Part shown: in pieces, positions 1 to 35,795 of the stretch
How positions within the stretch are numbered: the first letter of the stretch is position 1
Layout of the letters: each line of letters begins with the position of its first letter
Virus record (IMG/VR): IMGVR_UViG_3300041412_000011
Coordinates: 1-35,795 of that record
Length of the DNA: 35,795 nt
From: a virus
Direction: 5' to 3' (one strand)
Position numbers and translations under genes: made by a program
Notes under the pieces: generated by a model
Told to the model about the DNA's origin: nothing
Database searches by the model: none
The model's input: only the letters and a program-made list of their open reading frames with translations

Positions 1-571
1 CGCAATCGGCCACGGTGGCCCCGAAGTTGATAAGGCAGATCAGTGGTTCGGTAGACGCGGTCCCTGTCTGGGCGTCGTAGATCACGCCGTAGGCCGCCGA
101 AGCCGTCGAACCGGGCCACGAGGCCGAAGCCGAGGTGTAGACCGTCACCGACTCACCGGCGCATTGCCAGGTGACCCCCGAGTCGGTCACGACAGCGCCA
201 ACGACCGTGGGCCAGGTGGGCGCCGTGCCCGCTGTCGTACCTGCCACCACGCAGCGGTAGACGTACCCGTTGCCCGTGGGAGGACGAACGAGCTGGCCCA
301 CCGTCTCGGCAGTCGTGGCAGCCCATTGGACCGTCCAGGAGTTGGCGACCACGACCGTCACCGAGCACGAAGCGAGGGTCGCCCCGCCTGTCGTGTACCC
401 GCTGCCCGAGGCGACCTCGTTGGTCAGGTCCGAATAGTGGACCCAAGTGCCGAGGTTCGGGCCCGCTCCGGACGTGAGCAGCGCCATCTTGATCGTGTCG
501 CCTGGCCAGTTGATCTTGCCTAGGAACGCCTGGTCGAACACCGAGGCGAACAGATTCGAACTGAGGGTCAT
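1..571 (-). CDS. Phage tail-associated protein, 3' end cut by window edge
   Basis: The frame opens with ATG at 569-571 behind a good ribosome site (AGGAG, about 9 nt away) and stays open for 190 codons to the window edge, so the C-terminus is missing. The N-terminus begins MTLSSNLFASVFDQAFLGKI and continues with DTIKMALLTSG. This 'K.ALLTS' opening is seen in small phage proteins encoded next to tail fibres. The rest is rich in Thr, Ser, Ala and Gly with aromatic positions (TWPTVVG, VTWQCAGE), typical of beta-structured virion surface proteins. It lies 12 nt after the tailspike gene, which supports a role at the distal tail or receptor end. The exact function is not recognised. Confidence 0.7.
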   Translation of the reverse strand, partial: MTLSSNLFASVFDQAFLGKINWPGDTIKMALLTSGAGPNLGTWVHYSDLTNEVASGSGYTTGGATLASCSVTVVVANSWTVQWAATTAETVGQLVRPPTGNGYVYRCVVAGTTAGTAPTWPTVVGAVVTDSGVTWQCAGESVTVYTSASASWPGSTASAAYGVIYDAQTGTASTEPLICLINFGATVADC

Positions 572-583
572 GATCTTTTCTCC

Positions 584-2287
584 TTAGAGGACCGGCATCG
601 CTGTCCAGGTGCCCGGCGTGCCCGCCGTCGTGCAGACCCAACCCGGGGTGGTGGAAGCGGTCACGCTGGTGTTCCAGACTTTGTCGCCAACGAACCAGGT
701 GTTCGTAGCCGTGCTTGGAGCGGCGGCAGCATACTGCCAGTCGTTGCAGTCTCGGATTATTCCTGCTGTGCCCCCTTGGCCCACGCAGATAATGCCAACG
801 TTGATGGCGCGGTTTGCCATGAATGCAGAGCTACTATCATTGTATACCTGTGTCGCCTTAGTGAGTGAGTCGAACATATTATTGCTCACCATTGTGTTGG
901 TGATAGTACCTGACGTGCCGTTAATATACACGCCACCGATATACCCAGCGGCGGAACCAAGCCCTACGACAGTATTGCCAATGATAAGATTAGAATCCGC
1001 CGTGTAGGCTCCTTGTGGTGCAATCTCTATTCCATACCCCCAGGCCGCAGAGCAAGCAACAAAGTTAACGTAGTTGTTCGAGATAGTATTGCGAGAGCAG
1101 CCAGCGGCGCTTGCTGGAATGAGCGCAATCCCTGCGGCAGAAGGACCCTGGCCCGTAATAACATTGGCGCTTATGGTGCAGTCGTTGGAACTGTTTAGGA
1201 TGATACCCTGCCCTCCGCATCCGTTAAGACCGATCTGATTGCCCGAGATGGTTGAGTGGTCACACCCAACAAGCTCGATGCCGAACCAGTTAGTCGCTCC
1301 ACCCAGGCAGGAGTAAGTGTTGTTGGCGATGATGCTTTGGGTGAGGGCTACGGATATGGCATCCATACCAGTACTCGCACCGGCGGCGGTGACGGTGTTG
1401 CTCTCGATGACAATGTTGCTAGGCAGTGCGGTACCAGAGGCGACCTGGGTGGCGATACCTACTGAGTTGGCGCTACCGCCTCCACCATTCATTGTGATTG
1501 AGTTGCTGATGATTTTGATACTATGGGGTGGCGAATATCCAGTGTAGGCAGCCAAACTGATTCCTATTACGTCATTGCCAGCACCCACGACAAGGACGTT
1601 GCCCTCAACGATGGACTGAGACACGTCGGCGTTGATTTCGATGGCGCTACCGTTTAAAGAAAGAGGACCGAAGTAGTTATTGCGTATTGCTACTCCGGTG
1701 ATCGGATTCGGATCTCCCCAGAAGTAGATGCCCCAGTTAACGCCGTTGATGAACGAGCAGTTCTGCCACGTCACTCCTGAGATGGCCGCCGACGTGGAGT
1801 CGATATTCCCCAGGGAATTGCCGCTGGACGAGTAGGCCGAACCGTTGAAGTCGAACGTGATCCCGTCAATCGTCACGTTGGACGCTGCGATGGTCAACAG
1901 CGAAGTGGAACCGGGGTCGGAGTTCTTGCGGAACGTCGCGCCCGGCCCAGTCACCGTGATCCCGGGGTTGCTGATGACGAGGCCGTTGCACATGTAGATG
2001 GCAGGAGGGATAAGGACCGTTGAACCGGATGGGACAGCGGCGAACAGGGCGTTCAGGTGCGCCGTCTGGTCCCCGGCCCCGACACCTGGAGTAACACCGT
2101 TCGCTTGGGCGTTGTAGACACCGGCGGCGCCGCCCCCGATCCCGAGGTACTTCTCGATCGCTACGACCTCGGCATCCAGTGCGGCGACCTTCTCGGCGGG
2201 ACCCGTCGTGCCGAGGCCGCGGTTCGTGTCCCCGCCGCTTGGCAGAGCCACGGGACTGAAGATGCCGGTCGGGAATGATGCTGCCAT
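584..2287 (-). CDS. Tailspike / tail fibre with right-handed beta-helix (pectate-lyase-like fold)
   Basis: 567 aa. Residues 1-55 form a likely virion-attachment segment. From about residue 80 (ALFAAVPSGSTVLIPPAIY) the pattern is that of phage pectate-lyase-type tailspikes: a 'generate a parameter then describe a surface' start, then many rungs rich in Asn, Ile, Val and Gly (TVTGPGATF, SNVTIDGITFDF, NNYFG, SNTVTAAG, ISGNQIG, ISANVITG). The last 50 residues (WFVGDKVWNTS...GWVCTTAG) resemble the short C-terminal carbohydrate-binding or trimerisation modules of tail fibres. The start is ATG with AGGAG upstream. The middle of the gene is clearly richer in A+T than flanking genes, suggesting exchange of the receptor-binding part. 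It probably binds or degrades a host surface glycan; catalytic residues cannot be assigned. Confidence 0.85.
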   Translation of the reverse strand: MAASFPTGIFSPVALPSGGDTNRGLGTTGPAEKVAALDAEVVAIEKYLGIGGGAAGVYNAQANGVTPGVGAGDQTAHLNALFAAVPSGSTVLIPPAIYMCNGLVISNPGITVTGPGATFRKNSDPGSTSLLTIAASNVTIDGITFDFNGSAYSSSGNSLGNIDSTSAAISGVTWQNCSFINGVNWGIYFWGDPNPITGVAIRNNYFGPLSLNGSAIEINADVSQSIVEGNVLVVGAGNDVIGISLAAYTGYSPPHSIKIISNSITMNGGGGSANSVGIATQVASGTALPSNIVIESNTVTAAGASTGMDAISVALTQSIIANNTYSCLGGATNWFGIELVGCDHSTISGNQIGLNGCGGQGIILNSSNDCTISANVITGQGPSAAGIALIPASAAGCSRNTISNNYVNFVACSAAWGYGIEIAPQGAYTADSNLIIGNTVVGLGSAAGYIGGVYINGTSGTITNTMVSNNMFDSLTKATQVYNDSSSAFMANRAINVGIICVGQGGTAGIIRDCNDWQYAAAAPSTATNTWFVGDKVWNTSVTASTTPGWVCTTAGTPGTWTAMPVL

Positions 2288-2296
2288 GGCTCGCTC

Positions 2297-2635
2297 CTAA
2301 GCGGGTGCGGTCGGGAAGCTGACGACGTAGGGACGGCCGACGCCGTTGCCGATGAAGATGACGATGACGGGCGCTCCGACGGGAGGGATACCGTCCGGGA
2401 AGCCGACAGCCGCTGCCGGCTGGTAGGGCGCGGGCCCGAAACCCGAGCCCGGGCCATAGGTCTCGGGGAGGGCGAACCACACGCACGGCAGCGTCACGGC
2501 CGTCTGCCCGGCGATCGAGACAGGCGCGGTGCCCACCTTGGTGACGACGGCTTCCTGCGGTCCCTGGATCGCCGGTGCCGCTCTCCGGATGCCGGTGAGG
2601 TCCCGGAGCATCTTGGACTGCCAGACGTCAGACAT
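2297..2635 (-). CDS. Small baseplate protein, OB-fold/spike-like
   Basis: 112 aa, ATG start, overlapping the 3' end of the hub gene by 8 bp. The second half has the pattern of a small beta-barrel: VTLPCVWFALP, then GAPVIVIFIGNGVGRPYVVSF. This 'pGd.V.V.f.Gn...pyVl' ending is common in OB-fold domains of baseplate spike and hub-associated proteins. Position between hub and tailspike fits a baseplate component. It lacks a recognisable lysozyme domain. Identification is by pattern and position only. Confidence 0.55.
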   Translation of the reverse strand: MSDVWQSKMLRDLTGIRRAAPAIQGPQEAVVTKVGTAPVSIAGQTAVTLPCVWFALPETYGPGSGFGPAPYQPAAAVGFPDGIPPVGAPVIVIFIGNGVGRPYVVSFPTAPA

Positions 2636-3608
2636 ATTGCAGCGTCGGCACGCCGAGGCGCACCTGCTCCGCGGTCATCGGGGTCTCGAGGGTCATGGTC
2701 CCCTGCGGGTTGAACAGGTCGCGCTGCATGCTGTAGACGAGCCAGGTGCCCGAGAGCGGACCGAGGCGGGCGACGGTGACGGGCTGGCCCGGGTGATAGG
2801 GCCAGTACTGCGTGATCGCCGTGACCGAGAGCTGGCCACGCGGCATCCGGACGTCGTAGGTCCCGTCCATGTTCATGATCGCAGGGGTGAACTCGACGAG
2901 CGTGCCGGCAGAGGGGAACTCGGTGAGAAACCAGTCGTCGCTGCCCAAATAGATCGTGTACTCGCACTCGTAGACCCGGTAGCCGCACGAGTTGGCGAGC
3001 CGGTTGATGCAGGTCCAGGAGTCCTCGTTCGGCGTCTCGGTCGTGCCCCGGGCGATGGGTACGCTCGTGGACACGGTCGAAGAGGCGGTGACGCCCGAAC
3101 CCGTGTCGAAGCTGACCGGTCCCGGTTGGGCGACGAGGTTCGCGCCCGGCACGGCGGATAAAAGGTGCTCGACGAAGCCCGGCAAGTCCGTGGTCGACGC
3201 CCAGGTCATCGCCCCCGACTGCTTGCGTAGGTCGTAAGCCAGCGCCGCCTCGAAGTTCAGTTGGAGCTGGTCACCCTGCTTGGCGAACTGCACGAGCGCG
3301 AAGTTGAGACCGTCCCAGGCGAGCACGTCGCCAAAGTTGAACAGCCCCGAGTTGATGATCGAGCGGAACGGGTCCTGCAGCTGCATGACGATGTTCGAGG
3401 CGCCGTCGATCGTCCGGTTGAGCTGCAAGTTGGTCACCCCGGAGGTGACGTTGGCGACCTGCGCGGCGGCGCTCGGGTTCGACCGGTAACCCTCCGCGAG
3501 GATGGGCACGATCTGGTTGAGTGGCACGGTGTTGATGAGCACGTCGGCGGCGGACAGTTGGCCCATGCCCCGCGCAGGAGGCGTCCCAGAGGCGACGAGG
3601 AGCGTCAT
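2628..3608 (-). CDS. Baseplate hub protein (gp27/XkdQ-like)
   Basis: 326 aa starting MTLLVASGTPPARGMGQL. The ATG overlaps the stop of the LysM gene (ATGA), which excludes an upstream extension running through that gene. Features match tail hub / 'late control' type proteins. There is an N-terminal beta region describing a field of definition (MQLQDPFRSIINSGLFNFGD, LNFALVQFAKQGDQLQLNFE). A middle segment (LRKQSG...TDLPGFVEHLLSAVPG) resembles the usual 'ssg.t.edfir.l' stretch, and WTCINRLANSCGYRVYEC resembles the conserved 'aWe.iqrlAd..gy' helix. Together with the LysM protein upstream and the OB-fold protein downstream this is the standard myovirus baseplate order. Confidence 0.75.
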   Translation of the reverse strand: MTLLVASGTPPARGMGQLSAADVLINTVPLNQIVPILAEGYRSNPSAAAQVANVTSGVTNLQLNRTIDGASNIVMQLQDPFRSIINSGLFNFGDVLAWDGLNFALVQFAKQGDQLQLNFEAALAYDLRKQSGAMTWASTTDLPGFVEHLLSAVPGANLVAQPGPVSFDTGSGVTASSTVSTSVPIARGTTETPNEDSWTCINRLANSCGYRVYECEYTIYLGSDDWFLTEFPSAGTLVEFTPAIMNMDGTYDVRMPRGQLSVTAITQYWPYHPGQPVTVARLGPLSGTWLVYSMQRDLFNPQGTMTLETPMTAEQVRLGVPTLQYV

Positions 3609-4285
3609 GACGGCAAAATGATGCGTTGCCCCGGCGTGAGGTTGGCGGGGTCGCGGATCGAGTTCACGGCCGCCAGCTCGGTCCACAGCGCCTGGTTGCC
3701 GAGGACTCGGGCGGCGATCTTGGCGAGGGTGTCGCCCGCCTTGCACACATAGGTTCGCCGGCTCGTCGAGGTTCCCTGCGCGTTGAGGGCGAACTGGGCG
3801 GCCTGGGCGGGGGTCAGCTGCGTGAGGACCGAGGACGACGATGGCACGTACTCGTAGAGGGTCAGGTCGATCTTCTGCTGGATGCGGTTGCCGCCCTCGT
3901 CACGGATCAGCTCGTCCTCGTTGAACTTGACGACGTACAGGACCCAGTAGAGAGCCTTGGCCTGGGCGTCGATCGGGCCTGAGACCTGGTGCACGGGCGG
4001 CTGCATCGCTCCGGGCGTCGGGTACTGCCAGCCGAAGAGCGTGGCGCACTGGGGTTCGATCGACTGGCCCTTGCCGTCGAGGATCAGCTCAAGCACGAGC
4101 GACATGGGCGACGCGTCGTACCACTGCGTGATGGCCTTCTGACGCGGGCGGTCCACGATCTGCCAGCCGCCCGAAGAACCCGAGCTCACCGGCTCGAAGG
4201 AGCCGTTGCCGATCATCCCGAAGGTGACGGGAGTACCGCGCGGGAGCACCGGGGTGACCGTCAGAGTGTGGGGGAACTGAGCCAC
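3605..4285 (-). CDS. LysM-domain tail/baseplate protein
   Basis: 226 aa, GTG start with GGAG upstream. The last 50 residues are a LysM domain: YVCKAGDTLAKIAARVLGN, then LWTELAAVNSIRDPANLTPG and QRIILPS. The N-terminal 170 residues form a beta-rich tail domain (LTVTPVLPRGTPVTFGMIG; SPMSLVLELILDGKG; YWVLYVVKFNEDELIRDEGG). This combination is the XkdP/gp53-like LysM protein found between tape measure and hub in contractile-tailed phages. There LysM is thought to contact peptidoglycan or mediate assembly. The 5' end overlaps the promoter of the divergent plus-strand gene. Confidence 0.8.
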   Translation of the reverse strand: MAQFPHTLTVTPVLPRGTPVTFGMIGNGSFEPVSSGSSGGWQIVDRPRQKAITQWYDASPMSLVLELILDGKGQSIEPQCATLFGWQYPTPGAMQPPVHQVSGPIDAQAKALYWVLYVVKFNEDELIRDEGGNRIQQKIDLTLYEYVPSSSSVLTQLTPAQAAQFALNAQGTSTSRRTYVCKAGDTLAKIAARVLGNQALWTELAAVNSIRDPANLTPGQRIILPS

Positions 4286-4315
4286 TGGGCATCACTCCAG
4301 GCCGGGGCGTAGAAT
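4286..4315 (+). promoter_or_regulatory. Candidate sigma70-type promoter for the lone plus-strand gene
   Basis: The -35 box TGGGCA is at 4286-4291 (4 of 6 to consensus). The -10 box TAGAAT is at 4310-4315 (5 of 6). The spacer is 18 bp. It lies immediately before the only plus-strand gene, giving a leader of roughly 15 nt before a ribosome site (AGGAG at 4326-4330). Found by eye; not tested. Confidence 0.45.
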
Positions 4316-4336
4316 CGCGGGAGACAGGAGCACGAA

Positions 4337-4804
4337 ATGGCAACTGAAGAAGCAGTGGGCACAGACCCGGCCCGCATGTTTGCCCAGGTCAACCCGAAGT
4401 CCGCGATCCGCCGCCGCGTGGATTGGGGCGTCCGCATCATCGCCGTGCTGATAGTGGGTGCAGCCGCCCTGTACCTCTACGACGCGCAGGTAGCGCCGCG
4501 GGTCAACAAGCTCGCTGCGCCTGCCGCGGTCAGCGTCGCCGCCCAACCGGGCCTGCCCAGCGGGTATTCGCAGACCGCTTTCGACAGGACCGTCAAGAGC
4601 GACCTGGCCGGTGCTCCGTTCCGGATCAGCGGCATCGCGTCGGTCAGCTGTGTGATGCCGAACTCCTGGGTTCCCGGCAAGACGTTCACCTGCTACGTAT
4701 ACGATTCCTCGAACACCGAGCTCGGCACGGCGACGGGGACGGTCGTGCCGACGCTGCCGAACTACGCGTTCAATGCGAACCTGGTGTGGACGCCGGATCC
4801 TTAG
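4337..4804 (+). CDS. Membrane-anchored DUF4333-like protein (plus-strand moron)
   Basis: 155 aa, ATG 6 nt after AGGAG. The N-terminal 25-30 residues are cytoplasmic, followed by one membrane helix (WGVRIIAVLIVGAAALYLY, residues about 35-53) preceded by arginines (IRRRVD), so the rest should be outside. The outer part contains ISGIASVSCVMPNSWVPGKT and FTCYVYDSS. This is close to the 'VsCP....kGatFtC.v.d.dG' pattern of DUF4333 in actinobacterial secreted proteins, with two Cys positioned for a disulfide. It is the only gene on this strand, inserted between LysM and tape-measure genes. It meets the tape-measure stop tail-to-tail with no gap, and it has its own candidate promoter. A superinfection-exclusion or host-surface function is an inference from this moron-like placement. 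Confidence 0.8.
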   Translation: MATEEAVGTDPARMFAQVNPKSAIRRRVDWGVRIIAVLIVGAAALYLYDAQVAPRVNKLAAPAAVSVAAQPGLPSGYSQTAFDRTVKSDLAGAPFRISGIASVSCVMPNSWVPGKTFTCYVYDSSNTELGTATGTVVPTLPNYAFNANLVWTPDP

Positions 4805-7651
4805 CTATTTCCCCGCTATCGAGTGCCTCGCGCCAGCCTTTGACAGGTTGTAGATGTTGCCCGGACTGAGGGCTGTGCTGATGGTGGTGGCACCCCGCAG
4901 CCATTGTTGGGCCGCCAACAACATCTGCTCCCCCGCGATCTGCATGGTCTCCGCACTGTTGTTCGTCTTGTCGGCCGCCGTCTTCTGGTCGTCCGATGAC
5001 GTCTTCAGGCTGTCGGCCGTGATGGCGTATTTCTTGGCCGCCGAAGAAAGGTCGTGCAGCACGGCGAAGTTAGTCCCTGCGGCGTTAGCGGCGAAGGGGG
5101 TTGTCGGGGGAGCGGCCTGGGGGGCGTTAGTCCCTGTCTTGAACTGGCGCTGATAAGCGACAAGGGCGCCCTGAGCGTTCCGCTCATTCGCAAGTGCCGT
5201 CCTCGCCTGGTTGCGGAGCTGGTCAAGGACCATGAAGTTCGTGCCGTGGTAAGCGGCGAGGGCACCCTGAGCGCCGAGCTCTTGGGTGTGTGTAGTAGTC
5301 ACCCCCTGGCGCATCTGCGCTAGGACCATGACGTTCGGGCTGGTCGGGCGTGAGGACGAGGCGACTAAGCCGTAGAGGCCACCGAGACCACCTCCGAGCA
5401 GCCCACCGGCAACTGTTCCGATCCCCGGGAGGATGGAGGCCACCGTGGCACCGATTATGGCGCCCTGAGCAGTGTCGTTGACGATCCGAGCCAAGGGCTT
5501 GGACTTGATCGCCTTGTTGACCCGTGACGCCCCCTGCGTGTGATAGAGGTACTCGGCAAGCGCACCTATTGCCACCTTGCCGATGCTGGCTCTCACGAAC
5601 GCGCTGGCGGTCTTGCCGCCTAGCAGCATTGCGCCAAAGCCGACGTCCCCGGCCTCGCCCACCTCGGTGCCCTCTGCGGTGCCAACGGGTGCCACGCCAC
5701 CAACTCCACCGCGGCCCATCAGCATGTCCGCCGCCGTCTGCAGGCTCGCCGCGGACGCGTCGAGTGCCGAGGCCGCCCCCGTGAGCGATGCCCCACCCGT
5801 GGCCGTGGTGCCCGTCAGCAGGTACTTCCCGATGTTGATGACGCCGGTCCCGAGCTTCTCGACCACCGAGATGGTCTTCACGATGAAGGCCCCGGCGACG
5901 ATGGCACCAGCAGCGGCGCCCAAGGTCTCGAGGGCCCACTTGTTGTTCCCGAACCACTTCCCGATCTTGAGCAGCACGTTCATGAAGCTGTCGAGGGCCG
6001 GCGTCACGTCCTTGCCGACTCGGATGGTGAGGTTCTCCAGCTGCTGCTCGAACTTGTGGAACGTGACGATCGGCTCGGCGAAGGCGAGCTTGAGCGCGGC
6101 GCCGTAGGCCTTGGGAGTCTCAGCCCCCGCGATGGCGGCCTGCTTGTTGGCGAGAGTGCCCCGTTCGTTCAACAGTTGCATGATTGCGGCGCCGGTGCGG
6201 CCACCACCGAACATCTGGCCGATGATGTCGGCCATGACGGTTGCGCTCGCCTGCTTGCCGGTCATGCCGGCATTGAAGCCAAGGCCCTGGAGCTGGGCGG
6301 AGGTCATCGACTTGAGGCCGCTGATGCCCTGGGTCTGGAGGAGCGAGACGAGGCCGGCGTTCGTGAAGCCGATCGACTTCAGGAAGTCCGCCGCGCCCTT
6401 CACGCCCGTGTACTTGCCCGACGCGGCGCCGTAGATGCCGCCACCGATGAAGGAAGCCCCGCTCATCGCCTTTGTCTGCAGGGCGCTCAGGTAGTTCATC
6501 AAGGCGGTGGGACCGCCGGTACGGAGCAGGCCGCCCATGGTCGTGGCGTTGCCCCCGACGAGCTCGGCGGCGTCGTAGGCCTTCTGCGAGGGGGCGCCGA
6601 GCAGCCCGATCGCCGTCTTCAGGCGCGTCGACGCTTGCTGGGCGCCCATCGCTGGTGTGAGCACGTCGAGCATGGCACCGACGTCGTTGAGCGACAGGCC
6701 GAAGGTCTTCGCCACGGGCAGGAGACCGGTGCCCATGGCAGCCACCAGTTGGGCCGGGGTTATGTCGCCGTGGCCGGCCGCGGCGAGCACCCATTCGTTG
6801 ATCGCCTTGCCGCCGGCCGTCGAGTAGGTGAGCGCCGGGCCGCCGCGCGTGAGCGACATAGCGTTGGAGACGATGGCGCCGTAGAGGCGTGCGGTCGTGT
6901 CCGCGACCGTGTTCGGGCTGCCTGTGCTGGTGAGGACGGCGAGGTTCCCGGCCTGGGTGACCATGTCCTCCATGGACTGGGTGGTCATCTTGATCTTGGG
7001 GTTGGCCGAGGCGATTCGGTACATCATGTCGCCGACGCTGACCGCAGCCATGCCGGTGGCGTTGCTGACGTCGGTGGCCATCTTCGTGAAGGCCGGGAGC
7101 TGGGACTTGGACACGCCGGCGCTGATGGCCAACTGGGTCATCTGCTGCTGGAAGGACATGTACTTCTTGATGCCCTCGTAGACCACGACGGCGCCGATGA
7201 CCCCGGCGTACTTGAGGATCTTGGTCGAGGTGGCCACGGCGGAGGTCCATGCCGTCTTCGTCGCCGCGGCGGCTGTCACCGATGAGTCCGCGGTCTTGAC
7301 GTTGGCCGCGGTGACGGTAGCAGCGGTGGTGGTGGCGGCAGCAGCGATGGCCTCTTGGCTGGCGATGATGGATGCAGCGGCATCGTCGGTCAAAGTGGCC
7401 AGGCGTTCGATCGCTGCCGTCGTTTCGTTTTGAGCCACGACCATGTCATCGGACGAACTGACGACACTCCCGGCCATGGCCTTTTGCGACGCTGCAATCG
7501 AATCGGCCGCCGCGTCGGACAGATCGGCGGCGCGCGCCTGCTCGTCGTTGAAGGCCTGCAGGGCGTCGGTGGCGGCGGCGAGGCCAGCACGGAAGGCCGG
7601 GCCGTTGAGGAGGGTGAGTCTGGCGCCTACGGGCTCGATCAGGTCGGACAT
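4805..7651 (-). CDS. Tail tape measure protein (TP901-type)
   Basis: 948 aa, ATG with GGAGG just upstream, within the stop region of the frameshifted chaperone product. It begins with a long Ala-rich helical region (about 1-130). A hydrophobic stretch and the TP901-type core follow (about 145-280: VIGAVVVYEGIKKYMSFQQQ; TQLAISAGVSKSQLPAFTKM; VGDMMYRIASANPKIKMT). The core is typical of tape measure proteins, which run along the tail lumen and set tail length. Further hydrophobic or glycine-rich segments occur at about 570 (GAAAGAIVAGAFIVKTISVV) and 735 (GAIIGATVASILPGIGTVAG) and may insert into the host membrane. No lytic domain was recognised. A length of 948 aa would predict a tail of roughly 140 nm by the usual 1.5 Å per residue rule. 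Confidence 0.93.
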   Translation of the reverse strand: MSDLIEPVGARLTLLNGPAFRAGLAAATDALQAFNDEQARAADLSDAAADSIAASQKAMAGSVVSSSDDMVVAQNETTAAIERLATLTDDAAASIIASQEAIAAAATTTAATVTAANVKTADSSVTAAAATKTAWTSAVATSTKILKYAGVIGAVVVYEGIKKYMSFQQQMTQLAISAGVSKSQLPAFTKMATDVSNATGMAAVSVGDMMYRIASANPKIKMTTQSMEDMVTQAGNLAVLTSTGSPNTVADTTARLYGAIVSNAMSLTRGGPALTYSTAGGKAINEWVLAAAGHGDITPAQLVAAMGTGLLPVAKTFGLSLNDVGAMLDVLTPAMGAQQASTRLKTAIGLLGAPSQKAYDAAELVGGNATTMGGLLRTGGPTALMNYLSALQTKAMSGASFIGGGIYGAASGKYTGVKGAADFLKSIGFTNAGLVSLLQTQGISGLKSMTSAQLQGLGFNAGMTGKQASATVMADIIGQMFGGGRTGAAIMQLLNERGTLANKQAAIAGAETPKAYGAALKLAFAEPIVTFHKFEQQLENLTIRVGKDVTPALDSFMNVLLKIGKWFGNNKWALETLGAAAGAIVAGAFIVKTISVVEKLGTGVINIGKYLLTGTTATGGASLTGAASALDASAASLQTAADMLMGRGGVGGVAPVGTAEGTEVGEAGDVGFGAMLLGGKTASAFVRASIGKVAIGALAEYLYHTQGASRVNKAIKSKPLARIVNDTAQGAIIGATVASILPGIGTVAGGLLGGGLGGLYGLVASSSRPTSPNVMVLAQMRQGVTTTHTQELGAQGALAAYHGTNFMVLDQLRNQARTALANERNAQGALVAYQRQFKTGTNAPQAAPPTTPFAANAAGTNFAVLHDLSSAAKKYAITADSLKTSSDDQKTAADKTNNSAETMQIAGEQMLLAAQQWLRGATTISTALSPGNIYNLSKAGARHSIAGK

Positions 7652-7652
7652 C

Positions 7653-8488
7653 TCACCTCCAGGCGCAGCGTGACTTCGCGATCGCCTCCACGAGCACCTT
7701 CAGCACGGCGGTGATCTCGCCCTGGCGCCGGCGGCTGTCGATCTCCAGGGCCTTGGAGTAGACGGCCGAGCGGATCGAGAGCTCGACGCCCTCGCAGGAC
7801 AGCCACGCCATGGGGTCACCGCCCGCGAGGGTGACCCAGGCGGCGTTCTCGATGAGGTTGTGGCCCCTTAGGGCCTTGGAAAATCCGCCTCGGCGTCCTT
7901 GCTCGCCTGAGCGGACCAGTCGCCGAGCTGGAGGGCGGCGATGGTCACGTCCCCGTCCGTGCAATAGGTGGCGCGCACGACGTCGACGGCCGTCGCCCCC
8001 TTGACCAGCGCCGGCCCGAGCATGGCGGCCAGGTCCGGGTCAAAGCGCGTCCAACGGCCCAAAGGGTCGCCTTCGCGCAGGGAGTACTGCGTCTCGTCGC
8101 CCGGGAGCATGGCGTAGACGCCAATGCAGGCATCGGCGAGCACCTGGGCGTTGGTCTGGATCTCCCAGTCGTCGATCTTGCGCTTCTGGAACATCTCCTG
8201 CACGCGCTGGGCGTGACTGGGCGACACCGGGCCGTAGCGGACGAAGACCTTCATCCCCATGCCGCGGCCACGCGGGGGCGGGACGTCCCAGCGGGGCACC
8301 TCGAGGTCGATGTAGAGCTCGTCGACGATCGAGGCGAGCTTGGCGTGCAGGTCGGCGAGCGGGCTGGCGGGCGGCGCGGGTTGGGCATGAAAAAGCCCGG
8401 CACCGGGCGCGCCGGTGCCGGGGTCGTCGGCGGTAGGAATCTCGTCGGCCGCGAGGGACTCGACGGGTTGGACTGTGAGGTTGCTCAT
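7653..8488 (-). CDS. Tail assembly chaperone, -1 frameshift fusion product (GT-like)
   Basis: Predicted 278-aa product. It reads the chaperone gene to Phe203, slips one base back on TTTT (7880-7883), and continues in the -1 frame as SKALRGHNLIENAAWVTLAG to a stop at 7653-7655. The downstream segment is open, protein-like and helical at its end (EITAVLKVLVEAIAKS). It has no good independent start: an internal ATG at 7809-7811 lacks a ribosome site and would drop the plausible GHNLIENAAW part. A gene pair with -1 frameshift immediately before the tape measure is a near-universal arrangement in long-tailed phages, so the fusion is expected. The slippery site is weak: only the P-site TTT re-pairs perfectly. 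Confidence 0.6.
7868..8488 (-). CDS. Tail assembly chaperone, short form (G-like)
   Basis: 206 aa, ATG behind AAAGGGAGCACGCCCTC. The N-terminal 45 residues are Pro/Ala-rich. The body is helical with MKVFVRYGPVSPSHAQRVQE, QTNAQVLADACIGVYAM and DPDLAAMLGPALVKGATAVD, as in tail assembly chaperones of actinophages. Position between tail tube and tape measure is diagnostic. In lambda-like systems this protein binds the tape measure protein during tail assembly and is absent from the virion. Near its 3' end lies the slip site for the longer product. Confidence 0.8.
   Translation of the reverse strand: MSNLTVQPVESLAADEIPTADDPGTGAPGAGLFHAQPAPPASPLADLHAKLASIVDELYIDLEVPRWDVPPPRGRGMGMKVFVRYGPVSPSHAQRVQEMFQKRKIDDWEIQTNAQVLADACIGVYAMLPGDETQYSLREGDPLGRWTRFDPDLAAMLGPALVKGATAVDVVRATYCTDGDVTIAALQLGDWSAQASKDAEADFPRP
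7880..7883 (-). other. Putative -1 ribosomal slippery site (TTTT)
   Basis: In the chaperone frame the codons are GAT TTT CCA AGG CCC TAA. Slipping back one base on TTT gives TTT TCC AAG GCC and bypasses the stop four codons later. Only the Phe codon re-pairs fully, so this is not a canonical X XXY YYZ heptamer. The site is inferred from the open downstream frame. Confidence 0.45.
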
Positions 8489-8526
8489 GAGGGCGTGCTC
8501 CCTTTCTGATGTTGCTGTTCGGCTGC

Positions 8527-8967
8527 TCAGTGAGCAGATGTCGTCACGTCGATGTCCACCTGCCAGAGACGGGCGGTCTCGCTGTTGGAGTCCACGCCGC
8601 CGTCCTTGACCGAGGTGAGCAGGCCGTGGAAGGTGCGCGGCGTCCCGAAGGCGGCCATGTTGGCGTCGAGCGGCTGCTCTGTCACGGTGGCGTTCGCCAT
8701 GCCGGCCAGGCTGCGGAGCTTGGCGACCATGTCCTGGTCGTTGCGGTACTCGTTGTCGTAGACGCGCTCGAGCGTGATCGTCCCGAACATGGGCAGGCTC
8801 GGGTAGATGACCTCGGTCTTGGAACCGCCCGGACGGTGCTTGACGGGCGTCGCCGTGGCGTCGCCCCCGTCGAGCTTGTCCCAGACGCCGCAGTCGATTG
8901 CCGCGGCTCCCTTCGGGGAGACCGGCGTGACGTGGAGATGTACTAGGAACTGCAGTGACGAGCTCAT
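8527..8967 (-). CDS. Tail tube protein (myovirus)
   Basis: 146 aa, ATG with AGGAGG 5 nt upstream. It lies just after the sheath gene. It contains YPSLPMFGTITLERVYDNEY and the ending RLWQVDIDV, matching T4 gp19-like tail tube proteins ('...fg.itleR......') that form the inner tube of contractile tails. Length is typical. Confidence 0.88.
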   Translation of the reverse strand: MSSSLQFLVHLHVTPVSPKGAAAIDCGVWDKLDGGDATATPVKHRPGGSKTEVIYPSLPMFGTITLERVYDNEYRNDQDMVAKLRSLAGMANATVTEQPLDANMAAFGTPRTFHGLLTSVKDGGVDSNSETARLWQVDIDVTTSAH

Positions 8968-8976
8968 GGATACCTC

Positions 8977-10515
8977 CTAGACGGGGATGTTCTGTGCGAC
9001 CGAGTACTGCACGACGTTGATGACCGTGAACTCGGCGTACGGCGAGAAGCGCACGCTGACCGTCGCCAGGAGCTCACAGGCAGCGAGCGTCGTCGGCGTG
9101 TTCACCTGGGGGCCCGTGTTGACCGAGAAGGCCTGCTCGGCCGTGGTGCCGAACAGGGCCCCCTGCTGCCAGAGGTCCTGGCAGACGCCGGCGAGCGCCC
9201 CGTTGAAAGCGCTGATCAGGTGGCCCTGCCCGTCGATCTGCTGGAAGGCGAACGGTGCCGCGGCGTTCTTGAGCTGGCTCGTGATCGCCATGCGCATACG
9301 GCCGAAGTTGGCCGGCACCCATTGCGGGTTCGTCGAGATCGAGACGTAGCCGTAGAGCTTGATGAGCCCGTTCATGTTGCGGATGACTGAGACGCCGGCC
9401 GAGTTCAGAAGGCCGCGGTCGGACTCGACGTAGCTCTGGGTGACGCCGATGGCGTAGCTCGAGATGCCGTTGTCGCCCGCGGCGGGCACGCCGGCGTTGT
9501 TGTTCTGGTCGCTCGATGCGATGAGAGCCGCTACGAGGGCCGACGGCGGCACGGTCCGGGTGGCGGCCACCGGTGAGGCGGTCGTCGAGGTGGCGGCGAT
9601 GCCGGGGATGACGACCCACGGGGCAAGGAACATGCCGTAGGAGCCGTCGACGCTGGCGATGGTGCCGACGGCGGTGACGATGGTGGCCGCCGTGGCCGTG
9701 TCGCTGTCGTCGCAGAGGGCGAAGCGGTTGTTCAACAGTGCCCCCGAGGCCGAGTCCAAAGCGCCGGCGTGGGCGATGAGGGCTTCCCAGCCCAGAGCCG
9801 TGGTGTGCCCGGGAGCTGAGACCTGGCCAGGCCCGAGCGTGTCGAGGAAGGCCGTCAGGGCGGTCGTCCATTGCAGCTCGACCACGTCAGCGAGGTCGTC
9901 GTTGCCCGTGGCGAGGACCGTGGCGCTGATGGTGGCCGGGTTGTTGTTCGGGGCCACGGTGACCGAGCCGTCGTTGACGATCGTGAACGGGAACGCCCAC
10001 GGAGTGGCGCCGGCCATGTTGGTCGCCCACGTAACGGCGTCGGCCGGCGAGTACAGGGTCGGGCTGACCCAGGACTGCCCGGTGGCGGGGTTGGCGATCG
10101 TGATGACGTAGCTGTTGGCCGGGGTGCCGGCGGCGACGGCCACGGTGCAGGCATTGCCCCACACGCCGGCGCCGTTGGCGGTCACGGTGAGGGTGTTGAG
10201 GGGCGTGCCGGCCTTGTCCTTCAACACGAGTGTGGCGGCGACGGCGCTGGGGCCGACGACGCGGCTCACGTAGGCGAGCACGCCGCCGTCGTGGAAGTAC
10301 TCGTCCAGGCTGTCGTAGAGCGTCGTGTAGCCCGAGCGCGTCCCGAGGTAGTTGGCGTAGTCGGTCATCGACGTGATCGGGATGGCGACGCCGGTGGGAC
10401 CCTGCGCAGCCTCACCGGTGACGAACCACGTCCCGGTCGACGGGGCGGCAGAGGGCGACGGTGCGGCGGCGGCTATGTCGACGTAGACGCCGGGGGCGGT
10501 GGGAACTGGACTCAT
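8977..10515 (-). CDS. Tail sheath protein
   Basis: 512 aa. The opening MSPVPTAPGVYVDIAAAAPS is the classical 'pGVYv.e' start of contractile tail sheath proteins. It is followed by TGTWFVTGEAAQGPTGVAIP and a 'f...fG' equivalent (TSMTDYANYLGTR). The C-terminal part has YGYVSISTNPQWVPANFGRM, FQQIDGQGHLISAFNGALAG and a final VSVRFSPYAEFTVINVVQYS, as in the conserved C-terminal domain that contacts the tube. The start overlaps the previous stop (ATGA). This gene establishes that the phage has a contractile tail. Confidence 0.95.
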   Translation of the reverse strand: MSPVPTAPGVYVDIAAAAPSPSAAPSTGTWFVTGEAAQGPTGVAIPITSMTDYANYLGTRSGYTTLYDSLDEYFHDGGVLAYVSRVVGPSAVAATLVLKDKAGTPLNTLTVTANGAGVWGNACTVAVAAGTPANSYVITIANPATGQSWVSPTLYSPADAVTWATNMAGATPWAFPFTIVNDGSVTVAPNNNPATISATVLATGNDDLADVVELQWTTALTAFLDTLGPGQVSAPGHTTALGWEALIAHAGALDSASGALLNNRFALCDDSDTATAATIVTAVGTIASVDGSYGMFLAPWVVIPGIAATSTTASPVAATRTVPPSALVAALIASSDQNNNAGVPAAGDNGISSYAIGVTQSYVESDRGLLNSAGVSVIRNMNGLIKLYGYVSISTNPQWVPANFGRMRMAITSQLKNAAAPFAFQQIDGQGHLISAFNGALAGVCQDLWQQGALFGTTAEQAFSVNTGPQVNTPTTLAACELLATVSVRFSPYAEFTVINVVQYSVAQNIPV

Positions 10516-10715
10516 TTCTCTTCCTCCTGGCTTTGGGCCGCGGGACGGGGGGGCTTTGCGGGCTCACTGGCCGCGACGAGACGGAGCTGGCCCTCCGCGA
10601 TCTGCCCGCGGTGGCGCTCCGACTCGGCGATCTCGGCGAGCTCGCCCGGATGGAGATGGCGACCGTCATCGAGACAGACGGCGTAGGTGGCGGTGTTGAC
10701 GACGCGGACGATCAC
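10512..10715 (-). CDS. Small conserved phage protein between neck and sheath genes
   Basis: 67 aa, GTG start with AGGAGG upstream, overlapping the sheath start by 4 bp. The sequence (VNTATYAVCLDDGRHLHPGE; AEIAESERHRGQIAEGQL) has the form 'N.t..p..v.dGr.l.pGe.ae........i..G.L'. This is a small beta-domain pattern seen in many phages near head-tail joining genes. The C-terminal 20 residues are charged and probably disordered. Function is unknown; translation is likely coupled to the sheath. Confidence 0.6.
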   Translation of the reverse strand: MIVRVVNTATYAVCLDDGRHLHPGELAEIAESERHRGQIAEGQLRLVAASEPAKPPRPAAQSQEEEK

Positions 10716-10745
10716 GGAGACCTCCTGCTCAGGGTTGAAAGAGGC

Positions 10746-11384
10746 TCAGGAGGCCTCTTGCTCCACGGTGACGCCGACATAGTCGACCTCGATCGGCGCG
10801 GCAGGTGCCAGCACCGAGGGCGTCGGGATGCCGCCGAAGGGACTCATCACGTTGGCGACCGTGACGCCGAAGCGTACGATGGTGGTCATGCGCCAGTAGG
10901 TCGAGGACCGGCCCTCGGAGGCGACGTTGTAGCCGTGCCACTTGGTGATCTCGGCGAAGCCCCCAAGCGACGGGTTCTGGGCGATGGCGCCCGTGACGGC
11001 GGCCGCATAGGCGTTGCCGACGGCCCTGGACTCGTTGAAGTCCTGCGTGCCCCCGAAGAAGACGGACACGCGGGCGTCGAAGGTGGCCCGGGTCGCGCCC
11101 TGGCCCGTGGCGCCGACGCTGGCCTTGCGTTCCGGCACGCCGATGGTGCCGGGCACGATGACCATGGACTGCGAGGTCTTGGGGGCTATCGGTCGTTCCG
11201 TGGGCTGGTAGAGGTAGGACTGGGGGACGACCAGGACGGGCGCGCCTAGCTGGCGGTTGATCTCGGCGATGTAGCTCGGCAACCATTCCTCGAGCGTGCG
11301 GATCATGGCCACCTCGACCGAGCCGCCCATGTAGAGCGGCCCGAAGGCGTCCGGGAGGTAGGAGAGGTCCCAGTCCACCGTCAT
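10746..11384 (-). CDS. Putative tail terminator / neck protein
   Basis: 212 aa beginning MTVDWDLSYLPDAFGPLYMG. The ATG overlaps the stop of the gpG-like gene (ATGA), which rules out a longer upstream start. Its place between the tail completion protein and the sheath, its size, and an alternating pattern near the end (YWRMTTIVRFGVTVANVMSP) are compatible with a tail terminator. No diagnostic motif was found. It contains one SPFGG segment that weakly resembles the SPF motif of other head genes. Confidence 0.55.
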   Translation of the reverse strand: MTVDWDLSYLPDAFGPLYMGGSVEVAMIRTLEEWLPSYIAEINRQLGAPVLVVPQSYLYQPTERPIAPKTSQSMVIVPGTIGVPERKASVGATGQGATRATFDARVSVFFGGTQDFNESRAVGNAYAAAVTGAIAQNPSLGGFAEITKWHGYNVASEGRSSTYWRMTTIVRFGVTVANVMSPFGGIPTPSVLAPAAPIEVDYVGVTVEQEAS

Positions 11385-11887
11385 GCCGACACCAGCTCCG
11401 CCGCCGCGGCGCCTTCGAGCAGCCAGCCCTCCAAGATGGCGGCCCACTCGAGCGCAGCCCCGTCTGCGGCCATGTCGACGATGCGGCGCTGCGGGGGCCA
11501 GCCCGCGCCCGAGGCATGGAGGCGGAAGCCGCCCGTCTGGTGCCAGTGGGCATAAGGGACGGTGGTCATCATGGCGACCGAGAACGGGGTCCATTCCGTG
11601 TCGAAGCCTTCGCCGCCGGCGAGAGAGGCCTGCAGGACGCCCGTGTCGACGAGGATCTGGTCGTAGTTGGTGTTCTGGCGCGCCCAGGATCCCGTCATGG
11701 AGATGGTGGAGTCGGCCAGCGGTGCCCAGCCCGGGCCGTTGTCGGTGAAGCGGCGCGCCTCGATCGAATGGAAGGACTCGACGATGGCGTCGAAGGCCAG
11801 CACCCAGTTAGAGGCCCTCTCCGTCATGCCAGTGAGGATGCCCTGGAGGGCTTCGCCGCCGTCGAGGGGTTCGTAGCCGACGGTCAT
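11381..11887 (-). CDS. Virion morphogenesis / tail completion protein (Mu gpG-like)
   Basis: 168 aa, ATG with AGGGAAG upstream. The signature of the gpG-like family (Phage_tail_S) is readable: a basic-aromatic start (FHSIEARRFTDNGPGWAPLA), a Ser/Thr helix, 'ILVDTGVLQASLAG', then YAHWHQTGGFRLHASGAGWP and PQRRIVDM. The 'iL..tG.L..Sl' and 'yA..hq.G' segments are characteristic. These proteins act at the head-tail joint or tail end to complete assembly. Position directly after the connector agrees. Confidence 0.8.
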   Translation of the reverse strand: MTVGYEPLDGGEALQGILTGMTERASNWVLAFDAIVESFHSIEARRFTDNGPGWAPLADSTISMTGSWARQNTNYDQILVDTGVLQASLAGGEGFDTEWTPFSVAMMTTVPYAHWHQTGGFRLHASGAGWPPQRRIVDMAADGAALEWAAILEGWLLEGAAAAELVSA

Positions 11888-11896
11888 GGCGCTTCC

Positions 11897-12586
11897 CTAG
11901 CTCTTGGCCCAATTGCTGAGCATCGCCGTTATCTGGAGCTCGATCTCGTCGAGGTTCATCCCCTTGCGGGATTGCGGCTCCATGTCGAGAATGATCATCT
12001 TGGCCGCCACGTAGCGGCAGAGCCGCTGCAGGTCGGCGGGGATGGCGACGGTGTAGCCACCCGAGTAGTTGATGACGATGTTCGTGCCCTCTGGGGCGAA
12101 GGTGCCGAGGCGGAGGCGGCATTCTCCCGTGTCGGGGTGCGGTCCGCCGCCTTCGATGGAGCTCGGGTCGACTTGGATCTGCGAGCCGAAGGTGAGCTCC
12201 AGCTTGATCGAGTTCACCGAGTAGGTCCACAGGTCGGCGTAATGCGGCGCCGTCTGGTCCACCCAGAACTTGCGGACGAGGTTGTCGGTCTGGTAGGCCG
12301 CCGCCTGAGACAAGCCCAACGATCCGTAGATGTCGAGCGGGCTGTCGGATGATGCCCCGTATTCGTTGGGGTCGATCCCGAAGAGCCTGTGCGATTCCGT
12401 CAAGTTGCTGAAGGGTGCCAGGCGGCGGCCTACCGAACTCTCGATGAAGGCGGTCGCCTCCACGAGAACTTGTGAGAGTGCCATCGGGTCCGATGCGGGC
12501 GCGTCCTCGCACAGCGACGGGAAAAACTGCTGGAACTGATCTGTCGTCGCCAATGCGGGCGGGATCGTGCTGACGAGATCGGACAC
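11897..12586 (-). CDS. Head-tail connector / adaptor protein
   Basis: 229 aa, GTG start with little visible ribosome site, 12 nt after the acidic linker gene. The N-terminus (LATTDQFQQFFPSLCEDAPA...LSQVLVEATAFIESSVGRRL) has the helical 'lit.eel...l.....d...l...i..A...ie...gr.l' form of gp6/gp15-like connectors. A beta region with VWTYSVNSIKLELTFGS-type strands follows, then a C-terminal helical bundle (IPADLQRLCRYVAAKMIILD; LDEIELQITAMLSNWAKS). Located between capsid and tail completion genes as expected for a connector that docks on the portal. Confidence 0.72.
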   Translation of the reverse strand: MSDLVSTIPPALATTDQFQQFFPSLCEDAPASDPMALSQVLVEATAFIESSVGRRLAPFSNLTESHRLFGIDPNEYGASSDSPLDIYGSLGLSQAAAYQTDNLVRKFWVDQTAPHYADLWTYSVNSIKLELTFGSQIQVDPSSIEGGGPHPDTGECRLRLGTFAPEGTNIVINYSGGYTVAIPADLQRLCRYVAAKMIILDMEPQSRKGMNLDEIELQITAMLSNWAKS

Positions 12587-12598
12587 GACGAGGGCGCG

Positions 12599-12940
12599 CT
12601 AGAGGGCTTCGGGGGCAGTCTCGTCGGCGACCGGCTCAGGCACGGGCTCGGGCTCAGGCACGGGCTCGGCGGGAGTGGCCTCGGTGACGGTCACCGGCTC
12701 CTCGACTGGCTCGGGCTCTGCCTCGGGCTCAGGCACGGGCTCGGCGGGAGTGGCCTCGGTGACGGTCACCGGCTCCTCGACTGGCTCGGGCTCTGCCTCG
12801 GGCTCGGGGACCACCTCGGACACCTCGGTGAAGGGGGAGGGCTGCGTGGTGCTCGGGAGCGGCGGGAGCGGCTGGACCTCGGCGAACTCGCTCTGGGTCA
12901 CGGCGCCCTGGGGCGCGTTGGGGACGGGGATGTCGGTCAT
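12599..12940 (-). CDS. Acidic Pro/Glu-rich repeat protein of the head module
   Basis: 113 aa, ATG overlapping the previous stop. About half the residues are Pro, Glu or Val. It contains two perfect copies of a 25-residue unit ([20 protein letters not shown]...) and no hydrophobic core, so it is probably disordered. It carries one QPSPFTEVS motif like the SPF motifs of the neighbouring gene, portal and terminase. Possible roles are capsid-associated accessory or assembly factor; no family recognised. Confidence 0.6.
12648..12797 (-). repeat. Two perfect 75-bp tandem repeats inside the Pro/Glu-rich gene
   Basis: Units 12648-12722 and 12723-12797 are identical by eye and a third copy starts (12798-12805) before diverging. 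The period is a multiple of three, so the frame is kept and 25 residues are duplicated. Shows recent expansion. Confidence 0.9.
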
Positions 12941-13209
12941 CTGCGTGGTCCTCTCTTGACTGCTGCGGGCTCGGGCTTGGTCAGCGCGTCGAGCTCTTCC
13001 TCGCTCAGCGACGCCAAGTCGTCTGCCATGCCGTTGGGCAGGTCTTCCGGGTCATCGGCGTGGACCGACGGGACGAACTCGCTCGGTGCGGGCTTGCTGT
13101 CGGCAAACGGGCTGCGCTTGACACGACCGAGCATGATGGCGGAAGCGGCCACCTCGGGTGAGACGGTGCCCGACGATTGTGCGAACGGGCTGGGTTTGGT
13201 TCCTGGCAT
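12937..13209 (-). CDS. Small SPF-motif protein of the head module
   Basis: 90 aa, ATG 5 nt after AAAAGGAGCACGC, end overlapping the next gene by 4 bp. It contains [10 protein letters not shown] (13180-13191) and [10 protein letters not shown] (13102-13113), two copies of a motif found in several other head-module proteins. An acidic helix ([17 protein letters not shown]) and a basic tail (KRGPRR) follow. No known family recognised. It lies between the capsid-proximal gene and the Pro/Glu repeat protein. Confidence 0.6.
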
Positions 13210-13233
13210 GCGTGCTCCTTTTCTGCGACGGGG

Positions 13234-13470
13234 TTACGTCTGAGCGACCAGACGCGCCCGCGTGACCTGACGGGGTGTCTCTTCGTGGCCGATGACCTGG
13301 TAGGTGAATGTGCCGTTAGCCGCATGGATGACGATCTTGTCGGCGCTCCGCTCGCAGACCGCTGGATCAGCGGTGTCGAGCACCATGTCGGAGAACTCCT
13401 GCTCGTCTTCACCTGGTGTAAAGGTGATCGTGCCGTCTGGCCAGCGATTGATAATGCATTCGGTGTACAT
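13234..13470 (-). CDS. Small hypothetical protein after the capsid gene
   Basis: 78 aa from ATG at 13468-13470 (MYTECIINRWPDGTITFTPG). It contains beta-like stretches (IINRWPDGTITFTPG; DKIVIHAANGTFTYQVIGHE). A ribosome site AAAAGGAGCACGC is present but 14 nt from the ATG, longer than in other genes. An upstream in-frame ATG at 13543-13545 lies in the stem-loop behind the capsid gene and is unlikely. Function unknown. Confidence 0.55.
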   Translation of the reverse strand: MYTECIINRWPDGTITFTPGEDEQEFSDMVLDTADPAVCERSADKIVIHAANGTFTYQVIGHEETPRQVTRARLVAQT

Positions 13471-13500
13471 GGTCTTGGTGCGTGCTCCTTTTGTCGAGGG

Positions 13501-13556
13501 GCAAGAGAGGGGATGCCGGGGAGAAGGAGGTAAAGGCCCCGGCATCCCCCTCTTGC
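13501..13556 (-). terminator. Strong stem-loop after the major capsid gene
   Basis: Arms 13509-13521 (GGGGATGCCGGGG) and 13537-13549 are perfectly complementary (13 bp). The stem extends by 7 more bp (GCAAGAG / CTCTTGC) past a single bulged A, around a 15-nt loop. It begins 11 nt after the capsid stop. No run of T follows on either strand, so it may be an attenuator, RNA processing or mRNA-protecting element rather than a simple intrinsic terminator. Confidence 0.65.
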
Positions 13557-13566
13557 TGGCGGGCGG

Positions 13567-15015
13567 CTAGACGGCCAGCGTCGCGACGGCGTTGGTGGCC
13601 CGGGCCATGAACTGCGGGGCGCGGGTCGCAAGGCAGGTGTCGCAGACGAAGGCGAAGGGCAGGCTGTCCGGCGAGCTCGTGGTCGGGAAGACGTCCACCG
13701 TCTGCATCTCGCGCACGTACGGCCGGATGATGAAGTCCGGGTCACGCGGCAAGAGGTAGATGTTCCGCTGCCCCGTGAGGGGCGGCACCATGCTGGTGTT
13801 CGTGCCGACGTAGGCGGCCGGGTAGGTCGCAGGCACGGTCCCACCGTTGTGCGGGACCAGGGTGGCGCCGGTGTCGACTATCGACGTGGTCGGGATCGGC
13901 GTGACGCCGTCCGACAGCAATCCCACGTTGGCATCCACGTAGCCGAGCAGCGTCTCGCTGTTGGAGGCACCGCCGCCGGCCGTCCGCCACACCTTGTAAA
14001 GAATGGGGGACAGCGTCTGGCCGAGCTGAGTGACGGAGGGCGATGTCGCCCATGCCAAGGTGATGTAGTTCTCGCCGGAGTTGCTGCCGGTCGCCTGGCT
14101 GACCTCGTTGCCGGCCAGGATCTCGCCAAAACGGGCGATGACGGCGCTGACCTGGTACTTGTACGTGGTCGTGTCCGGCAGGCTGGCGGTGGAAGTCGAC
14201 CCTGTGGTGACGGTGATCGTGGTCATCGTGTTCGTGCGGGGGTTCAGGAACGAGCTCTTGATGAAGGGCACGTTGCGGTAGGTGGGCACGACCAGGCCCG
14301 CCGCCACCTCGGTGTTCGTGATCGCACCGGCGTCGGCCGCGTTGAAGCGCTGCTGGTTGGTCAACAGCTGGGCGACCTTGCTGTTCACGCCCGAGTCGAC
14401 GAGGAAGAAGTAGTCGTTGCCCCCGTCGGGGTAGACGGCCGCGTTCGATTCCACGAGCTCGATCAGTGCGTCGAAGATGGTCAGGTCGAGCGCGCCTGCG
14501 GTGACGCCCACGACGCCGCTCCAGTTGAGGGTGTTCTTCGCCGTGCTCGACGCGTCGGACACGAGCGTGTCCAGGCCGTCGAACTGGGGGTAGGGGCCGT
14601 TCAGCGTGGAAGCGGCGTTGCCCCAGATCAGGCCGGTCTCGACGTCCCATTCGAGGCCGCGTGCAGCGCCCTCGATTTCCTTCGCGCGCAAGGATCCGAT
14701 GAGGTCGGCCGTGACCGCCTCGGCGTAGCCGGTGACCCCACCGACGGCCTGCAGGTTCTTGATCGTGAACGGGTACTGCGTGTAGGTGCTCGTGCTGATC
14801 GGCCGGGCGCCGCCGTCTGTCACGAAGCCACCAGCCGCCACTTGTGAGCGCTGGTTGAAGTTGTAAACGGTCGAGCCCCAGCGGATGGACGGGAGCACGC
14901 GCACCAGGGGGGCATAGCGACGCTGGAGCTCTTGGACTACAGGGTCGATCTGCTTCTGGATCAGTGCCGCCGCGCCCGAGGCGCTGAGGACGGCCTCGGT
15001 CAGTTCAGTGGCCAT
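13567..15015 (-). CDS. Major capsid protein, HK97-like fold with Ig/Fn3-like insertion
   Basis: 482 aa, ATG 9-10 nt after AAGAAAGG. The N-terminal arm (1-60) and YPFTIKNLQAVGGVTGYAEA (81-100), SLRAKEIEGAARGLEWDVET (108-127), DALIELVESN (182-191) and YFFLVDSGVNSKVAQLL (202-218) follow the P-domain/A-domain order of HK97-type capsids of this subgroup. The C-terminus (RDPDFIIRPYVREMQTVDVF; residues 424-443) is the final A-domain strand. Residues about 262-395 look like an inserted immunoglobulin or fibronectin-type domain (TTTYKYQVSAVIARFGEILA; NYITLAWATSP; LYKVWRTAGG). Such insertions are surface-exposed in other capsids. No separate decoration protein gene is obvious nearby. Confidence 0.88.
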   Translation of the reverse strand: MATELTEAVLSASGAAALIQKQIDPVVQELQRRYAPLVRVLPSIRWGSTVYNFNQRSQVAAGGFVTDGGARPISTSTYTQYPFTIKNLQAVGGVTGYAEAVTADLIGSLRAKEIEGAARGLEWDVETGLIWGNAASTLNGPYPQFDGLDTLVSDASSTAKNTLNWSGVVGVTAGALDLTIFDALIELVESNAAVYPDGGNDYFFLVDSGVNSKVAQLLTNQQRFNAADAGAITNTEVAAGLVVPTYRNVPFIKSSFLNPRTNTMTTITVTTGSTSTASLPDTTTYKYQVSAVIARFGEILAGNEVSQATGSNSGENYITLAWATSPSVTQLGQTLSPILYKVWRTAGGGASNSETLLGYVDANVGLLSDGVTPIPTTSIVDTGATLVPHNGGTVPATYPAAYVGTNTSMVPPLTGQRNIYLLPRDPDFIIRPYVREMQTVDVFPTTSSPDSLPFAFVCDTCLATRAPQFMARATNAVATLAV

Positions 15016-15073
15016 GGTTCATGGTCCTTTCTTGGGAGAAGGTGCTTGCGAGTGGTTGGGCCAGCTGGGCGGG

Positions 15074-15583
15074 CTAGGCCGGGACGCTTTGGGGCAGCAT
15101 CGGGTCGAGGGTCCGGTACAGCGTCTTCTCGAACTCCTCGGTGGTCTGGCCGGCGAGCTTGCGGGCGTCGGACTCGAAGGTCATGTCCTTGTAGGCCTCG
15201 CCCTTGGCGACGACGCCGCGGCGGACGATGGTGCCCGAGCGCCGCGCCTCCTCGATGACCTCGGCCTTGGCGGCGGTCTTGATCTCCTCGGCGAACTTCG
15301 CGAGGTCGGCGACTGTGACGGGAGCGGCCTTCGCAGCCGCGTCCGCCTCTGCGACGAGACGCCGGGCCTTGTCGAGTTCGGACTCGACCGGCGGGGTGGC
15401 CGGGACGCCGACGAGGGCCTCCAGGACGGCTTCACGGGTGAGCACGGGCTTGGTCTCGACGACGGATGCCTTCAGGAGGGCCTGCAGCTCCTCGGTCGAG
15501 TACGTGGTCTTGGCGGGGTCCAGGGAGGCCGCCTGCTCGGGAGTGAGCAGCGCCTTGACTTGCTCCGCGCTGTGATCGGGCAT
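15074..15583 (-). CDS. Probable internal-start scaffold protein nested in the protease gene
   Basis: In-frame ATG at 15581-15583 begins MPDHSAEQVKALLTPEQAAS, preceded by AAGAAAGGAAGGG, one of the best ribosome sites in the window and not needed for the long protein. The 169-residue product lacks the protease domain and zinc ribbon and consists of charged helices. The lambda C/Nu3 pair is the known precedent for a scaffold made from an internal start of the protease gene. Inferred, not shown. Confidence 0.55.
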   Translation of the reverse strand: MPDHSAEQVKALLTPEQAASLDPAKTTYSTEELQALLKASVVETKPVLTREAVLEALVGVPATPPVESELDKARRLVAEADAAAKAAPVTVADLAKFAEEIKTAAKAEVIEEARRSGTIVRRGVVAKGEAYKDMTFESDARKLAGQTTEEFEKTLYRTLDPMLPQSVPA

Positions 15584-16795
15584 TTGGCCCTTCCTTTCTT
15601 CGGCCGGGGCTTCCTCAGCTCCGGGAACGGGTTGCCCGCACTGCGGGCAGAACAGGGAACCTTGGGGGACGGCCTCGCCGCACGAGGCGCACTCCATGTC
15701 GTCGTCGTCCTCGGCGCCGGGCTTCAGGGCGTCGATGTCCCCGTCGTTGTCCGGGTCGAGTGACAAGAGCCCGGCGAGGGCGGCCCGCGCCATGGCTGCG
15801 CCGGCCTTGGGGAGATCGGACGGGTCGTTGATCCAGCCCGAGACGTTGATGGAAGCGGCGCCGTTGTCGAGCGAGGTGGAGGCGTAGGCCTCGATGACGT
15901 CGACGAACTCGGAGCCCATGCGGGCCAGCATCTCGTCGAGCTCGACGGACTCCTTGGCGATATCGATGCCGAAGCGCTTGCAGGCCGCCTTGATCTTGCC
16001 CTTGATGCGGGCGAGCTGGTTGGCCGTGTACTTGGCGGCGTTCTTGGCCTTGTTTATGTATCCCCACGCGCTCCGGGCGTGTGACTTCGTGTCCAGGGGG
16101 TACCGAAGGCGCTTGTCTTTTTGGTAGCCGGGGTCGGCATAGCTGCTGCCTGGCGTGAGCGGCTTGGGACTGTCCGCCTCATGCGTGCACACTGTGCACA
16201 ACCCGTCCGGCATCGGGTGGGCGAGCTCGGCCTCGAGCAGCGCGAGCACCGAGGGCGTCTCGTCGAGTTCGAGGACCACCGAGTCGAGCGACTCGCAGAT
16301 CGTGGCCCCGCTGAGGGCCGCCATCTCGCCGAGCTTGGCGGTGTCGATCTGGGCGTTGGGGAGCCCGGGGCGGTGCGTGAAGTCCAAGGCCGTCACGTCG
16401 AGGTCGGGCGCCGTCTCGTTGCCGTCGCCGTCGGTGTCGACGTCGCCCACCCAGGAGCCGAAGATCGAGACCGTCTTGAGCGCGGCCTTACCCGACTTGT
16501 CGGGCACGGCCATGGCGGCCACGTCGCGACCAGCGTCGGTCGGGATGATGTCGGCCTCGAAATGACCGGCGCCAGCGTCGTCCTGGTAGACCTTGGTGAC
16601 GTGGGCGGCCGTGGCACGGGTGTCGCCCTCGGCGTTCGCCTTGTGCGAGGTGTGCATCGGGATGACCTGGCCGCCGGACAGGCGTCCGTTCATGCGGTCG
16701 ACGGCGCGCCCGATGTTCTCCCGGGTGTACCGGCGCTTATTTTTAGAAATTCCGGGAGCCAGGAAGACGCCCTTGAGTGTGCCGATTCGAGCCAT
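15074..16795 (-). CDS. Capsid maturation protease with zinc ribbon and C-terminal scaffold region
   Basis: 573 aa, ATG after AAAGGAGCCACGA. Residues 1-145 fit a prohead protease: NKRRYTRENIGRAVDRMNG (19-37), His48/His51 (PMHTSH), and LKTVSIFGSW with Ser110 as candidate nucleophile. Residues 230-279 (YPLDTKSHARSAWGYINKAK...) match DUF6582-type helical domains. A double Cys pair (CASCG 369-373, CPQCG 383-387) forms a zinc ribbon. From 405 on the protein is helical and charged like a scaffold (VEAD, KFAEEIKTAAKAEVIEEARR). So protease and scaffold are encoded in one frame, with a probable internal start for the scaffold. Location directly before the capsid gene agrees. Confidence 0.75.
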   Translation of the reverse strand: MARIGTLKGVFLAPGISKNKRRYTRENIGRAVDRMNGRLSGGQVIPMHTSHKANAEGDTRATAAHVTKVYQDDAGAGHFEADIIPTDAGRDVAAMAVPDKSGKAALKTVSIFGSWVGDVDTDGDGNETAPDLDVTALDFTHRPGLPNAQIDTAKLGEMAALSGATICESLDSVVLELDETPSVLALLEAELAHPMPDGLCTVCTHEADSPKPLTPGSSYADPGYQKDKRLRYPLDTKSHARSAWGYINKAKNAAKYTANQLARIKGKIKAACKRFGIDIAKESVELDEMLARMGSEFVDVIEAYASTSLDNGAASINVSGWINDPSDLPKAGAAMARAALAGLLSLDPDNDGDIDALKPGAEDDDDMECASCGEAVPQGSLFCPQCGQPVPGAEEAPAEERKGQMPDHSAEQVKALLTPEQAASLDPAKTTYSTEELQALLKASVVETKPVLTREAVLEALVGVPATPPVESELDKARRLVAEADAAAKAAPVTVADLAKFAEEIKTAAKAEVIEEARRSGTIVRRGVVAKGEAYKDMTFESDARKLAGQTTEEFEKTLYRTLDPMLPQSVPA

Positions 16796-16796
16796 T

Positions 16797-17009
16797 CGTG
16801 GCTCCTTTCGTGGAAGAGGACTAGGCGTCCTACACGCACCGTCGTTAGTGGGCGGTGCCCCCTTCGGGCTTGTCAGGCCCTCTGTGCCTGAAACGGGCTA
16901 GACCCTGTCCGTAGTCCCTGTTGTTCCTGACCGCGGGTTGACGCCCGACCGACACCAGGCGGTTTCTACGGCACTTCCCCTGGGACGCCTAGAAGCGGAG
17001 GCCCGAGAC
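16797..17009 (-). promoter_or_regulatory. Structured 5' leader RNA candidate before the protease/capsid genes
   Basis: This 213-nt gap has no gene but many complementary segments in nested order. P1 is 16983-16992 with 16821-16830 (CTAGGCGTCC, 10 bp). Inside it P2 is 16966-16971 with 16909-16914 (CCGTAG/CTACGG), P3 is 16959-16963 with 16930-16934 (ACCGC/GCGGT), and P4 is a GGG/CCC loop at 16935-16946. A hairpin lies at 16873-16891 (6 bp, 7-nt loop), and another at 16836-16858 (GCACCG/CGGTGC). P1 ends about 12 nt before the ribosome site of the protease gene. This could be a cis-regulatory RNA or a stable small RNA; no known family recognised. Confidence 0.45.
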
Positions 17010-17690
17010 TTAGCTCTCGGCCAGGGCGCTACACATGCCGTACCAGTTGGTCCCATCAGAGACGAGAGTGAACACGGAGACGGCACCAGCCGCGCCCACG
17101 GCCGCAAACCCCGAGGTGACCTTTGCCCCCGAGAAGGCGAGACTGGTGGCAGATGTACCCGCAGCATTGGTGAAGATGCAGGTCACCATCGCTCCGGCCG
17201 AGGCGGTCGGCATCGTCAGCACCAGAGCGTCCGAGGACGTACCGGTGACGGTGTTCACGCCATAGGCCAGCGTGCCAGTGGTGGTCTTGACGCCGAGGAC
17301 GGTAACGGCGACCGCTCCTCTGTAGACGGTCTGTCCTGCGGCAGCAGCGTCTGTCGCGGCTGTTCCATTGGCGAGACCCGTGATCTTGCTGGCACCCATC
17401 GCGATCGGGCCGGACATGGTGCCACCCGCGAGCGGGAGGTCGGCGGGAGCGGCGGGGAGGCCGTGGTCGTGGTCTGAGCGGGCGTAGCTGGTGCCCACCC
17501 CGACGACAGCCGCGGCGCCATAGGTGTCGGGACCGGTGACGGTGGTCGCGGCAGAGGCGACGGTGGTCGTCCCGTTGATGAGGGCGGTTTCGATGGCGAC
17601 AATGGCGTCGTTGATGAGCGCTGCAGGCGGCAGTGTCTCGTCACCGCCGGGGAACGTGTCGACGGAACTGGGGAACTTGCTGGTGGTCAT
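17010..17690 (-). CDS. Fibre-like protein encoded in the head module (possible head fibre)
   Basis: 226 aa, ATG with AGGAAGG upstream. It contains the collar-type pattern of phage fibres: GTSYARSDHDHGLP (the SDHDHG segment is typical), then PLAGGTMSGPIAMGASKITG and LANGTAATDAAAAGQ. The rest is a small beta domain rich in Thr/Ala/Gly/Val with a tryptophan-aromatic ending (LVSDGTNWYGMCSALAES). Tail fibres usually sit in the tail module. Here the gene lies between the MuF-like and protease genes, which suggests a head fibre or capsid appendage. The neighbouring structured leader follows its stop. Confidence 0.6.
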   Translation of the reverse strand: MTTSKFPSSVDTFPGGDETLPPAALINDAIVAIETALINGTTTVASAATTVTGPDTYGAAAVVGVGTSYARSDHDHGLPAAPADLPLAGGTMSGPIAMGASKITGLANGTAATDAAAAGQTVYRGAVAVTVLGVKTTTGTLAYGVNTVTGTSSDALVLTMPTASAGAMVTCIFTNAAGTSATSLAFSGAKVTSGFAAVGAAGAVSVFTLVSDGTNWYGMCSALAES

Positions 17691-17711
17691 GGGGTTCCTT
17701 CCTCGGGAGGG

Positions 17712-18617
17712 TTACAGCGAGACGGTGCCGGCCGGTGCCGTCGAACACCGACAGTTGAAATGCAGCGGCGGCTCGGGCAGGTCCTGGAGGCTGTAGGCGC
17801 CCGCTATGGACGAGTCGAGCGGGGCGCACTCCTCGCAGGCGTCGGGCTGGGTGACGAAGTCGAAGGAGTCGACGCCGGCGGCCGCCATCTGAGCGACCTG
17901 GGCCTGGACCATGGCCGAGTGGATCGACTCGTCGATATAGGCCTGGACACCCACGCCCTTGTTGATGATGGCGTTGACGGCCTGGGCCATCTCCTCCTGC
18001 CCGAAGTCACGGGCAATGGCATCGGCGATGCACTTGCCGACGTCGCCCGCGAGGCCGCCCAGCTCGTCCGCGATCCACGTCCCGGCCTCGGCGCCATAGG
18101 TATCCAGCTCACGCAGGTTGGCGAGTGTGTCGTCGAACAGCTTGTCCAGGTCGATCGTGATGTCGGCCGGCGTGACGCCTGCATCCTGCAGCAACGCCGT
18201 GGCCTGCACGACACCCTCGGCTGCGGCCTCGGCCTCCGCGAGCGAGACGAGCTCGGTCCACTCCTGGGCGGCCTCGGGGTTGTCCCGCAGCCACTGGGTC
18301 AGAGCCACGAGGGCTAGAGCCTTGGCCGCGTCCCGTCGGATCGTGGCCGTGCGGTCGCCGGTCATGTCGTCGTCGTTCGGCCTCGTCACATGCCGCTGGA
18401 CCCGGGCCACGTAGGCGCTGGCGTCGAAGCTCTTGGCGATCTGGCGCGCTACGGGCTTGATCTTGCGCGCCCAGCGCTTGGAGAGCTTCGCTCGGCGCTC
18501 TTCGAGGTCGGCACGCAGGGCTTCGTAGACGACGATGCGCTCGGCGAGGGACAGGTCGCCTAGCTCCTCGGCGATGCCCTGGGCCAGCTCATGGACCTGC
18601 TCGACGGTCAGAGTCAT
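17712..18617 (-). CDS. MuF-like minor head protein
   Basis: 301 aa starting MTLTVEQVHELAQGIAEELG, ATG overlapping the previous stop (ATGA), which rules out the longer upstream extension. The C-terminal region carries the Mu gpF-like signature: AAGVDSFDFVTQPDACEECA, then PLDSS and PPLHFNCRC. The spaced Cys pairs and final 'H.nCRC' are typical. The N-terminal two thirds are helical. MuF proteins sit inside or on the head near the portal and may be injected with DNA. Confidence 0.8.
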   Translation of the reverse strand: MTLTVEQVHELAQGIAEELGDLSLAERIVVYEALRADLEERRAKLSKRWARKIKPVARQIAKSFDASAYVARVQRHVTRPNDDDMTGDRTATIRRDAAKALALVALTQWLRDNPEAAQEWTELVSLAEAEAAAEGVVQATALLQDAGVTPADITIDLDKLFDDTLANLRELDTYGAEAGTWIADELGGLAGDVGKCIADAIARDFGQEEMAQAVNAIINKGVGVQAYIDESIHSAMVQAQVAQMAAAGVDSFDFVTQPDACEECAPLDSSIAGAYSLQDLPEPPLHFNCRCSTAPAGTVSL

Positions 18618-18937
18618 CGTGGCCGCGCCCCCCGCTTGTTCCGAAGCCAGTGGCCGAACGCCCGCCGTCTCGTCTTGGCCAGCCTCAGGCGCCGCTTGAA
18701 GTGGAACCCGTGCGCCCGCTTCCATCCGGACGGTCCCCCGCTGCCCTGGGCCGTGGGGGACAGGCGCTTGACGAACCGCTTCGGCTCGCCGCGGAGGGGG
18801 AGCTTCTTGAGCTTGTAGGTGGTGTGCGCTGCGATCTTGTGCGTGCCGAGGACCTGGCGGGTGCTGCCCTTCAGGGACTTGGGCGCCGGGATGCCCGAGA
18901 CCGGGGCGCGGAGCGAGCGGCGGTGAACCTTTGTCAC
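18614..18937 (-). CDS. Very basic small protein next to MuF
   Basis: 107 aa from GTG at 18935-18937, which overlaps the stop of the upstream gene (GTGA). About one third of residues are Lys or Arg (TTYKLKKLPLRGEPKRFVKR; FHFKRRLRLAKTRRRAFG), with almost no acidic residues. It could bind DNA or RNA or be packed in the head. No family recognised. The gene before it encodes an acidic protein. Confidence 0.6.
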   Translation of the reverse strand: MTKVHRRSLRAPVSGIPAPKSLKGSTRQVLGTHKIAAHTTYKLKKLPLRGEPKRFVKRLSPTAQGSGGPSGWKRAHGFHFKRRLRLAKTRRRAFGHWLRNKRGARPR

Positions 18938-19182
18938 CGGATGATCTGGTACCCGCCCCAAGGACTCTCGGGCTCGGGCGGCATCGCTGGCGCGGGTTCG
19001 GACGCGTCGTCCTCGGCCCAAGGAAGCGCTGCGAGGTCGGCGAAGGCACCGTGGGCCATGTAGTGGGTCCACGTCTCAGGCGAGTCGACTTGGTTGTCCA
19101 GTTCGAGCGATTCCGTCTCCTGGGCGACAAGAATCCCCTGGTCATCGAGCATGTCGCGTGTGACGCTGATGACGTGCTTCAT
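18934..19182 (-). CDS. Acidic small protein of the head module
   Basis: 82 aa, ATG 7 nt after AAAGGAGCACGC. The sequence starts MKHVISVTRDMLDDQGILVA and has an acidic, proline-rich tail (WAEDDASEPAPAMPPEPESP). It overlaps the basic gene by 4 bp, so the two are probably co-translated. Function unknown. Confidence 0.6.
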   Translation of the reverse strand: MKHVISVTRDMLDDQGILVAQETESLELDNQVDSPETWTHYMAHGAFADLAALPWAEDDASEPAPAMPPEPESPWGGYQIIR

Positions 19183-19199
19183 CTGCGTGCTCCTTTCGG

Positions 19200-19274
19200 T
19201 TACCGCCGATGTCCCCCGTAGGTGCCCCCTGCGATTTCCTTCGGCACAAGGGCCGCAGCCTTGGCCGCGGTCAT
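19200..19274 (-). CDS. Possible 24-residue peptide
   Basis: ATG at 19272-19274 overlaps the stop of the zinc-finger gene (ATGA), the usual junction in this genome. It encodes MTAAKAAALVPKEIAGGTYG plus four residues. The junction is the only evidence; it may be chance. Confidence 0.35.
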   Translation of the reverse strand: MTAAKAAALVPKEIAGGTYGGHRR

Positions 19275-19603
19275 GATCCCGTCGGTACCGGGCGCCTCGT
19301 CTGGGTCATCGGCTTCATCGCTTCGAGGTGCTTCGTCTGGCACGGTCGCACCGTCCCTAGGGTGTCGGCGTCCTGGGTGGCGAGGACGCGAGCGGCCTTC
19401 AGCAGCTCGGCGTTGCGGGTGAACGAGCACTCGGCGTGGGCGTCGTGCCCGTCGTCGAAGCACACGCGCTGCCCCGGCTCGATCGGGGCCCCGCAGCGGT
19501 AGCAGCGGCCGGGCTTGAGCCGGAGGCGGTTGCGTTGCTGGCGCGTCGAACGCGTGATGCGCCCACGGCGGGGCAGGCGGTTGGCGCGGGTGAACTCGCT
19601 CAC
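19271..19603 (-). CDS. Small zinc-finger protein after the portal gene
   Basis: 110 aa from GTG at 19601-19603, overlapping the portal stop (GTGA). The N-terminus is very basic (RANRLPRRGRITRSTRQQRN). A metal-binding segment follows: CYRCGAPIEPGQRVCFDDGH with a further His and Cys (DAHAEC), fitting a C2-HC or treble-clef type site. The tail is helical and basic. Function unknown; nucleic-acid binding is plausible. Confidence 0.6.
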   Translation of the reverse strand: MSEFTRANRLPRRGRITRSTRQQRNRLRLKPGRCYRCGAPIEPGQRVCFDDGHDAHAECSFTRNAELLKAARVLATQDADTLGTVRPCQTKHLEAMKPMTQTRRPVPTGS

Positions 19604-21369
19604 GAATGCACCCTCGCCCGCCGTCTCTGCTCGTACACGGCGCGCCAGTTGGACTTGCGGGCGATGTACTCGGCCAGATGCTCGCCCGGCAGGCGCCCCT
19701 CGTCCTCGGGGGCGGGCGGTTGGCCCTCGGGCTGCTGGTGGGGCTGAGCCGGCTGGGGCTGTGCGGTCGTGTCGAGCGCCGTCCCCTTGGACTTCGCCGC
19801 CACCGAGGCCTTCGACAGGGCGTTCAAGTCGGCCCAGAGGGTGATGTTCTGGCGCTCGATCAGGACCGGGTCGTCGCCACCCTCGATGGGCGGCTCGCTG
19901 ATGTCGTCGCGGTAGCGGTTCGCGGTCCAGCTGCCGTTGCGGAGCCGCATGTCGCGGATCTCCTCGATGACCAGGTCGTCGCGCCAGTCCACCTCCGAGA
20001 AGCTGATGCGCCAGTCCTTGATGCCGTAGGCCTGGTAGCACAGGGCGAAGGTGAACTTCTCCAGCACCAGCTCCGAGGTCGGGCCGCAGGTGGTGACTCT
20101 AAAGGTCTTGTCCTGGCCGCTCTCGGCCCCCTGACCGCCGAGCGACCCGGGCTCCATGACGCCGGCCTTGCGGGGCGGGACGCCGTAGGTGGACAGGATG
20201 TCGTTGCGGGCGCCGTCGAGCACCTCCATCCAGTAGTCCAGCTTGTTCTGCGACAGCTCCTTGACCTCGGTTTTGATGCCGCCCGACAACCCGCCCTCGG
20301 TCGTGAACAGGTTGCCGATGTTGCGCGTGCCGAGGTTGCGCGCCGCGTACTGGCTGAGCTTCTTCTCGATCTCGGGGGGTGCCATGTTCATGGGGAAGTC
20401 GACGTGCAGCCGTGGCGGGTCGCCCCGCTTCATGGTCTCCTTGATCAAACCGGCCGCGAAAAGCCAGGTCTTGACCGGGACGCTGGCCTTGGTCGTGGGC
20501 GAGACGCCGTAGAGGGAGGCACCCGGCGAGTCGAGCTTGACGTGGATGACCTCGTGCGCCTCGAAGTCCACGCGCTTGCCGGTCGTGGTCATCTGCACGT
20601 AGGCGACGACCTTGCCGTCGACCTCGCGCCCGACGTTGCCATGCTCGTCGGCGATGACCGACATGGACTGGCAGTCGAGGGGCCAGAGGGCCACCGGCTC
20701 GTTGCCGATCCAGGTCACCTCCACGAAGGCGTCGCCGAAAATGAGGGCGTCGGTGACGGCGCGGCGCATGAGCTGGCGGATGTCGTCGCTCGGGTTGCAG
20801 TAGTCGAGCAGCTCCTGGATGCGGGCGATGCCCGGCGGAGGCGCGGGCTTGGCCCTGACCTGCTCGGGGTCGAGGTTGAGCGGTTCGAGCGTGAGCCCGC
20901 CGGCGGTGATGGTGCGGGCGATGCCGTCGACGCAGACCGCCACCCAAGGGCAGGTGAGGTACGCCTGCAGGAGCTCGGTCATCGCCGTCTGGCGGTCGGG
21001 CGCGCCGGGGGTGGACGACGTGCCGGAGTTGGTCGGCGTCGTGCCGCCGACGGGGATGCCGTTCACGTAGCCGAGGCGTGCCACCTGGCGGCGCGGAGGC
21101 TGTGGCAGGACCGGTGCGGCCTCGAGGGCATGCGACTGGCCCCGGCGCCAGGGCAGCACGGAACGCGACGGGGTTGTGGCCTCCACGAAGGGCGAAGGGG
21201 CGGTGCGGCCAGCGTCGGCGCGCGCCATGAGCGGGCCGGCCTCGGAGACCGGGACCTCCATCATGGACAGCTCGCGCTCGATGGTGGCCAAGGCCAGCTC
21301 GGCGTGCGCGTGCTCCAGGCGGCCAAAGATGGGGTCAGGCGCGCTCTTCTGCCGGTTCCAGAAAGCCAA
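19600..21369 (-). CDS. Portal protein
   Basis: 589 aa. The start is TTG (21367-21369), 5 nt after a perfect AGGAGG, which decides it. The core matches phage portals: LLQAYLTCPWVAVCVDGIAR, AVTDALIFGDAFVEVTWIGN, VIHVKLDSPGASLYGVSPTT, KASVPVKTWLFAAGLIKETM, LDGARNDILSTYGVPPRKAG and VLEKFTFALCYQAYGIKDWR. The N-terminal 100 residues are a low-complexity extension with an APSPFVEATT motif (21184-21195). The C-terminal 80 residues are Pro/Gln-rich, then basic. The portal forms the DNA entry ring and docks the terminase. Confidence 0.92.
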   Translation of the reverse strand: MAFWNRQKSAPDPIFGRLEHAHAELALATIERELSMMEVPVSEAGPLMARADAGRTAPSPFVEATTPSRSVLPWRRGQSHALEAAPVLPQPPRRQVARLGYVNGIPVGGTTPTNSGTSSTPGAPDRQTAMTELLQAYLTCPWVAVCVDGIARTITAGGLTLEPLNLDPEQVRAKPAPPPGIARIQELLDYCNPSDDIRQLMRRAVTDALIFGDAFVEVTWIGNEPVALWPLDCQSMSVIADEHGNVGREVDGKVVAYVQMTTTGKRVDFEAHEVIHVKLDSPGASLYGVSPTTKASVPVKTWLFAAGLIKETMKRGDPPRLHVDFPMNMAPPEIEKKLSQYAARNLGTRNIGNLFTTEGGLSGGIKTEVKELSQNKLDYWMEVLDGARNDILSTYGVPPRKAGVMEPGSLGGQGAESGQDKTFRVTTCGPTSELVLEKFTFALCYQAYGIKDWRISFSEVDWRDDLVIEEIRDMRLRNGSWTANRYRDDISEPPIEGGDDPVLIERQNITLWADLNALSKASVAAKSKGTALDTTAQPQPAQPHQQPEGQPPAPEDEGRLPGEHLAEYIARKSNWRAVYEQRRRARVHS

Positions 21370-21383
21370 TTCAACCTCCTGGG

Positions 21384-21611
21384 TCAGACGAACGGCGAGG
21401 CTGCGACCGTGCCGGGGGGAAACTCACGGGGCGGCTCTTTGGAACGGTCGACGTCGGGGGGCATGGCGAAGTCCTTGGAGGCGAACACGCCGCCGAACAT
21501 GGGCAGGCGCTCCCTGCCGTCGGGATCGACGCCCGGGTAGTGGGCCTCGGGCTCCTGCGGTTCCTCGGCGAGCAGGTCGTCGGGAAGCGGGTCGGGCTCT
21601 TTGTCAGGCAT
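21384..21611 (-). CDS. Small acidic protein between terminase and portal
   Basis: 75 aa, ATG at 21609-21611, overlapping the terminase 3' end by 8 bp. It is acidic and Pro-rich (MPDKEPDPLPDDLLAEEPQE) and ends PPGTVAASPFV, placing an SPF motif at the very C-terminus. No family recognised. Position and motif suggest a packaging or head assembly accessory. Confidence 0.6.
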   Translation of the reverse strand: MPDKEPDPLPDDLLAEEPQEPEAHYPGVDPDGRERLPMFGGVFASKDFAMPPDVDRSKEPPREFPPGTVAASPFV

Positions 21612-23229
21612 GGCTCCCGTTCCCGTCGTGACCGTTGCCGGCAAAAGGCGACACCGCCGTGCCGACGCCGGGCGTGAGTGTGAGCGGCTTGGTCGTGGGC
21701 TTCGGGCGCTCGGGCTCGCGGGCGAAGGGCGAGCCGACGCCGCCCATCATCTGCAGGGCGTAGCGAAGGGCGTCCGCGGCGTGGTCCTCAACTTTGCTGT
21801 CGACGTCCTCGACCTTGGTCTTGTCGTAGGGCAGGTCGGGCAGCGTCCTCACGAGGTTCGGGCACGTCCCGTCCAGCACATGAAGCATCGGGCAGCTGTC
21901 CTGGTGCCATTTGCCCTGCTGGCGCAGGTATTCGTGCACTCGGCAGATCGGCCCGTCGCTTAGGGCGTCGTGGAGCTTCGCCCAGCCGGCGAGGCGGTCA
22001 TGGCCGGCCGCGATGCAGGGCAAGCCCTCCTGCGCGTACTCCTCGTAGATCGACAGGCCGTCGGTGAGGTGGTTCATGGTCGACGGGTCGATGGCATGGC
22101 GCACGTAGGTCTCGCCGGCCTCGCGCTCCAGGGCCAGGATGCGCCTTGCTTGGTCGCGCACGCCCACCCCGGTTTCGTAAGCCTCGCGGTAAAGCCAGAT
22201 GCGGTGATCGCCATCGACGGCGAACCAGAGGACGGCCCACGGCGCGCTCCGGCCGTAGTCGATGCCGGCCCAACGCTCCCATGTTGGGGGGAGCGTCGTG
22301 CGGGGGACGACGTGGCGGTCGTGGTCCCACTCCTCGAAGACCTGGCCGATGAACACGTCCCAGTTCCCATCCTTCATCGCTGCACGACGGGCCGGGTCCT
22401 TGATGGCGGTCAACTGGGCGAGGTAGCTGGCGTTCAGGTGGAAGTTGTCGAGATACTTCGCCGGGATGAACTCCGTCGGGCGCCCCTGTTCGTCAACTAC
22501 CGAGTGTGCCCCGTAACCGGTTGGGTCGATGAACCGGGCCTTGAGCGCCGAGTGCCCGTGCCCTCCAGGGTTCGAGGCGAGCCGCACGCCGAGCACCGGG
22601 ATGCCGGTGTTCGATGTGCGCTGGCGTTCCTCCAGGTACTCGATCACACCGGGGAGCACAAGACCAGCCTCGTCTATGAGGAGGAGCTGGTACTCCGACC
22701 CCTGCTGCCGACTGACGTCGTCCAGCGTCTCGGCGTAACGGAACCGGATGAACGATCCGTTGCGGAAAAGCAAGGTGTTCTTACCAGCCAGCCACCGGGC
22801 ACCCACTGGACGGGCAAAGTCGACCTTGGGCAGTTCGTCGAAGAATGAGACTTCAAGCTCGGGATACGAGCGGCGGAACGCGCCGATATGGATTCCCGGG
22901 TAGCGGACGGCGGCCCGGATGCCCTCCATGAGCAGGGCCCTGGTCTTGCCGCCCCCCATGGCGCCGCCGTACAGCACGGCATGGGCGGTCGTAGCGTGGA
23001 AGCGCTCTTGCGGGCAGGTGCCGCACATCGGCGGCAGCTGGTTTTCAGGCACTCCGGCGTTGCGTGCATCCCAGCGGATCTTGCAGTTGGGTTCATAGCC
23101 CAGGTCAGCGAAGACATCCCGATACCGCTGCTTGCTGGCTACTCGCGCCGCCAGCTCATTGCGCCGGCGAAGCAGCTCCTGGTACTGGAGAACCGTCTCG
23201 GGCTTCGCTGTGATCACCGGTGTCGTCAC
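21604..23229 (-). CDS. terL: Terminase large subunit (DNA packaging ATPase/nuclease)
   Basis: 541 aa from GTG at 23227-23229, 9 nt after GGAGG; this start lies inside the 3' end of the small-subunit gene. ATPase: Walker A YGGAMGGGKT (87-96) and Walker B LLLIDEAG (182-189). Between Walker A and B lies AFRRSYPELEVSFFDELPK. A coupling segment LASNPGGHG follows. Nuclease: WAGIDYGRSAPWAVLWFAVD (320-339) with Asp324, HAIDPS near 379, and DVDSKVEDHAADALRYAL (475-492) with the conserved late Asp residues. The tail after 495 is Pro-rich with two SPFA motifs. It cuts and translocates phage DNA through the portal. A CX2C pair (CGTC, near 69-72) precedes the ATPase core. Confidence 0.93.
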   Translation of the reverse strand: MTTPVITAKPETVLQYQELLRRRNELAARVASKQRYRDVFADLGYEPNCKIRWDARNAGVPENQLPPMCGTCPQERFHATTAHAVLYGGAMGGGKTRALLMEGIRAAVRYPGIHIGAFRRSYPELEVSFFDELPKVDFARPVGARWLAGKNTLLFRNGSFIRFRYAETLDDVSRQQGSEYQLLLIDEAGLVLPGVIEYLEERQRTSNTGIPVLGVRLASNPGGHGHSALKARFIDPTGYGAHSVVDEQGRPTEFIPAKYLDNFHLNASYLAQLTAIKDPARRAAMKDGNWDVFIGQVFEEWDHDRHVVPRTTLPPTWERWAGIDYGRSAPWAVLWFAVDGDHRIWLYREAYETGVGVRDQARRILALEREAGETYVRHAIDPSTMNHLTDGLSIYEEYAQEGLPCIAAGHDRLAGWAKLHDALSDGPICRVHEYLRQQGKWHQDSCPMLHVLDGTCPNLVRTLPDLPYDKTKVEDVDSKVEDHAADALRYALQMMGGVGSPFAREPERPKPTTKPLTLTPGVGTAVSPFAGNGHDGNGSHA

Positions 23230-23698
23230 GGTCCTGGGCCTCCAACATGGCCATCTCCTGATTGAGGCTCTTGATCGCCTCGGTGAAGGTGTCCTCGGTG
23301 ATGACCTCGACGCGGCTGCGGGTCGGCTCGTCGAGTCCGAGCAGGTCAGCGCGTCTTTTCGCCACGCGGTCGAAAGCGCCGTTGAGCGTCGCAAGCTGCT
23401 CAGGCGTCAGGTCCTTGCCATACTCCGTCCAGAGCTTGCGCTCCCGCCGGTCGAGCTTCAGCAGCTCGGCGACCTTGGCCGCCGCGAGGTCCTCGCTGTC
23501 GGTCCCGATCTCGTGGAGCCCCCGGAGTACGGCCCTGCCCGCTGTCCGCCTGCTCACGCCCAGCTCGGTGGCGATCTGGTCCAGCGTCAGGCTGGCAGAC
23601 CGGAGCTCAGCGGCTCGCTTGTCCTGCTCGACGGTCTCTACGGCCCGGATCGCCCGACCGCGGCCGTCCCTAGCCTTGATGCTGCGGACAGTGGCCAT
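23156..23698 (-). CDS. terS: Terminase small subunit-like DNA-binding protein
   Basis: 180 aa, ATG with AGGAAGGA upstream. The N-terminal half has a helix-turn-helix: RSASLTLDQIATELGVSRRT (residues about 33-52). A helical region (AKVAELLKLDRRERKLWTEY) and a charged C-terminus follow. It overlaps the large terminase start by 74 bp. Small terminase subunits bind the packaging site. The family assignment rests on fold pattern and position. Confidence 0.75.
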   Translation of the reverse strand: MATVRSIKARDGRGRAIRAVETVEQDKRAAELRSASLTLDQIATELGVSRRTAGRAVLRGLHEIGTDSEDLAAAKVAELLKLDRRERKLWTEYGKDLTPEQLATLNGAFDRVAKRRADLLGLDEPTRSRVEVITEDTFTEAIKSLNQEMAMLEAQDRDDTGDHSEARDGSPVPGAASPAQ

Positions 23699-23765
23699 GG
23701 AGCGCAGTGGTCCTTCCTAACGCGAAGCGAGGACCCTGCCTCTGGGCAAAGTCCTCCAAGGCCCG

Positions 23766-23794
23766 TTTGTACACGTTCGTGGTGACAAAGTCAA
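23766..23794 (-). promoter_or_regulatory. Candidate promoter for the packaging/structural operon
   Basis: In the 107-nt gap before the small terminase gene, the minus strand reads TTGACT (23789-23794), a 17-bp spacer, and TACAAA (23766-23771). The -35 matches 5 of 6 and the -10 matches 4 of 6 sigma70 positions. It is a natural place to start late transcription. No other strong candidate was seen in this gap. Confidence 0.45.
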
Positions 23795-23805
23795 GTATGG
23801 GCAGG

Positions 23806-24420
23806 TCACCGCGTCCCCACTTTTCCCTCGTCTGATTTCGGTCTCGCCTTCTCGAACTTCGGTCGATCGGGCATGCCGGCGCGTATCCAGGACCTGTAAC
23901 AGGCGTCGCAGTAGCCGCTCCGCAGCCGGTCGATGTCGCTCCCCGCCACGTCGCGCCCACACGCGGCGCACACGCCCTGCAACGAGCTCTGCCTGCCCCG
24001 GTACGAATCGGCAGCCTTGAGCACAACCGTCGCCCTCTTGTGCGCCAGCTTCGCCAGCCCGTGGATCTCGCTCACCTGGCCCTGGAACTCGCCCACGAAG
24101 TCCCCGAGCGGGTCCGGGTACGGCTCCCAGGTGTCGGGCGTCGTCTCCTCGGTCCCGTCGTCGTGCTCGATGATGCGGCCCCGGGCGGCCTTCTCCACCT
24201 GCTCCTCGGTCGGGTCGCTCAGCCTTCCCCCGTGAATGTCCGACTGCCCCCCGCCGGCCGGGTAACCGTCGACGGCCGCGGTCTCCTCGGCACGGGCGTA
24301 CAGGTCGGCCAGCACATCGGCGTGTGCGTACTGGGACAGGATCTCGATGCTCTCGGTCAGTTTCTGGGCGTCGCGCTCGGCTCGCGACAGCGTCTTCGGC
24401 TTCGGTTTACGGCGGTCCAC
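23806..24420 (-). CDS. Zinc-binding hypothetical protein upstream of terminase
   Basis: 204 aa, GTG start 8 nt after GAGGAG. N-terminal helical, charged region (LSRAERDAQKLTESIEILSQ). Middle acidic segment. C-terminal zinc-finger-like part: CAACGRDVAGSDIDRLRSGY then CDACYRSW, i.e. two CX2C pairs 17 residues apart, followed by a basic tail. The region between contains SEIHGLAKLAHKRATVVLKA. A DNA- or RNA-binding role is possible. No family recognised with confidence. Confidence 0.6.
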   Translation of the reverse strand: MDRRKPKPKTLSRAERDAQKLTESIEILSQYAHADVLADLYARAEETAAVDGYPAGGGQSDIHGGRLSDPTEEQVEKAARGRIIEHDDGTEETTPDTWEPYPDPLGDFVGEFQGQVSEIHGLAKLAHKRATVVLKAADSYRGRQSSLQGVCAACGRDVAGSDIDRLRSGYCDACYRSWIRAGMPDRPKFEKARPKSDEGKVGTR

Positions 24421-24477
24421 CAGGCAGGCTCCTCGGCTCGGTAGTGTGAGCTTCAGCAGTCGGGCGCTTAAGCACGG

Positions 24478-24505
24478 CGGTCGGGCTTGTCACAGAGTCC
24501 GACCG
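24478..24505 (-). other. Intergenic inverted repeat
   Basis: In the 112-nt gap between 24420 and 24533, CGGTCGG (24478-24484) pairs with CCGACCG (24499-24505) around a 14-nt loop. No T-run follows, so terminator activity is uncertain. Nothing else is evident in this gap except the ribosome site of the next gene. Confidence 0.4.
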
Positions 24506-24532
24506 TCCTTGCGCGTGAGGGCGAGGGTCACG

Positions 24533-24964
24533 TCACCAGCCCTTCGGGAGCGGGGCCAGGAACTCGCCTTCGTCCTCAAACTCGAAGGACCACTTGTGAT
24601 GATGCGAGTCGCCCTCTAGGCGGCGAAAGAGGAAAATCCCGCGCGGGATGGCCTTAGGTTTCACGTAGCGCGTGAGGTAGTGCGGGATCAGGTAAATGCC
24701 ACCAGTCCACTCAACTGGCTGCCCGATCGTTGCCACCCCAGGAGTTCCGACGATCTTGAGCATCTCCTCGACGATCGGCCGGTAATGACTAAGTCCCCGA
24801 CCCCATCCATAGGCGATGGCCCTGACGATGCCCACCTCCGTCACAGCCGAGATGACGACGATTGGAAAGCCACGCGGAGTCCAGGGGGACCGATCGACCT
24901 CAGGGCTGATCAGGCAATGCTCCCGGTACGGCCGGAGATAGGGGGACTCAGCCAGCGTGCTCAT
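24533..24964 (-). CDS. Hypothetical protein, not recognised
   Basis: 143 aa, ATG sharing one base with the previous stop (TGATG). Well-structured composition with hydrophobic strands (GFPIVVISAVTEVGIVRAIA; WTGGIYLIPHYLTRYVKPKA; GIFLFRRLEGDSHHHKWSFE). It is a soluble, single-domain candidate with no catalytic motif visible. It is the last gene of the accessory block before the intergenic stem-loop. Confidence 0.6.
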   Translation of the reverse strand: MSTLAESPYLRPYREHCLISPEVDRSPWTPRGFPIVVISAVTEVGIVRAIAYGWGRGLSHYRPIVEEMLKIVGTPGVATIGQPVEWTGGIYLIPHYLTRYVKPKAIPRGIFLFRRLEGDSHHHKWSFEFEDEGEFLAPLPKGW

Positions 24965-25347
24965 CACTTCCCCTTCCTCGCCAGCACGAACCCCGGGAAC
25001 TCCTTGGCGCACCCCTTGTGGTCATCGGCCAACGCCGTTTTGTGGGATCCGATCAGCTTGGTCGCCAAGTACCGGCACCAGGCGGCGTACCTGGCGGCGT
25101 CCCAGGCGGCGTCCCTGGCGACGTCCGTGGCGACGTCCCTGGCGACGTCCGTGACGGCGTACCTGGCGACGTCCGTGACGGCGTACCTGGCGACGTCCGT
25201 GACGGCGTACCTGGCGACGTCCGTGACGGCGTACCTGGCGACGTGCTCGGGCGTGACCGGGCCGTGGCGGTGCTCCTTCTGGCCGCAGGGGCAGAGCTCG
25301 GCGTGGGGGCGGGGGTCGAGGGTGAAGGCGGGGTCGGGGGGGGTCAT
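24964..25347 (-). CDS. Repeat protein with tandem VARYAVTD octapeptides
   Basis: 127 aa, ATG overlapping the previous stop (ATGA) with AGGAGG upstream. An N-terminal Cys-containing segment (HAELCPCGQKEHRHGP) is followed by eight-residue repeats (four of VARYAVTD-type, then ARDVATD, ARDAAWD, ARYAAW). A conserved-looking end follows (YLATKLIGSHKTALADDHKG). The repeats should form one long amphipathic helix or a solenoid. Similar Ala-rich repeats occur in the gene cut by the right window edge. Function unknown. Confidence 0.6.
   Translation of the reverse strand: MTPPDPAFTLDPRPHAELCPCGQKEHRHGPVTPEHVARYAVTDVARYAVTDVARYAVTDVARYAVTDVARDVATDVARDAAWDAARYAAWCRYLATKLIGSHKTALADDHKGCAKEFPGFVLARKGK
25141..25236 (-). 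repeat. Four perfect 24-bp tandem repeats
   Basis: Unit GGCGACGTCCGTGACGGCGT + ACCT (plus strand) occurs at 25141-25164, 25165-25188, 25189-25212 and 25213-25236. Degenerate copies lie upstream and a partial one follows. They are in frame within the gene and encode eight residues each. Confidence 0.95.
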
Positions 25348-25934
25348 GTGGTTGCCTCCTGTGGCTTCACGGCGCGGACGCTCGCCTTGATGGCTTCGAG
25401 CGCGGCGAGGCCTTCGGGTGTGGGTGCTTCTCCCATCTCCATTTCGACGCACGCTTCTTTTATAAGGGGACGGGTCGGGTCGGGAAGACGGGACATTTTG
25501 TCGCGTCGCGTCGCGGGGACGCGGGACATTTTCGGGACATTTGTCCTTGGCTTGTCACGCTGGGACATTTGCGGGACACTTCCGTTCGTCGCAGTCTTTG
25601 CAGCCCGCCAGCTGGCCTTTCGCGCGGCCTCGGCGTCTCGCTTCTCCTTGTTCTGCTCGGCGCTCGTGTTGTACTCAAGGAAATCGTGTATCTGCCAGCC
25701 CCCGCGCGCATCGTCTTCCCACAGCCCCACGCGCACAAGAATTTCTGCGAGTTTCAGCGCGTTTTTGTCGCCCCCAGCGATCTGTCCCAACATGTCCCGT
25801 GGGACATATCCGTCGCGTTCCATGAGCGAGCTCCAGCACATCGCGGACGTGTTCAGACCCCGTGCCGCGAGGCCGGCAGCCACCAGCTTCGGGTGGCACC
25901 AAGAACGGTCGTCAAGACGGACCCAGGTCATCAC
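25344..25934 (-). CDS. Replisome-organiser-like protein (helix-turn-helix N-terminus)
   Basis: 196 aa from GTG at 25932-25934 (or 195 aa from the adjacent ATG, which shares one base with the previous stop). The N-terminus, TWVRLDDRSWCHPKLVAAGL then AKLAEILVRVGLWE and GGWQIHDFLEYN, matches the common phage family 'WvrlDd.f.dHPKv..aG..a..L......y.....DG.iP...l......l...L...GLWe....Gy.ihdfl.yn'. That family is usually linked to replication initiation. The C-terminal half is charged and repetitive (VPQMSQRDKP, VPKMSRVPAT, KMSRLPDPT). The DNA of this part holds the GGGACATTT repeats. Likely binds phage DNA; the start of replication is inferred. Confidence 0.7.
   Translation of the reverse strand: MMTWVRLDDRSWCHPKLVAAGLAARGLNTSAMCWSSLMERDGYVPRDMLGQIAGGDKNALKLAEILVRVGLWEDDARGGWQIHDFLEYNTSAEQNKEKRDAEAARKASWRAAKTATNGSVPQMSQRDKPRTNVPKMSRVPATRRDKMSRLPDPTRPLIKEACVEMEMGEAPTPEGLAALEAIKASVRAVKPQEATT
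25490..25581. repeat. Iteron-like GGGACATTT cluster inside the replication-like gene
   Basis: Plus-strand GGGACATT(T/C-variant) at 25490-25499, 25523-25532, 25534-25543, 25562-25571 and a variant GGGACACTT at 25573-25581. Starts are spaced 33, 11, 28 and 11 bp. A related palindrome lies at 25792-25807. A short AT-rich stretch (CTTCTTTTATAAG) lies just to the left. Candidate replication origin or initiator-binding sites. Confidence 0.5.
25792..25807. repeat. Palindrome ATGTCCC-GT-GGGACAT
   Basis: Perfect 7-bp arms separated by 2 bp, built from the same GGGACAT core as the cluster 210 bp away, within the same gene. Confidence 0.6.
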
Positions 25935-28357
25935 GGGACCATCACATCAAACAAGGACGCCTGCGACGACTCAGCCTCGGCCTGGATCAGGAATGAGGCA
26001 GCGGTGCGGAAGTAGCTTTCCTTCAGTTCGATCCCGTAGAACCGGCGCCCCCATCGCAACGCCTCGACGCCCTCTGATCCGATGCCAGCGAAGGGCGAGA
26101 ACACTGTTTCACCACGGTTCGACCAGATACGCACGACACGTTCAATAAGTCCAAGCTGTAACGGGCAAATGTGCCGTTCATCATCATGCTCCTTGCCCAA
26201 GGCAGCGTTCAGCACGTCGGTCTCGCGGATGTCGTACCAGACGTGATGCGCCCATGTAATCCACTCCTGATTACTCACATCATCGGCCACCACCGGCACG
26301 GTCGACTCCCCTGGCGTCGTAAAGATAAGCAGACATTCCGATGCCTGGGGGTGCGATTGCAGGGCATCCCGTTTGAGTGTGACAAAGAGGAGGTTTTGGT
26401 CTTTCGTTCGAGTCGCTTGCGCCTGGGGGTTCTTGTCGATGGCGATACGGGCGCGATAGATAAACCCAGCCGCCTCCATTGCTATACGCAAGTCGCTCGG
26501 ATAGTCGTAGGTGTGTCGGTAACCGTGCTGCCCAGCGAACCGGATCACGTCCATCGCGTGAATAGCAACGATGCGACCGGGCCGCATCACCCTCAATAAC
26601 TCGACAACGAAAAACTCCCATTGCAGCCGATACTCATCATCAGACTTGACATTGCCCATGTCGCCAGCGGCCGAGGAATAAGTGAACAGATTGGCGAAAG
26701 GCGGTGAGAACACCGCTAAGTCCATCGACCCTTCAACCATCGTCGGCATGTGGGCGATACAATCGGCCTGCACAAGTGACCACCGCTGACCATCAAGACG
26801 GTCTATCTCGGGCTGCGGAAGCGTCATAAGTACATGCCTTTCTGTGGTGTCCGATGGACGTAGCACAGCCACGTAGGCCTCCTCTTGCAGTTCGCCGTCT
26901 TGCCGGAACGTTGCCTCTTTCGATAACACGTTCTGACAAATAGCGTCATCTAGCTCGGTGAGCGGCGCGTAGACCTCGACAGGCCGAGTCTGGCCGTAAC
27001 GATGACAACGACGGATGGCTTGAAACCACGACTCAAAGCTGTCCGTCATCGACGAAAACACCATGACCCGGCACGATTGGAGGTTTAGCCCGTGGGCAAA
27101 CATGCGCGGCTTGGCAATGAGAACACGCGGACCACCGCCAGCGGCGAAGGCCTGGAGAATGCCAGTCCGGTCGGCCATCCTTGTCTTGCCAGAGAGAACC
27201 ACGGCATCAGGAATAAGGGCGGCAAGTTGGGCCGCTTCTTCATCGTAATTGACCCACACAAGCACCTGCTCATCGCTGTGGGTCTTATTGGCGATACGCG
27301 CCACCACGTCAGGCTTAGCCGACAGAAATCGACGTATTGGGCTTCCGAGTTCGAACCCGTTTGCGATCTGCACGAGCTTCGTTCGTGACGTGATGCCACC
27401 CGGTGTCGCCCCGAAGAACGACGGTTGGTTGCCAGCTTCCCATCCTCGTGCGGCGACGCGCTGCTCCTCGGTGAGTCCTACTCGTGGGTAGTGAACGTTC
27501 AGCGCCGGCAAGTCCATCGTGTGATCCTCGAAACCGTAGGCACGAGGATCGCGCATAAAGACCGACCACGCCGCAAGGTGACGATAGAACGCAGACACAG
27601 CATGATGCTTGAGTTGCCATTCCCCATCACGGTTGACAAAGAACGCCGCTAGGAACTCGCGCGTCGATCGAACTACGTCGAGAAAGTAGGCGTGCTCGGC
27701 GTACTCAAGCCGGTCATTCGGCGCCGGCGTGGCGGAACAGCACAGCTTGAAGCGGAGTCCTTTAGCCGACCTTATGAGTGCTGTTCGCCGAGACCCCATC
27801 GATGCCTTGAGCACTGAAGACTCATCGAGCACGAGGCCCGTTACCGATAGCGGCTCCGTGCGGTTGTCAAGCTTCTCGTAGTTCGTGATCCCGATACCTT
27901 CGCCCGATGCCAGCCAGTCGTTCAGCGTCCTGCGTTCGGTCAGGTCCTCAACCATCTCGTAGCCGTAGAACCGCACGGCCTCAGTGCGCGTCTGGGCGCA
28001 GATATTCAACGGCGCCACGATGAGCACGCGACCCCCGATGACCATAAGGATCTGCCGCGCCCACTCAAGCTGCATGGCCGTCTTACCCATGCCGGTCATA
28101 GCGAAGATGGCGAACCGTTCCCGTTCTAGCGCTAACTTCACGATCCACGCTTCATAATCGAACAGGTAGTCCGCCGGCGGCAGCCAACAAGGGCGCTCGG
28201 TCGTTGAGTCCAGTCCGATGGTAGCGAGCAGCGCTGAAGCGGTCGAGACCGTGCGCTCATCAGCGAAATGGAACTCGGGCAGAGCGCGAACGGCTAGCAG
28301 GTCTGCATAATCCTCAATGGTAAGCAGAGCGCGGTCGTTCTGCCGAGTGACGATCAC
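25931..28357 (-). CDS. Helicase-DNA methyltransferase fusion (SNF2-like SF2 + beta-class MTase)
   Basis: 808 aa from GTG overlapping the upstream stop (GTGA). N-terminal SF2 helicase: motif I AMTGMGKTAM (86-95), Ia VLIVAPLN (111-118), motif II LDESS (177-181), motif III SAT (208-210). The second RecA domain has AHGLNLQSCRVMVFSS (421-436) and motif VI FQAIRRCHRYGQTRPVEVY (445-463), SNF2-like. C-terminal amino-methyltransferase: motif IV DLAVFSPPFANL (546-557), then motif I VFSPFAGIGSEG (752-763), with RRFYGIELKESYF (771-783). Motif IV before motif I is the beta-class order, so N6-adenine or N4-cytosine is the expected product. The gene is visibly less GC-rich than neighbours. P1 DarB is a precedent for a phage methylase-helicase fusion against restriction; this protein is much smaller. 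Confidence 0.85.
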   Translation of the reverse strand: MIVTRQNDRALLTIEDYADLLAVRALPEFHFADERTVSTASALLATIGLDSTTERPCWLPPADYLFDYEAWIVKLALERERFAIFAMTGMGKTAMQLEWARQILMVIGGRVLIVAPLNICAQTRTEAVRFYGYEMVEDLTERRTLNDWLASGEGIGITNYEKLDNRTEPLSVTGLVLDESSVLKASMGSRRTALIRSAKGLRFKLCCSATPAPNDRLEYAEHAYFLDVVRSTREFLAAFFVNRDGEWQLKHHAVSAFYRHLAAWSVFMRDPRAYGFEDHTMDLPALNVHYPRVGLTEEQRVAARGWEAGNQPSFFGATPGGITSRTKLVQIANGFELGSPIRRFLSAKPDVVARIANKTHSDEQVLVWVNYDEEAAQLAALIPDAVVLSGKTRMADRTGILQAFAAGGGPRVLIAKPRMFAHGLNLQSCRVMVFSSMTDSFESWFQAIRRCHRYGQTRPVEVYAPLTELDDAICQNVLSKEATFRQDGELQEEAYVAVLRPSDTTERHVLMTLPQPEIDRLDGQRWSLVQADCIAHMPTMVEGSMDLAVFSPPFANLFTYSSAAGDMGNVKSDDEYRLQWEFFVVELLRVMRPGRIVAIHAMDVIRFAGQHGYRHTYDYPSDLRIAMEAAGFIYRARIAIDKNPQAQATRTKDQNLLFVTLKRDALQSHPQASECLLIFTTPGESTVPVVADDVSNQEWITWAHHVWYDIRETDVLNAALGKEHDDERHICPLQLGLIERVVRIWSNRGETVFSPFAGIGSEGVEALRWGRRFYGIELKESYFRTAASFLIQAEAESSQASLFDVMVP

Positions 28358-28545
28358 AACCCCACCCCGTACACCTCGCCCACGAGCGCCATCATCAGCT
28401 CCGGCTTCGAACCCCAGTACCAGGCGAAGTGGCGCGGGCAGATGCCGGTCGGGTCGTGGTGACCTCGCTCGAACCGCGGGTCCCGGCAGAGCCAGCACGC
28501 CTTGCGCGGGCGACCGCGAGGCCGGGTGGGGGCCTGGGTGGTCAC
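28354..28545 (-). CDS. Small zinc-finger-like protein
   Basis: 63 aa from GTG overlapping the previous stop (GTGA). Basic N-terminus (TRPRGRPRK, AT-hook-like GRPR), then CWLCRDPRFERGHHDPTGIC and PRHFAWYW, giving C-X2-C...H-H...C-X2-H ligands. Probably a small nucleic-acid-binding protein. It lies directly upstream of the helicase-methyltransferase gene and may be co-translated with it. Confidence 0.55.
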   Translation of the reverse strand: MTTQAPTRPRGRPRKACWLCRDPRFERGHHDPTGICPRHFAWYWGSKPELMMALVGEVYGVGL

Positions 28546-29432
28546 GACGGGTACTCGTTCCACTCGCGGCCGTCGAGTTCGCGGCCCGCAGCTTTCTTGC
28601 CCGTGCAAGCGACGACTTCGGGACGTAGCCGCTGGAACTCGTCAGAGTGCAAGCCCGCGGCGCGAACGGCTTCCTCTAGGTTCCACCAGTTCCACAGTCG
28701 CCCGTCGTTCGTGAGCACGTCGCCCCGCATGCTGGCCCCGTTGTGACTCGGGTAGGAACCGTGGTGCCAGGCTCCCCACTGTTTGAAGTGGAACGGGACT
28801 TTCGCCTCTAGGCATCGGTCGCGGATATCCCGCACCCAGTCAACGTGCATCGGCCTCGCGCCCGGGCCCGACTCACCCCCGACGATCACCCAGTCGATAC
28901 CCGTCAGGTCAAGCGACGGAAGCGGGCCGAGCAGGGGTTCGAGGCTCAGGAAGCGAATGGCCGCGGGGGTGTCGCGCAGGTAGTTGGCGCGGAAGGTGTA
29001 AGTGTCGGACTCGATCGACGTGCCGAGCCAAACGTTCGGCTCAACAGTGTTCAGTGGGTCTGAGCAAAGCCGAGCCATCCGCTGCGGTCGCTTGGTAAGA
29101 ATCTGGAACTGGTGCCAGTTCGCCTGGCACATGACCGCCCACACCGACACGATGAAATCGTCTGGCACGTCGGGGTGGAACAGATCGCTCATCGAGTTGA
29201 CGAAGATCCGCCGCGGTCGCTTCCACCGCAACGGCTGGTCCAGGCGCTCGGGCAGGCAGCGAACGGTCCCGTTGAACACGCCATCCTCGGCCAGCCCGCG
29301 GTAGGTATCGCTCAGGTTGCGCGAGGCATAGCGAGCTGCATAGCAGTGATCGCAGCCAGGCGAGACGGCCTTACAGCCGACGATCGGGTTCCAGGTTGCG
29401 TCGGTCCATTCGATCTTCGAACCGTCACCCAT
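28542..29432 (-). CDS. DUF5131 (Gp37/Gp68) family, radical-SAM-like phage protein
   Basis: 296 aa from ATG at 29430-29432, overlapping the previous gene by 8 bp. The start MGDGSKIEWTDATWNPIVGC is the signature of the DUF5131 / phage Gp37-Gp68 family. It is followed by KAVSPGCDHCYA, giving Cys spacing CX6CX2C that probably holds an iron-sulfur cluster. Further conserved parts are FVNSMSDLFHPDVPDDFI, FQILTKRPQRMARL, NVWLGTSIES, RFLSLEPLLGPLPSLDL, WVIVGGESGPGARPMHVDWV and VPFHFKQWGAW. The biochemical reaction of the family is not established to my knowledge. Confidence 0.9.
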   Translation of the reverse strand: MGDGSKIEWTDATWNPIVGCKAVSPGCDHCYAARYASRNLSDTYRGLAEDGVFNGTVRCLPERLDQPLRWKRPRRIFVNSMSDLFHPDVPDDFIVSVWAVMCQANWHQFQILTKRPQRMARLCSDPLNTVEPNVWLGTSIESDTYTFRANYLRDTPAAIRFLSLEPLLGPLPSLDLTGIDWVIVGGESGPGARPMHVDWVRDIRDRCLEAKVPFHFKQWGAWHHGSYPSHNGASMRGDVLTNDGRLWNWWNLEEAVRAAGLHSDEFQRLRPEVVACTGKKAAGRELDGREWNEYPS

Positions 29433-29682
29433 TGGGCTCCCCATATTCGTCGAGAAGAGCCTGGATTCGTTCGGCATCTTCGTTGCAATCGTCGCAATCG
29501 TGGTCTCGGACATTACGAAGCAGGATCGGCAGCGCCTCAGCCACCTTGCGCAGCCGCTTCACCTCACCGATCAGCGCCGGCACGTCGAGCGCGTAGGCGA
29601 TCGCCGCCCCGTGGGTCTGCGCGCTCCTGTCGAGGTCGCACACGCGGTCGTAGCGGCGGTTGATCTCAGTGAGGTCGATCAT
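29425..29682 (-). CDS. Small Ea22-like protein
   Basis: 85 aa from ATG overlapping the previous stop (ATGA). It contains the segment YALDVPALIGEVKRLRKVAE, equivalent to 'DiPaLi.ei..Lr' of Ea22-like phage proteins, and a Cys pair (HDCDDCNED). Short form without the usual N-terminal 'aTpGPW'. Function unknown. Confidence 0.5.
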   Translation of the reverse strand: MIDLTEINRRYDRVCDLDRSAQTHGAAIAYALDVPALIGEVKRLRKVAEALPILLRNVRDHDCDDCNEDAERIQALLDEYGEPNG

Positions 29683-30344
29683 GACTTCACCGCCAGTTGG
29701 TCGATCAGCTGGCGACCTATGAACTCGCAATACAGCGGGGGGATGGCCTGCACGATCTCCGCGCGGGTCATCCAGTCGATGCCCATCGCGGCTTGGTATT
29801 CGGCCTTGGTGCACGGCCGCCGTTTACCGCCGGCCCAGCGTTGGGGCGTGTGGCCGGTGACCGTGATGGCGTTGCCGTTGTGTTGGTGAGGTGGGCGCAG
29901 TTCGGTGGGACCACCGTGCCAACTCGTCTCGAACCACCGTTCGCGCACCAGGTCAGGCAGACCGAACTCGCACCCGCAGAGCCAGAAATCAGCTCGCATC
30001 GGGGCACCGGGAACGTTCTCGATCACCCAGGGCAGGCCCGTGGCAATCAGGAGCGGCCTGGTCGGAGTGAGCAGGTCTTCGTAGTGCTTACCGTAGGTTG
30101 CCGTAGCTGCGAGACCAGCCGAACTATGGGCCTGGCATGGCGGGCTCGCGTGGATGGCGTTGTACAGGGTGCCTCTTTCCTTGATTGCTTGGAGAAAGTG
30201 CAGCGCGTCGCCCTGGTAGAACTCGAACGGGTAGTGCGGCTGGGGGGCAATGTCCACGCCCACCACCTCGAACCCGGCCCGGTGGTAGCCCATCGCGGCA
30301 CCGCTGGCGCCGCAGAACAGGTCGAGCAGGCGGGGCTTGCTCAT
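29679..30344 (-). CDS. C5-cytosine DNA methyltransferase
   Basis: 221 aa from ATG one nt after the previous stop. Motif I MSKPRLLDLFCGASGAAMGY (1-20) with HRAGFEVVGVDIAPQ as motif II. Motif IV is NAIHASPPCQAHSS with the catalytic Pro-Cys. Motif VI is PWVIENVPG. Motif VIII-like RERWFETS follows. At 221 residues it is shorter than typical bacterial Dcm enzymes, but all catalytic motifs up to VIII are visible. This compact form is common in actinophages. It probably protects phage DNA or answers a host restriction system. Confidence 0.88.
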   Translation of the reverse strand: MSKPRLLDLFCGASGAAMGYHRAGFEVVGVDIAPQPHYPFEFYQGDALHFLQAIKERGTLYNAIHASPPCQAHSSAGLAATATYGKHYEDLLTPTRPLLIATGLPWVIENVPGAPMRADFWLCGCEFGLPDLVRERWFETSWHGGPTELRPPHQHNGNAITVTGHTPQRWAGGKRRPCTKAEYQAAMGIDWMTRAEIVQAIPPLYCEFIGRQLIDQLAVKS

Positions 30345-30345
30345 T

Positions 30346-30555
30346 TCATGCGACCGACCAGTACGAGAACACCCCATTGACCTTCTTGCCCTTCCGCGTC
30401 GGGAACAGCGAGGAGTCGGTGAGGCCGTTATTCGTCTTGGCGTGGAACCGACAGCGGCCGCCCTCGTCCACCGCCGCCTGGTTGCATTGGGCCTGGCGCA
30501 GCAAGCCGATCGACTCGACACATCGCCCGAAGCCGTAGTCCTCCATACAGGTCAC
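30346..30555 (-). CDS. Small Cys/His-rich protein
   Basis: 69 aa from GTG overlapping the previous stop (GTGA); an ATG three codons later is an alternative. Sequence FGRCVESIGLLRQAQCNQAA then VDEGGRCRFHAK follows the small phage zinc-binding pattern 'C......C...A...g.rC..H'. The tail is aromatic and basic (KKVNGVFSYWSVA). Function unknown. Confidence 0.55.
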   Translation of the reverse strand: MTCMEDYGFGRCVESIGLLRQAQCNQAAVDEGGRCRFHAKTNNGLTDSSLFPTRKGKKVNGVFSYWSVA

Positions 30556-31352
30556 TCGGCCCCCTCTTTCTCTGCGACCTCGATGACCCGCCGCGCTTGG
30601 GCGGCTATGGCACGAAGCGTCCGGCGGCTGTCGTCCGCAAGGCGCCTGCGTGTCGCCTCTCCTGAGCACCATTGACGCAGGAGCGTCGCCGCTTCTTCCT
30701 GCGACACATGGGCCAAGTCGCGAACGAACCATGATCCGCATAGGTCCAAGCCTGTGAGTGTCGAGAGATCGCGCAGGCGCTGAGCGTCCGCCTTGTTGGC
30801 CTCGGCCTCGCGGGATAGATCGGCGACCGCTTGGCGCTTTAGCCGCTCACGCGCTGCGTCCTCGGCCTCGGTGCGCGCCTGGCGCACGGCGTCCTCGCGC
30901 ATCGTGTCGAGCTTCTTCGCCACTTCCAAGAGCAGGCCGAAGGTGACCTCCGGCTCTTTCAACCGGGCCTTGCGCACGATGTCCATGCGCGTCGTCGTGC
31001 GCGAGCTGGGGACCATCAGGCCCCATCCGTCGGGCAGCTCCTCCTCTTTGACCACGGTGAAATCGGGGACTACCACCCACCAGCGGTGGCAGTACTTCCA
31101 CCAGGTCTCGGCCTTGTCCGCCTGATCCAACTCGTGCAGCCAGTCCGAACGCGAGACCTTGAGTTCGTGGCCCTCGATCGTGTGCCCACGGCTGCGCGTG
31201 AAACCCAGGTACAGGGCGTCGACGCGGCGTCCGCCCGTGCCATAGGACGAGCCGGGGGACTGGACCTCGGCCAGGAAGACACCGCCCGGCAGCGCCTCAC
31301 CGGGCTTGATGTAGTGACGGCGCAGGCGCGCCAGGAGGTCGGGGGCGTTCAC
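30552..31352 (-). CDS. PD-(D/E)XK nuclease-like protein
   Basis: 266 aa from GTG overlapping the previous stop (GTGA). Residues about 20-95 contain GGVFLAEVQSPGSS, RRVDALYLGFTRSRGHTIEG and HELKVSRSDWLHELDQADK. The spaced D...(E)xK (VDALYLG ... GHELK) is the PD-(D/E)XK active site, followed by WWKYCHRWWVVVPDF. The C-terminal half is a long charged coiled coil (VRQARTEAEDAARERLKRQA). Similar MmcB-like or VRR-like nuclease domains are widespread in phages. Role in DNA degradation or repair is inferred. Confidence 0.75.
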   Translation of the reverse strand: MNAPDLLARLRRHYIKPGEALPGGVFLAEVQSPGSSYGTGGRRVDALYLGFTRSRGHTIEGHELKVSRSDWLHELDQADKAETWWKYCHRWWVVVPDFTVVKEEELPDGWGLMVPSSRTTTRMDIVRKARLKEPEVTFGLLLEVAKKLDTMREDAVRQARTEAEDAARERLKRQAVADLSREAEANKADAQRLRDLSTLTGLDLCGSWFVRDLAHVSQEEAATLLRQWCSGEATRRRLADDSRRTLRAIAAQARRVIEVAEKEGAE

Positions 31353-31606
31353 TCCCCACCTCCGAACAACCTCGCCTCGCCCTCCGCCACCTCGGTCCTC
31401 TCCTCCTCCAGGGCGATGACGCGAGAGGCCATGAACACACTCTGGCGCTCCTTGCCCCCGTTCTGATTGACCTCGGTGACCTCGATCATCCCCCGCTTCA
31501 GGTCGTGCTCGACGGAGCGTCCCTTGCGGGTTGCTGTGACCTCGAACTGTCGGGACACGCCAGCGCCCATGTCGACCCAGATGATGATGCGGTCGCCGCG
31601 GCTCAT
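31349..31606 (-). CDS. Hypothetical beta-rich protein
   Basis: 85 aa, ATG overlapping the previous stop. Starts MSRGDRIIIWVDMGAGVSRQ; continues with FEVTATRKGRSVEH. Alternating strands suggest a small beta domain, with an acidic C-terminus. Not recognised. Confidence 0.55.
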   Translation of the reverse strand: MSRGDRIIIWVDMGAGVSRQFEVTATRKGRSVEHDLKRGMIEVTEVNQNGGKERQSVFMASRVIALEEERTEVAEGEARLFGGGE

Positions 31607-31908
31607 GGTTTCTCCTTAGGTGCCGGATACCGCTTTGCTAAATCGAGCCATTCGGTCAGCTCTGAGAGCATCTGACGAACTCCCTTTTCGGTCAGCACCA
31701 CCGTGTTGAAGCCCTCGGGCGTGCTCATGCTCATGCGCAGATAGGGCATGAGCCTGTCGCCAATGGCCTTCGGGTCGTACACGTAGTCGCCGACGTCTGC
31801 AAAATCGACCTCGGACGTGGATGTCTTGACTTTGCGCTTCCACGGGTAGGCAGCAGAGTGCCCGTAGTCGATACACTTCACAGTGCGGGTGGAGCACCAA
31901 ATGCTCAT
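31603..31908 (-). CDS. Hypothetical protein
   Basis: 101 aa, ATG sharing one base with the next-upstream stop... the junction is TAATG at its 5' side and ATGA at its 3' side. Contains MSIWCSTRTVKCIDYGHSAA and a C-terminal helix (VVLTEKGVRQMLSELTEWLD). Not recognised; composition and junctions support a real gene. Confidence 0.55.
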   Translation of the reverse strand: MSIWCSTRTVKCIDYGHSAAYPWKRKVKTSTSEVDFADVGDYVYDPKAIGDRLMPYLRMSMSTPEGFNTVVLTEKGVRQMLSELTEWLDLAKRYPAPKEKP

Positions 31909-32126
31909 TACCCCTCGCCTCCCATCACGAGTTCCAACGTGTAACGCCCGCCACAGCCAGCACTAGAGTGGCGAGCGGCAGGCGCCCATTGCGTGAAGAC
32001 CTCGCCGCAGCCTTTGCAGCGCCAGTCGTAATGCGCCCTCCCCTCCTTGCGCCGCCTGGCGGGGGCTTGCGCGTCGAGCTTGGCGCGGACGGCGGGAGGG
32101 AGGTCGGAGTAGCGGACGGAAGTCAT
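31908..32126 (-). CDS. Small zinc-ribbon-like protein
   Basis: 72 aa from ATG overlapping the previous stop (ATGA). WRCKGCGEVFTQWAPAARHS then SAGCGGRY gives a C-X2-C plus H/C pattern of a zinc finger. N-terminal SDLPPAVRAKLDAQ helix. Function unknown. Confidence 0.6.
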   Translation of the reverse strand: MTSVRYSDLPPAVRAKLDAQAPARRRKEGRAHYDWRCKGCGEVFTQWAPAARHSSAGCGGRYTLELVMGGEG

Positions 32127-32443
32127 TGGTTCGCCACCTCCAAGAGCACATCGGCGTGGCACAAAGCCCACGGAGGGCACCAGCAGACGAGGTCTTTGCC
32201 GTGGAGTTCGGCCCATACGATCTCGGGCGTGATCCCCATGAAAGCAACGCCTTTCTCTATCCAGATCGTCTGGACACCACCTGACAGAAGATCGCGCGCA
32301 TACATGGCGATGACCTGCTCGCGGGAGCCGTCCTTGCCGATCTTGTAGGGGTTGCCCCATTTGGTCGGGCGCCCTACATAGACCGCACCGGTAGGGATCC
32401 TCCAACCTTTCCTACGCTGGCGCTGAATGCGAACGGGACTCAT
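32123..32443 (-). CDS. DUF4326 family protein
   Basis: 106 aa. The sequence follows the DUF4326 pattern closely: VRIQRQRRKGWRIPTGAVYV, then GRPTKWGNPYKIG, and at the end LHGKDLVCWCPPWALCHADV. The conserved CWC...CHAD ending is diagnostic. The function of the family is not known to me. The start overlaps the coiled-coil gene stop (ATGA). Confidence 0.88.
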   Translation of the reverse strand: MSPVRIQRQRRKGWRIPTGAVYVGRPTKWGNPYKIGKDGSREQVIAMYARDLLSGGVQTIWIEKGVAFMGITPEIVWAELHGKDLVCWCPPWALCHADVLLEVANQ

Positions 32444-32625
32444 GACAGTTCCAACTCCAGCTCATTGATCCGGAGTTCCTTCTCAGCGTTGCTTGCCCGC
32501 AGCATCTCTATCTCCCGCCGCAGCTCCGTCACCTGCTCGGCCAGCGCAGCGTTCGCCTCGCACGCCTCGCGCAGCGCACGCTCGACGGTCTCAAGGCGTT
32601 GGGACTTGGGTTCCGTGGTGGTCAT
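32440..32625 (-). CDS. Small coiled-coil protein
   Basis: 61 aa, ATG start, overlaps on both sides by 4 bp. Almost entirely heptad-patterned (LETVERALREACEANAALAE; TELRREIEMLRASNAEKELR). Similar in style to the coiled-coil parts of the Ea22-like proteins downstream of 34 kb. Function unknown. Confidence 0.6.
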   Translation of the reverse strand: MTTTEPKSQRLETVERALREACEANAALAEQVTELRREIEMLRASNAEKELRINELELELS

Positions 32626-33101
32626 GCTGGGCTCGAAACCCGGACGCGGGAGCGGCGACGCTCATTGGCCCGGTTCTTGCATCGGGAACTGCAATAGAGG
32701 TGCCCTCTGGTCCGCTGCGTGAACAGGGTCCCGCATTCGGCGCACGCGATTTCAGGATGGGCAATACCGCGGATGGCATTAATGCGGCGCCAGTTCGCCA
32801 GCCGACGTAGGCGGCGTTCAGGCTCAGGAAGGATCAGGCCATCCTCTTCTAGGTGCAGGCGCGTGTGTTCGCCACGCGTGAGCACCTCAAGGTTCTCAAG
32901 TCGGTTGTCAGCACGATCGTGATTGATGTGATGGACGACGCGACCAAGAGGTAGAGCGACGCCGGCGTCATACACAACGGCTCTGTGCTCCAGCACGTAC
33001 CCGCGTCGAGAGCGAGATCGGTAAGCGAGGGGATGATCAGGACGGTAGACCCAGACATAGCCGAGGGGGCTCACTGTTCGACCCTTGATCCGCGGGGCCA
33101 T
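32622..33101 (-). CDS. HNH endonuclease with C-terminal zinc ribbon
   Basis: 159 aa. HNH core: EHRAVVYDAGVALPLGRVVH, then HINHDRADNRLENLEVLT and GEHTRLH, giving the H-N-H residues of the HNH_3 type. A second metal site near the end, CAECGTLF...LYCSSRCKNR, resembles zinc ribbons added to homing-type HNH proteins. Free-standing HNH genes in phages often act as homing endonucleases. No sign that it interrupts another gene. Confidence 0.85.
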   Translation of the reverse strand: MAPRIKGRTVSPLGYVWVYRPDHPLAYRSRSRRGYVLEHRAVVYDAGVALPLGRVVHHINHDRADNRLENLEVLTRGEHTRLHLEEDGLILPEPERRLRRLANWRRINAIRGIAHPEIACAECGTLFTQRTRGHLYCSSRCKNRANERRRSRVRVSSPA

Positions 33102-33772
33102 CAGGCACTCATCCCAAACCGCACACCCAGCGCGTGGACCACGCGTGCCAGGGGTCGCCCCAGACGCGCAAGTCGTAGGCGTAGAGTTCCAGCGCTGCCC
33201 GGTCCTGTTCTGCCGGTGAGTAATCCGCGGCGATGCCGGGCAGCCCTGTGATCGCCTCGAACGTGGAGTCCATGAACTCGTAGGCTCCCGAGTAAGGCCA
33301 GTTCACGATCTGATAATTGTCCCCAGACTCGTGTCGCCGAATGCAGCTCCACGCCTGAGTCTGAGTACTCGTTGCGTCGGTGAGGCCGTGGGAAGACCCC
33401 GGCGTCCCGGTGGAAACTGGGGCCGGTGTAGTCGTCCTCGTCGTCGCTGAGCTCGTCGAAGCCCGAGTCGAAGAGACCCTCGGGGAAGTCACCCCCGTGG
33501 ACCGGACAGTTGCGGGCGTTGATCTCGCCGCAGACGCAGAATTCCCAGCGCCCGGAAGATGTGACATGCGCCCTGGGAGCACGGGCCGCAGCCACGGCGA
33601 CTCGGCGGTCGTGCCAGCGGCGATTGATGTAGTACGGGATGGTTTCGGGGAGGACACCGCCGAGATTGAACTGCCGCCGCTCCTCCCCTCTGCGCGTGTA
33701 AGCAAGCACGTGCCCATGACCACCAGGGCCACGACCGCCAGCGTCCGCGCCAGGCGGGGGCGCATTACTCAT
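33101..33772 (-). CDS. Overlapping frame with Cys-rich coding signal (nested gene or frameshift)
   Basis: A second frame on the same strand is open over the whole Rpf gene (223 codons from ATG at 33772). Between about 33685 and 33385 its codons end in G or C far more often than those of the Rpf frame. They encode protein-like sequence: RRQFNLGGVLPETIPYYINR, WEFCVCGEINARNCPVHGGD, FDELSDDEDDYTGPSF. Outside that interval the Rpf frame is the biased one. Either a nested gene, two compensating frameshifts, or frameshift translation would explain this. The last part (33340-33101) is Arg/Leu-rich and probably not coding. Confidence 0.4.
   Translation of the reverse strand: MSNAPPPGADAGGRGPGGHGHVLAYTRRGEERRQFNLGGVLPETIPYYINRRWHDRRVAVAAARAPRAHVTSSGRWEFCVCGEINARNCPVHGGDFPEGLFDSGFDELSDDEDDYTGPSFHRDAGVFPRPHRRNEYSDSGVELHSATRVWGQLSDRELALLGSLRVHGLHVRGDHRAARHRRGLLTGRTGPGSAGTLRLRLARLGRPLARVVHALGVRFGMSA
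33109..33765 (-). CDS. Secreted Rpf/transglycosylase-like lysozyme-fold protein
   Basis: 218 aa. The ATG shares one base with the stop of a 29-codon gene (TAATG), which supports this start. N-terminal signal peptide: MRPRLARTLAVVALVVMGTC (basic start, hydrophobic core to residue 22). Residues about 28-135 are Ser/Thr/Pro/Ala-rich. Residues 137-218 match the resuscitation-promoting-factor / transglycosylase-like domain: AWSCIRRHESGDNYQIVNWP with Glu146 as candidate catalytic residue, YSGAYEFMDSTFEAITGLPG, AEQDRAALELYAYDLRVWGD, and W....CGLG. Role in host wall cleavage is likely. The middle region overlaps a second, better-biased frame (see the overlapping entry), so the protein as read may be composite. 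Confidence 0.75.
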   Translation of the reverse strand: MRPRLARTLAVVALVVMGTCLLTRAEGRSGGSSISAVSSPKPSRTTSIAAGTTAESPWLRPVLPGRMSHLPGAGNSASAARSTPATVRSTGVTSPRVSSTRASTSSATTRTTTPAPVSTGTPGSSHGLTDATSTQTQAWSCIRRHESGDNYQIVNWPYSGAYEFMDSTFEAITGLPGIAADYSPAEQDRAALELYAYDLRVWGDPWHAWSTRWVCGLG

Positions 33773-33854
33773 TGGCCTTCCTTCCACAACGCTCGTAGTC
33801 GAAAGCGGACAGGACCTCCTGGGCCGTTGGTGCGGTCGTGCGGGGCGTTGTCAT
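33765..33854 (-). CDS. 29-residue peptide gene
   Basis: ATG at 33852-33854 overlaps the stop of the upstream gene (ATGA) and its TAA shares one base with the Rpf-protein start (TAATG). Encodes MTTPRTTAPTAQEVLSAFDY + ERCGRKANE. The perfect fit between two genes is the evidence; it may also serve translational coupling. Confidence 0.6.
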   Translation of the reverse strand: MTTPRTTAPTAQEVLSAFDYERCGRKANE

Positions 33855-34159
33855 GTCAGCTCCTTCTGGTTGGGTTGGGATAGGGCGTCGAGGGCGAGAC
33901 GAACGCTGTCGTATGCGATGCGCCACTCCTCGTAGCTGATCTCATTGAGGCGCCGTTTGTCGGCAGCAATGAGGAGGTTCGGCACTTCGGAGACCACCGC
34001 CTCCAGCTTGGCGTTCCTGGCTGTCAGCGCCTCGATTCTTGTAAACAGGTAGTCGATATCGGAACACAGACAAACACAGCCCCGAGATATACCAGGATTC
34101 CAGTAGTGGCCATCATCAGCCCGTTTGGTTTTGATCTTCTCAAGTCGTGAGGCGGTCAT
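33851..34159 (-). CDS. Ea22-like coiled-coil protein
   Basis: 102 aa from ATG overlapping the relic stop (ATGA). Contains SRGCVCLCSDIDYLFTRIEA, then LTARNAKLEAVVSEVPNL, and ends VRLALDALSQPNQKELT. The LTARNAKLEAV segment and ALDAL ending recur in the 34526-34918 gene, and the DNA for this segment is a 35-bp near-perfect repeat. Function unknown. Confidence 0.6.
   Translation of the reverse strand: MTASRLEKIKTKRADDGHYWNPGISRGCVCLCSDIDYLFTRIEALTARNAKLEAVVSEVPNLLIAADKRRLNEISYEEWRIAYDSVRLALDALSQPNQKELT
33994..34028 (-). repeat. Dispersed 35-bp repeat, copy 1
   Basis: Near-identical to 34684-34718 (28 bp perfect, one mismatch, 6 more matching bp). Both encode LTARNAKLEAV inside separate genes, 690 bp apart. 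Confidence 0.9.
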
Positions 34160-34197
34160 TGCTCGACCCCCAGGGCGCCCTCGATGACGGCGGTCAC
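34156..34197 (-). pseudogene. 13-codon relic of an Ea22-like gene end
   Basis: GTG overlapping the previous stop opens MTAVIEGALGVEQ and a TGA. The last residues and DNA (TCATTGCTC(G/A)ACCCCCAGGG on the plus strand) repeat the 3' end of the 34526-34918 gene. Looks like the leftover end of a duplicated gene replaced by its neighbour. Confidence 0.5.
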
Positions 34198-34529
34198 GAC
34201 TCGCCTCCAGGGTCCAGCCCTGTGACTTCCTTGAAGGCATCGCCCGACCAGTTGTCGAACCGCTTGCTGTCGATGCGTTCCGGCACGTCGTAGCGGTCGT
34301 GAACGTGGGCGCCGATGTGGGCGGTCTTGAGCACGGCCAGCGCCCAGGCGTGGCCGCTCAGGATCGAATGGAACCGAGTGTGCGCCCAGGCTGCGTTGTC
34401 CATGACTAATGCGCCACAGTCCTCGCAAAGAAGGAGGTGGCTGGTCAGGACAATCTCCTCACCCTCAAGATGACGAAGCCTCGGTTGCCCTAATCGCGTG
34501 CTCAATCTGGCCACCCCTTCGTCGGTCAT
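34194..34529 (-). CDS. Zinc-finger-like hypothetical protein
   Basis: 111 aa from ATG overlapping the previous stop (ATGA). A Cys-His segment, LLCEDCGALVMDNAAWAHTR then FHSILSGHAW, provides C-X2-C and several His ligands. The rest is soluble. Function unknown. Confidence 0.6.
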   Translation of the reverse strand: MTDEGVARLSTRLGQPRLRHLEGEEIVLTSHLLLCEDCGALVMDNAAWAHTRFHSILSGHAWALAVLKTAHIGAHVHDRYDVPERIDSKRFDNWSGDAFKEVTGLDPGGES

Positions 34530-34918
34530 TGCTCAACCCCCAGGGCGTCTAGGGCGGCGCGCAAGTTCTCGAACTCGCAAGGCCACGGGTCGTAATGGAC
34601 GCCGCACCTGATCGGGCTGGTCTCGTCCTCGCCATCCTCTGGCTGCGGGTAGCACTCGAACTCCAACACGGAGGCCGCCTCGGCCACCGCCTCCAGCTTG
34701 GCGTTCCTGGCGGTCAGCTCGTCTATGGCGGCGAGCAGGGCGGGGATGTCCTCTCGGGCGTGGGCGATGAAGTCGGCGTCCTCGTGCGTCCCTTCGTCCA
34801 TGGAGCACAGCGGCCCGTCAGCCCAGTCCACTACCGGAAAATCGCTGTCCGAGTGCTCCCACGGCCCCGGTGTTGCTGCCTCGGCTCGGCGCCCGATCTG
34901 CTCCAAATCCACGCTCAC
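34526..34918 (-). CDS. Ea22-like protein
   Basis: 130 aa, GTG start overlapping the previous stop (GTGA). Classic Ea22-type layout of actinophages: IGRRAEAATPGPWEHSDSDF (residues 8-27), then DADFIAHAREDIPALLAAID and ELTARNAKLEAVAEAASVLE. The C-terminus has several Cys/His (CYPQPEDGED, CGVHYDPWPC). Role unknown; usually an early accessory protein. Shares sequence with 33851-34159. Confidence 0.75.
   Translation of the reverse strand: MSVDLEQIGRRAEAATPGPWEHSDSDFPVVDWADGPLCSMDEGTHEDADFIAHAREDIPALLAAIDELTARNAKLEAVAEAASVLEFECYPQPEDGEDETSPIRCGVHYDPWPCEFENLRAALDALGVEQ
34684..34718 (-). repeat. Dispersed 35-bp repeat, copy 2
   Basis: Partner of 33994-34028, inside the Ea22-like gene. Confidence 0.9.
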
Positions 34919-35166
34919 GCCGCTCGCCTCCTAGCCGCCCTCCGCGCCTGGCGCGCCAGCGCGCCCTCGGGCTTGTGCTCACGCTTCTCCACCGCCCACC
35001 CCAACGCCACGGCGCCGACGACGACCCCCACCCCCACGGCGACGAGGCCTGCGGGCGCGAAGACGGCGAGGACACAGACCAGGGCGCCCGCTATGAGCGT
35101 GGCGGCGAAGACGCGGATCGGGCCGGGATTGGTGGGGGCGACGCGGCCGGTGATGTCGTGGGTCAT
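34915..35166 (-). CDS. Small membrane protein with two helices (holin-like candidate)
   Basis: 83 aa from ATG overlapping the previous stop (ATGA). Two hydrophobic segments lie close together: IRVFAATLIAGALVCVLAVF and GLVAVGVGVVVGAVALGWAV. A strongly basic tail follows (ARQARRAARRRAA). Both ends would face the cytoplasm. Size, two helices and basic tail fit small holins, but many phage membrane proteins look like this. The secreted Rpf-like protein is 1.2 kb downstream. Confidence 0.6.
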   Translation of the reverse strand: MTHDITGRVAPTNPGPIRVFAATLIAGALVCVLAVFAPAGLVAVGVGVVVGAVALGWAVEKREHKPEGALARQARRAARRRAA

Positions 35167-35597
35167 GACGCCACCCACGACACGACTTCCGACAGCCCGG
35201 TAAAGAGGCGGTCGACCATCCTGTACATCAGCTCGGGTGGCGTCACGAGCAGGTTCGGTTCGAGCAGAATCCCCGTCGGCGTGCCCGCTCCGACGGCCCA
35301 GCCCAGTTCGAGGTGTGCCGAGCGACCGCAGGGCAATACGAGCAGGCAATGAGAGGCCCGCTTCAGAGCGTTGAAGTCCGAATTGAAACCCGCGATGGCA
35401 CGGTCCATGCCGAGCGCGGCGCGGTAGTCAGCGACGTTCTCGACCTCAGAGTTGACGCCGACCTCGGACCAATGGAACTGCGCGCCTTCGTCGTGGATGA
35501 AGTCGTAGCAGTCGATACCGACTGAGCGCAGAGCAGCCACGACCTTCGGCTGATATTCACAGCGCCAGGATGAAGCCACGTACACGTAAGGGCTCAT
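35163..35597 (-). CDS. Nucleoside 2-deoxyribosyltransferase-like protein
   Basis: 144 aa, ATG overlapping the previous stop. Pattern: YVYVASSWRCEYQPKVVAAL, CYDFIHDEGAQFHWSEVGVN, YRAALGMDRAIAGFNSDFNA and LLVLPCGRSAHLELGWAVGA. This matches the nucleoside 2-deoxyribosyltransferase-like family found in many actinophages. The Glu in SAHLELGWA corresponds to the nucleophile region. It may exchange bases on deoxyribonucleosides or be a nucleotide-binding relative; activity is not proven. Confidence 0.8.
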   Translation of the reverse strand: MSPYVYVASSWRCEYQPKVVAALRSVGIDCYDFIHDEGAQFHWSEVGVNSEVENVADYRAALGMDRAIAGFNSDFNALKRASHCLLVLPCGRSAHLELGWAVGAGTPTGILLEPNLLVTPPELMYRMVDRLFTGLSEVVSWVAS

Positions 35598-35795
35598 GAC
35601 GCCCGCTCCAACAGTTCCACCAACCGCGTCGCTTGCCAGGTTCGTTCGGCGGCGTCGGCGGCGTCGTAGGCGTTGGCGGCGGCGGCGGCGTCGTAGGCGT
35701 CGTAGGCGTTGGCGGCGTAGGCGGCGTAGGCGGCGGCGTAGGCGGCGGCGGCGGCGGCGTCGTAGGCGTTGGCGGCGTAGGCGGCGGCGTAGGCG
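35594..35795 (-). CDS. Ala-rich repeat protein, 5' end cut by window edge
   Basis: Stop TGA at 35594-35596 overlaps the next start. The visible part is AYAANAYDA-type repeats (DNA of GGC/GGCGTA units, 35640-35795) followed by AADAAERTWQATRLVELLER + AS. The start is outside the window. Such Ala-rich, Tyr/Asn/Asp-punctuated repeats occur in actinophage early proteins; function unknown. It resembles the repeat gene at 24964-25347 in style. Confidence 0.6.
   Translation of the reverse strand, partial: AYAAAYAANAYDAAAAAAYAAAYAAYAANAYDAYDAAAAANAYDAADAAERTWQATRLVELLERAS
35640..35795 (-). repeat. GGCGTAGGCGGC-type low-complexity repeat
   Basis: Interleaved GGC, GGCGTA and GGCGTT units in multiples of three, in frame with the Ala-rich gene; continues past the window edge. 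Confidence 0.85.

Follow-up and report, generated by a model that had tools for sequence, protein, structure and literature searches.

In the window, by which we mean the entire 35,795-nt stretch of viral DNA analysed, the protease-like and capsid genes are preceded by a 213-nt gap that holds a 172-nt core closed by a perfect 10-bp helix. The gap and its helices persist in three phages and are missing, together with the body of the upstream gene, from a fourth. This joint absence makes the element look, on genome comparison, like part of an exchangeable upstream accessory cassette, not a constant capsid leader. We tentatively favour a reading in which the cassette brings along a folded cis element, one that would keep an accessory cistron apart from the protease and capsid cistrons. 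Known from three metagenomic contigs, the element remains an unproven candidate and not a demonstrated regulator.

The surroundings of the element in the window are a standard head operon, with the following features.

16797–17009, minus strand: non-coding gap of 213 nt, with a fibre-like gene on one side and a protease-like gene on the other.
16802–16808, minus strand: ribosome-binding site AAAGGAG of the protease-like gene, also kept in the relative L003.
17010–17690, minus strand: upstream gene of 226 aa, to whose cassette the element appears to belong.
15074–16795, minus strand: downstream gene of 573 aa, with a DUF6582 segment and a zinc ribbon.
21604–23394: terminase large subunit of the head operon.
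19600–21369: portal of the head operon.
17712–19145: Mu-F-like minor head protein of the head operon.
13567–15015: SU10-like major capsid protein of the head operon.

The stop of the upstream ORF (17010–17690) and the start of the downstream ORF (15074–16795) lie 213–214 nt apart, both on the minus strand. The first-pass annotation had singled this gap out as unusual; it is real and is rare among the structural genes, where other apparent gaps are mostly filled by ORFs. The upstream gene carries a PLAGGTMSG-type repeat common to many viral contigs and probably encodes a head/tail-fibre or decoration protein, a family search of it giving no matches above the cut-off. The 573-aa product is called protease/scaffold-like because of its position and N-terminal sequence and not through a protease family match, and we infer its role on that basis. 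Elsewhere in the window, a plus-strand ORF at 4337–4804 has a membrane-anchor-like start, runs counter to the structural genes, which otherwise lie on the minus strand, and is likely an accessory gene. At 25931–28498 (minus strand), a single protein of 855 aa unites a DEAD/helicase domain and an N6/N4 DNA methylase domain.

In IMG/VR, searches at the protein and DNA level located the element at the same genomic place in two further phages, L002 (95%) and L004 (90%). A fourth phage, L003, is without the element and has the capsid genes as well as a protease-like protein 83% identical to that of the window, whose gene stands behind a 35-nt spacer with the same AAAGGAG ribosome site. The window–L003 alignment ends at 16810 and restarts at 17597, leaving 16811–17596 unaligned between flanks at 83–84%. 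At 4637–4965 of L003 the fibre-like gene is broken: its start is kept, an early stop interrupts the frame and a divergent C-terminal domain follows. L003 thereby reveals presence and absence of a unit between conserved genes, as in an accessory cassette. Phage 'moron' or accessory cassettes are alike in that an accessory fibre-like gene and its non-coding tail are present or missing together, flanked by head genes that are conserved; they differ in that no promoter or terminator of the cassette's own was recognised here, a scan of 16500–17800 for sigma-70-type promoters and for terminator-like sites returning none of either. The first-pass annotation had proposed that a folded RNA in the gap controls capsid-gene expression or acts as a small RNA. 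Control of capsid-gene expression received no positive support, because the link is instead between the element and the fibre-like gene upstream of it, and L003 possesses protease and capsid genes and no element. An independent trans-acting small RNA between the two genes is very unlikely: a non-coding segment that stands free, has a closed outer helix and is tied to an accessory cassette would suit such an RNA, but the region from 16500 to 17800 offers it neither a sigma-70-like promoter nor a terminator-like site, and no second copy of the element was found in the searched records.

The core aligns without indels in all three carriers, with 94.8% (L002) and 90.1% (L004) identity to the window, and a 5-nt indel falls just outside it. 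The RNAalifold consensus, comprising the closing helix and the arms, was simplified to 47 pairs; its parts and a competing hairpin are as follows.

16821–16992, minus strand: core element of 172 nt, free of indels among the three carriers.
16983–16992, minus strand: 5' strand of the closing helix, CTAGGCGTCC, the perfect complement of 16821–16830.
16821–16830, minus strand: 3' strand of the closing helix, GGACGCCTAG, unchanged in all three carriers.
16909–16971, minus strand: arm A, with outer stem CCGTAG/CTACGG (16966–16971 with 16909–16914 in the RNAalifold consensus).
16874–16907, minus strand: arm B, a CAGG/CCUG stem and an inner GCC/GGC hairpin with a variable loop.
16836–16858, minus strand: hairpin GC(A/G)CCG/CGGUGC with a variable loop, in the RNAalifold consensus.
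16817–16831, minus strand: AGGAC-GCCUA-GUCCU hairpin, which excludes the closing helix and competes with it when the start region is folded along.

The closing helix, 16983–16992 with 16821–16830, pairs perfectly and is invariant in the window, L002 and L004, and it ends 12 nt ahead of GAAAGGAG, bearing out both the pairing and the spacing first annotated. A perfect Watson–Crick helix of at least 10 bp occurred in 2.9% of 1000 dinucleotide shuffles, a figure that does not count the choice of this site among 36 kb, and a chance origin of the helix is only moderately unlikely. Its two strands could also be taken as the terminal inverted repeats (CTAGGCGTCC/GGACGCCTAG) of a MITE-like mobile element, as they bound the conserved core exactly and L003 has a short spacer instead. 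Yet the paired 10-bp termini occur, among 2.9 million viral contigs, only in L091 and L098, which are the contigs of L004 and L002; an internal 22-mer is absent from an 84,980-species genome collection; direct target duplication was not seen beside the repeats; and L003 also lacks most of the upstream gene and hence presents an unclean empty site. The single copy number largely refutes a mobile element of this type, and we regard it as highly improbable.

Other searches likewise returned the same carriers or nothing. IMG/VR DNA scans, one of them by 16-mer, gave only L002 and L004, and blastn found no further homologues in phages or plasmids. The best other short match of a three-sequence profile had E = 0.086, and short matches read directly, for example in L099, resemble coding DNA. 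No prophage was found in the genome collection by capsid-protein alignment. The first-pass annotation had recognised no known RNA family; correspondingly, Rfam 15 gave no match in the window at the gathering threshold, the sole match at E ≤ 10 (10.5 bits, on the other strand) is a chance one, and a tRNA/tmRNA search returned none.

The AGGAC/GUCCU hairpin uses the 3' strand of the closing helix and adjoins the ribosome site, so that the two structures are mutually exclusive in all three phages. In partition functions that include the start region, the closing helix has a probability of about 15% in the window, and the three phages span about 15%, 43% and 96%. These features could describe a riboswitch-like translational switch of the protease, scaffold and capsid cistrons, in which the choice between closing helix and hairpin would expose or hide the UCCU that lies opposite the ribosome site; the bases of both structures are invariant in the three carriers. 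Translational riboswitch leaders similarly combine a multi-helix domain, a basal helix near the ribosome site and an alternative hairpin. The element differs from them in having no family match in Rfam, in a gene context that suggests no ligand and in an alternative hairpin of the kind expected by chance: an equally long one is available in 27% of shuffled contexts, and the AGGAC/GUCCU hairpin is for that reason not significant. The hairpin that forms locally over the ribosome site is also weak (−1.9 to −3.3 kcal/mol), and L003 has the same gene behind its 35-nt spacer. We consider such a switch quite unlikely.

The substitutions among the carriers are compatible with the consensus structure. 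Of the 141 sequence-by-pair cells, 99.3% pair. Within arm A the outer stem encloses CCUGG/(U,C)CAGG, UCG/CGG and CGGG/CCCG (16926–16959), and pairing is kept through changes of 16971 from C to U and of 16930 from U to C; in the hairpin at 16836–16858, a change of 16856 from A to G still pairs, as G-U. The three nested helices first annotated here, CCGTAG/CTACGG, ACCGC/GCGGT and GGG/CCC, are all present in the window, but the outer pair of ACCGC/GCGGT becomes A-C in L004, and the alternative CCUGG with UCAGG/CCAGG, which conflicts with ACCGC/GCGGT, pairs in all three carriers. Paired columns account for 5 of the 22 variable core columns, and four of these five keep a standard pair, most changes being in loops; because the structure, with 94 of the 172 core positions paired, was derived from the same alignment, this count is biased. 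Covariation in homologues, which the first-pass annotation had looked to, did not materialise: two-sided compensatory changes numbered zero and one-sided consistent changes four, in a sample of three sequences, 90–95% identical, that has almost no power. The consensus energy of the real substitutions was equalled or bettered in 1 of 300 random and in none of 171 shifted placements. On a normalised conservation index, 65 of 300 random trials and 31 of 171 shifted ones did as well, and the index is not unusual.

Fold stability makes a poor case for structure. The whole gap, expected to fold better than shuffled sequence if structured, did not do so: its energy was −79.6 kcal/mol, and the shuffles averaged −83.4 (z = +0.81). 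The core at 16821–16992, closing helix included, reached z-scores of −1.2 in the window, −2.2 in L002 and −1.6 in L004, and the window interior without the closing helix had z = +0.68. The reverse complement scored similarly or better, and the transcribed strand is therefore not singled out. The minimum free energy (MFE) folds of the three carriers have the closing helix in common and differ in the rest. The evidence for a functional RNA is weak. A structured segment with z = −2.94, situated at the 3' end of the upstream gene, was also considered and rejected, its 13-nt inverted repeat not being conserved in L002 or L004.

Neighbouring genes average about 79% identity at third positions, and the core (94.8% and 90.1%) lies above that. 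Third-position windows at or above the core identity are nonetheless found in 37 of 654 cases on the contig of L002 and in 122 of 1058 on that of L004 (6–12%), and conservation as proof of function is ruled out by windows so often equally identical. We read such windows as segment exchange between these mosaic genomes. In the final ~50 codons of the upstream gene (17010–17165, minus strand), any pair of carriers shows 1–3 differences over 153 nt even with third positions counted, and about one quarter of the third positions in the remainder of the fibre-like gene differ from the window. Similarity to L004 falls right after the upstream stop codon. The near-identity of these codons is best read as recent exchange, with overlapping constraint as the alternative; the boundary near the stop is unexplained. 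Two other stretches of the window, 11100–11533 and 18600–18924, match relatives at ~98% of third positions, where the mean is 77–79%, and would be recent exchange tracts or products of overlapping constraint.

Conservation caused by a concealed gene had been raised at the outset; ORFs were searched for, and none is conserved across the gap in the three carriers. In the window, an 89-codon frame (16898–17167, minus strand) does extend from inside the upstream gene to the gap, and L002 has a similar open frame, but in L004 the frame ends a few codons past the upstream stop owing to an indel. Other frames are interrupted by stops, the codon-position bias of the gap is inconsistent and a Pfam match is absent. 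A protein-coding gene across the gap is already contradicted and is the least probable of the readings weighed.

The gap may instead be a passenger spacer, a GC-rich non-coding tail moved along with the fibre-gene cassette by recombination, possibly decayed from a former gene, with no RNA function and with helices that reflect chance complementarity of GC-rich DNA. This is almost as likely as the folded cis element. It would account for a gap and an interior that fold no better than shuffles, for a core identity inside the mosaic background and for an L003 that manages without the element, and the near-identical last codons of the upstream gene suggest recent exchange at the junction. It fits less well with a perfect 10-bp helix that only 2.9% of shuffles produce and that is invariant, or with 172 nt of core that carry no indels and rarely change at paired columns.

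Under the folded cis element, which we tentatively prefer, the gap would be the 3' portion of an exchangeable cassette made of the fibre-like gene and its non-coding tail, with the Mu-F-like minor head gene on one side and the protease and capsid genes on the other. As part of a polycistronic mRNA from the minus strand, the 172-nt tail would take on a multi-branched fold that the 10-bp helix closes. So folded, it would act as a cis insulator that keeps translation of the fibre gene apart from that of the protease gene, and may also mark a boundary of mRNA processing or stability between the accessory and capsid cistrons. The invariant closing helix, the indel-free core and the few paired-column changes argue for this reading, as do real substitutions that beat random and shifted placements on consensus energy, the loss of the element along with most of the upstream gene in L003, and the lack of an ORF conserved across the gap. 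Against it stand an MFE no better than shuffles and the lack of double compensatory changes, the ordinary normalised index and a conservation within the mosaic range, the lack of one MFE fold common to the carriers beyond the closing helix, and the probability of only ~15% for that helix in the window when the start region is included.

Some RNAs of the GOLLD, ROOL and OLE type occur in phage genomes, and GOLLD, ROOL and OLE are several times larger than this element. They are large, ornate, structured non-coding RNAs (PMC12286853, Nature 2025); the likeness is that of a structured non-coding RNA, and the gap element differs in being without any Rfam match. Closer in kind are the candidate structured intergenic RNAs of bacteria and phages, which were sought through mutation patterns across homologues (PMC2864571, Genome Biol 2010; PMC8040213, Genome Biol 2021) and are likewise non-coding and intergenic, with a multi-branched predicted fold and unknown function. 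Compared with those candidates, the present element has only three near-identical homologues and zero covariation. That it represents a new phage RNA family of ~172 nt, multi-branched, travelling with an exchangeable head-fibre-like gene and setting expression of the adjoining protease and capsid cistrons, is unlikely, though we would leave it some room.

If the element does work as an RNA, accessory head-gene cassettes would bring along their own RNA control of the neighbouring capsid genes. This would help to explain how new genes come to be accepted into a tightly packed head operon.
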